Positions 1 to 64,000 of a DNA stretch of 64,000 nucleotides are shown here, piece by piece. Position 1 is the stretch's first letter. The number at the start of each line of letters is the position of its first letter. The notes beneath the pieces were generated by a model. The model searched no databases. It worked only from the letters and a program-made list of their open reading frames with translations, and was not told the DNA's origin. A program made the translations under genes and the position numbers. The DNA comes from Thiobacillus sp. GTDB taxonomy: Bacteria; Pseudomonadota; Gammaproteobacteria; Burkholderiales; Thiobacillaceae. The stretch spans positions 1 to 64,000 of the forward strand of contig JAIBEI010000020.1 of the NCBI GenBank assembly GCA_019459055.1, written 5' to 3'.

Positions 1-1287
1 CCCAGCGCATGCTGGTGGCCCTGCGCCAACCGCTGCAGCTGGGCGAGCGCACCCTACATTGGACCCGTCGTAGGGTGCGCCATGCGCACCAGCCACGTTG
101 GGATCGCCGTAGGGTGAACTTTGTGCACCAGCCGTTGCCAGCAGCGCGCGCGACAGCATCGCCATGCGGTGGCGCAGGCAGGAAGTGGTTTCCGGATCGC
201 AGGCGCCTTCCAGCGGCTTCGGATGCAGCGCGAGGAAAAGCCGGCGCAGGCCGGGGTATTCGCGGATCAGGAGCGTCTCGATGCGGCAGTCCTCGAAGAA
301 CTCCACCGCCATGCGCTGGAACGGGCTCCAGTTGTCGGCGATCTGCGCTTCGGACCAGCGGCGGTGGCCGACGATGTGGGCGAGCACGGCGCGATAGCGA
401 TCGATGCCGGATATGCGTTGCGATTCGCCTTCGTAGGGTGCGCTATGCGCACCGCTTTTGGTGCATGGAATGCACCCTACGGGGGGAGTGAAGTCGTCGT
501 ACACGTCGGGCAGGCGGATGCCGAGCTTGTCGTAATACGGAATCGGCTTGCGGATTTCGTCGAACGCGGTGGAGTACGGCACCAGGTGGTCGCCGTCCTG
601 CCACAGGCCGCGCAGGTACAGGTCCAGCTTGTGCTCGACGTCCGCCAGCAGGGTGCCGTGGCGCTCGCGCTGCAGCACCGCCCGGCTGTCGGCCGACTGC
701 AGGCTGAAGAAATCCTTCTGCCGCTCGGGGTGGGTGCCGTAGTTGCGGATGCCGTATTCCACCCAATTCTTCAGGCCGGCCAGCGAGAGCAGGCTGAACA
801 GGTTCGGCGCCTGGGCAAGGAAGTCCGTCAGGCCCGGACTGGGAAACGTGGTGTGGTGGCCGTGGATGGAGCCGGTGGTGCGCTCCATGAAATCCAGCGT
901 GATATCCAGGTAAAACTGCAACTGCTCCTGCGATTGCAGGCGCCGCGCCACCGGCGCCAGGGTCTGCAGAAAAGGCGCGATGGCGCGGCCGTTGGGCGAC
1001 TTCTGCATGCGCTGGATCAGCGCCATCACCGCCGGCAAAGCGGATTCTCCCACCGCCTTCGCGGCGGACGGCCATTCTTCCAGGAACGCCAGCATCGGCT
1101 CCTCGCCGCGCCCCAGCTTGCCGATGACGCGGCCGGCCTCGAGGTAGGCATCAAGCCCTTCGCGCGTGAGCACCGACAGCGCCTCGGCCATGACATCCTC
1201 GAACACCTCCTCCACCTGCGGAAAGCCGGTGTCGAGCTGCTTCCAGTAGGCCGCCATCAGGGGATGCTGGTATTCGGTTTCGGTCAT
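1..1287 (-). CDS. cbbO: CbbO, RuBisCO activase-associated protein (partial, 3' end outside window)
   Basis: Third gene of the cbbM-cbbQ-cbbO operon. CbbO, a NorD-like protein, forms a complex with the AAA+ protein CbbQ that reactivates inhibited RuBisCO. Translation from the ATG at 1287 starts MTETEYQHPLMAAYWKQLD and reads through recognisable CbbO sequence (LPDVYDDF, GIDRYRAVLAHIVGHRRW, FFEDCRIETLLIREYPGLRRLF). The frame is open to the left edge, so the C-terminal VWA domain would lie outside the window. Two REP blocks sit inside the coding region. The one at 433-480 adds about 16 residues in frame. The one at 47-129 may shift the frame: after it, protein-like sequence (LAQLQRLAQGHQHAL) resumes in a different frame. 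The identity is secure; whether the gene is functional is doubtful. Confidence 0.85.
   Translation of the reverse strand, partial: MTETEYQHPLMAAYWKQLDTGFPQVEEVFEDVMAEALSVLTREGLDAYLEAGRVIGKLGRGEEPMLAFLEEWPSAAKAVGESALPAVMALIQRMQKSPNGRAIAPFLQTLAPVARRLQSQEQLQFYLDITLDFMERTTGSIHGHHTTFPSPGLTDFLAQAPNLFSLLSLAGLKNWVEYGIRNYGTHPERQKDFFSLQSADSRAVLQRERHGTLLADVEHKLDLYLRGLWQDGDHLVPYSTAFDEIRKPIPYYDKLGIRLPDVYDDFTPPVGCIPCTKSGAHSAPYEGESQRISGIDRYRAVLAHIVGHRRWSEAQIADNWSPFQRMAVEFFEDCRIETLLIREYPGLRRLFLALHPKPLEGACDPETTSCLRHRMAMLSRALLATAGAQSSPYGDPNVAGAHGAPYDGSNVGCARPAAAVGAGPPACAG
47..129. repeat. REP cluster inside cbbO
   Basis: Three units: a partial inverted unit (47-57), a full direct unit (70-90) and a diverged direct unit (109-129). 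Each full unit is GTAG followed by a 7-bp stem with a 3-nt loop. They lie within the cbbO reading frame. Confidence 0.8.
433..480. repeat. REPIN (inverted REP pair) inside cbbO
   Basis: A direct unit at 433-453 faces an inverted unit at 460-480. Translated on the minus strand it adds VGCIPCTKSGAHSAPYE to CbbO without breaking the frame. Confidence 0.85.
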
Positions 1288-1303
1288 GGTCTGCTCCATG
1301 GAT

Positions 1304-1435
1304 GGTGCACGGAGTGCACCCTACAAAGGGTGGCGCCATATAGCACGCACGCACTATTCATCATGCACTCAACGTAGGGTGCACTTCGTGCACCGCATTG
1401 CCTGCTCCATGGGCGGTGCACGGAGTGCACCCTAC
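1304..1435. repeat. REP cluster between RAYT and cbbO
   Basis: Units at 1304-1324 (inverted), 1374-1394 (direct) and 1415-1435 (inverted). They fill most of the gap between the cbbO start and the end of the RAYT gene; the nearest unit is 23 bp from the RAYT stop codon. Confidence 0.85.
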
Positions 1436-1458
1436 AAAGTGCACCGCATTGCGTATTT

Positions 1459-1995
1459 TCACTCACCGAATTCACCTTCGATCTCCACGCCCGAGGCCCA
1501 ATCTGCCGGGTAAATGCCTCGCTCCACGCATTTCCGGAAGCTCGAATGCGGCCAATCCGCCGGGCGCCCTGCGTGGCCGTGCTTTACGGCGTTGAAGTGG
1601 ATGTAATCCATGTGGCGCGCAAAATCATTGTCATCGCGTATCAGGTGCTCCCAGAAGCGCCGCTGCCAGAATCCGGATTCATGCCTCGTTTTCATGGAAG
1701 GCGTGGCGACGGGCGCAGCAAGATGCCCGACCGCCCTGGATACGAGGCGTTTGATCATGGCCCAGCGACGGCTGAAGTCTTCATCGCCCGCAGGCAACGT
1801 ACACAAGGCGTGCAAATGATCGGGCAGGATGACGACGGCGTCCATCTCAAAAGGGTGGGCGTGTTGAACGGAACGAAAGGCCTCGCGCAGGGCATCCATC
1901 GCTTCCGGCCGGGTCAGTAGCGGCTGTCGGCGATACGTCACCACCGTGAAAAAGTACGTGGCGCCACCCATCCGGGAACGGCGATAGTGGGACAT
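1459..1995 (-). CDS. REP-associated tyrosine transposase (RAYT, TnpA-REP, IS200-like Y1 family)
   Basis: A 178-aa Y1 transposase-like protein. It has the N-terminal RAYT signature (MSHYRRSRMGGATYFFTVVT), the metal-binding HUH-type pair His60-Leu-His62 (DHLHAL), and the catalytic Tyr131 in MDYIHFNAVKHG, so it looks intact. RAYTs are single-copy domesticated relatives of IS200/IS605 transposases that bind and cut REP hairpins next to a GTAG tetranucleotide. GTAG-tagged hairpins occur in at least 33 copies in this window, several beside this gene. The gene lies 17 bp downstream of the cbbQ stop and 171 bp upstream of cbbO, on the same strand, so it is probably co-transcribed with the RuBisCO operon. 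Confidence 0.92.
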   Translation of the reverse strand: MSHYRRSRMGGATYFFTVVTYRRQPLLTRPEAMDALREAFRSVQHAHPFEMDAVVILPDHLHALCTLPAGDEDFSRRWAMIKRLVSRAVGHLAAPVATPSMKTRHESGFWQRRFWEHLIRDDNDFARHMDYIHFNAVKHGHAGRPADWPHSSFRKCVERGIYPADWASGVEIEGEFGE

Positions 1996-2012
1996 TCACA
2001 CGGTTTTGTGCA

Positions 2013-2816
2013 TCACGCAAACGTGGCGTCGATCGCGTGATCCAGCGTGTCGCGGATGTCGGCGTCGTCGGTGATCGGGCGTACCAGCGCCATGCGGCAG
2101 GCGTCAACCGGTTCCACGCCGTCCTTGATCAGGGTCGCGGCGTACACCAGCAGACGCGTGGAGATGCCTTCGTCCAGCCCGTGCCCTTTCAGGTTGCGGG
2201 CGACGCCGGCGATTTTCACCAGCTTGGCGGCCACCGTTTCGTCCATGCCGGTCTCTTCCGCCACGATCCGCGTTTCCAGAGCGGCCTCGGGGTAGTCGAA
2301 ATCGAAGGCGGTGAAGCGCTGCTTGGTCGACTGCTTCAAGTCCTTCATCAGCGTCTGGTAACCCGGGTTGTAAGAAATCACCAGCTGGAAATCGGGGTGC
2401 GCGTGGAGCAGCTCGCCCTTCTTGTCGAGCGGCAGAGTGCGGCGGTGGTCGGTGAGCGGGTGGATGACGACGGTGGTGTCCTGACGCGCTTCGACGATTT
2501 CATCCAGATAGCAGATCGCGCCGATGCGGGCGGCGGTGGTGAGCGGGCCGTCGAGCCAGCGGGTGCCGTTGGCTTCCAGCAGGTAGCGCCCCACCAGGTC
2601 GGACGCGGTCATGTCCTCGTTGCAGGCCACGGTGATGAGCGGCTTGCCGAGCTTCCACGCCATGTATTCGATGAAGCGCGATTTGCCGCAGCCGGTGGGG
2701 CCTTTCACCATCACCGGCAGGCGGTTGCGGTAAGCGGCCTCGTACAGCGCGACTTCGTTCTTCTGCTGTTGGTAGAACGGTTCCTGCTCAATTTTGTACT
2801 GGTCTTTATCGATCAT
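2013..2816 (-). CDS. cbbQ: CbbQ, MoxR-type AAA+ RuBisCO activase subunit
   Basis: A 267-aa AAA+ ATPase that forms the hexameric motor of the CbbQO activase and removes inhibitory sugar phosphates from RuBisCO. The Walker A motif GPTGCGKS is at residues 39-46 and Walker B (ICYLDE) at about 101-106. The C-terminal lid region contains [14 protein letters not shown]. The length matches the family. It follows cbbM on the same strand, separated by a gap of about 150 bp that holds a REP pair, which could affect transcript processing between the two genes. Confidence 0.95.
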
Positions 2817-2827
2817 TTGCGACTCCC

Positions 2828-2908
2828 GTAGGGTGCGCCATGCGCACCAACAACAAGTACAGCGTGCGCCATGCGCATCGAATCAATGGTGCGCATGGCG
2901 CACCCTAC
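2828..2908. repeat. REPIN between cbbM and cbbQ
   Basis: A direct unit (2828-2848), a degenerate hairpin (about 2862-2880) and an inverted unit (2888-2908). In RNA these could fold into hairpins between the cbbM and cbbQ messages. Confidence 0.8.
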
Positions 2909-2965
2909 GAAAAACAACGCCCCGGCAGGGCGGGGGCGTCGTTCGCGTTTACTGCAGGGAGGTGC

Positions 2966-4345
2966 TTACTTGTGCACGCCCAGCTTTTCGCGCCAGCCGG
3001 GGAAAATCTTGTCGGCGTCGCCGGGGAAGGATTCGAATGCGCGAGCGAATTCCTTGTGCTCTTTCGCGAACTCGATCGGGTCGGCGCCCGCCTTCCAGCA
3101 CTCGTAGGACTGGCGCAGGGAGATCGCGCCGGCCGCCGGGCTGTCGATGTGGCCGTAGGAGCCGCCGCCGGAGGTGTTGATGACGTTGCCGTGACCCAGG
3201 TTCTCGAAGAAGCCGGGCAGACGCAGTGCGTTCATGCCGCCGGAGATGATCGGGGTGGTGGGCTTCATGCCGTGCCATTCCTGGTGGTAGTAAGGACCAT
3301 CCGCCGAGTCGCGCTCGATCATGTAGGCGATGTTGCGGTCATCACGGCCGCCTTCCATCTTGCCGTAGCCCATGGTACCGACGTGGATGCCGGAAGCCCC
3401 TTGCAGACGCGACATCTTGGCCAGCACGAACGCGGTGTAGCCACGCACGGCCGACGGCGAAGTCACGGCGCCGTGACCGGCACGGTGGTAGTGCAGGTAC
3501 TGTTGCGGGTACTGACGACGGGCGGTGGTGATCATGCCGGGGCCGCCGACGTAGCCGTCGACCAGGAAGGCGACCTTGTTTGCATCCGGGCCGAAAGTTT
3601 CCAGCGCGAAATCGGCGCGGGCGAGCATTTCGTAATGGTCGTCGGCGGTGATGTTCATGGAGAACAGCTTGGCCTGGCCGGTTTCGTCCATGGCGCGCTT
3701 CATCGCGTCATACACCAGCGGAATCACTTTCTTGACCGGGCAGAAAACCTGGTTGCCCTGCGGTTCATCGTTCTTGATGAAGTCGCCGCCCAGCCAGAAC
3801 TGGTACGCGGCGTGCGCGAACGGCTCGGGACGCAGGCCCAGCTTGGGCTTGATGATGGTGCCGGCGATGTAGCCGCCATCGGTGCGCGAGCGACCCAGGA
3901 TGTCCCACAGGTCGGTGATGTCCTTGGCCGGGCCGTCGAACTGGCGCAGCATGGACCAGGGCACATAGAAATCCTGCATCTGCAGGTGCTTGACGTCGCC
4001 CATGCCCTGGTTGTTGCCGATCGCCAGCGTCAGGAACGACACCAGCATGGCGCGGCCGTCGGTCACGTTGCGGTCGAACAGGTCATTCGGGTAGGCGACT
4101 TTCATCACGCCCTTGGCTTCATCGATGAAGTACACCAGTGCGTCCACGCCCTTGGTGAAGTCGTCCGTGGTGGAGACTTCGACGTTGGTGCCGGTGGAGG
4201 ACTCGGCGGCGATGTGCGCGGCCACTTCCAGGTAGCCATAGCCGGTGGCGGGCTGCATGTGATAAGCGACGAGAATGTGCTTGTCGCCCTTGATGAGGTC
4301 TTCCTCTTTCAGGCTGAGGTCGGCGTAACGTGCGGATTGATCCAT
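2966..4345 (-). CDS. cbbM: Form II ribulose-1,5-bisphosphate carboxylase/oxygenase large chain
   Basis: A 459-aa form II RuBisCO, which fixes CO2 onto ribulose bisphosphate in the Calvin cycle. The catalytic loop [10 protein letters not shown] has Lys166. The metal site [16 protein letters not shown] holds the carbamylated Lys191 with Asp193 and Glu194. I chose the ATG at 4345 ([16 protein letters not shown]) because AAGGAG lies just upstream and the length fits the family; an in-frame extension runs back through a REP pair and is unlikely to be translated. It is first in the cbbM-cbbQ-(RAYT)-cbbO operon and divergent from cbbR. Form II enzymes suit high-CO2, low-O2 conditions. Confidence 0.98.
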
Positions 4346-4368
4346 TGCATGACTCCTTGATAAATAAC

Positions 4369-4422
4369 GTAGGGTGCGCTGTGCGCACCGTCCATTGGTC
4401 TGGTGCGCATGGCGCACCCTAC
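4369..4422. repeat. REPIN in the cbbM leader
   Basis: Units at 4369-4389 (direct) and 4402-4422 (inverted), starting 24 bp upstream of the cbbM start codon and therefore probably inside its 5' untranslated leader. Confidence 0.85.
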
Positions 4423-4487
4423 GAAAAACCATTGACTCCAGGCGTAATACCCCTGAAAGCGGTAGGGCGGACTATACGCACCGCCTT

Positions 4488-4545
4488 CTATAATTAAAAT
4501 TAAATTGTTATGATAAAAACCATATCATTTTTCTTATATGTGAAG
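4488..4545. promoter_or_regulatory. Candidate cbbM/cbbR control region
   Basis: The only strongly A+T-rich stretch between the divergent cbbM and cbbR genes. It includes a palindrome at 4510-4528 (ATGATA, 7-nt spacer, TATCAT), which is a plausible CbbR (LysR-type) binding site. The role is inferred from position and base composition only. Confidence 0.4.
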
Positions 4546-4556
4546 GTGATGTCACT

Positions 4557-4855
4557 GTTGGTTGTTGAAGTCATGTCTTGCCCCCATTGTTCATTAGAGT
4601 GAGATGCCGAGTAGGGTGCACTCCGTGCACCTTCGGACGTCAATCGGTGCACGCAGTGCACCCTACGACGCTGGCCACTGCCCATAAATAACAAGGTTAT
4701 TTCGCGGTTGGTTGTTGAAGCCCCTACCCTTCGGCATCCCGCAGGCGCTTTGTTCAAGAGTGAGATGCAGGGTAGGGTGCACTCCGTGCACCTTCGGGCG
4801 TCAATCGGTGCACGGAGTGCACCTACGGCGCTGGCCACTGCCAATAAATAACGAT
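4557..4855. repeat. Tandem duplication of a ~150-bp REPIN-containing unit upstream of cbbR
   Basis: Copy 1 spans about 4557-4706 and copy 2 about 4707-4855. Both begin GTTGGTTGTTGAAG, carry a REP pair (4611-4631/4646-4666 and 4772-4792/4807-4826) and end near GGCCACTGCC followed by AATAAATAAC or a close variant. The last REP in copy 2 has lost one C. Confidence 0.8.
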
Positions 4856-4870
4856 GAAAGAGCCTAATCC

Positions 4871-5785
4871 ATGCGCCGACTGACGCTGCGCCAATTCAGG
4901 GTTTTTGATGCGGTGGCCCGCCATCTTTCGTTTTCCCGCGCGGCCGAGGAGCTGCACCTCTCGCAGCCCGCCGTCTCGATGCAGGTGCGGGGAATCGAGG
5001 CCATCCTGGGGATGCGGCTCACCGAACAGCTGGGGAAAAAGATCTTTCTCACCGAGGCCGGGCGCGAGGTGCTGCACGCCAGCCAGGCCATCACCGCGCG
5101 GCTGGACGACTTGCAGGCCAATCTGGCGCAGCTGCAGAGCATCGACAGCGGCCAGCTCAACCTGGCCGCGACCTCGACCGTGAATGTCATCGCCACCGAT
5201 ATCCTGGCCCGGTTTCGCGGCAGGCACCCCGGGGTGTCGGTCCACCTGGATGTCTCCAACCGCGCTGCCGTGCTGGACCAGCTTGTCGGCAACCGCATCG
5301 ACCTCGCCATCATGGGCCAGGTGCCGGACGGGCTGGGCCTGGACGCCATCCGCTTCCTGGACAACCCGCTGGTGGTGATCGCCCCGCCCGACCACCCGCT
5401 GGTTGGGCAAAAGAACATTTCCATGACAAGCCTCGCAACCGAATCCTTCCTGGTGCGCGAAGCCGGCTCCGGCACCCGCGGCGCAATGGAGCGCTTCTTC
5501 GCCGCCCGCGGGCTGGAAATCCGCAGCAGCATGGAAATGAGCAGCAACGAGGCGATCAAGCAGGCGGTGCAGGCCGGACTGGGTCTCGGCATCCTCTCGC
5601 TGCAGACGCTGGAGATGGAACTGGCGCTCAAGCGGCTGGCCGTGCTTGAGGTCGAAGGCTTTCCCATCATGCGCCACTGGTACGTCGTCCACCGCGCCGA
5701 CAAACACCTCTCGCCGGTGGCGCAGGCGTTCAAGGAATTCGTGCTGGCGCCGGCGCAGCTGGCTGCAGAAGCCGAGCGCCCCTAA
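4871..5785 (+). CDS. cbbR: CbbR, LysR-type regulator of the RuBisCO operon
   Basis: A 304-aa LysR-family regulator. The N-terminal winged helix-turn-helix (residues about 1-60) includes FSRAAEELHLSQPAVSMQVRG, and a periplasmic-binding-protein-like effector domain follows (about 90-295). It is divergent from cbbM, the usual position of CbbR, which senses Calvin-cycle metabolites and activates cbb transcription. The ATG at 4871 fits the conserved N-terminus MRRLTLRQFRVFDAVARH. The assignment as CbbR rather than another LysR protein rests on this neighbourhood and on its cbbR-like sequence. Confidence 0.92.
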   Translation: MRRLTLRQFRVFDAVARHLSFSRAAEELHLSQPAVSMQVRGIEAILGMRLTEQLGKKIFLTEAGREVLHASQAITARLDDLQANLAQLQSIDSGQLNLAATSTVNVIATDILARFRGRHPGVSVHLDVSNRAAVLDQLVGNRIDLAIMGQVPDGLGLDAIRFLDNPLVVIAPPDHPLVGQKNISMTSLATESFLVREAGSGTRGAMERFFAARGLEIRSSMEMSSNEAIKQAVQAGLGLGILSLQTLEMELALKRLAVLEVEGFPIMRHWYVVHRADKHLSPVAQAFKEFVLAPAQLAAEAERP

Positions 5786-5823
5786 TCGCCAGTGGGGTCA
5801 TGCCGGACTTGATCCGGCACCCC

Positions 5824-5880
5824 GTAGGGTGCGCCATGCGCACCGGTATTCAAACAAATGGTGCGCACGGCGCACCCTAC
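5824..5880. repeat. REPIN between cbbR and chrA
   Basis: Direct unit 5824-5844 and inverted unit 5860-5880 separated by 15 bp. It lies in the 303-bp gap between cbbR and chrA, which shows no other clear feature. Confidence 0.85.
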
Positions 5881-6088
5881 GACCGCGGATTGCGGGAGGC
5901 CCGCTCTGCCCCCATGGGGTGGGTGCTGGGCAATCAGGAACCGGAGCGGGGAAGCCTTTTGGCTGACTGCGCGAAACTGTCTTAGAATCGTGCCAGTCGG
6001 GGCACCAGCCCCCGGCGTCAGGATCTTCATCCGCAAGACGGTGTCCCGTCCAAGCCTGGTTTCATCCATTCACCCTGGAGCCATTCGC

Positions 6089-7426
6089 ATGGACACCGAC
6101 CCCACCGCCGCACCCGCGCCCATCACCCTGGGCGAATCCTTCAAATACTGGCTCAAGCTCGGCTTCATCAGCTTCGGCGGCCCCGCCGGGCAGATCTCGA
6201 TGATGCATCAGGAACTGGTGGAGAAGCGCCGCTGGATTTCCGAGCATCGCTATCTGCATGCGCTCAACTACTGCATGCTGCTGCCCGGCCCCGAGGCGAC
6301 CCAGCTGGCGATCTACATCAGCTGGCTGATGCACGGCGTGAAAGGCGCAGTGATCGCCGGCGTGCTGTTTTTCCTGCCGTCCTTTCTGCTGCTGTCGCTG
6401 CTGGCCGGCCTCTATCTCGCCTACGGCACCCTGCCGTGGGTGCAGGGAATTTTCTACGGCATCCGACCGGCGGTGGTCGCGGTGGTGCTGTTCGCGGCGT
6501 GGCGCATCGGCAGCCGCGCGCTGAAAAATGGAGTGCTGTGGGGGATGGCGGCGCTCGCCTTCGTCGGCATTTTCGTTTTCGGCATCGCGTTCCCGTGGAT
6601 CGTGCTGGCCGCCGGCCTGCTCGGCGCGATCGGCGGCAAGCTCGCGCCGCACATGTTCAAAAGCGGCGGCGGACACGGCGCCAGCGCCAGGGAGTACGGC
6701 CCGGCGATCATCGACGACGACACCCCGCCGCCGGCCCATGCCCGCTTCACCTGGCGCAGGATTGCGGCGAAGCTCGGCGCCTTCGTGCTGGTCTGGCTGG
6801 GCGCGATGCTGGCGATCCAGGGCGCGCCCGATCTCTACGACATGGGCGAATTCTTCACCAAGGCGGCCTTCCTCACCATCGGCGGCGCCTACGCCGTGCT
6901 GCCCTATGTCTATCAGGGCGGCGTCGAGCATTTCCAGTGGCTCACCGGCCCGCAGATGATGGACGGCCTTGCGCTGGGCGAGGCCACGCCGGGGCCGCTG
7001 ATCATGATCGTCACCTGGGTCGGCTATCTCGGCGGCGTCGCCAAGGGCGTGTTCGACAACCCGATTGCGGCCGGTCTGGCGGGTGCGGCGGTGGCGACCT
7101 TCTTCACCTTCCTGCCGTCCTTCCTGTTCATCCTGGCCGGCGGCCCGCTGGTCGAAGCCACCCGCGGCGAAATCCGCTTCACCGCACCGCTCACCGGCAT
7201 CACCGCGGCGGTGGTCGGCGTCATCCTCAACCTCGCGGCATTCTTCGCCTGGCACACCTTTTGGCCGCAGGGCACGGCAGACGCGCCATTCGCCGGAACC
7301 TTCGACTGGGCGCCGGTCATCGTCGCCGTCGCCGCGTTCGTCGCACTGTGGAAGTACAAGGCCGACATCATGAAGGTAATCGGCGTGTGCGCGCTGTTCG
7401 GGCTGATTTATTCAACCACTTTTTGA
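6089..7426 (+). CDS. chrA: Chromate transporter, ChrA family (full-length, two CHR domains)
   Basis: A 445-aa polytopic inner-membrane protein of the CHR family, which exports chromate by secondary transport. The N-terminal half starts with the family motif LGFISFGGPAGQISMMHQE. The second half repeats the fold (AAFLTIGGAYAVLPYVYQGG, then LALGEATPGPLIM). I chose the ATG at 6089 because GGAG lies upstream; the open frame extends back through a REP but without a plausible start. No chrB regulator is visible nearby. The substrate is inferred from family membership; some CHR proteins have other anion substrates. Confidence 0.88.
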   Translation: MDTDPTAAPAPITLGESFKYWLKLGFISFGGPAGQISMMHQELVEKRRWISEHRYLHALNYCMLLPGPEATQLAIYISWLMHGVKGAVIAGVLFFLPSFLLLSLLAGLYLAYGTLPWVQGIFYGIRPAVVAVVLFAAWRIGSRALKNGVLWGMAALAFVGIFVFGIAFPWIVLAAGLLGAIGGKLAPHMFKSGGGHGASAREYGPAIIDDDTPPPAHARFTWRRIAAKLGAFVLVWLGAMLAIQGAPDLYDMGEFFTKAAFLTIGGAYAVLPYVYQGGVEHFQWLTGPQMMDGLALGEATPGPLIMIVTWVGYLGGVAKGVFDNPIAAGLAGAAVATFFTFLPSFLFILAGGPLVEATRGEIRFTAPLTGITAAVVGVILNLAAFFAWHTFWPQGTADAPFAGTFDWAPVIVAVAAFVALWKYKADIMKVIGVCALFGLIYSTTF

Positions 7427-7442
7427 AACGGGCAAGCAGCGG

Positions 7443-7665
7443 GTAGGGTGCACACCGTGCACCGATTGACGCTAGAAGGTGCACGGAGTGCACCCTACGA
7501 AACATACGCCGTGCGCAGCAGCTTGCGAGCGTGCAGACCATGGTGCGCATGGCGCACCCTACCCTCGAACTGATTTTTCCAGATAGTTCATACCGACGAT
7601 TTATGGTGCGTAGGGTGCACTCCGTGGACCGATTGTTGTTAGAAGGTGCACGGAGTGCACCCTAC
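7443..7665. repeat. REP cluster downstream of chrA (five units)
   Basis: Units at 7443-7463, 7478-7498 (inverted), 7542-7562 (inverted), 7610-7630 and 7645-7665 (inverted). They fill the first half of the 428-bp gap between chrA and the rhodanese gene. I see no gene in the remaining part (7666-7854). Confidence 0.85.
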
Positions 7666-7854
7666 GCAAAGCATCTCGCGCGAATGAACAAACCGGGTTT
7701 ATTCAGCCGACTCTGAAACGGGCGGGGAATTTGGCCTTGATGCAGCGCGGGTGGCCGGGCAGAATCTTTATGTCGACATCATTGCCCGCAAAGCATCGAT
7801 CCGCGCTATCTTCAGGTCGTACATCGAAAACGGATACGGATACGGAAAGGAAAC

Positions 7855-8229
7855 ATGGAACCCAAAGCTCAACCCCTGAAGCGCTGCGGCTGCAACAATC
7901 CAACCGAGAAATGCGCGGATCTGGCGCGCACCGTCAAACCCGCCAAGGTCGATCCCGACGCCACGCTGGTATTCGACGTGCGCCGCGAAGCCGACTACGC
8001 GGCGTCCAACGAAACCATCCCCGGCGCGCTGTGGAAGAACCCCGAAAAGATCGACGCCTGGATCGGTGCCCTCCCGCGAACGCTCGACGTGGTGATCTAC
8101 TGCGTACGCGGCGGCGCCGTGTCGAACAGTGTGGTCGATCGCCTACAGGCCGCGGGCGTGAAAGCGCGCTATATCGAAGGCGGTCTCGAAGCCTACAAGG
8201 CCGCAGGCGGCAAAATTTCCCGCAAATGA
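7855..8229 (+). CDS. Rhodanese-domain protein
   Basis: A 124-aa single-domain rhodanese (sulfurtransferase fold). The CDC25-like segment LVFDVRREADYAASNETIPGA is at residues about 38-58 and the active-site loop is CVRGGAVS with Cys83, so it can probably carry a persulfide. The N-terminus has an extra Cys-rich tract (CGCNNPTEKC, residues 11-20). It lies 96 bp upstream of a TusE/DsrC-like gene, and rhodaneses often pass sulfur to TusA/DsrE/DsrC-type carriers, so a joint sulfur-relay role is plausible. No signal peptide is visible. Confidence 0.85.
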   Translation: MEPKAQPLKRCGCNNPTEKCADLARTVKPAKVDPDATLVFDVRREADYAASNETIPGALWKNPEKIDAWIGALPRTLDVVIYCVRGGAVSNSVVDRLQAAGVKARYIEGGLEAYKAAGGKISRK

Positions 8230-8325
8230 TTCTCAATAACCACTCTAGCTAAATGGTTGACTAATTTAGTTGGTTATTCTATGGTTCGCCCATCGCATTT
8301 TTTACTACACGCAAGGACGACAATC

Positions 8326-8658
8326 ATGGAACGTGAAATCAACGGCAGAATGGTCGAAACCGACCCCGAAGGCTATCTGGTCAACCTGGAAGACTGGTCC
8401 GAAGAACTGGCCGTCGAACTGGCCAAGGAAGACAAGCTGGAACTGGGCGAAAACCACTGGAAGATCATCCGCTACATGCGCGACTTCTTTGCCCAGAACG
8501 GCACCGCGCCCAACCTGCGCTTCCTGCAAAAAGGCCTGAAGGAAGAATTCGGCCCGGAATGGGGCGACAAGAAATTCCTGTTCGACCTGTACCCGTTCGG
8601 CCCCGCCAAACAGGCTGGCCGCTACGCCGGCACCCCGAAACCGACCGGCTGCGTGTAA
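8326..8658 (+). CDS. TusE/DsrC-family sulfur-carrier protein (single C-terminal Cys)
   Basis: A 110-aa DsrC/TusE-fold protein. The C-terminal arm ends TPKPTGCV, with the conserved penultimate Cys109 (Cys A). At position 98, eleven residues earlier, where dissimilatory DsrC has its second cysteine (Cys B), this protein has glycine (KQAGRYAG). That pattern is TusE-like, pointing to sulfur transfer for tRNA thiolation or a cytoplasmic sulfur relay rather than sulfite reductase redox chemistry. I chose the ATG at 8326 because the MEREING N-terminus is conserved; an in-frame upstream extension is not. A rhodanese gene lies just upstream and a clear terminator follows. Confidence 0.9.
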   Translation: MEREINGRMVETDPEGYLVNLEDWSEELAVELAKEDKLELGENHWKIIRYMRDFFAQNGTAPNLRFLQKGLKEEFGPEWGDKKFLFDLYPFGPAKQAGRYAGTPKPTGCV

Positions 8659-8679
8659 ACGCATCCCGCCGCATCGAAA

Positions 8680-8708
8680 CGCCCCGCCCTGTGCGGGGCG
8701 TTTTGTTT
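8680..8708 (+). terminator. Rho-independent terminator after the TusE-like gene
   Basis: An 8-bp GC stem (CGCCCCGC/GCGGGGCG, 5-nt loop) followed by TTTTGTTT. Confidence 0.9.
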
Positions 8709-8812
8709 GGGGGATTCGCGCCTTGGAAGGCGCTACAGGGCCTCGTGGGGGGATGACTCGCCCCGAATACGTCCGTCGCTCACACCACACCTTCGGCCCC
8801 GGGGCGGGCCTC

Positions 8813-9286
8813 CTACTTGGCCGACGGTTCACCTGCCACCGCATCCACCGGCGATTCGAATGCGATGAACAGCACGCAGGGGCCGGCCGCCGCACACGTC
8901 GCCGAGTGCGGCATCCGGGCCGGGCCGTACGCATAGGTGCCCGGCGTGAGCACAGCGGTTGCGTGCCCGTCATAGGTCACGTGAAGTTCGCCGGCCACCA
9001 GTACCATGCGCTCGGCCGAGGTATGCCAGCGACGCGGAATCACCGCATTCGGGGGCACCTTGAAGAAGACGTCGGCATTGTTTTTGGCGGGGTCGCCGTG
9101 GAGCACCGCAATCTCGCAGCCTTTTGGCATGAATTCAGGACAGCCGCCCCACTTGAGCGCGGCATCCCCGGCGGTGCGCGCCAGCGGAGGGTCCTGGGCG
9201 AAAACCGCGGTAAACGGACTGGCAACAAGCAGTGCCGACAGGGCCGCGCTTATCGGCAAGCGGCGCATTCTGGTTTGGATGGTCAT
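8813..9286 (-). CDS. Exported cupin-domain protein
   Basis: A 157-aa protein with an N-terminal signal peptide (residues about 1-30, ending AVFAQ). A small beta-barrel cupin domain follows: PRRWHTSAERMVLVAGELHVTYDGH resembles cupin motif 1 with a reduced set of metal ligands, and GTYAYGPARMPHSATC resembles motif 2. The export signal suggests a periplasmic location. The substrate cannot be told from sequence. It stands alone, convergent with the TusE-like gene and divergent from purE. Confidence 0.75.
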   Translation of the reverse strand: MTIQTRMRRLPISAALSALLVASPFTAVFAQDPPLARTAGDAALKWGGCPEFMPKGCEIAVLHGDPAKNNADVFFKVPPNAVIPRRWHTSAERMVLVAGELHVTYDGHATAVLTPGTYAYGPARMPHSATCAAAGPCVLFIAFESPVDAVAGEPSAK

Positions 9287-9363
9287 TGGATTCCTCCTTC
9301 AGGATCGGAAAGGTCTGCCGAGCAGATACCAAACTGTGCGGTGGACTTATCACCATAGTCCGA

Positions 9364-9429
9364 AAATCGCGGCGAGGCGCGCCCCTTCAGGCCCGAGGCT
9401 TCGTAGAAGCGGCGCCCTCGCCGCGATTT
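9364..9429. repeat. 14-bp inverted repeat upstream of purE
   Basis: AAATCGCGGCGAGG (9364-9377) is exactly complementary to 9416-9429, with a 38-bp spacer. It could form a hairpin in the cupin-purE gap; the role is unknown. Confidence 0.6.
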
Positions 9430-9499
9430 CGCACCGCCGCGTCGCGAATTGCAGGCAGCTCTCGCGTTAAAATGCCGCTTTTAACGGCGGGTCAGGCAT

Positions 9500-9994
9500 A
9501 TGAACGCTCCTCTGGTCGGTGTGGTGATGGGGTCTTCCAGCGACTGGGAGGTGATGAAGCACGCGGCGATGCTGCTGAAGCAGCTGGGCATCTCGTACGA
9601 AGCCAAGGTGGTGTCGGCGCACCGCACGCCGGATCTGCTGTTCGACTACGCCTCGACCGCGGAAGCACGCGGCCTCAAGGCGATCATTGCGGGGGCCGGC
9701 GGCGCCGCCCACCTGCCCGGGATGATCGCCGCCAAGACCATCGTGCCGGTGCTCGGCGTGCCGGTGCCGTCGAAATACCTCAAGGGCATGGATTCGCTGC
9801 TCTCCATCGTGCAGATGCCCAGGGGCATCCCGGTCGCCACCTTTGCCATCGGCGAGGCCGGCGCGGCCAACGCGGCGCTGTTCGCCGCGGCACTGATCGC
9901 CCGGTACGACCCCCTTCTCGCGGCGCAGCTCAACGAGTTCCGCCGCGGCCAGTCGGATTCGGTGCTGGCGATGGACCTGCCCGATGTCGAGTAA
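9500..9994 (+). CDS. purE: N5-carboxyaminoimidazole ribonucleotide mutase (class I PurE)
   Basis: A 164-aa cytosolic enzyme that converts N5-CAIR to CAIR in purine synthesis. The N-terminal motif [10 protein letters not shown] binds the substrate phosphate and bicarbonate-like group, and [11 protein letters not shown] and [11 protein letters not shown] are conserved loops. The length is typical of class I PurE. The stop codon overlaps the start of purK by 11 bases, so the two genes are translationally coupled and act in consecutive steps. Confidence 0.97.
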
Positions 9995-11120
9995 GCCGCT
10001 GCCCATCCTGCCCGGCGCGACCCTCGGCATCCTCGGCGGCGGCCAGCTCGGCCGCATGTTCACCATCGCCGCGCGCACCATGGGCTACAAGGTCATGGTG
10101 CTCGACCCCGATTTCGCCAGCCCCGCGGGGAAAATGGCCGACGTCCACCTGCAGGCCGACTACACCGACCACGGCGCCCTGCGACAGCTCGGCGCCGCCT
10201 GCGCCGCCGTCACCACCGAATTCGAAAACGTTCCCGCCGCCAGCCTGATCGAGCTGGCGAACCATTGCCGGGTGTCGCCCGGCGCCGACGCCGTCGCCAT
10301 CGCGCAGGACCGCAGCCACGAAAAATCCTGGCTGCGCGAGCACGGCTTCGCCACCGCGCCGTTCGCGCTGGTCGCCAGCGAGGCCAGCCTCGACGCCGCG
10401 CTGACGGCGACCGGCGCGCCGGCGCTGTTGAAGGTCTCGCGCTTCGGCTACGACGGCAAGGGCCAGGCCCGGGTCGGCACGCTCGAAGAGGCGCGTGCCG
10501 CGTACCGCGAATTCGGCGGCCAGCCCTGCGTGCTGGAAGGCTTCGTCCAGCTCGAACTTGAAATATCGGTGGTGCTGGCGCGCAGCGACGCCGGCGAGTG
10601 CGCGCTGTTCCCGGTCGCCGAAAACCGCCACGAAAACGGCATTCTCGACGTCTCCATCGTCCCCGCCCGGGTGCCCGACGCGCTGGCGCGGCAGGCGCGC
10701 GAGATGGCGCGCGCGGTGGCCGACAAGCTCGGCTACGTCGGCGTGATGGCAGTCGAGTTCTTCGTCGCCGGCGGCCAGTTGATGATCAACGAAATCGCCC
10801 CGCGCCCGCACAACTCCGGCCACTACACGCTGGACGCCTGCGTCACCGACCAGTTCGAGCAGCAGGTGCGCGCGCTATGCGGCCTGCCGCTCGGCGATAC
10901 CCGCCTGCTGTCGCCGGTAGCAATGGTCAACATCCTCGGCGACCGCTGGCACGACGGCGGGCCGCACTGGGACGCGCTGCTCGCGCATGACAACATCAAG
11001 CTGCACCTGTACGGCAAGGAAGCCGCGCGGCCGGGGCGCAAGATGGGCCACTTCAACGTGCTCGACGCCGACCTGCCCGCCGCGCTGGCGCTGGCGGAGA
11101 AAATGCGTGCCGCCCTGTAG
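9984..11120 (+). CDS. purK: N5-carboxyaminoimidazole ribonucleotide synthase (PurK)
   Basis: A 378-aa ATP-grasp enzyme that makes N5-CAIR from AIR, bicarbonate and ATP, directly before PurE. The N-terminal nucleotide-binding motif is [13 protein letters not shown] and the ATP-grasp core includes [14 protein letters not shown] and [16 protein letters not shown]. It overlaps purE by 11 bases. Its last 30 bases, with the stop codon and sequence just beyond, are repeated at 11271-11323 on the far side of a REP cluster. Confidence 0.97.
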
Positions 11121-11323
11121 GCTTCGGACCCTCGCCGCGCTACAGCCCGGCATGGCAGGTAATCGCCCCGTAGGGTGCGCCATGCGCACCGAACCAAGCT
11201 TCCGACCCGGCGTAGGGTGCACTCCGTGCACGCGCTAATTCAACAATGGTGCGCACAGCGCACCCTACAACTGGCGGAGAAAATGCGTGTCACCCTGTAG
11301 GCTTCGGACAACCCTCGCCGCGC
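11091..11323. repeat. ~50-bp direct repeat flanking a REP cluster at the purK/DUF192 junction
   Basis: The segment at 11091-11139, which holds the purK 3' end and stop, recurs at 11271-11323 with four or five differences. The second copy supplies the GTG start and first codons of the DUF192 gene. Three REP units lie between the two copies. Confidence 0.85.
11170..11268. repeat. REP cluster between purK and the DUF192 gene
   Basis: Units at 11170-11190 (direct), 11212-11232 (direct, last base changed) and 11248-11268 (inverted). Confidence 0.85.
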
Positions 11324-11748
11324 TGCTCGCGGCCGCCTCGCTGGCCGCGACGGCCGCTTCGCCCGCCCCGCGAACCAAACTTCAGGCCGGCGCGCATGTC
11401 TTTGAAGTCGAAGTCGCCCGCACCCCGCAGCAACAGATGCGGGGCCTGATGCAACGCACGCATCTCGATGACAATGCCGGCATGCTGTTCATCTTCCCGA
11501 AAAAGGACATGCACTGCTTCTGGATGAAAAACACCCTCATCCCGCTGTCGATCGCCTTCCTCGCCGACGACGGTGCCATCGTCAACATCGAGGACATGCA
11601 ACCGCAGACCCTGGGCGCCCACTGCCCGCAAACCCCGGTACGCTACGCACTCGAAGTGCCGCAGGGCGCATTCCGCGGCAAAGGCATCAAGCCCGGCACG
11701 CGGGTCACCGGCATCCCGGTCGGGCCGCGGCGGGCAATCAGCGAGTAG
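11287..11748 (+). CDS. Exported DUF192 family protein
   Basis: A 153-aa protein with a signal peptide (residues about 1-24, [16 protein letters not shown]) and a DUF192 domain. Conserved family features include RGLMQRTHLDDNAGMLFIF and MHCFWMKNTLIPLSIAF. The biochemical role of the family is not established. The start is a GTG that sits in the repeated purK end, and the stop TAG is the TAG of the GTAG that opens the following REP unit. Without the REP insertion the gene would probably have overlapped purK. Confidence 0.85.
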   Translation: MSPCRLRTTLAALLAAASLAATAASPAPRTKLQAGAHVFEVEVARTPQQQMRGLMQRTHLDDNAGMLFIFPKKDMHCFWMKNTLIPLSIAFLADDGAIVNIEDMQPQTLGAHCPQTPVRYALEVPQGAFRGKGIKPGTRVTGIPVGPRRAISE

Positions 11749-12088
11749 GGTGCACTCCGTGCACCTTCCAGCACCTGTGCGATATGCGATTGCTGATGGG
11801 CGAAGGCTCCGAAACGGGGTATCCAAAACGGTCCCACTGTAGGGTGCGCCGTGCGCACCGTTTCTGAATACCGCGTGCACAGAGTGCACGGGCCGGTTCG
11901 GTGCGCACGGCGCACCTACAGCTTCGTGCCTGGCGATGACGGGATGAATCGACGTTTTCGTAGCCGTTCATGGTTCGCAGGCATTGATCGGTGCACGGAG
12001 TGCACCCTACGCATGGTGTGACGGGCAATCAGCAAGGGTGTACTCCGTGCACGCGGTATTCAAATACGGTGCGCACGGCGCACCCTAC
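11745..12088. repeat. REP cluster downstream of the DUF192 gene
   Basis: Units at 11745-11765, 11839-11859, 11900-11919 (inverted, one C lost), 11990-12010 (inverted) and 12068-12088 (inverted), plus degenerate copies near 11872 and 12034. The 402-bp gap to the DUF3108 gene contains nothing else I can identify. Confidence 0.85.
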
Positions 12089-12150
12089 AGCCTCGGGCCT
12101 AGGCGGCAACCCGTGCAGTTCGACGGCAATAGGACGCCTGCTGCGCCCCC

Positions 12151-13170
12151 CTATTCCGGAAAATCAATCGCCCGGATCGCCATTTCGCCTTCCGCACCGG
12201 ATTCCTCGACCCGCAGCACGCGCACCGGCAGGTAATGCCGGTCGATGGCGAGCCAGATTTCGAAGCGGCCGTCATCCCCGGTCTGGCGTGCAAGATGCAG
12301 CGTTCGGAGCGGACCGAGCGCGGTCTCCAGAATTTCTTCGCCGCGCACATCGTACGTGTAGTGACGCAGCTTTTTGCCGTTGAACACCGCGTAGGCCAGC
12401 TGTTTGCCCGATGGCGGGGCGGTCAGCGCCATCTGGAAAATAAGGCTCAGCGCGTCCTGCACGTCGCCGGTATAGGAAAAATGGCGCGGCGCGCCTTTGG
12501 CCGGATGTAACGTGAGGGTGCCGCTGGCCGCGTCGAAGCGCGCGCTGCTGCGCTTGTCGCCGCGCTGATCCCAGAATTCTTCCGGCACCAGGCCGCTCGG
12601 CGCAATGCGGCCGCGGCTGGTCTGCACGAAGCGGCCACGATAAAGCGCGCCTGCAAGGCCGGTGGCGCCGGCCACGCTGGTGATCGTGTAGCGATCGCCT
12701 TCGTTGATCCACACCAATGTCTGTTCGCCTCTGACCAGCCCGTAGCGCACCTGGAAATGCAGGTCGAGGCGCGGCGGCAGCGGGTTCAGCGGGGGCGCTG
12801 CCGGTTCGGCCTCTGCTGCGGGCGGGCTCGCCGGCTCCGGCTCAGGCCCGGGCATTTCAACCGCCGGTGGTTCATCGGGCGGCGCGGCCATGGCGACGTC
12901 AGGGGCGGCTTCCGGGATGGCCGCTTCTGCGACATTTTCGACCGGTTCAGGCAATGGGACAGGCTTGGGGCGCGATGGCGGAACAGGCGGTTTCACCGAA
13001 GGGCGCGGCGGCGCAACCGGCGGCGACGGCATCAGCCGCGCCTCGATGGGAAGCGATTCGGGTTGGGCCTGCCACTGCGGCAGGGACCAGGTCAGCCCCC
13101 CAAGCAGCGCACCATGCAGCAGCAGCGATCCCGCCAGAGCCAGCCACCATGGGCGAGCGCTGCGCCCCAT
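12151..13170 (-). CDS. Membrane-anchored DUF3108 protein with Pro-rich periplasmic linker
   Basis: A 339-aa protein. It has an N-terminal membrane anchor (residues about 8-25, WWLALAGSLLLHGALLGGL), a long Pro/Ala/Glu-rich linker (about 45-130) resembling TonB-type spacers, and then a C-terminal DUF3108 domain (about 135-335: LHFQVRYGLVRGEQTLVW, TLHLARQTGDD, IWLAIDRHYLPVRV). The layout suggests a periplasmic domain reaching away from the inner membrane. The function of the family is unknown. It is paralogous to the next gene and follows the purM-purN operon, a frequent arrangement in betaproteobacteria. Confidence 0.85.
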   Translation of the reverse strand: MGRSARPWWLALAGSLLLHGALLGGLTWSLPQWQAQPESLPIEARLMPSPPVAPPRPSVKPPVPPSRPKPVPLPEPVENVAEAAIPEAAPDVAMAAPPDEPPAVEMPGPEPEPASPPAAEAEPAAPPLNPLPPRLDLHFQVRYGLVRGEQTLVWINEGDRYTITSVAGATGLAGALYRGRFVQTSRGRIAPSGLVPEEFWDQRGDKRSSARFDAASGTLTLHPAKGAPRHFSYTGDVQDALSLIFQMALTAPPSGKQLAYAVFNGKKLRHYTYDVRGEEILETALGPLRTLHLARQTGDDGRFEIWLAIDRHYLPVRVLRVEESGAEGEMAIRAIDFPE

Positions 13171-13175
13171 CGCAG

Positions 13176-13341
13176 CTAGTGTCGCGAATCAGAAATATCG
13201 AAACATGAAACAGCGTCTTTTTCCGCCATGCGTCGTTGCAGCCCCTTGCCGTATACCCCATACGGCTGCGGGTCTGCGCCTAGCCTGGCGAAATAATCCA
13301 TCGGTTTCATTTGTCCCGCTGTTTCTGATTCGCAACACTAG
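13176..13341. repeat. ~166-bp element with 20-bp terminal inverted repeats between the DUF3108 genes
   Basis: CTAGTGTCGCGAATCAGAAA at 13176-13195 is matched in inverted orientation at 13322-13341 with one mismatch. The right arm includes the stop codon of the upstream DUF3108 gene. Inside lies a small hairpin (CCGTA/TACGG, 13249-13265). It resembles a small MITE; there is no coding sequence. Confidence 0.6.
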
Positions 13342-14033
13342 TTCTTGACGCTGGCACGCACCAGGCGCTGCTCGAGGGTGACGCCGTCTTCGCTCACCCG
13401 GATTTGCACCGGCAGGTTATTGCGTGCGGGGGCAATCCACACGGTGATGGTTTTTTCATCGGGTTTTTGCGTGATGCGCCGGTATTGGCGGGTGGCCAAT
13501 GCGCCCAAGGGGGTCTGCAGATTGCCGCCCTCGCTTTTCGCGTAGCGATAGTCGTTGAGATTGCGTCCGCTCACCACCTGCAGGCTGTAGTCGGCGGGCA
13601 GGCTGGGCGTGAACATGAACTGGTACACCTGCGACAGCTGATCCTGCGTGCCATCGAGCAAGCCATCGGCCGTCCACGATTTGCCCTTGTACTGCCAGGC
13701 GATGCTGCGCTGCTTCCAGTCGAGGCGCGCGGTCGCCAGCTTGTGCGGCGCATCGCTGCGGGCGTGCCGGAATTGCGCGGGACGCAGGCCCTGGGGGGTG
13801 ACCAGGCCGGTGCTTTCGAGGCGAATGACACCCGACCACAGCATTTCCAGCGGGCCGTCCGCACGCGTTTCGCTGGTGAGGGTGTAGCGGTTGCCGCTGC
13901 GGGTGAAGGTGTCGGTCACCTGGCCGAGTTTCTGGCCGTTGCGGTAGAGGTCGTACACCAGGTTCATTTGCTGCGGGGCCGCCTGGGCTGCGGCGGCGAA
14001 CAGGCCGGTCGCAAGAAGCAGGGTCTTGAGCAT
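13338..14033 (-). CDS. Exported DUF3108 protein
   Basis: A 231-aa protein with a signal peptide (MLKTLLLATGLFAAAAQA) and a DUF3108 domain over the rest (YDLYRNGQKLGQVTDTFTRSGNRYTL near the start, TVWIAPARNNLPVQIRV near the end). It is likely periplasmic, of unknown function. The purN stop codon lies a few bases upstream; an alternative GTG start at 14039 would overlap purN. It is a paralogue of the neighbouring anchored DUF3108 protein. Confidence 0.85.
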   Translation of the reverse strand: MLKTLLLATGLFAAAAQAAPQQMNLVYDLYRNGQKLGQVTDTFTRSGNRYTLTSETRADGPLEMLWSGVIRLESTGLVTPQGLRPAQFRHARSDAPHKLATARLDWKQRSIAWQYKGKSWTADGLLDGTQDQLSQVYQFMFTPSLPADYSLQVVSGRNLNDYRYAKSEGGNLQTPLGALATRQYRRITQKPDEKTITVWIAPARNNLPVQIRVSEDGVTLEQRLVRASVKN

Positions 14034-14035
14034 GA

Positions 14036-14668
14036 TCACATTCCGGTGGGAAACACAGACTGTGACGTCGGATCGTCCTTCAAGTTTACCCGGCCGCGGT
14101 TTATTTCCAGTCGCCCTTCGGCAAACCAGCGAACGGCCTGGGGATAAATGCGGTGTTCCTGCTGCAGCACCCGCGCCGCCAGCGTGTCGGGGGTGTCGTC
14201 CGCGCGCACCGGCACCGCGGCCTGGATGACGATGGGGCCATGATCGAGCGCGGCGGTGACGAAATGCACCGTGCAGCCGTGGATCTTGATCCCCTCCGCA
14301 AGCGCACGCTCATGGGTTTTCAGCCCCGGGAACATCGGCAGCAGCGAGGGATGGATGTTCAGCAGGCGGCCCTCGAAGCGCGCGATGAAGGCCGGGCTGA
14401 GGATGCGCATGTAGCCCGCCAGCACCACCAGGTCGGGCCGGTGGCGCTCGATTTCCTCGGCCAGCAGGGCGTCGAAGGCTGCGCGGTCGGGGTGCGCGGT
14501 GTGGTCGAGCGCAAGGGCGGTGAGGCCGTGTGCGCGCGCATAGTCCAGCCCCGCGGCATGGGGCCGGTTGCTGATGACGGCGACAATTTCAATCGGCAGT
14601 CGTGCCTCCGCAATCGCCTGAAAGTTGCTGCCACGCCCGGACAGCAGCACGACGACGCGAGTGGTCAC
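14036..14668 (-). CDS. purN: Phosphoribosylglycinamide formyltransferase
   Basis: A 210-aa enzyme that formylates GAR with 10-formyl-tetrahydrofolate in purine synthesis. It has the N-terminal phosphate-binding loop [14 protein letters not shown], the catalytic region [22 protein letters not shown] with the conserved Asn and His, and [13 protein letters not shown] with the conserved Asp. The start is GTG at 14668, which overlaps the purM stop as GTGA, so the pair is coupled. The longer open frame upstream lies inside purM. Confidence 0.96.
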
Positions 14669-15693
14669 TGATAGATAACCTGCTCCGCGCCGTCGGGGCG
14701 GGCGACGATATCGCCGATGCGCCACACGGTTTCGCCGCTTGCGGTGAGGTGCGCCATTGCCGCTGCGGCGTCGCTTGCGGCCACCACGACGCACAGGCCG
14801 ATGCCGCAGTTGAAGGTGCGCAGCATTTCGGCAGGCTCGACGTTGCCGACCTGCTGCAGCCAGTCGAACAGCGGCGGCTGCGTCCAGCTGGCGAAGTCGA
14901 CGCGCGCGGCGACGCCTTCGGGCAGGCAGCGCGGCAGGTTGCCGGTGATGCCGCCGCCGGTGATGTGCGCCATGCCTTTTACGTTGAGCGTTTCGATCAG
15001 CGCCAAAAGCGGCTTGACGTAAATCCGCGTCGGTTCCATCACGGCGTCGGCAAGCGGACGGCCGTGGAAGTCCGATCCGAGGTCGATGCCGGACACATCG
15101 ATCAGCTTGCGGATCAGCGAATAGCCGTTGGAATGCGCGCCGGAAGACGCCAGGCCCAGCACCACGTCGCCCGCGACGATGTCCTGGCCGCCGATGACTT
15201 TCGATTTTTCCACCACGCCGACGGCGAAGCCGGCCAGGTCGTACTCGCCTTCCGGATACATGCCGGGCATCTCGGCGGTTTCGCCGCCGATCAGCGCGCA
15301 GCCGGCCCGCTCGCAGCCGGTGGCGATGCCGGCGATCACCGCTTCGGCGGTGTCGAGGGTGAGCTTGCCGCAGGCGAAGTAATCGAGGAAGAACAGCGGC
15401 TCGGCGCCCTGCACCAGTATGTCGTTGACGCTCATGGCCACCAGGTCGATGCCGACGGTGTCGTGGCGGTTCAGCTCGAACGCCAGCTTGAGTTTGGTGC
15501 CGACGCCGTCGGTGCCGGAAACCAGCACCGGCTCCCTGAATTTCTTCGAAATCTCGACCAGCGCGCCGAAGCCACCGATCCCCGTCAGCACTTCGGGGCG
15601 CATGGTGCGCCTGGCCAGCGGCTTGATACGCTCGACCAGCGCATCGCCGGCGTCTATATCGACGCCGGCATCTTTATAGGAAATGGATGACAC
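14665..15693 (-). CDS. purM: Phosphoribosylformylglycinamidine cyclo-ligase (AIR synthetase)
   Basis: A 342-aa enzyme that closes the imidazole ring to make AIR. Conserved segments include [45 protein letters not shown] and [14 protein letters not shown] prefer the GTG at 15693 ([10 protein letters not shown]) over the TTG at 15705, because homologues start at this point. It is transcribed with purN and is divergent from the permease gene 41 bp away. Confidence 0.96.
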
Positions 15694-15734
15694 GCCCGGC
15701 TCCAAAATGCAAAAAGTGCGGTATTTTACCGCCT

Positions 15735-16823
15735 ATGTCGACTCCCCGCCCGTTCCACCTCCCCTGGCTCGCGCTCTCCGTGCTGCTCGTCACGGGCGGG
15801 CTGATCTACCTGCTCGGCCCCATTCTCACGCCCTTCCTGGCCGGCGCCCTGCTGGCCTACATCTTCGACCCGCTGGTCGACCGCCTGGAAGCGCACGGCT
15901 GGTCGCGCATGTTTGGAACCGCTGCGGTGATCGTGCTGGCTGGACTCGCCGTCCTTGGCCTGATTCTGATTGCCTTGCCACTGTTTCAAGGCCAAATCGC
16001 CGAACTGAGCCAGCGCCTTCCGGCCTTCCTCGACCTGCTGCAAACCCGCTTCCTGCCCTGGCTGCAGCAGACCTTCGGCATCGCCATCGCCCCCAACCTC
16101 GATGCGCTCAAAAGCTGGATGACCGAACAGGCGACCGAAAATAGCGACAGCTGGCTGCCTTCCCTGCAAACCGGCGCGCTTGCCATCCTGGGCCTGCTGG
16201 TCAACCTGCTGCTGATTCCGGTGGTGATGTTTTACCTGCTGAAGGACTGGGACGTGATGGTGACGCGCGTCGCCACGCTGGTGCCACGCGACTGGATGGC
16301 GGGTGTCACACGCGTGGCACGCGCGATGGACGCGGTGGTCGGCGAATTCATGCGCGGGCAGCTGGCGGTCATGACCATCCTCGCGCTGTACCACGGCATT
16401 GCACTGTGGGTGCTGGGTCTCGACTACGCCCTGCCGATCGGAATTCTCACCGGACTGCTGTCCTTCGTGCCTTTTCTCGGAATCGGCTTGGGCCTGACGC
16501 TGGCCTTGCTGGTGGCGCTGTTGCAGTTTGCCGACTGGAGCGGGGTGGCCTGGGTGGTGGGAATATTCATGGTCGGCCAGCTTTTCGAAGGCTACGTGAT
16601 CACCCCGCGCATCGTCGGTGAACGGGTCGGCCTGCATCCGGTGGCTGTCATCTTCGCGCTGGCCGCATTCGGCCAGCTGTTCGGCTTTGTCGGCGTGCTG
16701 CTGGCGGTGCCGCTGGCGGCGGTGCTGCTGGTGGCGCTGCGCGAACTGCGCGGCGTGTACGAGCAAAGCGACCTTTATCGCGGCGGCTATAATGCCGGCT
16801 CTTCCGATCCTGCCTCGTCTGCC
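15735..16823 (+). CDS. AI-2E/PerM family permease, reading in frame into purC
   Basis: About 363 residues of an AI-2E transporter (PerM/UPF0118) family membrane protein. It has about eight membrane segments and the family region [22 protein letters not shown] followed by [27 protein letters not shown]. The ATG at 15735 fits the family N-terminus. No stop codon separates it from purC: the frame passes through [17 protein letters not shown] straight into the PurC start, giving a potential fusion of about 661 residues. A TATAAT sequence (16788-16793) near the junction might be a purC promoter. The substrate is unknown. Confidence 0.85.
16788..16793 (+). promoter_or_regulatory. Possible -10 box for purC
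   Basis: TATAAT at 16788-16793, 30 bp before the purC ATG and inside the permease 3' end. I see no convincing -35 sequence at the right spacing. Confidence 0.3.
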
Positions 16824-17720
16824 ATGTCCGCACCGCTCCTCGGCCACCCCCTGCTCGAATCGAGCATCGCTTCCTTGCCGCTGATCCATAAGGGCAAAGT
16901 GCGCGACATCTATGCCGTCGGCGACGACAAGCTGCTGATCGTCACCACCGACCGTCTGTCCGCCTTCGACGTGGTGATGCCGACGCCGATTCCCGGCAAG
17001 GGCGAAGTGCTGACGAAGGTATCGGCCTTCTGGTTCGACAAGCTCAAAGCCGTCGTGCCGAGTCAGGCGCTCGACATCGCGCCGGAATCGGTGGTTGCCG
17101 AAAACGAACGCGGCCAGGTGACCGGTCGCGCCATCGTGGTAAGAAAACTCAAGGCGCTGCCGGTCGAGGCCATCGTGCGCGGCTATCTGGTGGGTTCAGG
17201 CTGGAAGGAATACCAGGCCAGCCAGTCGGTATGCGGCATCGCACTGCCGGCCGGGCTGAAACAGGCCGACCGCCTGCCGCAACCGATCTTCACCCCGTCG
17301 ACCAAGGCAGCGGCCGGCGCCCACGACGAAAACATCGCGTTTGAACAAATGGCCGGGCTGATCGGCACCGACCTGGCAAAGCAGGTGCGCGACGTCAGCC
17401 TCGCGCTGTACAAGGCTGCGGCGGAATACGCGCTGACGCGCGGCATCATCATCGCCGACACCAAGTTCGAATTCGGGCTGGATGAAAAAGGGCACCTGGT
17501 GTGGATCGACGAGGCGCTGACCCCGGATTCGTCGCGTTTCTGGCCGGCCGACCAATACCGGCCCGGCAGCAACCCGCCCAGCTTCGACAAGCAGTTCGTG
17601 CGCGACTGGCTGGAAGCGAGCGGCTGGAACAAGCAGGCGCCGGGACCGGAACTGCCCGCGGAAATCGTCGCAAAGACCAGCGAGAAATACCGCGAGGCGA
17701 TGTCGCGCCTGCTGGGATAA
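16824..17720 (+). CDS. purC: Phosphoribosylaminoimidazole-succinocarboxamide synthase (SAICAR synthetase)
   Basis: A 298-aa enzyme joining CAIR and aspartate in purine synthesis, the step after PurE. It starts [20 protein letters not shown] and then has [11 protein letters not shown], followed by conserved [36 protein letters not shown] and [17 protein letters not shown]. The length is normal for the longer bacterial/yeast-like PurC type. It is in the same frame as the upstream permease with no intervening stop codon, so it may be translated separately from this ATG or as a fusion. Confidence 0.95.
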
Positions 17721-17756
17721 ACAAAAACCTTATCCGCGAACTTCGTGGAGAGGATT

Positions 17757-18506
17757 TTATTTCAACGTCGCATTCAGAAAGTCCGCCACCGCCGCCAGCA
17801 TCTCGCTTTCGTGTCCGGTGAAGAAATGGTCGGCGCGGGCAATCATCACCTGCCTTGAATCCTTGACCGCCAGGCTCTGCTTACGCTTGCCTGCGTTCGC
17901 CAGCACCTGCGGCAGGTCGTTGTCGCCATACAGGTCGAGAATCGGCCGTTTCACAGTCTTGTAGTCATCGACCGAAATGCCCAGGCTCGCCCACGACTTC
18001 ACCGCGGGGTCGGGCTTGCCCGCCATGTATACGCGGCTCATGCGCGAGCCCATGCTGTGCGAGACGATGGCAATCTGCTTGTAGCCCTTGGCCTTGAGGA
18101 AGTCGACCGCCTCGGCAATGCGCTCGGCGGCCTCCGGGAAGGTCGGCGGGTAGGCTTCACCCGTGGCGTCGGCGGCGAGGACCGGCATCTGGATCGACAG
18201 GGTGGCAAAGCCGCGGTCGGCCAGTTCGGTGCGCAGGGTGCCGACCATGCCCCAGTCGGGGTGGATGCCCATGCCGTGGACGACAATGGCCGCCTTGCCG
18301 GTGTCCGCCGGGGTAAACAGCGTGAGGAACTTGTGGTGGCCGCGCGGTGTCTCCAGATAGACCGGATCGCCCACCACCAGTCCGGGCACGATTTCATCCG
18401 CCCACTTTTTCTCGCGCGCATAATCCGCCACCGGCTCGGCAAACGCCGTCAGCGAAAGCAGTGCAAGCAATCCAGCCGCCAGACCAAACACCATGTTTTT
18501 CTTCAT
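17757..18506 (-). CDS. Exported alpha/beta-hydrolase fold protein
   Basis: A 249-aa protein with a signal peptide (residues about 1-23, ending TAFA). The hydrolase core includes AAIVVHGMGIHPDWG (oxyanion region), the nucleophile elbow SHSMGS with the catalytic Ser, LDLYGDNDLP with the likely acid Asp, and ARADHFFTGHE with the likely His. It resembles the DUF3530-like periplasmic hydrolases. The substrate is unknown. It is convergent with purC and divergent from rpfG. Confidence 0.8.
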   Translation of the reverse strand: MKKNMVFGLAAGLLALLSLTAFAEPVADYAREKKWADEIVPGLVVGDPVYLETPRGHHKFLTLFTPADTGKAAIVVHGMGIHPDWGMVGTLRTELADRGFATLSIQMPVLAADATGEAYPPTFPEAAERIAEAVDFLKAKGYKQIAIVSHSMGSRMSRVYMAGKPDPAVKSWASLGISVDDYKTVKRPILDLYGDNDLPQVLANAGKRKQSLAVKDSRQVMIARADHFFTGHESEMLAAVADFLNATLK

Positions 18507-18596
18507 TTCGTCTCTCCTGCGCGTTAAAGTTCATTATTCGTGGAACCGATAATTCAACGAAACCGTGGAAACATCAACTGCTCAAGGTAGGAAGAA

Positions 18597-19718
18597 GTGA
18601 CCGCCAAACCCCTGCGCATCGTACCATCCTCGTTGCCGACCGCCCCGCCGCGTAATACGCGCTTGCGCCACGGGGCGCGGGTGGTGATCGTCGACGACCG
18701 CAGCACTGCGCGCAGCCTGCTCGAAGGCCTGGCGCGCACGCTGGAGCCCGATGTGGTGGTGGACAGCTTTGCCGATCCGCTGGACGCGTTGGCGCAGATG
18801 CAGCGCGTGACGCCGGACCTCATCATCAGCGACTACCGCATGCCGGGCATGAACGGCATCGAATTCACCCGCCGCGTCCGTGCGGAGCGCCGTCTGGCCG
18901 ACGTGCCGCTGATCATCGTCACCGTGGTGGAGGACCGCCAGATTCGTTATCAGGCGCTGGAAAACGGCGCCACCGACTTCCTCATCCGGCCGATCGACCC
19001 GCAGGAATACCGCGCACGCTGCCTCAACCTGCTGGCCCTGCGGCGCAGCCAGAAAATGCTGGCCGATCGCGCACTGTGGCTGGAAGAGCAGGTGGTGCTG
19101 GCCACCCGCGAGGTGCGCACGCGCGAACGCGAAACCCTGATGAAGCTTGCCAAAGCCGGCGAATACCGCGACATGGAAACCGGCAACCACATTATCCGCA
19201 TGGCGAAATACGCCCGCCTGATCGCCGAGGAACTCAGTCTTACCGCGATGGAATGCGACGAGATCGAAACCGCCGCGCCGATGCACGACATCGGCAAGAT
19301 CGGCGTTCCCGACCGGATTCTTCTGAAGCCCGGACGGCACTCTCTGGAAGAGCAGACCATCATGCGTCGTCACCCGCTGATCGGCCACGGAATCCTGGCC
19401 GACAGCCCCTCGCGCTACCTGCAGATGGGCGCAGTGATCGCGCTCGGCCATCACGAAAAATTCGACGGCAGCGGTTATCCGCAGGGCCTGGCCGGCGTAA
19501 ACATCCCGCTGGCTGCGCGCATTGTGGCGGTGGCCGACGTGTTCGACGCGCTCACCTCCAATCGCCCCTACAAGCGCGCGTGGACGTTTCAGGACGCCCT
19601 GCACTACATCCAGTCCGAAAGCGGCAGGCATTTCGACCCCGTCTGCGTGCGCGCGTTCGAACAGCGCCTCGATGCCGTGGCCGCCATCATGCGCGAGTTG
19701 GGTGATCCCCAGGCGTAA
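18597..19718 (+). CDS. rpfG: RpfG-type response regulator, cyclic-di-GMP phosphodiesterase (REC-HD-GYP)
   Basis: A 373-aa protein. The N-terminal receiver domain (residues about 27-145) has the phosphoacceptor Asp79 in LIISDYRMPGMNG. The C-terminal HD-GYP domain (about 180-370) has HDIGKIG with His230-Asp231 and HHEKFDGSGYPQG with the GYP motif at 293-295. All key residues are present, so it should degrade cyclic di-GMP when phosphorylated by RpfC. The start is GTG at 18597 behind AGGAAG. It is seven bases upstream of rpfC and part of a DSF module. Confidence 0.93.
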   Translation: MTAKPLRIVPSSLPTAPPRNTRLRHGARVVIVDDRSTARSLLEGLARTLEPDVVVDSFADPLDALAQMQRVTPDLIISDYRMPGMNGIEFTRRVRAERRLADVPLIIVTVVEDRQIRYQALENGATDFLIRPIDPQEYRARCLNLLALRRSQKMLADRALWLEEQVVLATREVRTRERETLMKLAKAGEYRDMETGNHIIRMAKYARLIAEELSLTAMECDEIETAAPMHDIGKIGVPDRILLKPGRHSLEEQTIMRRHPLIGHGILADSPSRYLQMGAVIALGHHEKFDGSGYPQGLAGVNIPLAARIVAVADVFDALTSNRPYKRAWTFQDALHYIQSESGRHFDPVCVRAFEQRLDAVAAIMRELGDPQA

Positions 19719-19725
19719 CCGACGC

Positions 19726-22260
19726 ATGAAGGCCATGCTTCATATGTCGATGCCTGAGTTCTTACAGCGTCTGCTCAAACGGATTCGCAGCCGGCCGGAT
19801 ACCGAGTTTCAGCAAGCGCTGATCCGGGTCGTCATCGGGCTTATCTTTCTGGCGTACTTCTCCAGCGATGTGGCGGCGCTCGATGGCGCCACGCGCATCA
19901 CCGCCCAGTTTGTCAGTGTCTTATTCACAGGGCTGGCCGTACTGATCGTTGCACTTTCGCTGGCCAACCTCGCCGCCTCCCCGCCACGCCGCATTGTCGC
20001 GATGTTAATGGATTATGCGACCTGCTCATTTCTTCTGACCTACACGGGTGAAGCCGGCAGCCCCCTGTTGGTTGTTTATCTGTGGGTCACGCTTGGCAAC
20101 GGCTTTAGATATGGTGTTGCCTACCTGTACGCCGCCACGGCCATGGCGATTACCGGTTTTTTGCTGGTTCTCGCTTACTCGCCATATTGGAGCATTCACA
20201 TGTCCATTGGGGTGGCGTTTCTGCTTTCCATGATCGCAGTGCCGCTCTATACGGCGTCACTGCTGAAGCAGGTCCATTCTGCGATTCAGCGCGAGCGGAA
20301 AGCCAATCAGGCAAAATCCATTTTCCTCGCCAACATGAGCCACGAGTTGCGCACGCCGCTGAACGGCGTCATCGGCGTCTCCGACCTGCTGGCGGAGACG
20401 AAACTCGACAAGGAACAGCAGGAATTCGCCCAGATCATCCGCGCATCGGCCAACACCCTGCTGGAACTGATCGACAATGTGCTCGACATCTCGCGCATCG
20501 AAGCCGGGCGCATCGTCAGCACCGACGAGGATTTCGACCTGCACCGTCTGGTCAACGGCACGGTCGCCATGATGCAGACCCTGGCCCAGGGCAAGGGCAT
20601 GGTGCTGGCGGCGCACATTGCGCCGCAGACGCCGTTTCACCTGCATGGCGATGCGCGTCACCTGCGCCAGGTCCTCATCAACCTGATCGGCAATGCCATC
20701 AAGTTCACCGAACAGGGGCGGATAGACGTGTACGTCCGCCCGGCCGGGAAAAGCCATCCGCAACGGCTGCGCTTCGAGGTCGTCGACACCGGCATCGGCA
20801 TTCCGGAAGCCGCGCAGGCACGCATCTTCGACAGCTTCACCCAGGCCGATCCGTCCGTCACCCGCCGCTTCGGCGGCAGCGGGCTGGGCACCACCATCGC
20901 CAAGCAACTGGTGGAGACGCTGGGCGGGCAAATCGGCCTGCATAGCCGCGAGGGCGAAGGCACGACCTTCTGGTTCGAGCTGCCGTTTTCCCTGCAGGCT
21001 GCCCCGGCCCCTGCATCCGACGAACATTTCGACGCGCCGATGCGGGTGGCCATCCTGGCGGGGAACGAACTTGCGACCCGCCTCCAGGCGGTCATACGCA
21101 ACTGGGGGGCCGAAACCGTGACGGTGGACAGCACCAGCCGGCTCGCCGCCGAGTTGTCCGCCAATGCGTCGGGCGGAACGCTTGTGGGCGCGGTGGTGGT
21201 GGAACGCAGCGCGCTGCCGGGTGACCCCGTGGCCTTTCTGCATCTGCTGCGCGACGGCACCCGGCTGGCCACGCTCCCGGTCATCCTGATTGAATCCGAC
21301 GCCAGCATCGCCCTGCCGCACGACGACACCCTGATGATGCGCGAAGGCTATGCCTCGGTGCTGCGCACGCCGGTCAACACCACCCTGCTGTTCAACGCCA
21401 TCCACGCGGTCGTCAGCCACGGCATGCCGGCCAACGTGGTGTCGCTGGCCAATCGCTTCCTGGCGCAGTCCGGTCAAAACGCCCGCCTGCGCATCCTGGT
21501 GGCGGAAGACAACCCGGTCAACCAGCGGGTGATTCGCGGCCTGCTGGAACACGCCGGCCACGAGGTCCACTTGGCGCACGACGGCGAGGAAGCACTGGCG
21601 ATGCTCGAATCCGCCGGGCAAACCTATCACTTGGCCATTGTCGACATGCACATGCCGCAGCTGTCCGGGCCCGAGGTGGTGCAACGCTGGCGGTTCATGG
21701 AAAACGGCCACCTGCCCATCATCATGCTCACCGCCGACGCGCGCGCCGAGGCGCAGGCCGCCTGCGAGGAAGCGGGAGCCGACAGTTTCCTCACCAAGCC
21801 GGTCAACAGCCTCGATCTCATTGATGCCATCGCCCAGCTGGTCGCCCGGCAGACGCCCGCCACTGCGGACAAGGCAACGTCACCGGAACAATCGGAAGGG
21901 GAGCTTGATGAGCGCGTGCTGAACGAACTGGCACAACTGGGGGGCGCGGCCTTCGTGGAAGACCTGCTCGCCAGCTTTGAGGAAGAGAGCAGACGCACGC
22001 TGCGCGACATCGAACGTGCGCTGGCCGCCCAGGATTACGGACAATGGCATCATCATCTGCACATGCTGAAAGGCGGTGCCCGCGATCTCGGCGCCAACCC
22101 GCTGGCAGAGCGATGCGCCGAAGCCGAGCGCATCAAGGCGTTCGAACTCGCAACCCGACTGGCGCATGACAGGCTGGACGCTGTGCGCGCTGCGCTGGCC
22201 ACGACACAGACCGCACTGGCCGCCTATCAGGCCAACAAGCTACGCGCTGACCACAGCTGA
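19726..22260 (+). CDS. rpfC: RpfC-type hybrid sensor histidine kinase for DSF
   Basis: About 844 aa. An N-terminal membrane domain has about five helices (residues 30-180) and forms the DSF-sensing input. The dimerisation domain carries His206 (LANMSHELRTPLNGVIG). The ATPase domain has the N-box INLIGNAIKF and VVDTGIGIPE. A degenerate receiver (about 438-560) without an obvious phosphoacceptor follows, then a receiver with Asp640 (AIVDMHMPQLSG), and a C-terminal Hpt domain with His779 (HMLKGGARDLG). The order matches RpfC. Start codons at 19726, 19735 or 19744 are all possible. It ends 21 bases inside the convergent rpfF. Confidence 0.93.
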   Translation: MKAMLHMSMPEFLQRLLKRIRSRPDTEFQQALIRVVIGLIFLAYFSSDVAALDGATRITAQFVSVLFTGLAVLIVALSLANLAASPPRRIVAMLMDYATCSFLLTYTGEAGSPLLVVYLWVTLGNGFRYGVAYLYAATAMAITGFLLVLAYSPYWSIHMSIGVAFLLSMIAVPLYTASLLKQVHSAIQRERKANQAKSIFLANMSHELRTPLNGVIGVSDLLAETKLDKEQQEFAQIIRASANTLLELIDNVLDISRIEAGRIVSTDEDFDLHRLVNGTVAMMQTLAQGKGMVLAAHIAPQTPFHLHGDARHLRQVLINLIGNAIKFTEQGRIDVYVRPAGKSHPQRLRFEVVDTGIGIPEAAQARIFDSFTQADPSVTRRFGGSGLGTTIAKQLVETLGGQIGLHSREGEGTTFWFELPFSLQAAPAPASDEHFDAPMRVAILAGNELATRLQAVIRNWGAETVTVDSTSRLAAELSANASGGTLVGAVVVERSALPGDPVAFLHLLRDGTRLATLPVILIESDASIALPHDDTLMMREGYASVLRTPVNTTLLFNAIHAVVSHGMPANVVSLANRFLAQSGQNARLRILVAEDNPVNQRVIRGLLEHAGHEVHLAHDGEEALAMLESAGQTYHLAIVDMHMPQLSGPEVVQRWRFMENGHLPIIMLTADARAEAQAACEEAGADSFLTKPVNSLDLIDAIAQLVARQTPATADKATSPEQSEGELDERVLNELAQLGGAAFVEDLLASFEEESRRTLRDIERALAAQDYGQWHHHLHMLKGGARDLGANPLAERCAEAERIKAFELATRLAHDRLDAVRAALATTQTALAAYQANKLRADHS

Positions 22261-23142
22261 CCCGCCGCTGTTCACGCTATCGGCCTTACCGGTCTGACGC
22301 GCAACCAGACGCTCCATCATGCGCAAATCCCTGGCCTCGAGCCGCAAGGCCGCGTCGACCCAGATTTCGGCAATCCGCATCAGGTCCTCATGCACAATCG
22401 GTTGCGACACCTCGCGCGCCGCGCGCAACGCCAACGCCCCATTTCGCTGGCGAGCCTCTTTGCGAATGAACTCATTGACTGCCTGCTCGCCGCACCCCGG
22501 TTCGGCAAGTATATCCACCACGCCCAGTTCATACATTTCTTCTGCAGCGTAAAGCTTGCCGCTCAAAATGATTTTTTCGGCCTTACTGTAGCCGATCCTT
22601 CGGCCAAGCAAGGTCATCGCCCCCATGCCCGGAAACAGATTAAACAGGATTTCCGGGAATCCCATTTTGGATCCGCGCTCCGCAATCAACACATTTCCTG
22701 AAAGCGCGCACTCGAAGCCCCCGCCCAATGCATCACCCTGCACCAAGGTGATGGTCTTCAAATTTGGGTGGCCCAGATGCAAGGCATTCAATGACAGTGG
22801 GCGAATACAGGCTTCGGCATAGTTGTACAAGCTTTCACGATCACGCGCCTCAATCAATTGGCGGAACAAATTGAGATCGCCCCCCAGGTTGTAGATTCCG
22901 GGGTGCGCCGAGGCCACCACCGCATAATTCACGTCGGTACATTCCGGATCATCCAGTCGTTTGCTGATGCGTCCAAACCAGTCAACGATTTCACGCAGCA
23001 ACACGCCTGTAAAACAGGGGCGAGGCGCTGCATTCATATAGCCCCATGCAACCTGATTGTGTTCGTCGTAATAGGTCGTCAGTTGGCTGTAATTGTTCTG
23101 CTGCGGTTGCAGCATGGTGTGAACTGCTTGCAAATGTGCCAT
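22240..23142 (-). CDS. rpfF: RpfF, DSF (diffusible signal factor) synthase, crotonase fold
   Basis: A 300-aa crotonase-superfamily protein. RpfF is both a 3-hydroxyacyl-ACP thioesterase and dehydratase, and makes cis-2-unsaturated fatty-acid signals. The two catalytic glutamates of the family appear as Glu144 (GDALGGGFECALSG) and Glu164 (SKMGFPEILFNLFPG), 20 residues apart as in Xanthomonas RpfF. The oxyanion region is YNLGGDLNLFRQLI. It is convergent with rpfC, overlapping it by 21 bp. The presence of rpfG, rpfC and rpfF together indicates the cell both makes and senses DSF. Confidence 0.93.
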   Translation of the reverse strand: MAHLQAVHTMLQPQQNNYSQLTTYYDEHNQVAWGYMNAAPRPCFTGVLLREIVDWFGRISKRLDDPECTDVNYAVVASAHPGIYNLGGDLNLFRQLIEARDRESLYNYAEACIRPLSLNALHLGHPNLKTITLVQGDALGGGFECALSGNVLIAERGSKMGFPEILFNLFPGMGAMTLLGRRIGYSKAEKIILSGKLYAAEEMYELGVVDILAEPGCGEQAVNEFIRKEARQRNGALALRAAREVSQPIVHEDLMRIAEIWVDAALRLEARDLRMMERLVARQTGKADSVNSGGSAVVSA

Positions 23143-23307
23143 GTTATATCTCCACGGGTTAGGGAATCGACCATGCGACGAAAATCGGCATGTGTCGAAA
23201 GACTAACGCGGGCAACACGGCCACTCAAGCGCCAAATCGTTACGCGCAGCGCAGCGCAATTCATTGATGGAATCAGGCGTTCAGGGCAGGACTCTGCAAG
23301 GCGTCGC

Positions 23308-24114
23308 CTAAAACGTCCAGACCATGCGCAGCGCCAGCACCCCCAGCAGCAGCGCGAAAACCCGCTTCAGCGGGCGCACCGGCAGACGGTGCGCGGTGCG
23401 CGCACCGAGCGGCGCGGTCAATACACTGCCCAGCACGATGCCGGCAAGCGCCGGCAGATAGATGTAGCCGAGGCTGCCGGCGGGCAAGCCGCTCGCATTC
23501 CAGCCGCCCAGCAGATAGCCGACTGCGCCTGCGACGGCAATCGGGAAGCCGATCGCGGCGGAGGTGGCGATCGCCCGGTGCAGCGGCACGTTGTGCCACA
23601 GCATGAACGGCACCGACAGGGTGCCGCCGCCGATGCCGACCCAGCTCGACACCGCACCGATCACCCCGCCCGCCAGCGTCGTCCCGGCGCGCCCCGGCAA
23701 TTCGCGATGCGGCGCCGGCTTGAAGTCCAGCCACATCTGGATGGCGGCGTAAAACAGGAAGGCGACAAAAAACAGCTTCAGCACCAGGGCCGACATCTGC
23801 GCCGCCAGCATGGCGCCAATCAGCGTGCCGAGCAGGATACCGGGCGTAATGCGCCGCAGCAGCGGCCACTCGACCGCGCCGTGGCGATGGTGCGCGCGCA
23901 CGCTGGAGAGCGAGGTGAACAGGATCGAGGCCAGCGAGGTGCCGAGCGCCAATTGCGGTTCCATGCCGGCGGCAAGGCCCTGCGCGTGCAGCAGCATGAT
24001 CAGAACCGGCACGATGATGAGCCCGCCGCCGACGCCGAGCAGGCCGGCGACGAAGCCGACCACCAGGCCGAGCGCGACGTAGGCGGCGAGCAGGGCGGGG
24101 GCCAGTTCCAGCAT
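23308..24114 (-). CDS. TauE/SafE (DUF81) family sulfite/anion exporter
   Basis: A 268-aa inner-membrane protein with about eight helices and two glycine-rich half-motifs (FVAGLLGVGGGLIIVPVLIM near residue 30, VSSWVGIGGGTLSVPFMLW near 160). The family exports small anions such as sulfite or sulfoacetate, a reasonable role in a sulfur oxidiser, but the substrate cannot be deduced. Its ATG overlaps the stop codon of the EVE-domain gene (TGATG), so translation is coupled to that gene. Confidence 0.88.
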   Translation of the reverse strand: MLELAPALLAAYVALGLVVGFVAGLLGVGGGLIIVPVLIMLLHAQGLAAGMEPQLALGTSLASILFTSLSSVRAHHRHGAVEWPLLRRITPGILLGTLIGAMLAAQMSALVLKLFFVAFLFYAAIQMWLDFKPAPHRELPGRAGTTLAGGVIGAVSSWVGIGGGTLSVPFMLWHNVPLHRAIATSAAIGFPIAVAGAVGYLLGGWNASGLPAGSLGYIYLPALAGIVLGSVLTAPLGARTAHRLPVRPLKRVFALLLGVLALRMVWTF

Positions 24115-24569
24115 CAGAGATGCTTGACGATGAACGCGTATTCGGCCGGATCGACCGGCGTGATCGACAGCCGGTTGCCCTTTTGCAGGATGCGCATGTG
24201 GGCGAGTTCCGGATAGCCGCGGATTTCGGACAGTGGCATCAGCCGCGTCTTCTTCACCAGCTTCACGTCCACGTTGAACCAGCGCGGCGTTTCCGGCGTG
24301 GCCTTGGGGTCGAAGTACTTGTTCGCGGGATCGAACTGGGTAGCGTCGGGATAGGCCGCCACGCCGACCTCGGCCAGCCCGGCGATGCCCGGCTCGGCAC
24401 ACGACGAATGGTAGAACAGCACCTTGTCGCCGGGCCGCATCTGATCGCGCATGAAATTGCGCGCCTGGTAGTTGCGCACGCCGTACCAGGCGACGCTTTG
24501 ATTCGGCATGGCGGCGAGGTCGTCGATACTGACGTCGGAGGGCTCGGATTTCATCAACCAGTAGCGCAT
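24114..24569 (-). CDS. EVE domain protein
   Basis: A 151-aa single-domain EVE protein (PUA/YTH-related fold). It starts MRYWLMKSEPSDVSIDDL, then WYGVRNYQARNFMRDQMRPGDKVLFYHSSC and VGVAAYPDATQFDP, all typical of the family. EVE domains bind modified bases in nucleic acid, but the role of the stand-alone bacterial protein is not settled. The start is ATG 24569; the upstream in-frame extension overlaps another gene. Coupled to the downstream TauE/SafE gene. Confidence 0.92.
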   Translation of the reverse strand: MRYWLMKSEPSDVSIDDLAAMPNQSVAWYGVRNYQARNFMRDQMRPGDKVLFYHSSCAEPGIAGLAEVGVAAYPDATQFDPANKYFDPKATPETPRWFNVDVKLVKKTRLMPLSEIRGYPELAHMRILQKGNRLSITPVDPAEYAFIVKHL

Positions 24570-24615
24570 GTTCTGTCTCTCTATATTGCGGGATGTCCAG
24601 GGGACCGGGGCAGCT

Positions 24616-27546
24616 TCATGTCGGCCAGCGGAAGTCGTTCTGGATAAACTGGACAAACAGCTCGGCAGGAACCGGCGGGCTGAACAGGTAGCCTTGCGCC
24701 GAATCGCATTCGGATCCGCGCAGGAAAGCCAGCTGGGCTTCGGTCTCCACGCCTTCCGAAATGACCTCGAGCTGAAGGCTGTGTCCCAGCTGGATGATGG
24801 CCTTGACGATCGAGGCGCCGTCTTCATCCGTCAGCATGTCGCGCACGAACGACTGGTCGATCTTGAGCTTGTCGACATCCAGTCGCTTGAGATAGGACAG
24901 GCTGGAATAGCCGGTCCCGAAATCGTCGATGGAAAGCTTGGCGCCCAACGCCTTCAAGCTGCGCAAGGTTTCCATCGTCGCGTCGATGTCCTGCAACAGG
25001 ATGGATTCGGTCAGTTCCAGTTCCAGACAGTTCGCCGGCAAGCCCGAGTCGGCGAGCGCCGCGGTCACCATCTCCAGCACGTTGCCGCGCTTGAACTGCA
25101 CCGCAGAGAGGTTGACCGCCACCATCAGCGGCGCCAAACCGAGATCCATCCAGCTTCGGGCCTGCCGGCACGCCTCGTTCAGCACCCACTCGCCGATCTG
25201 GACGATGTGGCCGCTGCGCTCCGCAAGCGGGATGAACCTGGCCGGCGAGATCAGGCCCTCGACCGGGTGTTGCCAGCGCACCAAGGCCTCCGCACCGATA
25301 ATCCGGCCATCGTGAATGTCGACCTGGGGTTGATAGTGAAGCAGGAACTCGCCTTGTCGCACGGCCTTGTTCAGTTCCCCGGTGAGCCGCATCTGCGCCA
25401 GCAGATCGGCGTTCATTTCCTGCGTAAAGAAGCGGAAGGTATTGCGTCCGGCAGCCTTGGCGCTGCCGACTGCGGCATCGGCACACTTGAGGACAGCATC
25501 GAAATCCTTGCCGTCCGCCGGGAACAGGCTGATCCCGATGGAGAAGGAGATGTTCAGCGCATGGCCCTCGATGACGAGAGATTCGGCGAAGACATCGCGG
25601 ATCGCGTTGACCACGCTGGCAATCCCGGGCATATCACGCAGCCCGGCCAACAGGATGACAAACTCGTCGCCGTTCAGGCGGCTCAAGGTATCGGTCGCCG
25701 CAATGCAGCGCTGCAGACGCTCCACGGCAGCCACGAGCACCTGGTCGCCAGCGTCATGGCCCAGGCTGTCGTTGATCTGCTTGAAATTGTCCAGGTCGAG
25801 GTAAAGCATCGCCATCGTGGCGTTCTTGTTTTCCGCGACCAGCGCCGCCCGCTCGAAACGGTCGCGCAGCAGCAAGCGGTTGGGCAGATGGGTCAGCGGG
25901 TCGAACTGGGCCAGAAAAGCCAGTTTCTCCTTCGCGGCCGCATGCGCCGAGCGCGTCCGCAAGGTCGTGATGCCGAATGCGAGATCGTTGGCAAGCTCCT
26001 GCAATAGCCCCACTTCTTCGGCGTCGAAGGCCTGCGCTTCACGCGCATACATGGTCAGGGTGCCCAGCATGATTTCAGCGTCGATCAGCGGCAGCGAGAT
26101 GCTGGACTGGTAGCCGCGCCGCATCGCCGCCTCCCGCCACGGCGCCATCATCGGGTTGGCCAGGACATCCTGGTTGATGCTGGGCTTTCTGCTCCGGATC
26201 GCAGTGCCGGTCGGGCCGCGCCCGAGCTCGGTGTCGGCCCAGGTAATCTCGATGCCGTCGAGATAACCGTCTTCATAGCCGGATTGCGCGATGGGGCGCA
26301 CGGTTTTGGCTTCATCCTGCTCGGCATAACCGACCCACGCCATCAGGTAGCCCCCGCGCTCGACGCACAGGCGGCAGATTTCTGCCAGCAGCGCGTGCTC
26401 TTCTTCCGCATGCATGAGCGCCATGTTGCAGTCGCTGAGCAGGCGCAAGGCGCGGTTGAGTCGGGCTTGCCTGGCCTCGCCCTGGCGCAGGTCCGCGGTC
26501 ATCCCTTCCGCCAGGGTCAGCGCCCGCTCCCGCCCCGTCACCAGCAGCCACAGGACCAGCGCCAGCATTGCACTGCCGAGCGTGCCGGCAACGGCGATGA
26601 AGTTCGCTTCATCGTTTTTCAACCGGGCGTCGAAGGCGGGCAGCGAGTCGATGGCCACCGTCCACTGGTGGCCGAAAAGTGTGATCACCTTGACGGCCTG
26701 GAACCCGGGATCCGGGTGCCGGACATGGCTGTTCGAGTCGAACATCAGCCGGCTCGCCCGCGGCGTATCGCCATCGTAGATTTTGAGATCCAGGGTCGCA
26801 ACGATTTCGCCGAAATGCTCGCCCAGCACCCCGTTCATGAGATCCCCCATGCGAAACGGGGCATAGATCCAGCCCATCAGGTTCGCGCGGCGCGCATCCG
26901 GATTCTGGCGGGAAGCGCGGGGATGATAGACCGGCAGGTACATGAGGAAACCGGGCTGAACGGCCCGTTCGGTTTCCTGCTCCAGCTTGACCTTGCCGGA
27001 AATGTGGGCGGCGCCGTCATTGCGGGATTTTTCCATCGCGGCCTGGCGAACCGGGTCGGTATGCATGTCGTAGCCGAAGGCCCGCTGATTGCGCCAGTCG
27101 AAGGGTTCCAGGTAGACGATGGACGTGTAGATGTCCCGCACGCCCGCGGGGTGGATGCCATAGCCGGGAAAGCCTTCGGCGCGGATTTTCGCGATGTGCG
27201 CGGCCTTTTCCGATGCCGGCAGCCACTGGGAAAACCCCACGCCCTGAATGCCGGGATATTTGTCCTCGATCTTCAAGGCCCGGACGTATTGCGCGAACTC
27301 GTCACGCTCGACCGGGTTGGATACCGCAAACAGGCCGGCGGCCCCTTGAAGGACCTGTTCGTACCGGGTCATCCGCGCGTGGATGTTCTGGATGATCTCG
27401 TGGACGCGGAAATCGAATTCGTCGTGGAACGCGTGGCGGGCGGATTCACGCGCCGCATCCTGCAGGACATAGGTCAGCACCAGCCCGAGGAAGAGGATGA
27501 GCGGCGGAACAAATGTCAGGCGGATGGACGCCCTGCTATTCAGCAT
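24616..27546 (-). CDS. CHASE-GAF-GGDEF-EAL cyclic-di-GMP signalling protein
   Basis: A 976-aa membrane protein. A membrane helix (residues about 10-28) leads to a periplasmic CHASE domain (about 75-300), then a second helix (about 316-336), a GAF domain (about 370-530), a GGDEF domain (about 545-710) and an EAL domain (about 725-965). The diguanylate motif reads NGDEF (625-629), a variant of GGDEF. The EAL side is complete: EALVRW (753-758), LELTESIL, SIDDFGTGYSSLSYLKRL and DKLKIDQSFVRDML. It is probably mainly a phosphodiesterase controlled by a periplasmic ligand. It ends 46 bp upstream of the EVE gene. Confidence 0.93.
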   Translation of the reverse strand: MLNSRASIRLTFVPPLILFLGLVLTYVLQDAARESARHAFHDEFDFRVHEIIQNIHARMTRYEQVLQGAAGLFAVSNPVERDEFAQYVRALKIEDKYPGIQGVGFSQWLPASEKAAHIAKIRAEGFPGYGIHPAGVRDIYTSIVYLEPFDWRNQRAFGYDMHTDPVRQAAMEKSRNDGAAHISGKVKLEQETERAVQPGFLMYLPVYHPRASRQNPDARRANLMGWIYAPFRMGDLMNGVLGEHFGEIVATLDLKIYDGDTPRASRLMFDSNSHVRHPDPGFQAVKVITLFGHQWTVAIDSLPAFDARLKNDEANFIAVAGTLGSAMLALVLWLLVTGRERALTLAEGMTADLRQGEARQARLNRALRLLSDCNMALMHAEEEHALLAEICRLCVERGGYLMAWVGYAEQDEAKTVRPIAQSGYEDGYLDGIEITWADTELGRGPTGTAIRSRKPSINQDVLANPMMAPWREAAMRRGYQSSISLPLIDAEIMLGTLTMYAREAQAFDAEEVGLLQELANDLAFGITTLRTRSAHAAAKEKLAFLAQFDPLTHLPNRLLLRDRFERAALVAENKNATMAMLYLDLDNFKQINDSLGHDAGDQVLVAAVERLQRCIAATDTLSRLNGDEFVILLAGLRDMPGIASVVNAIRDVFAESLVIEGHALNISFSIGISLFPADGKDFDAVLKCADAAVGSAKAAGRNTFRFFTQEMNADLLAQMRLTGELNKAVRQGEFLLHYQPQVDIHDGRIIGAEALVRWQHPVEGLISPARFIPLAERSGHIVQIGEWVLNEACRQARSWMDLGLAPLMVAVNLSAVQFKRGNVLEMVTAALADSGLPANCLELELTESILLQDIDATMETLRSLKALGAKLSIDDFGTGYSSLSYLKRLDVDKLKIDQSFVRDMLTDEDGASIVKAIIQLGHSLQLEVISEGVETEAQLAFLRGSECDSAQGYLFSPPVPAELFVQFIQNDFRWPT

Positions 27547-27637
27547 GATCGATTTTCAGCATAGGGGGCTGCCCGTGCCGGTTCCCGGCTGCTTTGACAG
27601 TACGCAGCGTAACCTGAATAGGGGGAAAGCCTGAATC

Positions 27638-28980
<1,343 letters not shown>

Positions 28981-29336
28981 TGTCCAAGAAAACCCTGATC
29001 GCCGCCATCGGCACTGCTTTTGTTGCCGGCATGACCGCCGCCCCCCTCGCGTCGGCTGCCGATAACCCCTTCGCCATGCAATCCCTGGACAGGGGCTATA
29101 TGGTTGCCCAGGCTGGAAAAACAGCTGAGGGCAAATGTGGCGCCATGAACAAGGCCAATGAAAACAAATGTGGCGCGGCCATGATGGACGCCGACAACGA
29201 CGGCAATGTGAGCAAGGACGAGTTCATCAAGGCGCACGAAGCCATGTTCGCCAATATGGATGCCAACAAGGATGGCTTGATCGACAAGACCGAAATGGGC
29301 AAGTTGATGCAAGGCAAATGCGGCGGGATGAAATAA
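28981..29336 (+). CDS. Secreted MNIO-associated precursor peptide with KCG motifs and two EF-hands (bufferin/HvfA-like)
   Basis: 118 aa. A signal peptide (residues about 1-26, cleaved near ASA-A) is followed by a short mature protein with exactly three cysteines, each in a KCG context: EGKCG (50-54), ENKCG (61-65) and QGKCG (111-115). Between the second and third are two canonical EF-hand loops ([12 protein letters not shown], 70-81; [12 protein letters not shown], 94-105). It starts the operon with an MNIO enzyme and a DUF2063 partner. In HvfA and bufferin peptides such enzymes modify Cys residues, EGKCG motifs in HvfA, to make copper-binding groups. I infer a copper-binding RiPP, possibly also Ca-binding. 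A good ribosome site precedes it. Confidence 0.8.
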
Positions 29337-29346
29337 GCTGCATTCC

Positions 29347-30198
29347 GTGAACCCCCTGCGCCTTGCCGGTGCGGGGCTGGGGTTCCGGCGCGAACTCATT
29401 CCCGCGCTGAAATCCCGGGTCCCCGACGCCATCGATTTTTTTGAACTCGCTCCGGAAAACTGGATCGACATGGGCGGCGCACATGGCCGCGATCTGCGCG
29501 GCTTCACCGAGCGCTACCCGTTTGTCTGCCACGGCCTGTCGCTGTCGCTCGGCGGGCCTTCCCCGCTCGACGAAATGCTGCTGCACAAAACGCGGCAGTT
29601 CATGGACGCACACGGCATCCAGCTCTACACCGAACACCTGTCGTACTGCTCGGATGACGGGCACCTGTACGACCTGCTGCCGATTCCCTTCACGGAAGAA
29701 GCGGTGAAACACGTCGCCGCGCGCATCCGCCACGCGCAGGACATTCTGGAACGCCGCATCGCGATCGAAAACGCCTCGTACTACACGCCGTCGCCGATTG
29801 CCGATATGGACGAAATCGCGTTCATCCGCGCGGTGCTCATTGAAGCCGACTGCGACCTGCATCTGGACGTCAACAACGTCTACGTCAACAGCGTGAACCA
29901 TTGCTACGACGCGCTCGAATTCATCCGCGCGCTGCCGACCGAACGCATTGTGTACATGCACATGGCCGGGCATTACAACGAGGCCGACGACCTGCTCGTC
30001 GACACCCACGGCGCCGACGTGATCGACCCGGTGTGGGCGCTGCTCGATGCAAGCTACCGCATCCACGGCGTCGCGCCGACGCTGCTGGAACGCGATTTCA
30101 ACATTCCGCCGCTGGATGATCTGGCGCGCGAGGTCGAGCGCATCACGCACATCCAGGCACAGCACCAACGACATGAACACGCCCGCCGCGCTTCCTGA
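29347..30198 (+). CDS. MNIO-family (DUF692) RiPP-modifying enzyme, BufB/HvfB/MbnB-like
   Basis: A 283-aa TIM-barrel multinuclear non-haem iron-dependent oxidase. Likely iron ligands of the family are visible: His62 ([12 protein letters not shown]), Glu96-His97 (YTEHLSYC), Glu141-Asn142, Asp174/Asn176-Asn177 ([11 protein letters not shown]), His205 and His209 ([13 protein letters not shown]), Asp219 and His221 ([13 protein letters not shown]), and Glu248-Arg249-Asp250 (LLERDFNIP). The enzyme oxidises precursor-peptide cysteines, for example to oxazolone/thioamide or thiooxazole groups. The start is GTG, ten bases after the precursor gene, and the 3' end overlaps the partner gene by 26 bases. 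Confidence 0.92.
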
Positions 30199-30940
30199 AT
30201 TCCAGCGTTACCAGCTCGCCTTCACCGCGCACATCCGCGACCCCGCGGCGAATCCGCGACCCGCGGGCGTGGGGGCGCGGCGCATGAAGGTCTACAACGA
30301 ACTGCTCATCAACAACATCGAAGGATTCCTGCTGGCCTGTTTCCCGGTCCTGCGTCAGGTACTGGGCGCGCGCAAATGGGCAAAGCTGGTGCGCGCTTTC
30401 TTCAGCACGCACCGCAGCCGCACGCCCTATTTCCGACAGATTCCTGACGAATTCGTGCAGTTCCTGCAAAGCGAATGGACGCCGCCCGCAGGCGATCCGC
30501 CGTATCTGCTTGCGCTGGCGCATTATGAATGGATCGAGCTGGTATTGTCGGTATCGAACCGCAGCGCGGATCGCGCGTTCGATGCGGCGGGCGATTTGAT
30601 GGCGGGTATGCCACTGCTGAACCCGGTGCTGGCCAACCTGCGCTACGACTGGCCGGTGCAGCGCATCGCGCCACGCCGCAAGGTCGTGCCTGCCGAAACC
30701 TATCTATTGGTGTTTCGCGACGCCGACGACCAGATACAGTTCAGCGAAATCAACGCCTTCACCGCGCGACTGCTGAGCCTGCTGGAACCCGGCACCCTGA
30801 GCGGACGCGCCGCACTGGAACAGATCGCAGCCGAGAGCCGCCATCCAGATCCTGCGATGATCCTGCAAGCCGGCAACGCGCTGCTCGGCGACTTGCGCGC
30901 ACGCGGCGCCATTCTGGGAAGCGGTCAGGGCACGCTGTAG
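30173..30940 (+). CDS. DUF2063 protein, partner of the MNIO enzyme (BufC/HvfC/MbnC-like)
   Basis: A 255-aa protein with an N-terminal DUF2063 helical domain (residues about 8-95: [29 protein letters not shown], then [23 protein letters not shown]) and a C-terminal winged-helix-like half. In characterised systems such partners bind the precursor peptide and present it to the MNIO enzyme. I chose the ATG at 30173 because the longer open frame lies inside the MNIO gene. The 26-base overlap indicates coupled expression. No DoxX gene follows, unlike the four-gene hvf operon. Confidence 0.9.
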
Positions 30941-30994
30941 GAGGCCCGTCCTCGGTCCGAAAAGTGCGCCGCGCGCGGCCGGCGTACCGGCTAT

Positions 30995-31453
30995 TTAATG
31001 GTTATGCTGCATGGGCATGCCGCCGCCCATGGGTGCGCGGGCTTCTGCCTTCACCTCGATGGTCTGCTGCTTGCCGCCCGACTCCACCGTCAGGACCAGC
31101 GGGATGATCTCGCCAGCGGCAATCGGTTTCGCCAGGTTCATCAGCATGATGTGATAGCCGCCGGGTTCGAGCGAAACCGTCTTGCCCTTCGGCAGCTCGA
31201 TCGCCTTCACTTCGCGCATCCGCATCACGTCGCCGTCCATCTTCATTTCATGCACTTCCACCCGCGGCACCGCCGGGCTGGATGCGCTGACGAGTCGCGC
31301 ATCGGCGTCCGAACGGATCTGCATGTAAGCGCCGCTGACCTTTTGCCCCGGCATGGTGGCGCGCGCCCACGCGTCGGTGACGGTGACATTGGCGGCCCAG
31401 GCGGGCAGGGTGGCGGCACTGGCCAGCAACACGGCAGCAACAAGCGTTTTCAT
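30995..31453 (-). CDS. Periplasmic copper chaperone, PCu(A)C family
   Basis: A 152-aa exported protein (signal peptide about 1-20, ending LPAWAA). The PCu(A)C copper-site pattern is present: HEMKMDGDVMRM followed by PGGYHIMLMNL, with the His/Met ligands. The C-terminus ends MGGGMPMQHNH, a second possible Cu-binding tail. The family delivers Cu(I) to cytochrome oxidase CuA or helps copper uptake. It follows the copper-type TonB receptor on the same strand (28 bp) and converges with the RiPP operon. Confidence 0.93.
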   Translation of the reverse strand: MKTLVAAVLLASAATLPAWAANVTVTDAWARATMPGQKVSGAYMQIRSDADARLVSASSPAVPRVEVHEMKMDGDVMRMREVKAIELPKGKTVSLEPGGYHIMLMNLAKPIAAGEIIPLVLTVESGGKQQTIEVKAEARAPMGGGMPMQHNH

Positions 31454-31481
31454 CGGTTTCTCCTCAAAGTAAGTAAAACTA

Positions 31482-33728
31482 TTAGAACTGGACATTGACC
31501 GCAGTGTAGATCGAACGGCCCATGCCGGGAACGGGAACGCCCCACGGAACCCCGGTTCCGGACATGGTCTTGCCCTCGCCGAAGTAGGCGCCGCCCAGTG
31601 GGTGTTCATAGAACCGGTCGAGGACGTTCTCGACGCCGAGATCGAGGCGCACCTGCTTCCACTGGTAGCTGCTGCGCAGGTTCAGCAGGCCGTAGCCGGC
31701 GGTTTCCATTTCGTTGCGGACATCGGAGACGTCATCCTTGGCGTCCACCAGAACGACCTCGGCGGTATTGGTCCAGTTGCGCAGGCGCTGCACGACAGCC
31801 AGTTTCGCGTTCAGCGGCATGATGTTGTAGAGGTTGTCTTTTTCACCTGAAGCGGTTTCGCCCCTGACGTAATTCAGCATGCCGGTCGCCGTGAAGCTGC
31901 CGTAACGCCCGGTTTTTGCCAGCGGCAGGTGGCCGGAAATGTCGATGCCGTAGAGCTGCGCATCCTGGTTGGCGAACCGCAGATAGACGAACTCCGTATC
32001 GGTGGCCGGCGCGATGATTGGCGTGGCGTTGATGTAATCGTCGACGTACGTGTAGTAGGGCGTGACTTTCACCCCCCATTTTTCCTGGGCGGCGTCATGC
32101 AGGTCGAACGTCGCGCTCAGGGTATGGGCAATTTCCGGTTCCAGTTCGAGGTTGCCGACGTAGCCATTGCCGTCGCCGAACCAGTTGATCATGCGCATCG
32201 CCATGCCGCCGGTCGACCAGGTGTAGCGCTCGTAGAGGTTGGGGGAGCGGGTCTTCCGCGCATAGCCGAATTCGAGGGTCTGTGTTTTGGCTGGCATAAA
32301 GCGGGCCAGCGCGGTCAGGTCGATGTTGTGGTCGGTTTTCTCGCGGTCGGCATTATTGAAGGCAGTCGCGTCGGCCGTGTACGTGGCGTTGTACCCCTGC
32401 ACCACGCCGGCATCCATGTCGACCTTTTCGTAGCGCAAGCCGAACTGCGTCAACCACCGCGGGTTCCATTGCGCTTCCCATTCGCCGAAAGCCGCCAGGC
32501 GGTCGCGCTCGCCGTCGTTGATGTTCCAGAACACGTTGGGCGCCATCCCCTTTCCGGCCGGATCCCACCAGTCGTCCAGCCGGTACTGCTGGACTTCGCC
32601 GCCGACGCGGAGCAGGTCGCGCGCCGACAGCGGAATGTCTGCCTTGACGACTGCGCCGGTGTTCTTCCCTTCGGTGTCCATGGGCATACCTGCCGCACAA
32701 CCGTCCGTTCCCGCACTGGGAATGCAAGACGAGTCGCCATCGGCATAGGGGTCGCCGTCGTTGGAGCCGTACCAGTAAAGCTTGTCATCGAAGAACTGCA
32801 TCTTGTGGCGCGTATTTTCATGATAGGCCCGCGCTTCCAGCTTGCCCCAGTCGTATTGCCCCTCGTAGCCCAGGTTGAGCTGCTTGCTGTCGTTGCCGGT
32901 CATGTCCATGCGCTGGTTGGGCCAGCCCTGGTAGGGAATGTCCTGCAGGCCCAGTTTCAGTTCGACCAGATGATTTTCATGGCGCGCGGCCAGGGCGATC
33001 GACTGGTTGGTCGACTTGTACATGCTGGAGCCGACTTCGTCGGCATCGACGATGTGCCCGTCATCGGCGTCGATGTAGGTCGACTTGAAATTGTCGCCGG
33101 CATGGTAATTGTCGGCCTTCACCGTCGAGCCGCTGTAGGTCACGCTCACCTTTTCGCTGGCGATCGTCGCCGACAGGTTGCCGCCGCGGGCGTCGCCGTT
33201 GCTGCGGTAGAACACGCCGGCCTCGCCCTTCGTCAATACGCCTTCGCCCGCCTTCGCGAACGCCGGCGCGGCCGAATCCACCAGGATCGTGCCGCCGATG
33301 CTGTCGCCACCCGAACTCACCGGCGCGAGCCCGGCAAAAACCGTGACGGCGTCGACGCTGGTCGGGTCGATATACGAGAGCGGCGGGTTCATGTGGTTAC
33401 CGCACGCCGAGACCAGGTCCATGCCGTCGACCTTGATGCGCAGGCGGTCGTCCGCCAGGCCGTGGATCGCGGGCAGGCTGGAAACGCCGCCGGAGCCGTA
33501 TAGGCTCACGCCGGGGACGTCCCTGAGGAGGCTCGCCGAATCGCTGGTCGCGGGCCGCAAGGACTGCACGTTTTCCACCTCAACGCCGAACGGCACGACG
33601 GCTTCCGGCGTGCCGGTCACCACAATCGTCATCAGGGGGGAGGCGTCTTCCGCGCTGGCCGTGACAGGCAACAGGCTGGCGGCAATTAGCAAAGGCAGCA
33701 GGCGGGGAACGAAAGCAGGCGTTTTCAT
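31482..33728 (-). CDS. TonB-dependent copper receptor, OprC/NosA type
   Basis: A 748-aa outer-membrane receptor: signal peptide (about 1-26), TonB-box region (TIVVTGTPE), plug domain and 22-strand barrel ending in Phe (TAVNVQF). The plug has VSACGNHMNPPLSYIDP, the hallmark of OprC/NosA. Cys109 and Met113 form CxxxM, and His308-Lys-Met310 form HxM, matching the Cu ligands reported for OprC. I therefore call it a copper importer rather than a siderophore receptor. It is transcribed with the PCu(A)C chaperone. Confidence 0.92.
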   Translation of the reverse strand: MKTPAFVPRLLPLLIAASLLPVTASAEDASPLMTIVVTGTPEAVVPFGVEVENVQSLRPATSDSASLLRDVPGVSLYGSGGVSSLPAIHGLADDRLRIKVDGMDLVSACGNHMNPPLSYIDPTSVDAVTVFAGLAPVSSGGDSIGGTILVDSAAPAFAKAGEGVLTKGEAGVFYRSNGDARGGNLSATIASEKVSVTYSGSTVKADNYHAGDNFKSTYIDADDGHIVDADEVGSSMYKSTNQSIALAARHENHLVELKLGLQDIPYQGWPNQRMDMTGNDSKQLNLGYEGQYDWGKLEARAYHENTRHKMQFFDDKLYWYGSNDGDPYADGDSSCIPSAGTDGCAAGMPMDTEGKNTGAVVKADIPLSARDLLRVGGEVQQYRLDDWWDPAGKGMAPNVFWNINDGERDRLAAFGEWEAQWNPRWLTQFGLRYEKVDMDAGVVQGYNATYTADATAFNNADREKTDHNIDLTALARFMPAKTQTLEFGYARKTRSPNLYERYTWSTGGMAMRMINWFGDGNGYVGNLELEPEIAHTLSATFDLHDAAQEKWGVKVTPYYTYVDDYINATPIIAPATDTEFVYLRFANQDAQLYGIDISGHLPLAKTGRYGSFTATGMLNYVRGETASGEKDNLYNIMPLNAKLAVVQRLRNWTNTAEVVLVDAKDDVSDVRNEMETAGYGLLNLRSSYQWKQVRLDLGVENVLDRFYEHPLGGAYFGEGKTMSGTGVPWGVPVPGMGRSIYTAVNVQF

Positions 33729-34048
33729 GGCGCATGACGGGATAAAAAGGGACCCGATTGTCTCTTATTGGCCACCTCCGCGGAATGTGACAAATCGTCG
33801 CAGGGCAGGCCGGGGGCGTTTGGCCGCGCGGCTTTCAGGCCGGAGGCCAGGCATAAAAAACGTACCGGCGGGCGACGATCCGCGACTTGCCCGCTTGCGG
33901 GCCTGGCCGAGTGCTTGGCCGTTCCCTCAGTGCAGGGCCGATGCATGGTGAAACGCCGCCTGCGCCTCAAACGAGGCACGTCTCATCCACGGCCGGGCAA
34001 ATTGCCGCACGCCGCAACGCATCGTGACGCGCGCATTACAATGCCGTC
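33729..34048. other. Intergenic region between the copper receptor and regB
   Basis: 320 bp between divergent genes. I see no gene here; it should hold the promoters of both operons. No clear operator was recognised. Confidence 0.5.
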
Positions 34049-35305
34049 ATGCCGCTTTCGACCGATCCCACGCTGCGCTCCACCCTCCCCGCGCGTGCCC
34101 TGCTGGGACGCCTGCTCGCCGTGCGGGTGTCGCTGATCGCCGGCTGGGCAGTGGGCATCGTGTGGCTGCACTGGGGCCTCGACATCCGCATGCCGCTGCT
34201 GCCGATGGCCGCGGTGCTGGCACTGATGGGGCTGTTCTCGCTTTCCACCGCGTGGCGGCTGCGGAGGGACGTTCCCGCGACGCAGATGGAATTTCTGGTG
34301 CACCTGCTGGCCGACCTCACCGCGTTTGCGGTGCTGGCGTTCTTCAGCGGCGGCGCAACCAACCCCTTTGTGTCGCTGATGCTGGTGCCTGTCGTCATCG
34401 CCGCGATCAGCCTGCGCCCGCGCTGGGTGTGGCTGCTGGCGGCCGTGGCGGGCGGCTATTACGCACTGCTGCTGTTTGTCTACCAGCCGCTGGCGGTGGC
34501 CGATCCGATCGCGGCCTACGGCATGCACCTGGGCGGCATGTGGTTCAACTTCCTCATCAGCGCGGGACTGATCGCACTTTTCGTCACGCGCATGCACGCC
34601 GCGCTGCGCCTGCGCGACCAGGAGCTGTCCGCCCTGCGCGAAAAGCAGCTGCGCGACGAGCGCATCGTCGCACTCGGCACGCAGGCGGCGCTGGCGGCGC
34701 ACGAACTCGCCACGCCGCTCGCCACCATCCAGACCACCGCGCACGAACTCGCCGCCGAATTCGCCAACGACCCCGACATCGGCGCCGATTGCCGCCTGCT
34801 CGAAAAGCAGGCACAGGCATGCAAGCGCATCCTCACCCAGCTCGCCGCGCGCGCGCAGGACACCCCGCCCGCCGCGCAGCCGCTCGACACCTGGCTGGCC
34901 GCGCTGGCCGAGCGCTGGCAGATGCTGCGCCCCGACGCGCAGATCACGACCGAACTGCCGCCCGATCATCGTCACTTCACCCCGCCCGACGGGCTGGAGC
35001 AGGCGATCCTGAATGTGCTGAACAACGCCGCCGACGCCTCGCCCGATGTCGTCGAATTGAGCGCCGCAACCGAAGGCGACGTCCTCTTCATCGACGTCGC
35101 CGATCGCGGCCCCGGCTTCACCCCCGAGCAGAAGGCGCAGGCCGGGCGCGTACTGTTCAGCGGCAAGCCGGGGCGCGGCTGGGGCATGGGCCTGGCACTC
35201 ACCCACGCCACGCTGGAACGGCTCGGCGGCGACCTCACCCTCGCCGAACGCGACGGCGGCGGCACCCGCGTGCGCATCACCCTGCCATGGAAGCAAACCG
35301 CATGA
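34049..35305 (+). CDS. regB: RegB/PrrB-type redox sensor histidine kinase
   Basis: A 418-aa membrane kinase with about six helices (residues 20-180). Between helices lies FFSGGATNPF (99-107), which includes the conserved RegB quinone-site signature GGxxNPF. The phosphoacceptor is His218 (LAAHELATPLAT). Cys258 (QAQACKRILTQL) lies 40 residues after the His, the same spacing as the redox-active cysteine of Rhodobacter RegB. The ATPase domain has ILNVLNNAADAS and GRGWGMGLALTH. RegB senses respiratory redox state and in related bacteria controls carbon fixation and respiration. It overlaps regA as ATGA. Confidence 0.93.
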   Translation: MPLSTDPTLRSTLPARALLGRLLAVRVSLIAGWAVGIVWLHWGLDIRMPLLPMAAVLALMGLFSLSTAWRLRRDVPATQMEFLVHLLADLTAFAVLAFFSGGATNPFVSLMLVPVVIAAISLRPRWVWLLAAVAGGYYALLLFVYQPLAVADPIAAYGMHLGGMWFNFLISAGLIALFVTRMHAALRLRDQELSALREKQLRDERIVALGTQAALAAHELATPLATIQTTAHELAAEFANDPDIGADCRLLEKQAQACKRILTQLAARAQDTPPAAQPLDTWLAALAERWQMLRPDAQITTELPPDHRHFTPPDGLEQAILNVLNNAADASPDVVELSAATEGDVLFIDVADRGPGFTPEQKAQAGRVLFSGKPGRGWGMGLALTHATLERLGGDLTLAERDGGGTRVRITLPWKQTA

Positions 35306-35835
35306 ACCGTACACTTTTGATCGTCGAGGACGACGTCGATTTCGCCAATGCCTTGTCGCGCGCCATGAAAAAGCGCGGCTTCGAGGTGGCGCTGGCGCAC
35401 GACGCCGCCGCCGCCCAGGCCGCAGCGGAAGCGTTTGCCCCCAGCCATGCCGTCGTCGACCTGAAACTGCCCGGCGAATCGGGGCTGAAAGTCGTCGCCA
35501 TGCTGGCCGCGCGCGTGCCCGCACCCGCCATCGTCGTGCTCACCGGCTATGCCAGCATCGCCACTGCGGTCGAAGCGGTGCGGCTGGGCGCCCGGCATTA
35601 CCTGGCGAAGCCGGCCAACGCCGACGAAGTCCTCGCTGCGCTGCTGCGCGACGAGCCGGATGCTGCGCTGGAAGTCAGCCCGGAACCCCTGACGGTCGCG
35701 CGAATGGAATGGGAGCACATCCAGAAAGTGCTGAACGAGCACGACGGCAACATCTCGGCCACCGCGCGCGCGCTGAAAATGCACCGCCGCACCCTGCAGC
35801 GCAAACTCGAAAAAAATCCGCCCAAGGCGGATTAG
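35302..35835 (+). CDS. regA: RegA/PrrA-type response regulator
   Basis: A 177-aa regulator. The receiver domain has Asp-Asp at 10-11, phosphoacceptor Asp53 (AVVDLKLPGESGLKVV) and Lys in YLAKPANADE. A short linker leads to a Fis-like helix-turn-helix (NISATARALKMHRRTLQRKL) at the C-terminus. It is the cognate partner of the overlapping regB. Since RegA proteins regulate cbb operons in other bacteria, it may act on the cbbM promoter in this genome; that link is inference. Confidence 0.95.
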   Translation: MNRTLLIVEDDVDFANALSRAMKKRGFEVALAHDAAAAQAAAEAFAPSHAVVDLKLPGESGLKVVAMLAARVPAPAIVVLTGYASIATAVEAVRLGARHYLAKPANADEVLAALLRDEPDAALEVSPEPLTVARMEWEHIQKVLNEHDGNISATARALKMHRRTLQRKLEKNPPKAD

Positions 35836-35839
35836 CGGT

Positions 35840-36670
35840 TCAGTACACCACACCCCAGTCAACCAGGCCGCTGTAGGCGGTCGCCAGCACCACGCCGCCG
35901 AACACGATGCGGTACCAGGCGAACACCGTGTAGTCGTGGCGGCTGACGAACTTGAGCAGCGTGCGCACGGCAATCAGGGCGCTGACAAACGACGCCATCC
36001 CGCCCACCGCAAACAAGGGAATGTCGCCGGCATCGAACAGCTGCCAATTCTTGTAGAGGTCGTAGGCCGTGGCCGCGAGCATGGTGGGGATGGCAAGCAG
36101 GAACGAGAACTCCGCCGCCGCTTTTCTGGAAAGCCCAAGAAACAGCCCGCCGATGATGGTCGCGCCCGAGCGCGAGGTGCCGGGGATCATCGCCAGCGCC
36201 TGCGCAAAACCCACCGCCAGCGCGCGGCGCCAGTTGAGATCGTCCACCGTCGGCGTGCTGACGACATGGCGGCGGCGCTCCGCCCACAGGATCAGCACGC
36301 CGCCGATGACCAGCGCGGACGCCACCACGATGGGGTTGAACAGGTAATGCTTGATTTCCTTGTAGAACAGGAAGCCCAGCACCGCCGCCGGCAGGAAGCC
36401 CGCCATCAGGTTGATCGCCAGCCGCTGCGACGCCGGCTCGCTGCGCAGCGTCACCGCCACATGCGAAAGCCGTGCCCGGTATTCCCACACCACCGCAAAG
36501 ATCGCCGCCAGCTGGATGGCGATCATGAACACCTTGGCTTTCTCGCCGTTGAAGCCCAGCAGTTGCCCCGCCAGAATCAGATGGCCGGTGCTGGAGATCG
36601 GCAGGAACTCGGTGACGCCTTCGACCAGGCCGAGGATGAGGGCATGCAGCAGCAGGGTAGGATCAATCAT
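35840..36670 (-). CDS. uppP: Undecaprenyl-diphosphate phosphatase
   Basis: A 276-aa inner-membrane enzyme (UppP/BacA) that recycles the lipid carrier of cell-wall synthesis. The two active-site motifs are present: [17 protein letters not shown] near the N-terminus and [15 protein letters not shown] at about residue 160. It is convergent with regA (4 bp apart). Confidence 0.96.
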
Positions 36671-36687
36671 GGCGAAGTTTCGGACAT

Positions 36688-36716
36688 AAAAAAAAGGCGC
36701 GCCAACCGGGCGCGCC
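36688..36716 (-). terminator. Rho-independent terminator of thiC
   Basis: On the minus strand, an 8-bp stem (GGCGCGCC repeated in inverted form, 5-nt loop) is followed by eight T residues. It lies just after the thiC stop codon. Confidence 0.92.
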
Positions 36717-36738
36717 TACGGATTATACGATGGGTGGA

Positions 36739-38895
<2,157 letters not shown>

Positions 38896-38968
38896 CCAAA
38901 GTTAGCCGAAATGTGAAATAATTGCAAGACAAGACCACATCTAACTTATTGATATTCAAGGGTACCGC

Positions 38969-39622
38969 ATGGACATCGAGCAGGCGCGCTACAACATGGT
39001 GGAGCAGCAAATCCGCCCCTGGGAAGTCCTGAATCAGGACGTGCTGGATCTGCTGCTCAAGGTGCGCCGCGAAGACTTCGTGCCGCCAGCGCACCAGGCG
39101 CTGGCCTTCGTCGACATGGAAATCCCGCTCGGCCACGGCCAGGCGATGTGGACGCCCAAACTGGAAGCGCGGGTGCTGCAGGAACTCGACATTCGCCCCG
39201 GCGACCGCGTGCTGGAAATCGGCACCGGCAGCGGCTACCTCACCGCACTGCTGGCCTCCCGGGCCGCCGGCGTGGTGTCGGTGGACATCATTCCCGAGTT
39301 CACTGCCGACGCGACGCGCAAGCTGCGCGCGCACGGCTTCGACAACGTGACGCTGCACACCGCCGACGCCGCCCGCGACTGGCCCGAGGCGGCCGGCTTC
39401 GATGCGATCGTGCTGACCGGCTCGACCCCGCTGCTATCGGAGGCGTTTCTTCAGCGCCTCAACGTCGGCGGCCGGCTGTTCGCCATCACGGGCGAAGCGC
39501 CGGTGATGCATGCGCAACTGATCACCCGCACCGCACCCGGCGCCACCCGCAGCGTGACCTTGTTTGAAACCTGCGTGGCGCCGCTGGTGAATGCGCCGCA
39601 ACCCGCCGCATTCGTGTTCTGA
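38969..39622 (+). CDS. pcm: Protein-L-isoaspartate O-methyltransferase
   Basis: A 217-aa SAM-dependent methyltransferase of the PCMT family, which repairs isoaspartyl residues. Motif I is VLEIGTGSGYLTALLA (residues about 80-95) and the N-terminal part has MVEQQIRPW. The PCMT-type sequence VLNQDVLDLLLKVRREDFVP is present. It heads a pcm-rhodanese-tolC group, a common betaproteobacterial arrangement, although here a palindromic element separates it from the next gene. Confidence 0.9.
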   Translation: MDIEQARYNMVEQQIRPWEVLNQDVLDLLLKVRREDFVPPAHQALAFVDMEIPLGHGQAMWTPKLEARVLQELDIRPGDRVLEIGTGSGYLTALLASRAAGVVSVDIIPEFTADATRKLRAHGFDNVTLHTADAARDWPEAAGFDAIVLTGSTPLLSEAFLQRLNVGGRLFAITGEAPVMHAQLITRTAPGATRSVTLFETCVAPLVNAPQPAAFVF

Positions 39623-39629
39623 ATGACAG

Positions 39630-39926
39630 AGCCTATTCCAGCAGGAATCATGCCCCACGTTGAGACCAGGATCGGATGGATGCAAGGCACAGTGCGCCGG
39701 CAAGGGTCATTCCCTTGCCATGCGCTGCAACGCCGCAGACGCCGATCCTGGTCTCAACCCGGAGGGCCACCTGCCTGCGGGCGCATGGCCGTGTTGCGGC
39801 TCGCTCATTTGAAGCGACCAAACTTCGCTCCCCGCGCCTCTTGTGCCCAAGCCGCAAGGCTGTCGGGTATGCCCTGCATCCCGCAGGCAGGCGGCGCGGG
39901 GCATGATTCCTGCTGGAGTAGGCTCT
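39630..39926. repeat. ~300-bp non-coding element of nested inverted repeats (MITE-like)
   Basis: Outer arms of 27 bp (39630-39656 and 39900-39926) match in inverted orientation with one mismatch. Inside are a perfect 16-bp pair (39659-39674/39743-39758), a central hairpin with an 8-bp stem (39699-39719), and a perfect 12-bp pair (39770-39781/39880-39891). It fills the whole gap between pcm and the rhodanese gene and ends one base before that ATG. There is no convincing gene inside. Confidence 0.8.
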
Positions 39927-39927
39927 A

Positions 39928-40245
39928 ATGCGCCAGTTCCGCCCCGCCGAACTCGCCGCCCATATCGAAACCGGGCACACCCCTGTGCTGCTCGACGTGC
40001 GCGAACCGTGGGAATGGACGCTGTGCCGCCTGCCCGGCGCCGTCCTGATTCCGATGCACGAGCTGCCCGCACGCGTGGCGGAATTGAACAAGCAGGCGGA
40101 AACGGTGGTCATCTGCCATCATGGCGTGCGCAGTTTCCATGCGGCGCGATATCTTGAAACCGTAGGGTTCGACGACGTCATCAACCTGTCCGGCGGCGTC
40201 GCCGCCTGGGCCGACGAAGTCGACCCGGCCATGCCGCGCTACTGA
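39928..40245 (+). CDS. Rhodanese-domain protein (single domain)
   Basis: A 105-aa cytosolic rhodanese. The domain spans the whole protein: TPVLLDVREPWEWTLCRLPGA at residues about 18-38 and the active-site loop CHHGVRSF with Cys63. The ending NLSGGVAAWADEVDP is typical. It sits between pcm and tolC. The right arm of the palindromic element abuts its start codon, and no clear ribosome-binding site is visible other than GGAGTAGG within that arm. Confidence 0.9.
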   Translation: MRQFRPAELAAHIETGHTPVLLDVREPWEWTLCRLPGAVLIPMHELPARVAELNKQAETVVICHHGVRSFHAARYLETVGFDDVINLSGGVAAWADEVDPAMPRY

Positions 40246-40271
40246 CCCAAATTTCAAGGACTGGATTCACC

Positions 40272-41588
40272 ATGCAACTCAAGCCGCTTTTTATCGCACT
40301 GACGCTGGCACTGGCGCCCGCTGCCCACGCAACGAACCTGGTCGATGTTTTCCGCGACGCGCAGGCCTACGATGCGCAGTATGCCGCCGCCCGCGCCGCC
40401 CGCGAAGCCGGCCAGGAAAAGGCGGTGCAGGGCCGCGCCGGCCTGCTGCCCAACGTCAATCTGGGCGGCAACGTGCGCTACAACAGCCTCGAATCCAGCC
40501 TGCCCGACGGCGACGCCGATTACGATTCCAACAGCCTCGCGCTGACCGCCGCGCAGCCCGTCTACCGCAAGCAGAATCAGGTGCAGTACGCGCAGGCCAA
40601 GGAACAGGTGAAGATCGCCGACATGCAGCTCAAAGTCGCCGAGCAGGACCTGATCCTGCGGGTCGCGCAAGCCTATTTCGACGTGCTGGAGTCGCAGGAC
40701 AACATCGCCTTCATCGATGCGCAAAAATCCGCCATCACCGAACAGCTGGCTTTTGCCAAACGCAACTTCGAGGTCGGCACCGCCACCATCACCGACACCC
40801 ATGAAGCGCAAGCGCGTTTCGACCTCGCCGTCGCGCAGGAAATCGCCGAGCAGAACAGCCTCAACATCCGCCTGCGTGCGCTGGAAAAACTCATTGGCAA
40901 GCCGCCCGGCACGCTCGACACGCTGACCGACCCGGCACTGCTGAAAGGCGGACCTGGCAGCATCGACGAATGGGCCGCGCGCGCCGTTGAAGGCAACCTG
41001 CAGGCCGAAATCCAGCGCATCGCCAAGACCATCGCCGACCAGGAAGTCGAGCGCAACCGCGCCGGCCACCATCCCACGCTGGATGCCGTCGCCAGCTACG
41101 CCATCAACAACGGTCAGAACTTTGGCCCTCAGCAGGTCGATACCCGGGTCGCCAGCGTCGGGCTGGAACTCAACCTGCCGATCTACCAGGGCGGGCTGAC
41201 CAGTTCGCGCGTGCGCGAAGCCGTCGCCAACCAGGAAAAGGCGCGCCAGGATGTCGAAGTGGCCACCCGCGAAGCCGGCCTGCAAGCCCGCCAGGCCTGG
41301 CTCAACGTCAACAGCGGCGTCGCCCGCGTGCGGGCGCTGGAGCAGGCGCTGGTCTCGACCAAAGCGCAACTCGATTCCACCAAGCTCGGTCTGGAGGTCG
41401 GCGTGCGCACCAACCTCGACGTGCTCGATGCCGAGCAGCAGGTGCTGTCCGCCCAACGCGACCTGGCCGGCGCACGCTACGCGTCCCTGCTGTCGGGCCT
41501 GTCGCTCAAGGCCGCCGTCGGCACCCTCAGCCCGGCCGATCTGGCCGAGATCGACCAGTACCTGCGTCCGCCAGCGGCGGTGCAATAA
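40272..41588 (+). CDS. TolC-family outer-membrane efflux protein
   Basis: A 438-aa outer-membrane channel protein. A signal peptide (about 1-20, ending AAHA) precedes the two repeated TolC halves (LVDVFRDAQAYDAQYAAARA at the start, YQGGLTSSRVREAVANQEKARQDVEVATRE in the second half, DVLDAEQQVLSAQRDLAGAR near the end). It acts as the outer exit duct for type I secretion or RND efflux systems. No inner-membrane partner is encoded nearby. It is convergent with waaA, overlapping it by 62 bp. Confidence 0.93.
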   Translation: MQLKPLFIALTLALAPAAHATNLVDVFRDAQAYDAQYAAARAAREAGQEKAVQGRAGLLPNVNLGGNVRYNSLESSLPDGDADYDSNSLALTAAQPVYRKQNQVQYAQAKEQVKIADMQLKVAEQDLILRVAQAYFDVLESQDNIAFIDAQKSAITEQLAFAKRNFEVGTATITDTHEAQARFDLAVAQEIAEQNSLNIRLRALEKLIGKPPGTLDTLTDPALLKGGPGSIDEWAARAVEGNLQAEIQRIAKTIADQEVERNRAGHHPTLDAVASYAINNGQNFGPQQVDTRVASVGLELNLPIYQGGLTSSRVREAVANQEKARQDVEVATREAGLQARQAWLNVNSGVARVRALEQALVSTKAQLDSTKLGLEVGVRTNLDVLDAEQQVLSAQRDLAGARYASLLSGLSLKAAVGTLSPADLAEIDQYLRPPAAVQ

Positions 41589-42837
41589 GCGCCGCCACCC
41601 GCGCCGCCGCGCCGCGATGGCGCGTGGCAAAGCTCAGCCCGGCCTCGCCCATGCGGGCGCGCGTCGGCGCATCGCTCAGCAGTTTCAACACGTTTTCCAT
41701 CAGCCCATCCGCGTCGTCCACCCGTAGCGCAGCGCCGGCCTCGATCGCCAACCGCGTCGCCTCCTCGAAGTTGAAGGTGTGCGGCCCCACCAGCACCGGT
41801 CGCCCCACGCTTGCCGCCTCGATCAGGTTCTGCCCGCCCAGCGGCGCAAGGCTGCCGCCGACGAAGGCCAGGTCGCACGCCGCGTAATACGCGAACAGTT
41901 CGCCCAGGCTGTCGCCCAGCAGCACCCGCGTCTGCGGGTCGAGTTCCCCATCCAGCGTGCTGCGGCGCTGATGCGCCAATCCTTCTGCCTCGATCAGCCC
42001 CGCCACTTCATCGAAACGCTGCGGATGGCGCGGCACCAGCACCAGCAACACATCGGTCGGCGCGGTCTTGGCAAAGGCGTGCAGCAATAGCGCCTCCTCG
42101 CCCTCGCGCGTACTCGCCGCCAGCAGAACCGGGCGCTGCCCCCATCTGGCTTTCCAGGCCGCGCCGCGTTCGAGCAGTTCGGGTGGCGGCGCGATGTCGA
42201 ACTTGAGGTTGCCGGCGACGTGGACTGAAGCTGCGCCCAGTTTTTCCAGCCGCGCGGCATCGGCCTCGGTCTGCGCGGCAACCACATCCACCCGCGCAAG
42301 ACACGCCCGCGTCAACGCCGGCAGCCGCGCATAGCCGCGTGCCGAGCGTTCCGACAGCCGTGCATTCGCCAGCACCAGGGGCACCCCCGCCCGCGCCGCG
42401 GCATGGATCAGATTGGGCCACAGCTCGGTTTCCATCAGGATGCCGACGCGCGGCCGCACGCGGCGCATGAAGCGGCGCATTGAACCGGCGTAGTCGTAGG
42501 GCAGATAGACGATGCGCGCGAAGCCGCCATAGAGCGCTTCGGCGGTGGCGCGCCCGGTCGGCGTCATGCAGGTGAACAGCACGGGGACATCCGGATGCGC
42601 GGCGCGCAGCGCATTGACCAGCGGCTGCGCCGCGCGCATCTCGCCGACCGACACCGCATGGATCCACAGCGCGCCGGTCACCGGCGCGGGCCCGAGCGCC
42701 AGCCGCTCATTCCAGTGCTGCCAATAGCCGCGCTCGCGCCTGCCGCGCCACAGTAGACGCAGCGGAATCAGCGGCACCGCCAGCAGCAGGGCCAGCCGGT
42801 AGAGCGTCCAGTCGAGAATCAGGCGCAGTTTGGGCAT
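41527..42837 (-). CDS. waaA: 3-deoxy-D-manno-octulosonic acid (Kdo) transferase
   Basis: A 436-aa GT-B glycosyltransferase that adds Kdo to lipid A precursors at the inner membrane. It begins MPKLRLILDWTLYRLALLLA (membrane-anchoring helix), followed by GALWIHAVSVGEMRAAQPLV, PRVGILMETELWPNLI and ASTREGEEALLLHAF, with GGQNLIEAASVGRPVLVGPHTFNF in the donor-binding domain. I chose the ATG at 42837 as the family start. Its C-terminus runs 62 bp into the end of tolC. Confidence 0.95.
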   Translation of the reverse strand: MPKLRLILDWTLYRLALLLAVPLIPLRLLWRGRRERGYWQHWNERLALGPAPVTGALWIHAVSVGEMRAAQPLVNALRAAHPDVPVLFTCMTPTGRATAEALYGGFARIVYLPYDYAGSMRRFMRRVRPRVGILMETELWPNLIHAAARAGVPLVLANARLSERSARGYARLPALTRACLARVDVVAAQTEADAARLEKLGAASVHVAGNLKFDIAPPPELLERGAAWKARWGQRPVLLAASTREGEEALLLHAFAKTAPTDVLLVLVPRHPQRFDEVAGLIEAEGLAHQRRSTLDGELDPQTRVLLGDSLGELFAYYAACDLAFVGGSLAPLGGQNLIEAASVGRPVLVGPHTFNFEEATRLAIEAGAALRVDDADGLMENVLKLLSDAPTRARMGEAGLSFATRHRGAAARVAALIAPPLADAGTGRSRPDRPG

Positions 42838-42979
42838 CGGCGGATTGTAAGGGAGGGGCGGTGCTTGTACCCCCGTTGGGGGCATAAATGCCCAAGCCAA
42901 AGGCGGTCGGGTGCCTGTGGCAAGTCGAAGACCATCGGCTGCCGGGTGCTAGAATCGACGCCACTTCGGAGGCCAAACA

Positions 42980-43072
42980 ATGAAAATCCTGCTCACCGGC
43001 GCGGCCGGTTTTAGTTCCGGCCATTCGCTTCGCTCACTTAACTTGCGCATGGCGCAAGTTAGCCTTCTCTGA
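42980..43072 (+). pseudogene. 5' remnant of an NAD-dependent epimerase gene
   Basis: A 30-codon open frame starting MKILLTGAAGF, nearly the same as the start of the intact epimerase (MKVLLTGSAGF), then diverging into SSGHSLRSLNLRMAQVSLL and a stop. It has a good ribosome-binding site (GGAGG). The tail includes a palindrome (AACTTGCGC/GCGCAAGTT). It looks like the truncated start of a second epimerase. Confidence 0.75.
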
Positions 43073-43089
43073 AACCGGCGGAGACATTC

Positions 43090-44106
43090 ATGAAAGTTCT
43101 TCTTACAGGTTCCGCCGGTTTTATCGGCATGCACGTCGCGCAAATCCTGTTGAAGCGCGGCGACGAAGTGGTCGGCATCGACAACCTCAACGACTACTAC
43201 GACCCGGCGCTCAAGCTCGCGCGGCTGGAACAGCTCAAGCCCTACCCCAACTTCCGCTTCCTCAAGGACGACATCTCCGACCGCATGATGATGGAGGACC
43301 TGTTCGAGAAGGGCCACTTCGACGCCGTCATCAACCTCGCCGCGCAGGCCGGCGTGCGCTACTCGCTGAAGAATCCGCACGCCTACGTGCAGTCGAACAT
43401 CGTCGGCTTCGCCAACCTGCTCGAAGGCTGCCGCCACCACGGCGTCAAGCACTTCGTCTACGCCAGCTCGTCTTCCGTGTACGGCGCCAACACCAGGATT
43501 CCGTTTTCCACCCACGACCCGGTCAACCACCCGGTCAGCCTGTACGCCGCCAGCAAGAAGGCCAACGAGCTGATGGCGCACACCTACTCGCACCTCTACG
43601 GCCTGCCCACCACCGGCCTGCGCTACTTCACCGTCTACGGCCCGTGGGGCCGGCCCGACATGTCGCCGTGGCTGTTCACCAGCGCCATCCTCGAAGGCCG
43701 CACCATCGACGTCTTCAACCACGGCGACATGATGCGCGACTTCACCTACATCGACGACATCGCCGACGGCACCGTCAAGGTGCTCGACCGCATCCCGCAG
43801 CCCAACCCCGACTTCGACCACAACAACCCCGACCCGGCATCGAGCCACGCGCCCTACCGCCTCTACAACATCGGCAACCACACCCCGGTGCAGCTGATGG
43901 ACTTCATCGGAACCATCGAAGCCGCGCTCGGCCAGACCGCGAAAAAGAACTTCCTGCCGATGCAGGACGGCGACGTGCAGGCGACTTATGCGGATATCGA
44001 TGAACTGGTTCGCGACACCGGCTTCAAGCCGGCGACGACGCTGGAATATGGGATCGGGAAGTGGGTGGAGTGGTATCGGGGGTATACATCCCGGAACGCA
44101 GGGTGA
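43090..44106 (+). CDS. NAD-dependent UDP-sugar epimerase (UDP-glucuronate 4-epimerase-like)
   Basis: A 338-aa extended short-chain dehydrogenase/reductase. The NAD site is GSAGFIGMHVA (residues 7-17). The catalytic Ser/Tyr/Lys are in ASSSSVYGANTRIPF and YAASKKANE. The subtype features RYFTVYGPWGRPDMSPWLFTSAILEG and MMRDFTYIDDI point to UDP-glucuronate 4-epimerase, which supplies galacturonate for surface polysaccharides. It follows a truncated start copy and is followed 570 bp later by a truncated end copy of a similar gene. Confidence 0.9.
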   Translation: MKVLLTGSAGFIGMHVAQILLKRGDEVVGIDNLNDYYDPALKLARLEQLKPYPNFRFLKDDISDRMMMEDLFEKGHFDAVINLAAQAGVRYSLKNPHAYVQSNIVGFANLLEGCRHHGVKHFVYASSSSVYGANTRIPFSTHDPVNHPVSLYAASKKANELMAHTYSHLYGLPTTGLRYFTVYGPWGRPDMSPWLFTSAILEGRTIDVFNHGDMMRDFTYIDDIADGTVKVLDRIPQPNPDFDHNNPDPASSHAPYRLYNIGNHTPVQLMDFIGTIEAALGQTAKKNFLPMQDGDVQATYADIDELVRDTGFKPATTLEYGIGKWVEWYRGYTSRNAG

Positions 44107-44132
44107 TAATCGTGCAGATGTCGAGGTAAGCC

Positions 44133-44393
44133 ATGCCGACAATCAGTCAGTTTTTTGGCATCGTGATTCAAATGTTCTGGCGAGAACACGCGCCCCCGCA
44201 TTTTCATGCGATGTATGCGGAACATGAAGCCTTGATTGTTATTCGAACCCTTGAGGTAATCGGCGGCAGCCTGCCCCGGCGTGCGCTCAGTCTTACCATT
44301 GAATGGGCGATCGAACATCGTGAAGAACTGATGGAGGACTGGAATCTATGTCAATCCAAACAACACCCGAAGCAGATCAAGCCGCTGGAGTAA
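44133..44393 (+). CDS. DUF4160 protein
   Basis: An 86-aa protein that is a DUF4160 domain throughout. The family signature FWREHAPPHFHAMYAEHEALIVI is near the N-terminus, and LTIEWAIEHREELMEDW follows. DUF4160 genes are very often paired with DUF2442 genes, as here, in mobile or toxin-antitoxin-like contexts; the biochemical function is not known. It overlaps the next gene by 46 bases. Confidence 0.85.
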   Translation: MPTISQFFGIVIQMFWREHAPPHFHAMYAEHEALIVIRTLEVIGGSLPRRALSLTIEWAIEHREELMEDWNLCQSKQHPKQIKPLE

Positions 44394-44668
44394 TCCCCGC
44401 CGCGCCTTGGCGGGTAAAAGCCCTGTCTGTGTTGCCGGACTATCGTTTGTCAATCACGTTTATGGACGGCACAAACGGCATCGCGGATTTTTCATCCGTT
44501 CTGACTGCCAGGGAGTGCGGAATCTTCGAAGCACTCAAGGACAAGGCTTGTTTCGACCAAGCGCGCCTCGATTTGGGCGTTGTGACCTGGCCGAATGGGG
44601 CGGATATTGATCCAGCCTGGATGCATGAACAAATCAAGGTGAATAAATCGTGGTCTGTCCCCTTTTAA
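44348..44668 (+). CDS. DUF2442 protein
   Basis: A 106-aa protein with a C-terminal DUF2442 domain (VKALSVLPDYRLSITFMDGTNGIADFSSVL, then VVTWPNGADIDPAWMHEQI). It overlaps the DUF4160 gene by 46 bases, so the two are coupled. The pair is antitoxin/toxin-like in arrangement but unproven. It ends eight bases before the epimerase remnant. Confidence 0.85.
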   Translation: MSIQTTPEADQAAGVIPAAPWRVKALSVLPDYRLSITFMDGTNGIADFSSVLTARECGIFEALKDKACFDQARLDLGVVTWPNGADIDPAWMHEQIKVNKSWSVPF

Positions 44669-44675
44669 TTCCCGC

Positions 44676-44793
44676 AGACATCGACGAGCTGGTTCGCGAT
44701 ACGGGATTCAAGCCGGTGACGACACTGGAGTATGGGATAGGGAAATGGGGGGAGTGGTATCTGGGATATAAATCCGGGAGCATGGGAAGGTAA
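44676..44793 (+). pseudogene. 3' remnant of an epimerase gene
   Basis: 39 codons that read ADIDELVRDTGFKPVTTLEY and then GIGKWGEWYLGYKSG to a stop. The segment is closely similar to the end of the intact epimerase (43993-44106) but differs at about a fifth of bases. No start codon or upstream part is attached. It is the tail of a second epimerase whose middle is absent. Confidence 0.8.
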
Positions 44794-44842
44794 TCGTGTC
44801 TGCTCCTTTCGTTCATGCTCTCGCAGTTGAAAGGCTTGTTTA

Positions 44843-45880
44843 ATGTTCAATGTCTTAATCGACTCCAGCGTTTGGCTTGACCTTGCCGAGGATCAGAAGC
44901 AGACGCGCCTGCTTTCTGTGATTGAGGATTTGATTAAGGATGGACTCCTGAACCTCATCGTACCCAGCACTGTGATCATCGAATTCCGAAAAAACCGGAA
45001 CCGGGTCGCCAAGGCGAGCGCGAAGAGCCTATCGACCCATTTCCAACTGGTGAAGGATGCGATTCGAAAGGCTGACGGCGATTCCAAGCGGAAGGACTTG
45101 GTTTTGTCTCATCTTTCAGATGTGGACCACCGCATTCCTATCGTGGGTGGAGCGGCCGAGGTCACTCTTGAGCGGATCGACAAAATCCTCGCTGCCGCAA
45201 CCGTCATCAAGGAAAGTGATGCCATCAAGGTTCGAGCCGCCGATCGTGCGCTGCACCGCAAGGCTCCGTGTCACCACGAGAACAAGAATTCGATGGCTGA
45301 CGCCATGTTGATCGAGACATATTTTGAATGCGTTCGTGCAGCGTCAGGGAGGCAGCGGTTTGCCTTTGTTACGCATAACAAGCACGATTTTAGTTTAATG
45401 AACGGCAATCAGAAGCTGCCTCATGCAGACCTCGCAGCTTCGTTCTCGCGCATCAAGTCGATGTATTTCATCAACCTAGCAGAATGCCTACGCAGGATTG
45501 ACTCAATGAGGGTGACGCATCTCATGTGGGAACAGGAATGGTCGCAGGAGCCCCGCGGTTTGACGGAAATGCTCAAGGCGATGGACACCCTGACCCAACA
45601 GATTTGGTACAACCGGCACATGAACCGGGCCTACCTTATTGAGAAAGGAAAGATTAAGGTCGTCGATCGAGCGACCTGGGAGAAAGGCAAGCGAGACAAC
45701 CAGCATGAGATCATTGACGAGATTTGGAAGGGCGCACACAAGGCTGCGCGCGCCACCGAAAAACGGCTCGGCAAGGACAATGTTGGGCCATGGACAGATT
45801 TTGAGTGGGGCATGCTGAACGGCAAGCTGTCCGCGCTCCGATGGATGCTTGGTGAAGACTGGGACGAGCTTTACACCTAA
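44843..45880 (+). CDS. PIN-like (DUF4935-type) nuclease domain protein
   Basis: A 345-aa protein with an N-terminal PIN-like domain. Acidic residues typical of the metal site occur in VLIDSSVWLDLAED (start), VPSTVIIEFRKNR, SMADAMLIETYFE and FAFVTHNKHDFS. The C-terminal 150 residues are rich in Lys and Trp and unrecognised. The base composition is lower in GC than its neighbours. Proteins of this kind are found as stand-alone toxins or defence-island members; a role in RNA cleavage is an inference. It is the last gene of the accessory stretch starting at 42980. Confidence 0.75.
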   Translation: MFNVLIDSSVWLDLAEDQKQTRLLSVIEDLIKDGLLNLIVPSTVIIEFRKNRNRVAKASAKSLSTHFQLVKDAIRKADGDSKRKDLVLSHLSDVDHRIPIVGGAAEVTLERIDKILAAATVIKESDAIKVRAADRALHRKAPCHHENKNSMADAMLIETYFECVRAASGRQRFAFVTHNKHDFSLMNGNQKLPHADLAASFSRIKSMYFINLAECLRRIDSMRVTHLMWEQEWSQEPRGLTEMLKAMDTLTQQIWYNRHMNRAYLIEKGKIKVVDRATWEKGKRDNQHEIIDEIWKGAHKAARATEKRLGKDNVGPWTDFEWGMLNGKLSALRWMLGEDWDELYT

Positions 45881-45959
45881 CGCGCAGGCCTCTGGGCTAG
45901 GTCTTGCCTTTCCTTTTTCCCCCCGCACCGCGGAGACACGATTTCCTCGGCATCATTAA

Positions 45960-46673
45960 TTAAATAGACCATCCCCGCCAGCACAACGCTTTCATGCGCG
46001 CGCAGTAGCCGACCAGATTGACGAGCGCCTTGCCATGCGCCTGGAGTGGATTGCCGTGGGGCTGATCCAGGATGTTGGCAAGAAAAGCATACAGGCTCAT
46101 GTCCAGGCTGCGTGGCTCCGCGCCAAGAAAATAGGGTTTGTCGCCCAGCAGGCCTGCCAGGGCATCCAGAACCGCCTTGCCCCTGGCGTAGGCACCCTGC
46201 GGATCTGCGCGGGTAAGCCCTCTCTGGCCCATCTGCCGCAGCAACATCTGGCGCAACAGGAACAGCACCGGACCACGCATGCCAAAGTGCAGGTATTTCA
46301 CCAGATCCGGCCTAAATACCGCCCAGCCGGCAGGATCGCCCCAGCGCATGTAGGTGACCTGCCAATAGAGCTGTTCCTCCACCAGTTCGCGCACGAAAAA
46401 AGCTGTCGCCCGCTCGGCCTCGCTCAGGCCGGCGTCCAGGTGCACCGGTTCCCGCCTCTCGAAATGGTCGATGATGGCCTCGGAATCGGTAATGCTGCGG
46501 CCATCCTCCACGATGAAGGGGATCTTGCCGGTCGGCGACTTGCGTGGCCCGCTAGGCACCACCTGGTAGGGAATGCCGCGAAACCGCAAATAGGTTTCCA
46601 CCTTCATGCAGAACGGACTGGCATTGGGCAAGCCCCAGAAAGGGCGGAACTGGTGTAGATCAATCATCGGCAT
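45960..46673 (-). CDS. Glutathione S-transferase family protein (metaxin/Fax-like)
   Basis: A 237-aa two-domain GST-fold protein. The thioredoxin-like N-terminal domain has NASPFCMKVETYLRFRGIPY and the cis-Pro region GKIPFIVEDGRSITDSEAIIDHF; an all-helical C-terminal domain follows, with FLGAEPRSLDMSLYAFLANI. This resembles the metaxin/Fax-type bacterial GSTs. The substrate is unknown. Its start overlaps the end of the upstream hydrolase gene by 10 bases, so they form an operon. Confidence 0.85.
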   Translation of the reverse strand: MPMIDLHQFRPFWGLPNASPFCMKVETYLRFRGIPYQVVPSGPRKSPTGKIPFIVEDGRSITDSEAIIDHFERREPVHLDAGLSEAERATAFFVRELVEEQLYWQVTYMRWGDPAGWAVFRPDLVKYLHFGMRGPVLFLLRQMLLRQMGQRGLTRADPQGAYARGKAVLDALAGLLGDKPYFLGAEPRSLDMSLYAFLANILDQPHGNPLQAHGKALVNLVGYCARMKALCWRGWSI

Positions 46674-47596
46674 GGTTCTTTGTACGGGGTGGGCGATTGA
46701 GGTTTCATGGCGTCATCGAGAAAAACAACGACGTCGCCGATCTGGCGCTCCAGATCTTCGTAACGGTCATGGCTCCCCTTCACCAGAAGCAATCTGTCCT
46801 TCCGGTTGCATCGGGCGTGCAATGCGTGTGCTTCCGCTACGGGAACCATCGCGTCCCCGATGCCGTGAACCAGCAGCACCGGGCAGCGTATGCGCCCAAT
46901 GGTGTTGAGTGGCGCGATATCGTCGAAACGATAACCGATCACGTGCTGGACGTAACGCAGGATATACCAGCCGAAAGGGAGATAAGGCACGTGCCGGGTG
47001 GCCAGCAGGCGTCGCATGGCCGTCTCGGGATGCGCAAAGGCGGCGATGCTGACCACGGCCGCCAGATCGCTCCGGCGCGAGGCGGCAAGCATGGCGGCGG
47101 CCGCTCCCACGGAATGGCCGACCACCCCGACCCGTCCGGGATCCACGCCCGGCTGGCATTTGAGCCAGTCCACCGCATGCTCGATATCCTCGGCGAAACG
47201 GGGCATGGAGGAAAAGGTATCCGGGTCGCTTCGCCCATGGCTGCGCGCATCGAAAAGCAGCAGCGCGTAACCGGCACGATGCAGTGGCCCGGCAAGGGAA
47301 AGCATCGTCCCTGCATTGCCTCCCCATCCGTGTATTACTGCCAGCGCGGGCGACGCTCCCGGCGCGGGTGCCGGAATAAGCCAGGCGGAAATCCGTTTTC
47401 CGTTGGCGGTTGGGATTCGCGTTTCCGAATAGGTCAGCCCCATCGTGCCCGGCGTGGACCGCCCCACCACTTTCGGCGCACGCAGGCTCCAGCGAACCAG
47501 TGCGTTGAAAGCCGCGACAGCCAGCCCGAAGCCGGCCACCAGCAGCAAAAAAGTCACGGTGCCGGGCATTTCATTGAAAATGGCCATGATCTGCAT
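46664..47596 (-). CDS. Membrane-anchored alpha/beta hydrolase
   Basis: A 310-aa protein with an N-terminal membrane helix (residues about 12-35). The hydrolase core includes LAVIHGWGGNAGTML, the nucleophile elbow GHSVGA with the catalytic Ser, LLVHGIGDAMVPVAEA with the likely Asp, and GSHDRYEDLE with the likely His. The substrate is unknown. It forms an operon with the GST gene. Confidence 0.82.
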   Translation of the reverse strand: MQIMAIFNEMPGTVTFLLLVAGFGLAVAAFNALVRWSLRAPKVVGRSTPGTMGLTYSETRIPTANGKRISAWLIPAPAPGASPALAVIHGWGGNAGTMLSLAGPLHRAGYALLLFDARSHGRSDPDTFSSMPRFAEDIEHAVDWLKCQPGVDPGRVGVVGHSVGAAAAMLAASRRSDLAAVVSIAAFAHPETAMRRLLATRHVPYLPFGWYILRYVQHVIGYRFDDIAPLNTIGRIRCPVLLVHGIGDAMVPVAEAHALHARCNRKDRLLLVKGSHDRYEDLERQIGDVVVFLDDAMKPQSPTPYKEPCR

Positions 47597-47619
47597 GGCA
47601 TGGGCATTGCGCAGCTTTA

Positions 47620-47904
47620 CTACGCAGCTTTCAAGTCAAGCAAGGCTTCCGGATGCGCAATCGCAACACGAAGCAGCGTTTGCGCCGCACCCGTGGGTTT
47701 GCGGCGGCCTTGCTCCCAGTCTTGAAGGGTGCGGGTAGACACGCCCATCAGGTTGGCCAGCTCGGCTTGCGACATCCCAAGCCGGCTTCGCGCCTCGGCG
47801 ATGGGCGACAGGGCAACCTGGGTTTTCCGGGCACCTTTGCCCGTCTTCATCTGGCGGACGGAGTTCAGTAAATCCTTCTGGAACTGTTCCATTTCCTTAT
47901 CCAT
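47620..47904 (-). CDS. XRE-family antitoxin (HigA/RelB-type helix-turn-helix)
   Basis: A 94-aa DNA-binding protein with a C-terminal XRE helix-turn-helix (SRLGMSQAELANLMGVSTRTLQDWEQGRRKP). It follows directly on a RelE-like toxin sequence, a usual toxin-first order (HigBA-like). The toxin is broken by frameshifts, while this gene is intact. A palindrome upstream of the toxin start is a likely autoregulatory operator. Confidence 0.85.
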   Translation of the reverse strand: MDKEMEQFQKDLLNSVRQMKTGKGARKTQVALSPIAEARSRLGMSQAELANLMGVSTRTLQDWEQGRRKPTGAAQTLLRVAIAHPEALLDLKAA

Positions 47905-48183
47905 GATCAATGGCCTCTCGCAGTTGTTTCAAAAATGACACGGGCAGGTTGTCGAATTTGGCTTTCACGTACACCATCAACAACCACCTCGCCGCTCTCC
48001 AGGCGATTGAAATAAATGACCCGCGCGCCGCCGCGTTGACCTTACGGCACCCGCCTGAACCCGGAATGACATCGCCCGCATCCGGGTTGGCCGCCAGCCA
48101 GTCGATGAATGCGACCCGCTCGAATCCGTCCAGACCTGGGCTGCCGCACGCACGAAAATATCCGTTTCGATGACGGTGTACAT
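47897..48183 (-). pseudogene. Frameshifted RelE/HigB-type toxin
   Basis: The reading starts MYTVIETDIFVRAAAQVW in one frame, continues as FERVAFIDWLAANPDAGDV and IPGSGGCRKV in a second, then ARVIYFNRLESGEV in a third, and ends WLLMVYVKAKFDNLPVSFLK in the second. Joined, these give a near-complete RelE/HigB-type toxin, so at least three frameshifts have inactivated it. It overlaps the start of the antitoxin gene. Confidence 0.82.
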
Positions 48184-48192
48184 TGGACAAGG

Positions 48193-48209
48193 ATACGGCA
48201 GTGCCGTAT
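48193..48209. promoter_or_regulatory. Candidate operator of the toxin-antitoxin locus
   Basis: A 17-bp perfect palindrome (ATACGGC, AGT, GCCGTAT) 10 bp upstream of the toxin pseudogene start, with a further half-site (TACGGC) just beyond. It is a likely binding site for the XRE antitoxin. Confidence 0.55.
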
Positions 48210-48287
48210 TGTACGGCAATATCGAAAAACAATCGCCCCTGGGCAGCAACGTCCACGCTGCCCGCCGCCACCCCGATCCCCGCACAG

Positions 48288-49519
48288 ATGAACAACTCCA
48301 CCGTCAAAACCTACCTGCCCTGGGTCGTGGCCGTGGCGCTGTTCATGGAGGGGCTCGATACCACCATCGTCAACACGGCGGTGCCGGCGATCGCGGAGGG
48401 TCTGCAGGTGACGCCGCTGAGCCTGAAGGCGGTGGTGACCAGCTATATCCTGAGCCTGGCGGTGTGCATTCCGGTGAGCGGCTGGATGGCGGACCGGTTC
48501 GGCACGCGCCGCGTGTTCAGCATCGCGGTCACGATCTTCACCCTGGCCTCGATTCTGTGCGGCCTGGCGCAGAACGCGCCGATGCTGGTGGCGGGGCGCA
48601 TTCTGCAGGGGGTGGGCGCGGCGATGATGATGCCGGTGGGGCGGCTGGCGATCATCCGCACTTTTACCGGGGCGATCCCCGGCGCCCGCTGGATGTCGTC
48701 GGCCTGGTGCTGTTCGGCAGCGGCGCGGCTTTGCTTTCCTGGCTGCTGGAAATCTTCGGCGAGCATCAGATCGACGCGACCTCGGCAGCCCTGCTGCTGT
48801 TGCTGAGCCTCAGCCTGCTGGCTGCGTACTTCCTGCATGCCCGCGAGACGGCCCATCCACTGCTCCGCCTGGCGCTGTTCCGGGTGCGCACGTTTCGCAT
48901 CGCGGTGATGGGCGGCTTCATCACGCGTCTGGGGATGGGTGGCATGCCTTTTCTGCTGCCGCTGCTCTACCAGCTCGGGCTCGGCATGCCCGCCTGGCAG
49001 TCGGGCCTGCTGATGATGCCTGCCGCGGCGGCCGCCATGTTCATGAAGTTCATCTCTTCGCGGGTGCTGGCGCAGTTCGGCTACCGGCGCATCCTGATCG
49101 TGAATACGGTGATGATCGGGGTTGTCGTGTGCCTATTTTCGCTGGTGATCCCGGCGACCCCGATTGGGCTGATCGTGCTGCTGGGGCTGGCGATGGGCTT
49201 CTTCAATTCGCTGCAATACACCAGCATGAATTCGATGGCCTTTGCCGACATCGATGCGCCCGATTCGAGCATGGCCAGCACCATTTCCAGTTCGATGCAG
49301 CAGATGTCGATGAGCTTCGGGCTGGCCTGCGGGTCGCTGGTCGCCGGCTGGTATCTGGGCGACCTGCCGCAAACCGACCGCGTGGCGGTGACGAGCGCGC
49401 TGCACTACGCCTTTCTGACCCTGGGCGGGCTGACGATGCTGTCGTCGCTGTCGTTCTGGTCGCTGCGCCCCGGGGACGGGGAAAGCGTCAGCCGGGGGAG
49501 GGTGCCTGAGGCGGGGTAG
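48288..49519 (+). pseudogene. MFS drug exporter of the DHA2/EmrB type, internally deleted and frameshifted
   Basis: The first part (from ATG 48288) reads WVVAVALFMEGLDTTIVNTA and GWMADRFGTRRVFSI up to GRLAIIRTF, typical of EmrB-like transporters. At about 48665 the frame changes, and the sequence resumes with LDVVGLVLFGSGAALLSWLL and continues to the C-terminus. Compared with full-length relatives, about 75-80 residues (the middle membrane segments) are missing at the junction. A deletion with loss of frame is the simplest explanation, so no functional transporter is expected. Confidence 0.85.
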
Positions 49520-49877
49520 ACGCGAATACGGGGTAAGGCCATGAAGCCTTGATTTTTGGCAACCGCGCCAACGTCGGCGCCGCCCAAGGCAAGACGATCA
49601 AAGCGTATGTCGCATTTCGACGACACACACAACCCGTCCTAACTTTCTGTTTTATCGGATCATTTCTCAAGGCAGCCGGACTGGGCGTCGCCGTCAAGCG
49701 ACATTTGGCGCGGTCCGCTGCCCCGACCCGCTCCGGACAAATTGCTTATCTGCCTGTTTACTAAAGGGATTTTTCTGTTGGCCCGGGTATTGCAGAGCGG
49801 GCCGTGTTGCGGCCATTTATGGCCGCAACCGCGCGATGGCGTTTCTGCAACCCAGCTCACCGAGAGAGTCCATTCCC
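49520..49877. other. Intergenic region before the bactofilin gene
   Basis: 358 bp without a gene I can support. The one clear structure is a perfect palindromic hairpin at 49806-49829 (GTTGCGGCCAT, TT, ATGGCCGCAAC), about 50 bp before the bactofilin start; it may be regulatory or a terminator-like structure. Confidence 0.5.
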
Positions 49878-50501
49878 ATGCTCAAGAACTTTATGCACCC
49901 CGGCAACGTAAAAACCGATTCGAACAGGAGCAGCCCTACGGCGAGCCATTCGACGCACGAATCCGCCAAGCGAGCCGAGCCCGCCAAGCCGGTCGATGCC
50001 CCAAAGGCAGAGGCCTATCCGGAAGCCACAAAGAACGCGCCGAGCGAAGCCGGCAACAAGCTCATCGTTGGACCGAACATCAAGTTGAAGGGCTCTGAAA
50101 TCACCGACTGCGAGATCCTGGTGGTGGAAGGCCGCGTGGAAGCGTCGATGAATAGCCGCGACATTCGCATCGCCGAAGGCGGCGTGTTCTCGGGCAAGGC
50201 CGAAATCGACGTGGCGGAAGTGCGCGGCACCTTCGAAGGCGAGCTGACCGCGCGCAAGCGGCTGGTGATCTACGCCACCGGCAGGGTCTCCGGGACGATC
50301 CGCTACGGCGCACTGATGGTCGAGGAAGGCGGCACCCTGAGCGGCGACGTGGCGACGCTTTCAGCAGGCGCACGCCTGACCAAGGTACCGGAAACGCCCG
50401 CGCAGGCGGCTGAACCGGTTCAAGAAAAGACAGCCGAACTGGAACAGATCCAGTTCGGCTCCACCCTGGCCCGAAGCCAGGGGGGAAAACGTCAGGGCTG
50501 A
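49878..50501 (+). CDS. Bactofilin family cytoskeletal protein
   Basis: A 207-aa protein. A disordered, Ala/Pro/Ser-rich N-terminus (residues about 1-65) is followed by a bactofilin (DUF583) beta-helix domain (about 65-170: KLIVGPNIKLKGSEITDCEILVVEGRVE, then GTFEGELTARKRLVIYATGRVSGTIRY) and a short tail. Bactofilins polymerise without nucleotides and organise cell shape or cell-wall enzymes at the membrane. I chose the ATG at 49878 (MLKNFMHPG). No peptidase partner gene is adjacent. Confidence 0.9.
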   Translation: MLKNFMHPGNVKTDSNRSSPTASHSTHESAKRAEPAKPVDAPKAEAYPEATKNAPSEAGNKLIVGPNIKLKGSEITDCEILVVEGRVEASMNSRDIRIAEGGVFSGKAEIDVAEVRGTFEGELTARKRLVIYATGRVSGTIRYGALMVEEGGTLSGDVATLSAGARLTKVPETPAQAAEPVQEKTAELEQIQFGSTLARSQGGKRQG

Positions 50502-50569
50502 TCGCGGCCTGAATGGGGACTGTCTGCGATAAACGACAGCCCCGCCGACGCGGCCATACCGGATTCAGA

Positions 50570-51748
50570 TCAGGCGTTACACCGCGCCAGCTTGTGCGCC
50601 TGGTCAACGCGTTCCCAGCTGAAGTCCGGCTCGGCCCGCCCAAAATGCCCATACGCGGCCGTCTGCCGATAGATGGGGCGGCGCAGGTCGAGGCTGTCGA
50701 TGATGCCGCGCGGGGTCAGCTTGAAGGTGCTGCGCACCATCGCTTCCAGCTTTTCATCCGGCACGGTCCCGGTGCCGTAGGTTTCGATCAGCAGGGAAAC
50801 CGGCTCGGCCACGCCGATGGCATACGCCAGCTGAACCAGGCAGCGTTTTGCATAGCCCGCTGCGACAAGATTTTTGGCGATGTAGCGCGCCATATACGCC
50901 GCCGAGCGATCGACCTTGGTCGGATCCTTTCCTGAAAACGCGCCGCCTCCATGCGGGCAGGACCCGCCATAGGTGTCGACGATGATCTTGCGGCCGGTGA
51001 GGCCGGTGTCGCCGTTGGGGCCGCCGATTTCGAAGGGGCCGGCTGGATTGACCCACAGCTTGAAGGTCGGGGTGCGCAACGCCATCGGCACCAGGGGGTC
51101 GATGATTTCGCGCGTGATTTCCTGCGTGACCCAGGCGGGGTCGAGATCGCGCTCGATCTGCGTGGAGATGATGACGTTTTCGATACCGGCGACCTGGTGG
51201 CCTTCGTAGGCGACGGTGACCTGGCTTTTGGCGTCGGGGCGCAGCCAGGGCAGGGCGCCGGATTTGCGCAGTTCAGCCTGTTTTTGCACCAGACGATGCG
51301 CCAGCCAGACCGGGTAGGGCATCAGGTCGGGAGTTTCGTCGCAGGCATAGCCGAACATCAGCCCCTGGTCGCCGGCACCGATGTCGCCGCCGGCCAGGGT
51401 GATGCCTTTGTGAATCTGGATCGACTGGTGGTTGAAGCGCACCTGCACTTCGCAGGTGTTGGGGTCGATTCCGGTTTCGGTATCGCGGTAGCCGATGTCG
51501 CGCAGCACCTGACGGGCGATCGCCTCGGCGCGGTCTCGAATCTCGTCGAACAACGCCTTGCGGACGGTTTTGAACTCGCCGGCAATCACCACCAGGTTAT
51601 CGGCCACGAAGGTTTCGCAGGCCACCTTGGCCGCGGGTTCTTCGGCAATGAAAGCATCCAGGATGGCGTCCGAAATCTGGTCGGCGATCTTGTCCGGGTG
51701 GCCTTCGGACACGGATTCGGAGGTAAACAAATGGCGGCGGGGATTCAT
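50570..51748 (-). CDS. metK: S-adenosylmethionine synthase
   Basis: A 392-aa enzyme making SAM from methionine and ATP. It has [20 protein letters not shown] at the N-terminus, [12 protein letters not shown] and [19 protein letters not shown], all signature motifs. The length is normal. It is followed on the minus strand by nothing within 70 bp and is preceded by a methyltransferase gene. Confidence 0.98.
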
Positions 51749-51783
51749 GGTGCGTTTCCTGAGTGGCGGGGTGCGTTGATGGA

Positions 51784-52917
51784 TTAAAGGTTTCGTGCCG
51801 CGAGCCGCCAGAGCGACGTCACTTCGGCCGCACGCGCGGCGTGGAGCGGATCGGTGGCATCCGAGGCGCGGGGATGCGTGGGTTTGGCGTCCATTCGCCC
51901 CACCACGTTCAAACCCGCAGCGTCGAACGCCGCCAGCAAGGCCTCGCGCGAACGCAGCCCCAGATGCTCGGCCAGGTCGGACAGGATCAGCCAGCCTTCG
52001 CCGCCCGGTTCCAGGTGCGCCGCCAGCCCGTTCAAGAAGCCCAGCAGCATGCGGCTATCCGGGTCGTAGATCGCGCGTTCGATCGGCGAGTTGGCGCGCG
52101 CGGGCAGCCACGGCGGATTACAGACGATGAGCGGCGCGCGCCCTTGCGGAAACAGATCGGCCTCGACAACTTCCACCCGCCCCGCAAGGCCGAGCCGGGC
52201 GATGTTCTGGCGTGCGCACGCCAGGGCGCGCGAGTCCTGGTCGGTGGCGATGACGTGCTTGACCCCTCTCTTGGCAAGCACGGCAGCGAGTACGCCGGTT
52301 CCCGTGCCGATGTCGAAGGCCAGCTTCGATGACGGCAGCGGCGCCTCGGCCACCAGCCCCACGTACTCGCCGCGCACCGGCGAAAACACGCCGTAGTGCG
52401 GGTGGATACGGTCGCCGAGCGCCGGGACTTCGACGCCGTTTTTGCGCCACTCGTGGGCGCCGATCACGCCGAGCAACTCGCGCAGCGAGACCACCGAGGG
52501 CGCCTCGCCCGCACCATAGGCTTCGGCACAGGCCTCTTTCACATTCGGCGCACGGCGCAAGGGGATGCTGAAGTCCGCCTCCAGCGGCACGAGCAGCATG
52601 CCCAGGGTGCGGGCACGCTGCGACTGGGCCTGGCGATGAAAGTTGAAGGCTTCGATCGGCGACGCTGCGGCTTTGCGCGATTTACGGTCGATGCGGCGCG
52701 CGATGGCCTGCAGCAATTGGCGCGCGTTCTGAAAGTCGCCGCGCCACAGCAGCGCGGTGCCCTCGCTCGCCAGACGATAGGCCGCATCGGCCGTGATGCG
52801 GTCGTCCGCGACCATCACGCGCTTGGGCGCTGGCGCGCCGCTCTCGGCGCGCCAGCGGGCGGACCGGGGCTCGTCTGCTTCAGTCCAGTTCACTTCAGAA
52901 ACCATCATGTCAGGCAC
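51784..52917 (-). CDS. Class I SAM-dependent methyltransferase with NPPW motif
   Basis: A 377-aa protein. The C-terminal half is a Rossmann methyltransferase: [19 protein letters not shown] (motif I) and [11 protein letters not shown]. The NPPW motif is typical of HemK/RlmG-like N-methyltransferases of protein glutamine or rRNA. The N-terminal 180 residues are helical and unrecognised. The target is unknown. It is immediately upstream of metK (35 bp) on the same strand, which would link SAM supply with its use. Confidence 0.82.
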
Positions 52918-53020
52918 GGCGGGGATACCACGAATAGGGATGGGAGGCGCCTGGCGTCTGGTTCAAACAGACTTCAGGCAAGGAGAAGTGTTTACGGCGT
53001 TTCGTCGGGCGGACGCGTCA

Positions 53021-53761
53021 TCAGAGCTTCGCGCTGCGCCCGCCGTCCACCGCCAGGATCTGCCCCGTCACGAAGTAGGTGTCCATCGCGAAGAAGCGCA
53101 CCGCCAGCGCGATGTCGTGGGGATCGCCGGCGCGCTTCAGCATGGTGTGCGAGATGATGCGCTGGCGCGAGACTTCATCGAAATTCGCGTCGCCTTCGGG
53201 CCACATGATCGGCCCCGGGGCGATGCCGTTGACGCGCACTTCGGGCGCCAGTTCGCGCGCCAGCGATTTGGTGAGCCCCACCAGGCCGGCCTTGGCGACG
53301 GAATAGACGACGTAGCTTTTCATCGGCCGCTCGGCGTGGATGTCGGTGATGTTGATGATACAGCCGTGGCGCTTCTTGAGTTCGGGGGCGGCGGCCTGCG
53401 ACAGGAACATGGGCGCCTTGAGATTGGTGCCCATGAGGTCGGTCCAGTCCTTTTCGGTGATGTCGCCGACCGGGGTGGGGTAGAAGCTCGACGCATTGTT
53501 GAGCAGGACGTCGAGGCCGCCGAAGGTGGCGACGGTCTGGTGGACCAGGCTGGGCAGGCCGCCGGTGTCGTGCAGGTCGGCCTGGATCAGCGCCACCGAA
53601 TCGGGGCGGATGGCATTCAGTTCATCCTGCAAGGCGCGCGCCTCGGCCACCGAGCTGCGGTAATGGATCATCAGGTTGGCACCGGCCGCGTGCAACAGGC
53701 GCGCCGACGCCGCGCCCACCCGCTTGGCCCCGCCGGTAATCAATACGACTTTGCCTTGCAT
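53021..53761 (-). CDS. Pteridine reductase (FolM-like short-chain dehydrogenase)
   Basis: A 246-aa short-chain dehydrogenase. The NADPH site TGGAKRVG with a conserved Arg (TGX3RXG) is the pteridine-reductase variant, and the catalytic YSVAK motif is in SYVVYSVAKAGLVG. GPIMWPEGD and the C-terminal TGQILAVDGG also fit the family. It reduces dihydropteridines for tetrahydromonapterin or tetrahydrofolate synthesis. It is divergent from the MidA-like gene, 73 bp away. Confidence 0.85.
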   Translation of the reverse strand: MQGKVVLITGGAKRVGAASARLLHAAGANLMIHYRSSVAEARALQDELNAIRPDSVALIQADLHDTGGLPSLVHQTVATFGGLDVLLNNASSFYPTPVGDITEKDWTDLMGTNLKAPMFLSQAAAPELKKRHGCIINITDIHAERPMKSYVVYSVAKAGLVGLTKSLARELAPEVRVNGIAPGPIMWPEGDANFDEVSRQRIISHTMLKRAGDPHDIALAVRFFAMDTYFVTGQILAVDGGRSAKL

Positions 53762-53834
53762 CGGGATTCGCCCTTATAGTCACTCGATTCTGGATTATCC
53801 AGCCATTCCGCATTATCCCTGAACTGCCCGACCC

Positions 53835-54998
53835 ATGCTGCCCGCCCCCACCCCTGATGCCCTTGCCCACAGCCAGCGCGTCGCCGCGCATCTGCGCACG
53901 CTGATCGACGCGGCGGGCGGCTGGATTCCGTTCTCGCGTTACATGGACGCGGCGCTCTATGCGCCCGGCCTCGGCTACTATGCCGCCGGCGCGATGAAGT
54001 TCGGTGCGACGGGCGACTTCGTCACCGCCCCGGAGATGACGCCGCTGTTCGGCCGCACCCTGGCGCACGCGATCGCGCCGGTGCTGGCCGAGCGCTCTAT
54101 CGGGAACAAGCCCGGCGGCGAGGTGCTGGAACTCGGCGCCGGCAGCGGGCGGTTGGCGGCGGATCTGCTGGGCGAGCTGGAACGGCTCGATGCGCTGCCC
54201 GCACGCTATTCGATTCTGGAAGTGAGCGCCGACCTGCGTCAGCGCCAACAGGAAGTCCTTGCGCGCAACTTGCCGCAGCTTGCCGGCCGGGTGCACTGGC
54301 TGGACGCGCTGCCCGCGCATTTCAACGGCGTCATCCTTGGCAACGAGGTGCTCGACGCGCTGCCTGCGGAGCTGGTGCACTGGACGGAAAACGGCCCGCT
54401 TTCACGTGGCGTGATCGTGAAAGGCGGGGCCTTCGCCTGGCAGGACCGCCCCATCGCCGACTCCCTGCTGCGCGCCCGCACAAATGCGCTGGATCTCGCG
54501 CCCGGCTATGTCTCCGAAATCAACCTGGCAGCCGATGCGCTGATCGCCTCGCTCGCGCAATGCCTGGATCGCGGCGTGATCCTGATGATCGACTACGGCT
54601 TCGGGCAGAGCGAGTACTACCACCCGCAGCGCCACATGGGCACGCTGCGCGCGCATTACCGCCACCACGCGCTGGACGATCCGTTCTACCTGCCGGGCTT
54701 GTGCGACCTCACCGCGCATGTCGACTTCAGCGCGGTGGCGCGGGCGGGAACGGCGGCCGGACTGGAGCTTGCAGGCTATACCAGCCAGGCGGGTTTTCTG
54801 CTGAACAGCGGGCTGACCGAACTGCTGATGCAGACGCCGCCCAGCGACGCGGCGGCGTACCTGCCGCAGGCCAATGCGATGCAGCGGCTGGTGTCGCCCG
54901 CCGAGATGGGCGAGCTGTTCAAGGTGATCGCATTGAGCAAGGGCGGCATCGCACCGCTGGCCGGCTTCGCGCGCGGCGACCGCCGGCACAGCCTGTAG
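53835..54998 (+). CDS. MidA/NDUFAF7-family SAM-dependent methyltransferase
   Basis: A 387-aa protein of the DUF185/MidA family, homologous to the mitochondrial complex I assembly methyltransferase NDUFAF7. Conserved features are GWIPFSRYMDAALYAPGLGYY near the start, GDFVTAPEMTPLFGRTLA, the SAM motif EVLELGAGSGRLAADLL and GVILGNEVLDALPAELVHW. The bacterial substrate is not known. It is followed by a REP pair and is convergent with corC. Confidence 0.88.
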   Translation: MLPAPTPDALAHSQRVAAHLRTLIDAAGGWIPFSRYMDAALYAPGLGYYAAGAMKFGATGDFVTAPEMTPLFGRTLAHAIAPVLAERSIGNKPGGEVLELGAGSGRLAADLLGELERLDALPARYSILEVSADLRQRQQEVLARNLPQLAGRVHWLDALPAHFNGVILGNEVLDALPAELVHWTENGPLSRGVIVKGGAFAWQDRPIADSLLRARTNALDLAPGYVSEINLAADALIASLAQCLDRGVILMIDYGFGQSEYYHPQRHMGTLRAHYRHHALDDPFYLPGLCDLTAHVDFSAVARAGTAAGLELAGYTSQAGFLLNSGLTELLMQTPPSDAAAYLPQANAMQRLVSPAEMGELFKVIALSKGGIAPLAGFARGDRRHSL

Positions 54999-55033
54999 CC
55001 TTCCAAGGCGCGATTTTCGTGCCGTAGCGTTAA

Positions 55034-55089
55034 GTAGGGTGCACTCCGTTCACCGATGGATGCCTGAAGGTGCACGGAGTGCACCCTAC
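55034..55089. repeat. REPIN between the MidA-like gene and corC
   Basis: Direct unit 55034-55054 (one stem mismatch) and inverted unit 55069-55089. It is the only REP pair I found outside the first 12.1 kb. Confidence 0.85.
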
Positions 55090-55161
55090 CACCCTGCCCA
55101 GCTACGCAAATAAAAGGTCTGTCGTACCCCGCAGCCCTTGGGGCCTCCGCACTGACAAGGC

Positions 55162-56019
55162 TTACACCAACGGCAGCTGCGCGTTCTCTTCCTGAGGCAA
55201 GCGGGTGACGCGCACGGCGTGCATGCGGCGGCTGTCGGCGCGCAAGATGCTGAACAGGAAGCCGTCGAACTGGACCGACTCGCCGCGCTTGGGCAGGTGG
55301 CCGAAGCGCGAGACGACCAGCCCGCCGACGGTGTCGAATTCCTCATCGGAGAAATGCGCGCCGAGGGTCTGGTTGAAGTCGTCGATTTCGGTGCCGGCCT
55401 TGACGCGGTACACGCCTTCATTTTCGCGGATGATGTTGTCCTCGGTTTCGTCGAAGTCGTATTCGTCCTCGATGTCGCCGACGATCTGCTCCAGCACGTC
55501 CTCGATGGTGACGATGCCCGCGACGCCGCCGTATTCGTCGACGACGATCGCGATGTGGTTGCGGTTGGAGCGGAACTCCTTCAGCAACACGTTGAGCCGC
55601 TTCGATTCGGGAATGAAAACCGCCGGGCGCAGCATGCCGCGGATGTCGCTGTCGGATTCGGCGTAGTGCCGCAGCAGGTCCTTCGCCAGCAGAATCCCGA
55701 TGACGTCGTCGCGGTCCTTGTCGATGACCGGAAAGCGCGAGTGCGCGGTTTCGATGACATGCGGGATGAAGACTTCGGGCGCATCGTTGATGTCGATGAC
55801 GTCCATCTGCGCGCGCGGGATCATGATCTCGCCGACGCGCATTTCGGACACCTGCAGCACGCCCTCGATCATCGCCAGGGCATCGGCATCCATCAGACTG
55901 TTTTCGTAAGCGCCGTGCAGCAATTCGATCAACTGTTCACGGTCTTCAGGTTCGCGCATCAGCCAGTGGGAGATGCGCTCGAGCAAGCTCGGTTTGGGGC
56001 TACTACTGTCGGACTCCAT
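55162..56019 (-). CDS. corC: CorC/YbeX CBS-domain protein
   Basis: A 285-aa cytosolic protein: an N-terminal region, a pair of CBS domains (about 60-190: MIPRAQMDVIDINDAPEVFIPHVI, then VDEYGGVAGIVTIEDVLEQIVGDI) and a C-terminal CorC/HlyC transporter-associated domain (FNQTLGAHFSDEEFDTVGGLV). It is linked to Mg/Co efflux and, through the operon, to ribosome maturation. It is the last gene of miaB-phoH-ybeY-corC; a 12-bp gap separates it from ybeY. Confidence 0.93.
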   Translation of the reverse strand: MESDSSSPKPSLLERISHWLMREPEDREQLIELLHGAYENSLMDADALAMIEGVLQVSEMRVGEIMIPRAQMDVIDINDAPEVFIPHVIETAHSRFPVIDKDRDDVIGILLAKDLLRHYAESDSDIRGMLRPAVFIPESKRLNVLLKEFRSNRNHIAIVVDEYGGVAGIVTIEDVLEQIVGDIEDEYDFDETEDNIIRENEGVYRVKAGTEIDDFNQTLGAHFSDEEFDTVGGLVVSRFGHLPKRGESVQFDGFLFSILRADSRRMHAVRVTRLPQEENAQLPLV

Positions 56020-56031
56020 GGGGGGTAATGG

Positions 56032-56490
56032 TCAGGAAGAATAGGGATTGGGGATGTGAAACTGCTTCAGTATAGCGATTTCGCGCGATTCCATGATTTC
56101 GGCCTCTGCCGGGTCGATATGGTCGTAGCCCTGCAGGTGCAGCACGCCGTGGATGGTCATATGGGCGTAATGATGCTTCGCCGGCTTGCCCTGTTCGCGC
56201 GCCTCGCGCTCGACCACCGGCGCGCAGATCACGACGTCGCCGCCCAAAATGCCGCGTCCCGACGCATCGTGGCCGATTTCTCCGTATTCGAAGGTCAGCA
56301 CGTTGGGCACGTAGGTCTTGTCGCGGTAGTCCTGGTTGAGCGCCTGCGCTTCCTCGGCGTCGACGATGCGCACGCTGATCTCGGCGGGATGCTCCAGCGC
56401 GGCGGCGACCCAGCGCCGGACCTGCGCGCGGCCGGGAAGCGCGTCCGCGTCGCTCGCGAACTGCACCGACAGGCTGAATTCAGGCGCCAC
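56032..56490 (-). CDS. ybeY: Endoribonuclease YbeY (rRNA maturation factor)
   Basis: A 152-aa metal-dependent endoribonuclease. The zinc motif is HMTIHGVLHLQGYDH (HxxxHxxxxxH), and the central DYRDKTYVPNVLTFEYGE is conserved. It works in 16S rRNA 3'-end maturation and ribosome quality control. I prefer the GTG at 56490 ([10 protein letters not shown]), which overlaps the phoH stop by 11 bases; a longer frame from ATG 56526 is possible. Confidence 0.93.
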   Translation of the reverse strand: MAPEFSLSVQFASDADALPGRAQVRRWVAAALEHPAEISVRIVDAEEAQALNQDYRDKTYVPNVLTFEYGEIGHDASGRGILGGDVVICAPVVEREAREQGKPAKHHYAHMTIHGVLHLQGYDHIDPAEAEIMESREIAILKQFHIPNPYSS

Positions 56491-57439
56491 GTTTTTCGTT
56501 TTCCGCGCGACGCGCGGCATAGGCATCGACGATGCGGCCGACCAGCGGATGGCGCACCACGTCTTCGGACAGGAAGTGGGTGAAGGCGATCCCGCGCACG
56601 TCGCCCAGCACCTCGGCGGCGTCCATCAGGCCGGATTTGATGTGCTTGGGCAGGTCGATCTGCGTCGGGTCGCCGGTGACCACCGCGCGCGCGCCAAAAC
56701 CAATTCGCGTCAGGAACATCTGCATCTGCTCGGCCGTGGTGTTCTGCGCCTCGTCGAGAATGATGAAGGCGTGGTTGAGCGTGCGCCCGCGCATGAAGGC
56801 GAGCGGCGCCACCTCGATGGCGTGGCGCTCGATCAGCCGCGTGACCTTGTCGAAGCCCATCAGGTCGTACAGCGCGTCGTACAGCGGGCGCAGGTAGGGG
56901 TCGACCTTCTGCGTGAGATCGCCCGGCAGGAAGCCGAGCCGCTCGCCGGCCTCCACCGCCGGGCGCGTCAGCACCAGGCGCTTGACCTGCTCGCGCTCCA
57001 GCGCGTCGACCGCGCAGGCGACGGCCAGATAGGTCTTGCCGGTGCCGGCCGGACCGACACCGAAGGTGATGTCGTGGCTCCGGATCTGCTCGATGTAATC
57101 GCCCTGGCGCGGGGTACGCGCACGCAGGTCGGCGCGGCGGGTGCGCAGCGCCGGACCTTCGTCGTCGGCGTGGCCGCGGGTGATTTCGACCAGGCCGAGC
57201 TGGATGTCGTCGAGGGAGAGCGTGTCGTGCGCACGGTTGTAGAAATGCTCGATTGCGGTTGCACCTTTTTCGGCCTGCGCGGCGTCGCCGCTGACGCGGA
57301 AACTGGCGCCGCGGCGGCCGATGGTGACGTCGAACGCCGCTTCGATCTGCCGCAGGTTCTCGTCCATCGGGCCGCACAGGTTGGCCAGGCGCCGGTTGTC
57401 TTCCGGGGCCAGGCGCAGTTCAACGATATCGGTTTTCAA
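56480..57439 (-). CDS. PhoH-like ATPase (YbeZ)
   Basis: A 319-aa PhoH-family P-loop ATPase. The Walker A motif is [13 protein letters not shown] and Walker B is [19 protein letters not shown] and [11 protein letters not shown]-like [18 protein letters not shown] complete the set. An N-terminal KH-like domain (about 20-100) precedes the ATPase. YbeZ partners with the YbeY RNase in rRNA processing. The start is TTG at 57439, overlapping the miaB stop by 4 bases. Confidence 0.93.
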
Positions 57440-58776
57440 GCGGTTTCGCTTTCGGTGATGGCGACTTCGCCGCGCAAGCTGTGCGGCAAAGCCTGGGTGA
57501 TGGTGACGTCGACGAAGCGGCCGATCAGGCGCGGCTGGCCGGCAAAGTTGACGATGCGGTTGTTGTCGGTGCGGCCGGCGAGTTCTTCCGCATTTTTGCG
57601 AGCGTGGCCTTCGACCAGCACGCGTTGCACGGTGCCGACCATGGCCTGGTTCACCTTCTGCGCCTGCGCCTCGATCTGCGCCTGCAGCCGCATCAGCCGC
57701 TGCGTTTTCAGCGCGACCGCCACGTCGTCCGGGTAGTCCGACGCCGGGGTGCCGGGGCGCTTGCTGTAGATGAAGGAGAAGCTGGCGTCGAAGTCGAGTT
57801 CCTGGATCAGCGCCATCGTCGCCTCGAAATCGGCCTCGGTCTCGCCCGGAAAGCCGACGATGAAGTCCGACGACAGGCACAGGTCGGGGCGCTGTTCGCG
57901 CAACTTTCTGACGATGGATTTGAATTCGAGCACGCTGTGGCCGCGCTTCATCGCCGCCAGGATGCGGTCGGAGCCGGACTGCACCGGCAGATGCAGATGC
58001 GACACCAGCTTCGGCAGCCTGCCGTAGGCCTCGATCAGCCGCTGCGTCATTTCGCGCGGGTGGCTGGTGGTGTAGCGGATGCGTTCGATGCCGGGAATCT
58101 CGTGCACCATCTCCAGCAGGAACGCGAGGTCGGCGGTGCCGCCCTCTTCCAGCGCGCCCTGGTAGGCGTTGACGTTCTGCCCCAGCAGGGTGACTTCCTT
58201 CACCCCGCGTCCGGCAAGGTCGGCCACTTCGGCGATGACGTCGTCGAACGGGCGCGAGACTTCCTCGCCGCGCGTGTAGGGCACGACGCAAAAGGTGCAA
58301 TATTTGGAGCAGCCTTCCATGATCGACACGAAGGCCGACGCGCCTTCGACCCGCGCAGGCGGCAGGTGGTCGAACTTCTCGATTTCGGGAAAGCTGATGT
58401 CGACCTGCGAGCGGCCGGTCGCGCGGCGTTGGGCGATCAGCTCGGGCAGGCGGTGCAGCGTCTGCGGACCGAACACCACGTCGACAAAGGGCGCGCGCGC
58501 CACGATCGCCGCGCCTTCCTGGCTCGCCACGCAGCCGCCGACGCCGATGATGAGCTTGGGATTGGCCTGCTTGAGATGGCGCACCCGGCCGAGTTCGTGG
58601 AACACCTTTTCCTGCGCCTTCTCGCGCACCGAGCAGGTGTTGAACAGGATCACGTCGGCATCTTCCGGCGTGTCGGTCGGGGTCAGGCCTTCGGACAGAT
58701 TGAGCACGTCGGCCATCTTGTCCGAGTCGTACTCGTTCATCTGACAGCCGAAGGTTTTGATGTAGATTTTTTTCAT
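57436..58776 (-). CDS. miaB: tRNA-2-methylthio-N6-dimethylallyladenosine synthase
   Basis: A 446-aa radical-SAM methylthiotransferase that modifies A37 of tRNAs. The N-terminal cluster cysteines are Cys11, Cys48 and Cys82, the radical-SAM CxxxCxxC is Cys156/160/163 ([13 protein letters not shown]), and a C-terminal TRAM domain ends the protein. It starts the miaB-phoH-ybeY-corC operon, with 4-base and 11-base overlaps linking the first genes. Confidence 0.97.
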
Positions 58777-58857
58777 GAGGGGCGCCGGGACAGTAAATAG
58801 ACTGAGGGCTGGGATTTCGCCGCTGCTTTTGATTCAAGCGGGCGACGAAAAGGGATC

Positions 58858-58934
58858 TGGTGGTGATGAGTGGACTTGAACCACCGACCCCCGGATTATG
58901 AATCCGATGCTCTAACCGACTGAGCTACATCACC
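58858..58934 (-). tRNA. tRNA-Met (anticodon CAT)
   Basis: A 77-nt tRNA with encoded CCA. The acceptor stem GGTGATG pairs with CATCACC, the D-arm has AGCTCAGTCGGTTAGAGC, the anticodon loop is TTCATAA and the T-arm is GGTGGTTCAAGTCCACT. It looks like elongator tRNA-Met; a tRNA-Ile2 with modified C34 cannot be excluded from this alone. Confidence 0.93.
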
Positions 58935-59052
58935 TTGGGGACTGCGTCTGCGGCGGAACAGGACCGCCGAAAAGGCGCGAATTTTAGCCGATTGCGGGGC
59001 GCGCTGTCAAAGCGGCCCGCGCCCGTCATGGCGACGCCCAAACCAGGCGAGA

Positions 59053-59607
59053 TTACTGCGGCCGCAGCCTGGCCAGTTCGTCGAGCAGGCTGATCAGCAG
59101 TTCGCGCCCCAGCGGCCCCATGCCGGCGACCAGCTGGTCGGTGTCGCGCTCGCCGTTGACGAGTCGGCGCATCCGCCCGCCCAGCAAGGCCATGTCGCCG
59201 CCCGCCTTCAGCATCTGCTCGGCCATGTTGGCGAGCACTAACATCGCCTGCGCGTCGCCCCGCGCCGAAGCGTCGATCAGCGCGGCCAGCCCGGGGGCGG
59301 CGCTGCTGCCATCCGCCTGGGCGTTCAGCGGCGGCAGGGTGGCGGGGTTGTCGAGGCCGCGCAGGATGGCATCGAGCAGGATGCTGTCTTCCTCGTCCAG
59401 CCCGAGTTTGATCGAGGGGTCGCGGCGGCCGTTGACGACGTGGCGCAGCGCGCCGACCAGACGCGGCCAGCCGGCCTGCTCGGCGGCATCGAGCTGCTTC
59501 ATCAGGTCGGGCAGCTGGCTGCGGTCGCGCAGCGCATTGACGGCGGCATGGATGAAGGCTGCGTGAACGTGCAGGACTTGTTCGACGGCGGAAGGGAGTT
59601 GGGCCAT
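59053..59607 (-). CDS. Conserved hypothetical helical protein
   Basis: A 184-aa protein, predicted mainly alpha-helical, without signal peptide or membrane segment. I do not recognise a domain. Features include repeated Leu/Ala helices (ALIDASARGDAQAMLVLANMAEQML) and GMGPLGRELLISLLDELARL at the C-terminus. It follows gluQ on the same strand; the gap between them is a 7-bp tandem repeat that ends six bases from its ATG, leaving no recognisable ribosome-binding site. Confidence 0.7.
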   Translation of the reverse strand: MAQLPSAVEQVLHVHAAFIHAAVNALRDRSQLPDLMKQLDAAEQAGWPRLVGALRHVVNGRRDPSIKLGLDEEDSILLDAILRGLDNPATLPPLNAQADGSSAAPGLAALIDASARGDAQAMLVLANMAEQMLKAGGDMALLGGRMRRLVNGERDTDQLVAGMGPLGRELLISLLDELARLRPQ

Positions 59608-59612
59608 GGCGG

Positions 59613-59675
59613 GGGTCAGGGGTCAGGGGTCAGGGGTCAGGGGTCAGAGGTCAGAGGTCAGAGGTCAGAGGTCAG
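59613..59675. repeat. Nine 7-bp tandem repeats (GGGTCAG/AGGTCAG)
   Basis: Five GGGTCAG units (59613-59647) are followed by four AGGTCAG units (59648-59675). They cover the gluQ stop codon (59665-59667) and the whole spacer up to the start of the next gene. Confidence 0.95.
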
Positions 59676-60594
59676 GCAAATTGTCGGGCGCTTGGGCGGG
59701 GTTGGCAACCGCGGGGCGGGTCGGCACGTTTTCGATTTGCCAGTGCGCGACCACCCATGTCAGCAGTTCTTCCGCACCGGCGCCGACCAGATCGGCCGGC
59801 GGCGCATGGCCGAGTGCGGCGAGCGCCTGCGTTAGCGCGGCGCGGCGCCCGGTCTCGGGCAAGGCGGGGGCGAGCGTCTGCTTGGACAGCTTTTGCCCGG
59901 CGGCGTTGGTGATGAGCGGCACATGGGCGTAGACCGGGATTGGCAGGCCCAGCAGGGTTTGCAGATGAATCTGGCGCGGGGTGTTCCACAACAGGTCGGC
60001 GCCGCGCACGACGTGGGTGATGCCCTGGAACGCGTCGTCGACCACCACCGCCAGCTGATAGGCAAACAGGCCGTCGGCGCGCTTGACGATGAAGTCGCCG
60101 ACCTCATGGGCCAGGTTTTGCTGCAGGTCGCCGTGGATGCGGTCGTGGAAACGGACATTCAGATCCGGCACGCGCACGCGCCAGGCACGGGCGATGGCGC
60201 CGGCCGGCAAACGATTGCGGCAGGTGCCGGGATAAATGATCTCGCCCTCGTGGTTGCGCGGCGCCAGCGCGAGCTGGCTGCGGGTACAGGCGCAGGGGTA
60301 GGCCGCGCCGCTTTCTTTCAAAGCGTCCAGCGCCGCGGCATAGGCGTCGTCGCGCTGCGACTGCACCAGCACCGCGCCGTCCCAGGCGAGGCCATAGGCT
60401 TCCAGCTGGCGCAGGATGATGTCGGCCGCACCGGGTTCGCAGCGCGGCCGGTCGAGGTCTTCCATGCGCACGAGCCAGCGCCCGCCCGCCGCGCGGGCGT
60501 CGAGCCAACCCGCTACGGCGGCGACGAGCGAGCCGAAGTGCAGTGGACCGGTAGGGGACGGCGCAAAGCGCCCTATATAGGGTACGGCGTTCAC
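59665..60594 (-). CDS. gluQ: Glutamyl-Q tRNA(Asp) synthetase
   Basis: A 309-aa paralogue of the glutamyl-tRNA synthetase catalytic core, which attaches glutamate to queuosine in tRNA-Asp. The nucleotide-binding motif is FAPSPTGPLHFGSLVAAV, the KMSKS-like motif is KLSKQTLAP, and zinc-type cysteines appear in YPCACTRSQL and YPGTCRNRL. There is no anticodon-binding domain, as expected. Its last codons and stop lie in a 7-bp tandem repeat. Confidence 0.95.
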   Translation of the reverse strand: MNAVPYIGRFAPSPTGPLHFGSLVAAVAGWLDARAAGGRWLVRMEDLDRPRCEPGAADIILRQLEAYGLAWDGAVLVQSQRDDAYAAALDALKESGAAYPCACTRSQLALAPRNHEGEIIYPGTCRNRLPAGAIARAWRVRVPDLNVRFHDRIHGDLQQNLAHEVGDFIVKRADGLFAYQLAVVVDDAFQGITHVVRGADLLWNTPRQIHLQTLLGLPIPVYAHVPLITNAAGQKLSKQTLAPALPETGRRAALTQALAALGHAPPADLVGAGAEELLTWVVAHWQIENVPTRPAVANPAQAPDNLPDL

Positions 60595-60636
60595 CCGGCA
60601 ATTATGCCGCGCAGGGGCCGCTTGATGGCGCTGCGC

Positions 60637-61272
60637 TTAGAGATCGATACCGGGCTGCGCCTTGACCCCGGCGCGGAATGCGTGCTTCTCGTCGGCGATG
60701 ACCGACACCGTATCGGCCAGCTCGATCAGCGCATCCGGCGTGGCGCGCCCGGTGACGATCACGTGCTGCATCGGCGGCCGCTGCGCCAGCGCGTCCAGCA
60801 CGGCGTCGCTGTCGAGGTAGCCGTAGCTCAGCAGATAGGTCAACTCGTCCAGCACCACCAGCTGGTACGCCGGATCGGCGAGCATGCGCGCGGCAATCGC
60901 CCAGCCGCGCTGCGCGGTGGCGACGTCCTGCTCGCGGTTCTGCGTGTCCCAGGTGAAGCCGTCGCCGGTGACATGCCACTCGACGCCGGGCTGCCTGCCA
61001 AGAAAAGCCTCCTCGCCGGTGTCGGTGCGGCTCTTGATGAACTGCACCACGCCGACTTTCATGCCGTGGCCGAGCGCGCGCGCCACCGTGCCGAAGGCCG
61101 AGGTGCTCTTGCCCTTGCCGTTGCCGGTGATGACGAGGAGCAGCCCGCGCTCGTCGGCAGCGGCGGCGATCGCGGCGTCGATCAGCGCCTTCTTGCGCGC
61201 CATGCGTGCAGCGTGGCGCGCCTCTTTGGATTGATCGTGGGGGGCTTTGTGATCCGGGGTTTCCGTGTTCAT
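60637..61272 (-). CDS. cobO: Cob(I)alamin adenosyltransferase (CobO/BtuR type)
   Basis: A 211-aa enzyme that adenosylates corrinoids. The Walker A-like motif is TGNGKGKSTSAFGTVARALGH, and later conserved stretches include VQFIKSRTDTGE, GDGFTWDTQN and VVLDELTYLLSYGYL. I chose ATG 61272 (MNTETPDHKAP), the family-like start. It is downstream of the B12 receptor btuB on the same strand and so probably under the same cobalamin riboswitch. Confidence 0.95.
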   Translation of the reverse strand: MNTETPDHKAPHDQSKEARHAARMARKKALIDAAIAAAADERGLLLVITGNGKGKSTSAFGTVARALGHGMKVGVVQFIKSRTDTGEEAFLGRQPGVEWHVTGDGFTWDTQNREQDVATAQRGWAIAARMLADPAYQLVVLDELTYLLSYGYLDSDAVLDALAQRPPMQHVIVTGRATPDALIELADTVSVIADEKHAFRAGVKAQPGIDL

Positions 61273-61369
61273 GTGCGACTCGTCCTGAAATGCGGAATGA
61301 TTTTCCGGACCCGGCTGGCTCCGCGCGCAACCGGGCGGACACCCCTGTTGCACGCTTGCGGGAAAAGCC

Positions 61370-63202
61370 TTACTTCGGCGCGTACGCTAACTCGATGAAG
61401 GCAGCGCGACCCTGCGTGTTGTAACCGTGCACCAGCGCGTAATCCTTGTCCAGCAGATTGACCAGTTTGCCACTGAGTTTCCAGTCGCGCACCGGTTTCC
61501 AGCCCAGGTTCAGGTTGAGCACGGCATAGCCGGGCACCTCGACACGGGAAAAGGTCGTGGCATGGACGTCGGGATGCGGCCCCGAAGCCAGCACTTCAGC
61601 GCGCCAGTCGAATGCGCCAGCCTGCCGACCCAACGACAGGCTGCCAAACTGTTCGGCACGACGCAACAAGCCGAGGCCAGTCGTTTTGTCTTCGGGATTC
61701 TGGATGGTCAGTGCACTGCGCACATCCAGCCCGACAAGCTTCCCGCTCCACGAGAGCTCGACACCACGATTTTCCGCCCGGTCGACGTTGGTCGCGGTCC
61801 AGGTTGGTGGGACAAAGTTGATGAGGTCGTGGGTGCGGCTGATGAATGCGGTGGCACGCGCAAGACCGTAGACGCCGCTGTAGGTCAGGCCGAGTTCCGC
61901 ACTCTTTGCGCGCTCCGGATCGAGCGCGGGATTGCTGCCGTACGGTCCATAGAGCTCGTTGAACGTGGGTGCGCGGAATGCGTTCGACACGCTTGCCTGC
62001 AGGCGCAGTGCCGGGGTCAGCCGATAGCCATACCCCAGCAGGCCGGTGGTGGCGCCGCCAAAATCACTGTAGTCGTCGTGCCGCACGTTCAGTTGCAGGT
62101 CATGTGCACCGATGGCTGTCGTGTAGCCCGCGGTGAGGCTGGACACCCTCCGCGCATCGTCGCTGTAGGCGGCATCGGTATCGAGCTGCTGCCACAATCC
62201 CTCCACCCCCAGGCGGACAAGGCCCTGCCCCACGTTCAGCGCGTTGTTCCAGCCAAGCTGGCGATTGCGGGTTTTGAAGCGATCGGTCGCGAGGCCGTTC
62301 AGGTCTGAGCGCAAGTCATCCGTTCCGTGCGAGAGCTGTACGCGGCTGTGCCAGCTCTGCGTGATCTGGTTCTCGCTAAATACGCTCAGCGAAGTCAGCG
62401 TCTGATCACTGTGATTCTGGTAGGCACCGTCGTATTCGATATCGCCGCGCGACCGGAAAGCGGTCAGGCCGATCTCATGCCCGGCCTGGATGCGGTGCGA
62501 CAGCGCCAGATTCAGCGTGGTGTTGCGGTAACCGTCGTCATCGATATCTTCGGGGGCGAACGTATACGGCGTCGGGACGAACTCGTTGCGCACGCTGGAA
62601 AATCCGTCTGTTCGGGTGCGTGCCGCGCCGAAGCGCACGCGGCTATCCCCCAGTTCGCCGCCGATGGACAGGGCGAGCTTGCGATAATTGTCTGGCCCCG
62701 CCGCCGCGCTGCCCGAGACCTTCATGTCGCCCTGGCCGCGCCGGGTGAAAATCTGCACCACCCCGCCGATCGCTTCGGAGCCGTACACGCTCGACACGTT
62801 GCCGCGCACGATTTCGATGCGCTCGATTTCGTCGAGCAGGATCTGGTCGATGGCCGTCGCGCCGGTGGTCACCGAGTTGACGCGCACGCCATCGATCAGC
62901 ACCAGCACATGGTCGGATTCCGATCCGCGAATGCGGATCGCAGTTTGTGCGCCGAGGCCGCCGGTCGGGGCGATTTCCACCCCGGATTCCTGGCGCAGCA
63001 GGGTAGACAGATCGGAAGCAGTGGACGATTCGATGTCTGTTCGCGTGATGACGCTGGTGTGTTGTAGCGGGGCAGCCAGTTTTTGCGAAGCGCGCGTCGG
63101 CGTCACAACAATGGTTTCGCCGACAAATTCCGGCAGGGTTTCCGCATGGGCGGGCGAAATGAAAGCCGCGCCCAGGGCAAGCGCGAGAGGGATTTGACGC
63201 AT
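61370..63202 (-). CDS. btuB: TonB-dependent vitamin B12 receptor
   Basis: A 610-aa outer-membrane receptor. It has a signal peptide (about 1-20, ending PAHA), a TonB box (ETIVVTPTRA), a plug domain (VLVLIDGVRVNSVTTGATAI, IEIVRGNVSSVYGSEAIGGVVQIFT) and a beta-barrel ending FIELAYAPK. The B12 assignment rests on the cobalamin riboswitch upstream and the downstream cobO, together with BtuB-like plug sequence. It imports cobalamin across the outer membrane. Confidence 0.92.
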   Translation of the reverse strand: MRQIPLALALGAAFISPAHAETLPEFVGETIVVTPTRASQKLAAPLQHTSVITRTDIESSTASDLSTLLRQESGVEIAPTGGLGAQTAIRIRGSESDHVLVLIDGVRVNSVTTGATAIDQILLDEIERIEIVRGNVSSVYGSEAIGGVVQIFTRRGQGDMKVSGSAAAGPDNYRKLALSIGGELGDSRVRFGAARTRTDGFSSVRNEFVPTPYTFAPEDIDDDGYRNTTLNLALSHRIQAGHEIGLTAFRSRGDIEYDGAYQNHSDQTLTSLSVFSENQITQSWHSRVQLSHGTDDLRSDLNGLATDRFKTRNRQLGWNNALNVGQGLVRLGVEGLWQQLDTDAAYSDDARRVSSLTAGYTTAIGAHDLQLNVRHDDYSDFGGATTGLLGYGYRLTPALRLQASVSNAFRAPTFNELYGPYGSNPALDPERAKSAELGLTYSGVYGLARATAFISRTHDLINFVPPTWTATNVDRAENRGVELSWSGKLVGLDVRSALTIQNPEDKTTGLGLLRRAEQFGSLSLGRQAGAFDWRAEVLASGPHPDVHATTFSRVEVPGYAVLNLNLGWKPVRDWKLSGKLVNLLDKDYALVHGYNTQGRAAFIELAYAPK

Positions 63203-63274
63203 GATGAGTTTCCAGTTTGGCCGCCCGCTTCCCCGCAGGCGCGTTGCACGATCCGCTGAATGACTTTCGTCGCC

Positions 63275-63455
63275 CAGGGCTCAGGCCGGTATCCGGGCTC
63301 GCGCTTGAAGTGCATCGCCTTCCCGGGCGAACCCAGTGACTGTGTGATGAACCGTTTAGCGCTTACCGTTGCGGGGGCAGCACAGGCATGGCAGCGAATC
63401 GCCGCGCACCTGTTTCCCGTTTATCCTCGGCGGCGGAAAGCCGCGTCGGCACCTG
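63275..63455 (-). ncRNA. Cobalamin riboswitch
   Basis: On the minus strand the core contains the B12 box (GCTGCCCCCGCAACGGTAAG), GGTGCCGACGCGGC at the 5' side, GGGAAACAGGTG and CACTGGG-like and GGGAAGGCGATG segments. It lies about 70 bp upstream of btuB and is expected to repress btuB, probably with cobO, when cobalamin is plentiful. Confidence 0.93.
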
Positions 63456-63580
63456 AAGCCGCGCATTATAACCACCGAATCGCCCGATTGACCGCCCGCG
63501 CATCGCCCCCTGCGGAAGGGTCGCTGCGCAGCAGCGGGGCACCTGCCGGCGTACCCCTTGCGGGTGCTATAGTCCCGCTC

Positions 63581-63778
63581 ATGCATGCCGAACTCGATAC
63601 CCTCGAAGCCAAGATCCGCCAGGTGGCCGAGCTGTGCCACACGCTGCGGCAGGACAACATCGCCCTGCGCCAGCAGGTGCTGACCGCGCAGCAGGACAAC
63701 AAGCATCTGGCGACCCGACTGGAGGCCGCCAAGACGCGGCTGCAGGCGCTGCTCGACACCCTGCCGGAGGACGCCTGA
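63581..63778 (+). CDS. Small coiled-coil protein, ZapB-like (TIGR02449-type)
   Basis: A 65-aa protein that is coiled coil almost throughout (LDTLEAKIRQVAELCHTLRQ and the following heptads). It is like ZapB, a cell-division protein that links the Z-ring with the chromosome. The ATG at 63581 lies downstream of the btuB leader and divergent from it. Its stop codon overlaps the zapA start (TGATG), supporting a joint role in Z-ring function. Confidence 0.82.
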   Translation: MHAELDTLEAKIRQVAELCHTLRQDNIALRQQVLTAQQDNKHLATRLEAAKTRLQALLDTLPEDA

Positions 63779-64000
63779 TGGCCGGCCCGCGCTCGATCGA
63801 AATCCACATCCTTGGCCGCGCCTACAAGGTGGCGTGCCCGCGCGAGGAGGAATCGGCGCTGATTGCGGCGGCCGATTATCTGGACGAGAAGATGCGCGAG
63901 ATCCGCGAAAGCAGCAAGGTGATCGGTGCTGAGCGCATCGCCATCATGGCGGGACTCAATCTGGCGCACGAATTGCTGACCCAGGGCGGCGGCAGCCAGA
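63778..64000 (+). CDS. zapA: Cell division protein ZapA (partial, cut by window end)
   Basis: The first 74 residues of ZapA (SIEIHILGRAYKVACPREEESALIAAADYLDEKM, then GAERIAIMAGLNLAHELL). ZapA binds FtsZ and stabilises the Z-ring. It begins at an ATG overlapping the stop codon of the ZapB-like gene. The 3' end lies outside the window. Confidence 0.93.
   Translation, partial: MAGPRSIEIHILGRAYKVACPREEESALIAAADYLDEKMREIRESSKVIGAERIAIMAGLNLAHELLTQGGGSQ

Follow-up and report, generated by a model that had tools for sequence, protein, structure and literature searches.

What does an operon make when its precursor gene combines KCG cysteine motifs with a pair of EF-hand loops, and has such a precursor been described before? 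The question is raised by a locus of Thiobacillus sp. (assembly GCA_019459055.1, contig JAIBEI010000020.1, positions 1 to 64,000; this whole stretch of 64,000 nucleotides is called the window), which contains the following genes:

28980..29336, forward strand: precursor, an ORF of 118 aa whose stop codon ends at 29336
29347..30198, forward strand: MNIO enzyme, HvfB family (NF003818, 432 bits, cut-off 360; PDB 3bww, E 1.3e-78)
30173..30940, forward strand: MNIO partner, HvfC family (DUF2063, PME1; NF050145, 281 bits, cut-off 142; PDB 3dee, E 3e-18)
30995..31453, reverse strand: PCu(A)C copper chaperone (PF04314, 133 bits, cut-off 29.4)
31482..33728, reverse strand: TonB-dependent receptor, OprC-like (OprC PDB 6fok, E 3.4e-19; below the NCBIfam cut-offs)

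MNIO enzyme, partner and operon type

The arrangement of precursor, MNIO gene and overlapping DUF2063 partner gene given in a preliminary description is borne out by the ORFs and the family cut-offs, with a 26 nt overlap between the two enzyme ORFs; the precursor ATG lies at 28980 and not, as stated there, at 28981. The same gene order is found again in relatives, far beyond chance. Because the cut-offs of both the HvfB and the HvfC families are exceeded, the reading as an HvfABC-type MNIO RiPP operon also stands. The MNIO matches PF05114 with 341 bits (cut-off 25) and carries the motifs FRRE (R14, R15) and ERDF (D250, F251), which resemble, by motif and not by an alignment to FonB, its residues Arg15/Arg16 and Asp249/Phe250 reported for Lys-Cys MNIOs.

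The nearest described systems are the HvfABC oxazolin/captophorins (fontiphorin and gonophorin; PMC12668002), which, in the part of that paper available to us, share the HvfB and HvfC families, KCG sites, FRRE and ERDF with the window, and for which Cu binding is reported together with a mass shift of -4 Da for each Lys-Cys motif. In place of their tandem 5-mers, the window precursor has only three KCG sites, with an EF-hand pair set among them. Bufferins (Buf1/Buf2) also combine an MNIO with a DUF2063 partner and are reported to chelate periplasmic copper, but the window MNIO scores 252.7 bits against the BufB maturase model (NF050167, cut-off 310) and was not assigned to it, and DUF2282, the domain of Buf1, is absent among the seven Pfam families listed up to E 0.1. 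This Thiobacillus-group operon, of a recently described kind, probably makes a modified copper-binding secreted peptide. We consider it quite likely that it is an HvfA/HvfB/HvfC-type (captophorin/oxazolin) RiPP operon for a Cu(I)-binding peptide with a Ca2+-binding module.

A precursor of mosaic appearance

The precursor contains the following elements, the motifs being read from the sequence and the loops taken from Pfam EF-hand_5 and a loop table:

29127..29141, forward strand: EGKCG motif, residues 50-54, Cys53
29160..29174, forward strand: ENKCG motif, residues 61-65, Cys64
29187..29222, forward strand: EF-hand loop 1, residues 70-81
29259..29294, forward strand: EF-hand loop 2, residues 94-105
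29310..29324, forward strand: QGKCG motif, residues 111-115, Cys114, C-terminal to the EF pair

There are exactly three cysteines (53, 64 and 114), each in K-C-G. Pfam EF-hand_5 (PF13202) matches in two stretches (E 1.9e-10, 40.1 bits, cut-off 25.9); the starts of the two loops are 24 residues apart, and side-chain ligand positions 1, 3, 5, 9 and 12 are occupied in both. Sequence and Pfam therefore agree with the earlier claim of three KCG cysteines and two loops between the second and third. The N-terminus, read by eye, shows a charged start, a hydrophobic run and ASA-A, a signal-like start that may be the signal peptide proposed before; an NPF..GY segment is also present. The HvfA-domain model KCGExKCG_twice (NF050137, NCBIfam) gives 25.1 bits (cut-off 19.5), and the full-length HvfA equivalog NF050188 gives 13.9 bits against 95. 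Since an insert of EF-hands would hardly allow the latter cut-off to be reached, the protein is filed as an HvfA-domain chimaera and not as HvfA. An AlphaFold model (12-row alignment A1; mean pLDDT 49, pTM 0.23) has only two helices, at 79-93 and 103-111, both of low confidence. The window precursor looks like a mosaic, which is one of the details added here.

Whether EF-hand precursors had been described, a point on which the preliminary description was undecided, can be answered in the affirmative: the kind is not new, since MNIO precursors that are EF-hand/EGKCG chimaeras have been published (PMC12452194, in the part available). Like the window precursor, these join two EF-hand_5 domains to an EGKCG segment and are associated with MNIO genes; with two EF-hand_5 stretches and KCG motifs, the latter recognised by sequence and not by the authors' profile, the window precursor falls within the Buf_EGKCG/EF-hand_5 chimaeras. 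The available text places the EF-hands C-terminal to a short EGKCG domain, whereas the window has a further KCG after the pair.

A second relative in the literature is EfhP (PA4107) of Pseudomonas aeruginosa, an EF-hand Ca2+ sensor that has been studied since 2014 (PMC4053335), and whose gene adjoins DUF692/DUF2063 genes (PMC4053335, PMC9132961; both in part). It resembles the window precursor in its two EF-hand loops, its N-terminal membrane/signal segment and its DUF692 and DUF2063 neighbours. Its loops start 27 residues apart by their stated positions, compared with 24 in the window, and in these sources it is treated as a Ca2+ sensor and not as a RiPP. Neither "EF-hand" nor "EfhP" occurs in the main text of PMC12668002, and neither "DUF692" nor "copper" in that of PMC9132961.

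EF-hand and repeat-only precursors in relatives

The combination of KCG motifs with EF-hands beside MNIO genes, for which the preliminary description had proposed a homology search, was found in 22 chimaeras. The EF pair is flanked by Cys on both sides in 19 of these 22, a detail that appears to be new; the C-terminal side carries a Cys in 19 and strictly K-C-G in 18. Loop 1 has D1 in 21, D5 in 22 and E12 in 22 of them, and loop 2 has D1, G6 and E12 in all 22, a conservation that is partly by construction because the chimaeras were selected with the loop pattern. The median dN/dS of the EF segment is 0.25 (51 of 55 pairs computable). In the wider class, EF chimaeras occupy at least 7 of 123 loci besides the window; this is a lower bound because some loci begin near a contig end, and the survey took only MNIOs over the HvfB cut-off and used an EF pattern that misses degenerate loops. 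A genome search for K-C-G by codon pattern was uninformative (134 + 113 matches, 170 + 143 in the reversed control).

Another new detail, again from sequence comparison, is that at one syntenic locus in the genus EF and repeat-only precursors alternate ahead of related MNIO/partner enzymes; both types are served by related pairs. A single EF clade is rejected by the AU test on a DNA tree of 29 rows picked by hand, whose bootstrap is unsettled. The starred branches of this tree force only one change of EF label and the best tree needs four; the alternation is therefore drawn from the AU test and not from the starred branches. The MNIO tree has 153 rows, with 68 of 150 inner branches weak and an extreme branch for L120. 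EF labels were set by pattern, with L032 (A at the first loop position) and the edge-cut L003 added by hand as EF; the trees omit identical copies, edge-cut rows, L171 (short, internal stop), L024/L050 (broken copy) and loci without an MNIO.

These data bear on a reading in which the EF pair is only a calcium-filled spacer or a solubility or protease shield that senses nothing, Cu binding being independent of Ca2+. We regard this as a serious contender that falls somewhat short of an even chance. The exchange of EF and repeat-only precursors at a single locus whose enzymes are related and whose copper neighbours are unchanged argues that the common role can be filled without the pair, and the affinity of 13.7 uM reported for EfhP (PMC9132961, in part) would imply near-constant saturation at millimolar calcium. 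The conserved ligand positions, with the reservation already made, and the low dN/dS of the EF segment speak against it, as does the report that EfhP changes structure and acts as a Ca2+ sensor (PMC9132961, in part).

At E <= 0.001 the precursor matches only two PDB sequences, lanmodulin 6mi5 and 8fns, the latter under the name EF-hand domain-containing protein, and 6mi5 aligns without gaps over both loops, so that the loop spacing is identical. Binding of lanthanides in the manner of lanmodulin is nevertheless very improbable. Proline at position 2 of the EF loop is a mark of lanmodulin, and it occurs in none of the 22 chimaeras. The NCBIfam lanmodulin model NF053806 gives 28.2 bits (cut-off 135), and both PQQ_2 matches in the genome fall within a single BamB-like ORF, so that no PQQ methanol dehydrogenase is seen in the genome; lanmodulin membership was rejected on these grounds.

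Loss of the upstream regulator

Directly upstream of the precursor gene, at 28644-28888, lies a regulator remnant that the preliminary description had overlooked. The region comprises:

28644..28835, forward strand: remnant of the ECF sigma gene 3' end and anti-sigma gene 5' part (86% to the relative L018)
28837..28888, forward strand: remnant, internal piece of the anti-sigma gene (87% to L018)
28882..28985, forward strand: end of the anti-sigma remnant, leader and ribosome-binding site (93% to L018)
28923..28938, forward strand: putative element, a hairpin (GCCGGA-TTCG-TCCGGT) with a run of T behind it, 41 nt ahead of the ATG

Of 28 genus-type loci, 26 carry an ECF sigma/anti-sigma pair ahead of the precursor (families assigned by Pfam for L018 and L037 only, the others by BLAST to L018), and in the window it is broken, which is the last of the new details. 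About 0.5 kb with most of the sigma gene is missing, the anti-sigma gene has internal deletions, and the 26 remaining sigma codons (88% identical) are the sole near match of that sigma in the genome. The cis sigma/anti-sigma switch is thus lost in the window operon; metal induction cannot be assumed, and the operon may not be expressed at all or may be expressed constitutively. A similar hairpin was found in 23 of 27 loci by a search without shuffle control. Scans of 28500-31100 gave one terminator-like site (shuffle mean 3.3) and one promoter-like site (shuffle mean 0.7), with nothing above the shuffles.

These deletions could mean that the whole operon is decaying, unexpressed, in this genome, and the precursor, compared with L018, has a high dN/dS of 0.64 (91 aligned codons, the two cores being of different kinds). 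Such decay is improbable, however: the reading frames are intact, and dN/dS between the window and L018 is 0.136 for the MNIO (0.15-0.21 in four pairs of sigma-bearing relatives) and 0.129 for the partner (0.13-0.25 in such pairs). The MNIO and its partner remain under purifying selection.

Copper neighbourhood

A PCu(A)C chaperone, already named in the preliminary description, is supported by its Pfam score and by synteny: it lies downstream of the operon in all 11 genus-type loci whose flank is long enough to tell (5 EF, 6 non-EF), and in the window it carries H-X10-M-X21-H-X-M (residues 68-103). A copper-type receptor adjoins in 8 of these 11 loci, EF and non-EF alike. The OprC-type assignment of the window receptor, also proposed before, is upheld in part. 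At E <= 0.001 the receptor matches six PDB sequences, every one of them OprC; C109-M113 (CxxxM) aligns to OprC, and H308-K-M310 (HxM) is aligned among relatives, not to OprC itself. By alignment, HxM is present in 7 of 7 receptor relatives over 450 aa and CxxxM in 5 of 5 that span that part; the receptor of the relative L043 has CxxxM. We take CxxxM and HxM to be the copper-site motifs of the OprC type. The window receptor stays below the cut-off of every NCBIfam receptor model, and the copper receptor model TIGR01778 (117.7 bits, cut-off 472) scores below the hemin model TIGR01785 (139.4 bits, cut-off 317); the label is therefore given for the PDB match and motifs, not for the NCBIfam models. 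Judged by conserved synteny and receptor motifs, the copper link of the operon is stronger than the preliminary description knew.

This neighbourhood also weighs on the idea that the product is chiefly an EfhP-like calcium sensor, with KCG modification tuning or anchoring it and no role in copper storage. The position of efhP with DUF692/DUF2063 genes and the Ca2+ responses that EfhP is reported to mediate favour this idea, but the chaperone accompanies EF and non-EF loci alike and the receptor most of them, and we think it unlikely.

Proposed function

In the copper-peptide reading that we prefer, the precursor would be made with a Sec-like signal, and HvfB (MNIO) and HvfC (PME1) would convert its KCG cysteines to 5-thiooxazoles, at -4 Da each, before export. 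The exported peptide would bind Cu(I) in the periplasm, beside the copper-type receptor and the PCu(A)C chaperone. The EF pair would form a Cys-free calcium-binding module inside the KCG array, one that can come, go or be swapped without change to the signal peptide and enzymes; it most likely folds when Ca2+ binds, displaying the modified arms or setting the distance between them. Thiooxazoles, Cu binding and Ca2+ binding of the window peptide are what we infer by analogy. The single KCG on the C-terminal side may escape modification, because FonBC left a one-repeat peptide unmodified in work with 5-residue repeats (PMC12668002, in part).

Coupling between Ca2+ and Cu in the window peptide is speculative, and no homologue with both measured was found in the cited literature. 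In a bolder version, which we hold to be a long shot, the peptide is a calcium-gated copper clamp: as the Cys-free EF pair stands between the KCG arms, Ca2+ would fold the middle and bring them together, thiooxazoles of the N- and C-terminal sides, or of two separate chains, would form one Cu(I) site, and copper capture would be tuned by calcium. EF and repeat-only peptides would then be alternative cores for the same machine, exchangeable behind a fixed signal peptide and served by one promiscuous HvfB/HvfC pair.

The locus joins two lines of work, that on MNIO-made copper peptides and that on bacterial EF-hand sensors such as EfhP, a link drawn in one sentence in the available part of PMC12452194. 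Across the genus, EF and repeat-only cores replace one another at one locus ahead of related enzymes, which offers a natural comparison for the contribution of the EF-hands to a copper peptide.

The precursor operon and its gene families

The preliminary description had proposed a copper-linked MNIO RiPP operon with an EF-hand-containing precursor, and its coordinates for this operon proved correct to within one base. The precursor, the regulator remnant and the hairpin are located as follows.

28980-29336, + strand: precursor, 118 residues, with a signal-like start
28482-28985: broken ECF sigma/anti-sigma remnant, in pieces 28482-28607, 28644-28835, 28837-28888 and 28882-28985, 85-93% identical to the repeat-only locus L018
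28923-28938: hairpin between the regulator remnant and the precursor

The precursor contains three cysteines, every one in a K-C-G sequence, and two canonical EF-hand loops (residues 70-81 and 94-105). It scores above the cut-off of the NCBIfam HvfA-domain model (25.1 versus 19.5) and below that of the full-length HvfA equivalog (13.9 versus 95). A gap of 10 nt separates it from the gene of the MNIO, a member of the HvfB family (NCBIfam, 432 bits, cut-off 360), which is overlapped by 26 nt by the gene of the HvfC-family partner (281 bits, cut-off 142). Searching the window genome yielded a single MNIO and a single precursor match.

Twelve of the 19 named relatives are called Thiobacillus or Hydrogenophilales, and a precursor match was found in 24 of 35 genomes of the genus, several of the 24 duplicating sequences of named loci. 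In the class survey, 118 of 370 genomes have an HvfB-family MNIO above cut-off. The combination of EF-hands and KCG motifs near an MNIO, singled out in the preliminary description, recurs in at least 7 of the 123 survey loci, window excluded.

Architecture of the EF-hand chimaeras

We compared 22 chimaeras joining an EF-hand pair to a KCG segment (10 genus-type, four Nitrosospira, one Moraxellaceae and seven survey sequences). None has a Cys inside or between the EF loops, and 19 have a Cys on the C-terminal side of the pair, strictly K-C-G in 18; it is lacking in L157 and, at Nitrosospira L038 and L039, in the second of the two copies. The survey chimaeras alone give 6/7, the fairer figure because the others were picked by likeness to the window. 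The spacing from one loop start to the next is 24 residues in 18 chimaeras and 26-27 in four, and lanmodulin (6mi5) aligns with the window precursor without gaps across both. Ligand positions are near-invariant among the 22, in part since the loop pattern chose the set; independent of that selection, the median dN/dS of the EF segment is 0.25 (51 of 55 pairs, 11 loci). Two EF precursors stand in tandem in Nitrosospira (L038:3947-4936 and L039:164-1151), the second having one C-G Cys (RCG) ahead of the EF pair and none behind.

One locus, two precursor types

Beside argB, the precursor at the genus locus is an EF chimaera in some cases and of the repeat-only EGKCG type in others, followed in both by related enzymes (MNIO identity to the window's mostly 80-91%; 72% in L034), and the signal peptides of both types are alike. 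In the MNIO protein tree (153 rows, 20 EF), the EF label needs 12 changes, at least five of them forced by starred branches; in the DNA tree (29 rows) it needs four, starred branches alone forcing one. A single clade of the nine genus EF rows against 17 repeat-only rows was rejected on the DNA tree (AU p 0.00015).

The window MNIO groups with those of repeat-only loci in the protein tree, L018 being nearest. L018 is also nearest in the 75 nt ahead of the precursor ATG (93%) and, with L020, in the signal peptide (88%). For the 51 nt after the signal peptide (the NPF..GY segment), five EF types are nearest (L009 86%, L039 82%, L006 80%, L038 and L034 76%), L018 reaching only 69%. From these short stretches the window precursor looks mosaic, and exchange of the mature core would be the simplest reading, not proof. 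Repeat-only and EF precursors occur together at L033:3243-4396 (the L003 locus), in tandem before one MNIO, possibly an intermediate of core exchange. In L050:2722-3847 (same as L024), the precursor departs from the usual frame past the first KCG-like motif and the MNIO matches are split over two frames, the copy being either decaying or misassembled.

Loss of the ECF sigma/anti-sigma pair

Of 28 distinct genus-type loci, counting the window, 26 have genes for an ECF sigma (~188 aa) and an anti-sigma (~85 aa) ahead of the precursor, the window and L006 having no intact pair; Sigma70_r2/r4_2 and zf-HC2 were checked by Pfam in L018 and L037. Compared with L018, the window is missing about 0.5 kb with most of the sigma gene, and its anti-sigma is interrupted. 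Across the whole window genome, the L018 sigma matches 26 codons at 88% (the remnant), plus three distant matches (24-35%). MNIO dN/dS between the window and L018 is 0.136, where four pairs of relatives with the sigma give 0.15-0.21; for the partner the corresponding values are 0.129 and 0.13-0.25. Since both genes are as constrained as in relatives, the operon seems to be in use under other control, or the sigma loss is recent. A BLAST relative of the L018-type sigma lies upstream in 5 of 123 survey loci and in none of the EF loci, a count that other sigma families would escape.

A hairpin recurs in 23 of 27 loci, counted without a shuffle control: in 22 its distance to the ATG is 35-50 nt, and in L034 it is 23 nt. 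It shows paired changes between loci (GCCGGA/TCCGGC, GCCGAC/GTCGGC); the window hairpin alone is not above shuffles. It is possibly a terminator, an attenuator or an mRNA-stabilising element.

Copper-related neighbourhood

The PCu(A)C chaperone and TonB receptor genes lie on the opposite strand, converging on the operon. The window PCu(A)C contains an exact H-X10-M-X21-H-X-M, the motif of these chaperones. All six PDB matches of the receptor are OprC, and its CxxxM stretch aligns; it scores below every NCBIfam receptor cut-off, with hemin (139 of 317) ranking above copper (118 of 472). Downstream of the partner gene, PCu(A)C is present in all 11 distinct genus-type loci with sufficient flank (L032, L034-L037, L041-L043, L045, L047 and L050; five EF, six non-EF), at only 44% identity in L034, and a receptor relative is nearby in eight. 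Among the aligned receptor relatives longer than 450 aa, HxM is kept in 7/7 and CxxxM in the 5/5 that include that part. At the Nitrosospira locus L038, neither PCu(A)C nor a receptor relative was seen. As both genes accompany EF and non-EF loci alike, the EF-hand is not tied to different neighbours.

Other features of the window

A single open frame (15687-17717) combines AI-2E transporter and SAICAR synthetase domains, through natural fusion or a lost stop. On the - strand, a TPP riboswitch (38790-38896) precedes ORF 36739-38703, presumably ThiC, and a cobalamin riboswitch (63267-63471) precedes a TonB receptor gene (61373-63202). A DsrC-like protein (8281-8655) adjoins a rhodanese-like protein (7855-8226), a pair that would fit a sulfur oxidiser.

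Relation to known systems and proposed working

Whether EF-hand precursors had been described before, a question left by the preliminary description, is answered positively by published accounts. PMC12452194 describes chimaeric MNIO precursors that join an EGKCG segment to two EF-hand_5 domains. According to PMC4053335 (2014), EfhP (PA4107) probably shares an operon with genes of the DUF692 and DUF2063 families, and papers pairing EfhP with DUF692 include PMC8692599 and PMC8719888. According to PMC9132961, EfhP binds Ca2+ with an affinity of 13.7 uM and changes structure; the words 'DUF692' and 'copper' are absent from its main text. PMC12668002 reports that HvfABC-type products carry 5-thiooxazoles (-4 Da per Lys-Cys) and bind copper, and name FonB residues Arg15, Arg16, Asp249 and Phe250; the window MNIO has FRRE and ERDF at similar places, a likeness by motif alone. 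Literature searches for EF-hand together with HvfA, with thiooxazole, or with MNIO, precursor and DUF692 found only PMC12452194. EF-hand precursors of MNIO operons are thus an already known kind; the original observation is sound, its reading is mostly right, and a few comparative facts are new.

Alongside the observed gene families, architecture, conservation, precursor alternation and regulator remnant, a working may be proposed by analogy with characterised homologues: thiooxazoles would form on the precursor, the peptide would be exported and bind periplasmic Cu(I), and the EF-hand loops would bind Ca2+. Gating of copper binding by Ca2+ is speculative. At the affinity reported for EfhP, loops of this kind would stay saturated in millimolar calcium, which speaks more for a structural role than for sensing; more tentatively, the EF pair might be a folded spacer presenting the KCG arms.
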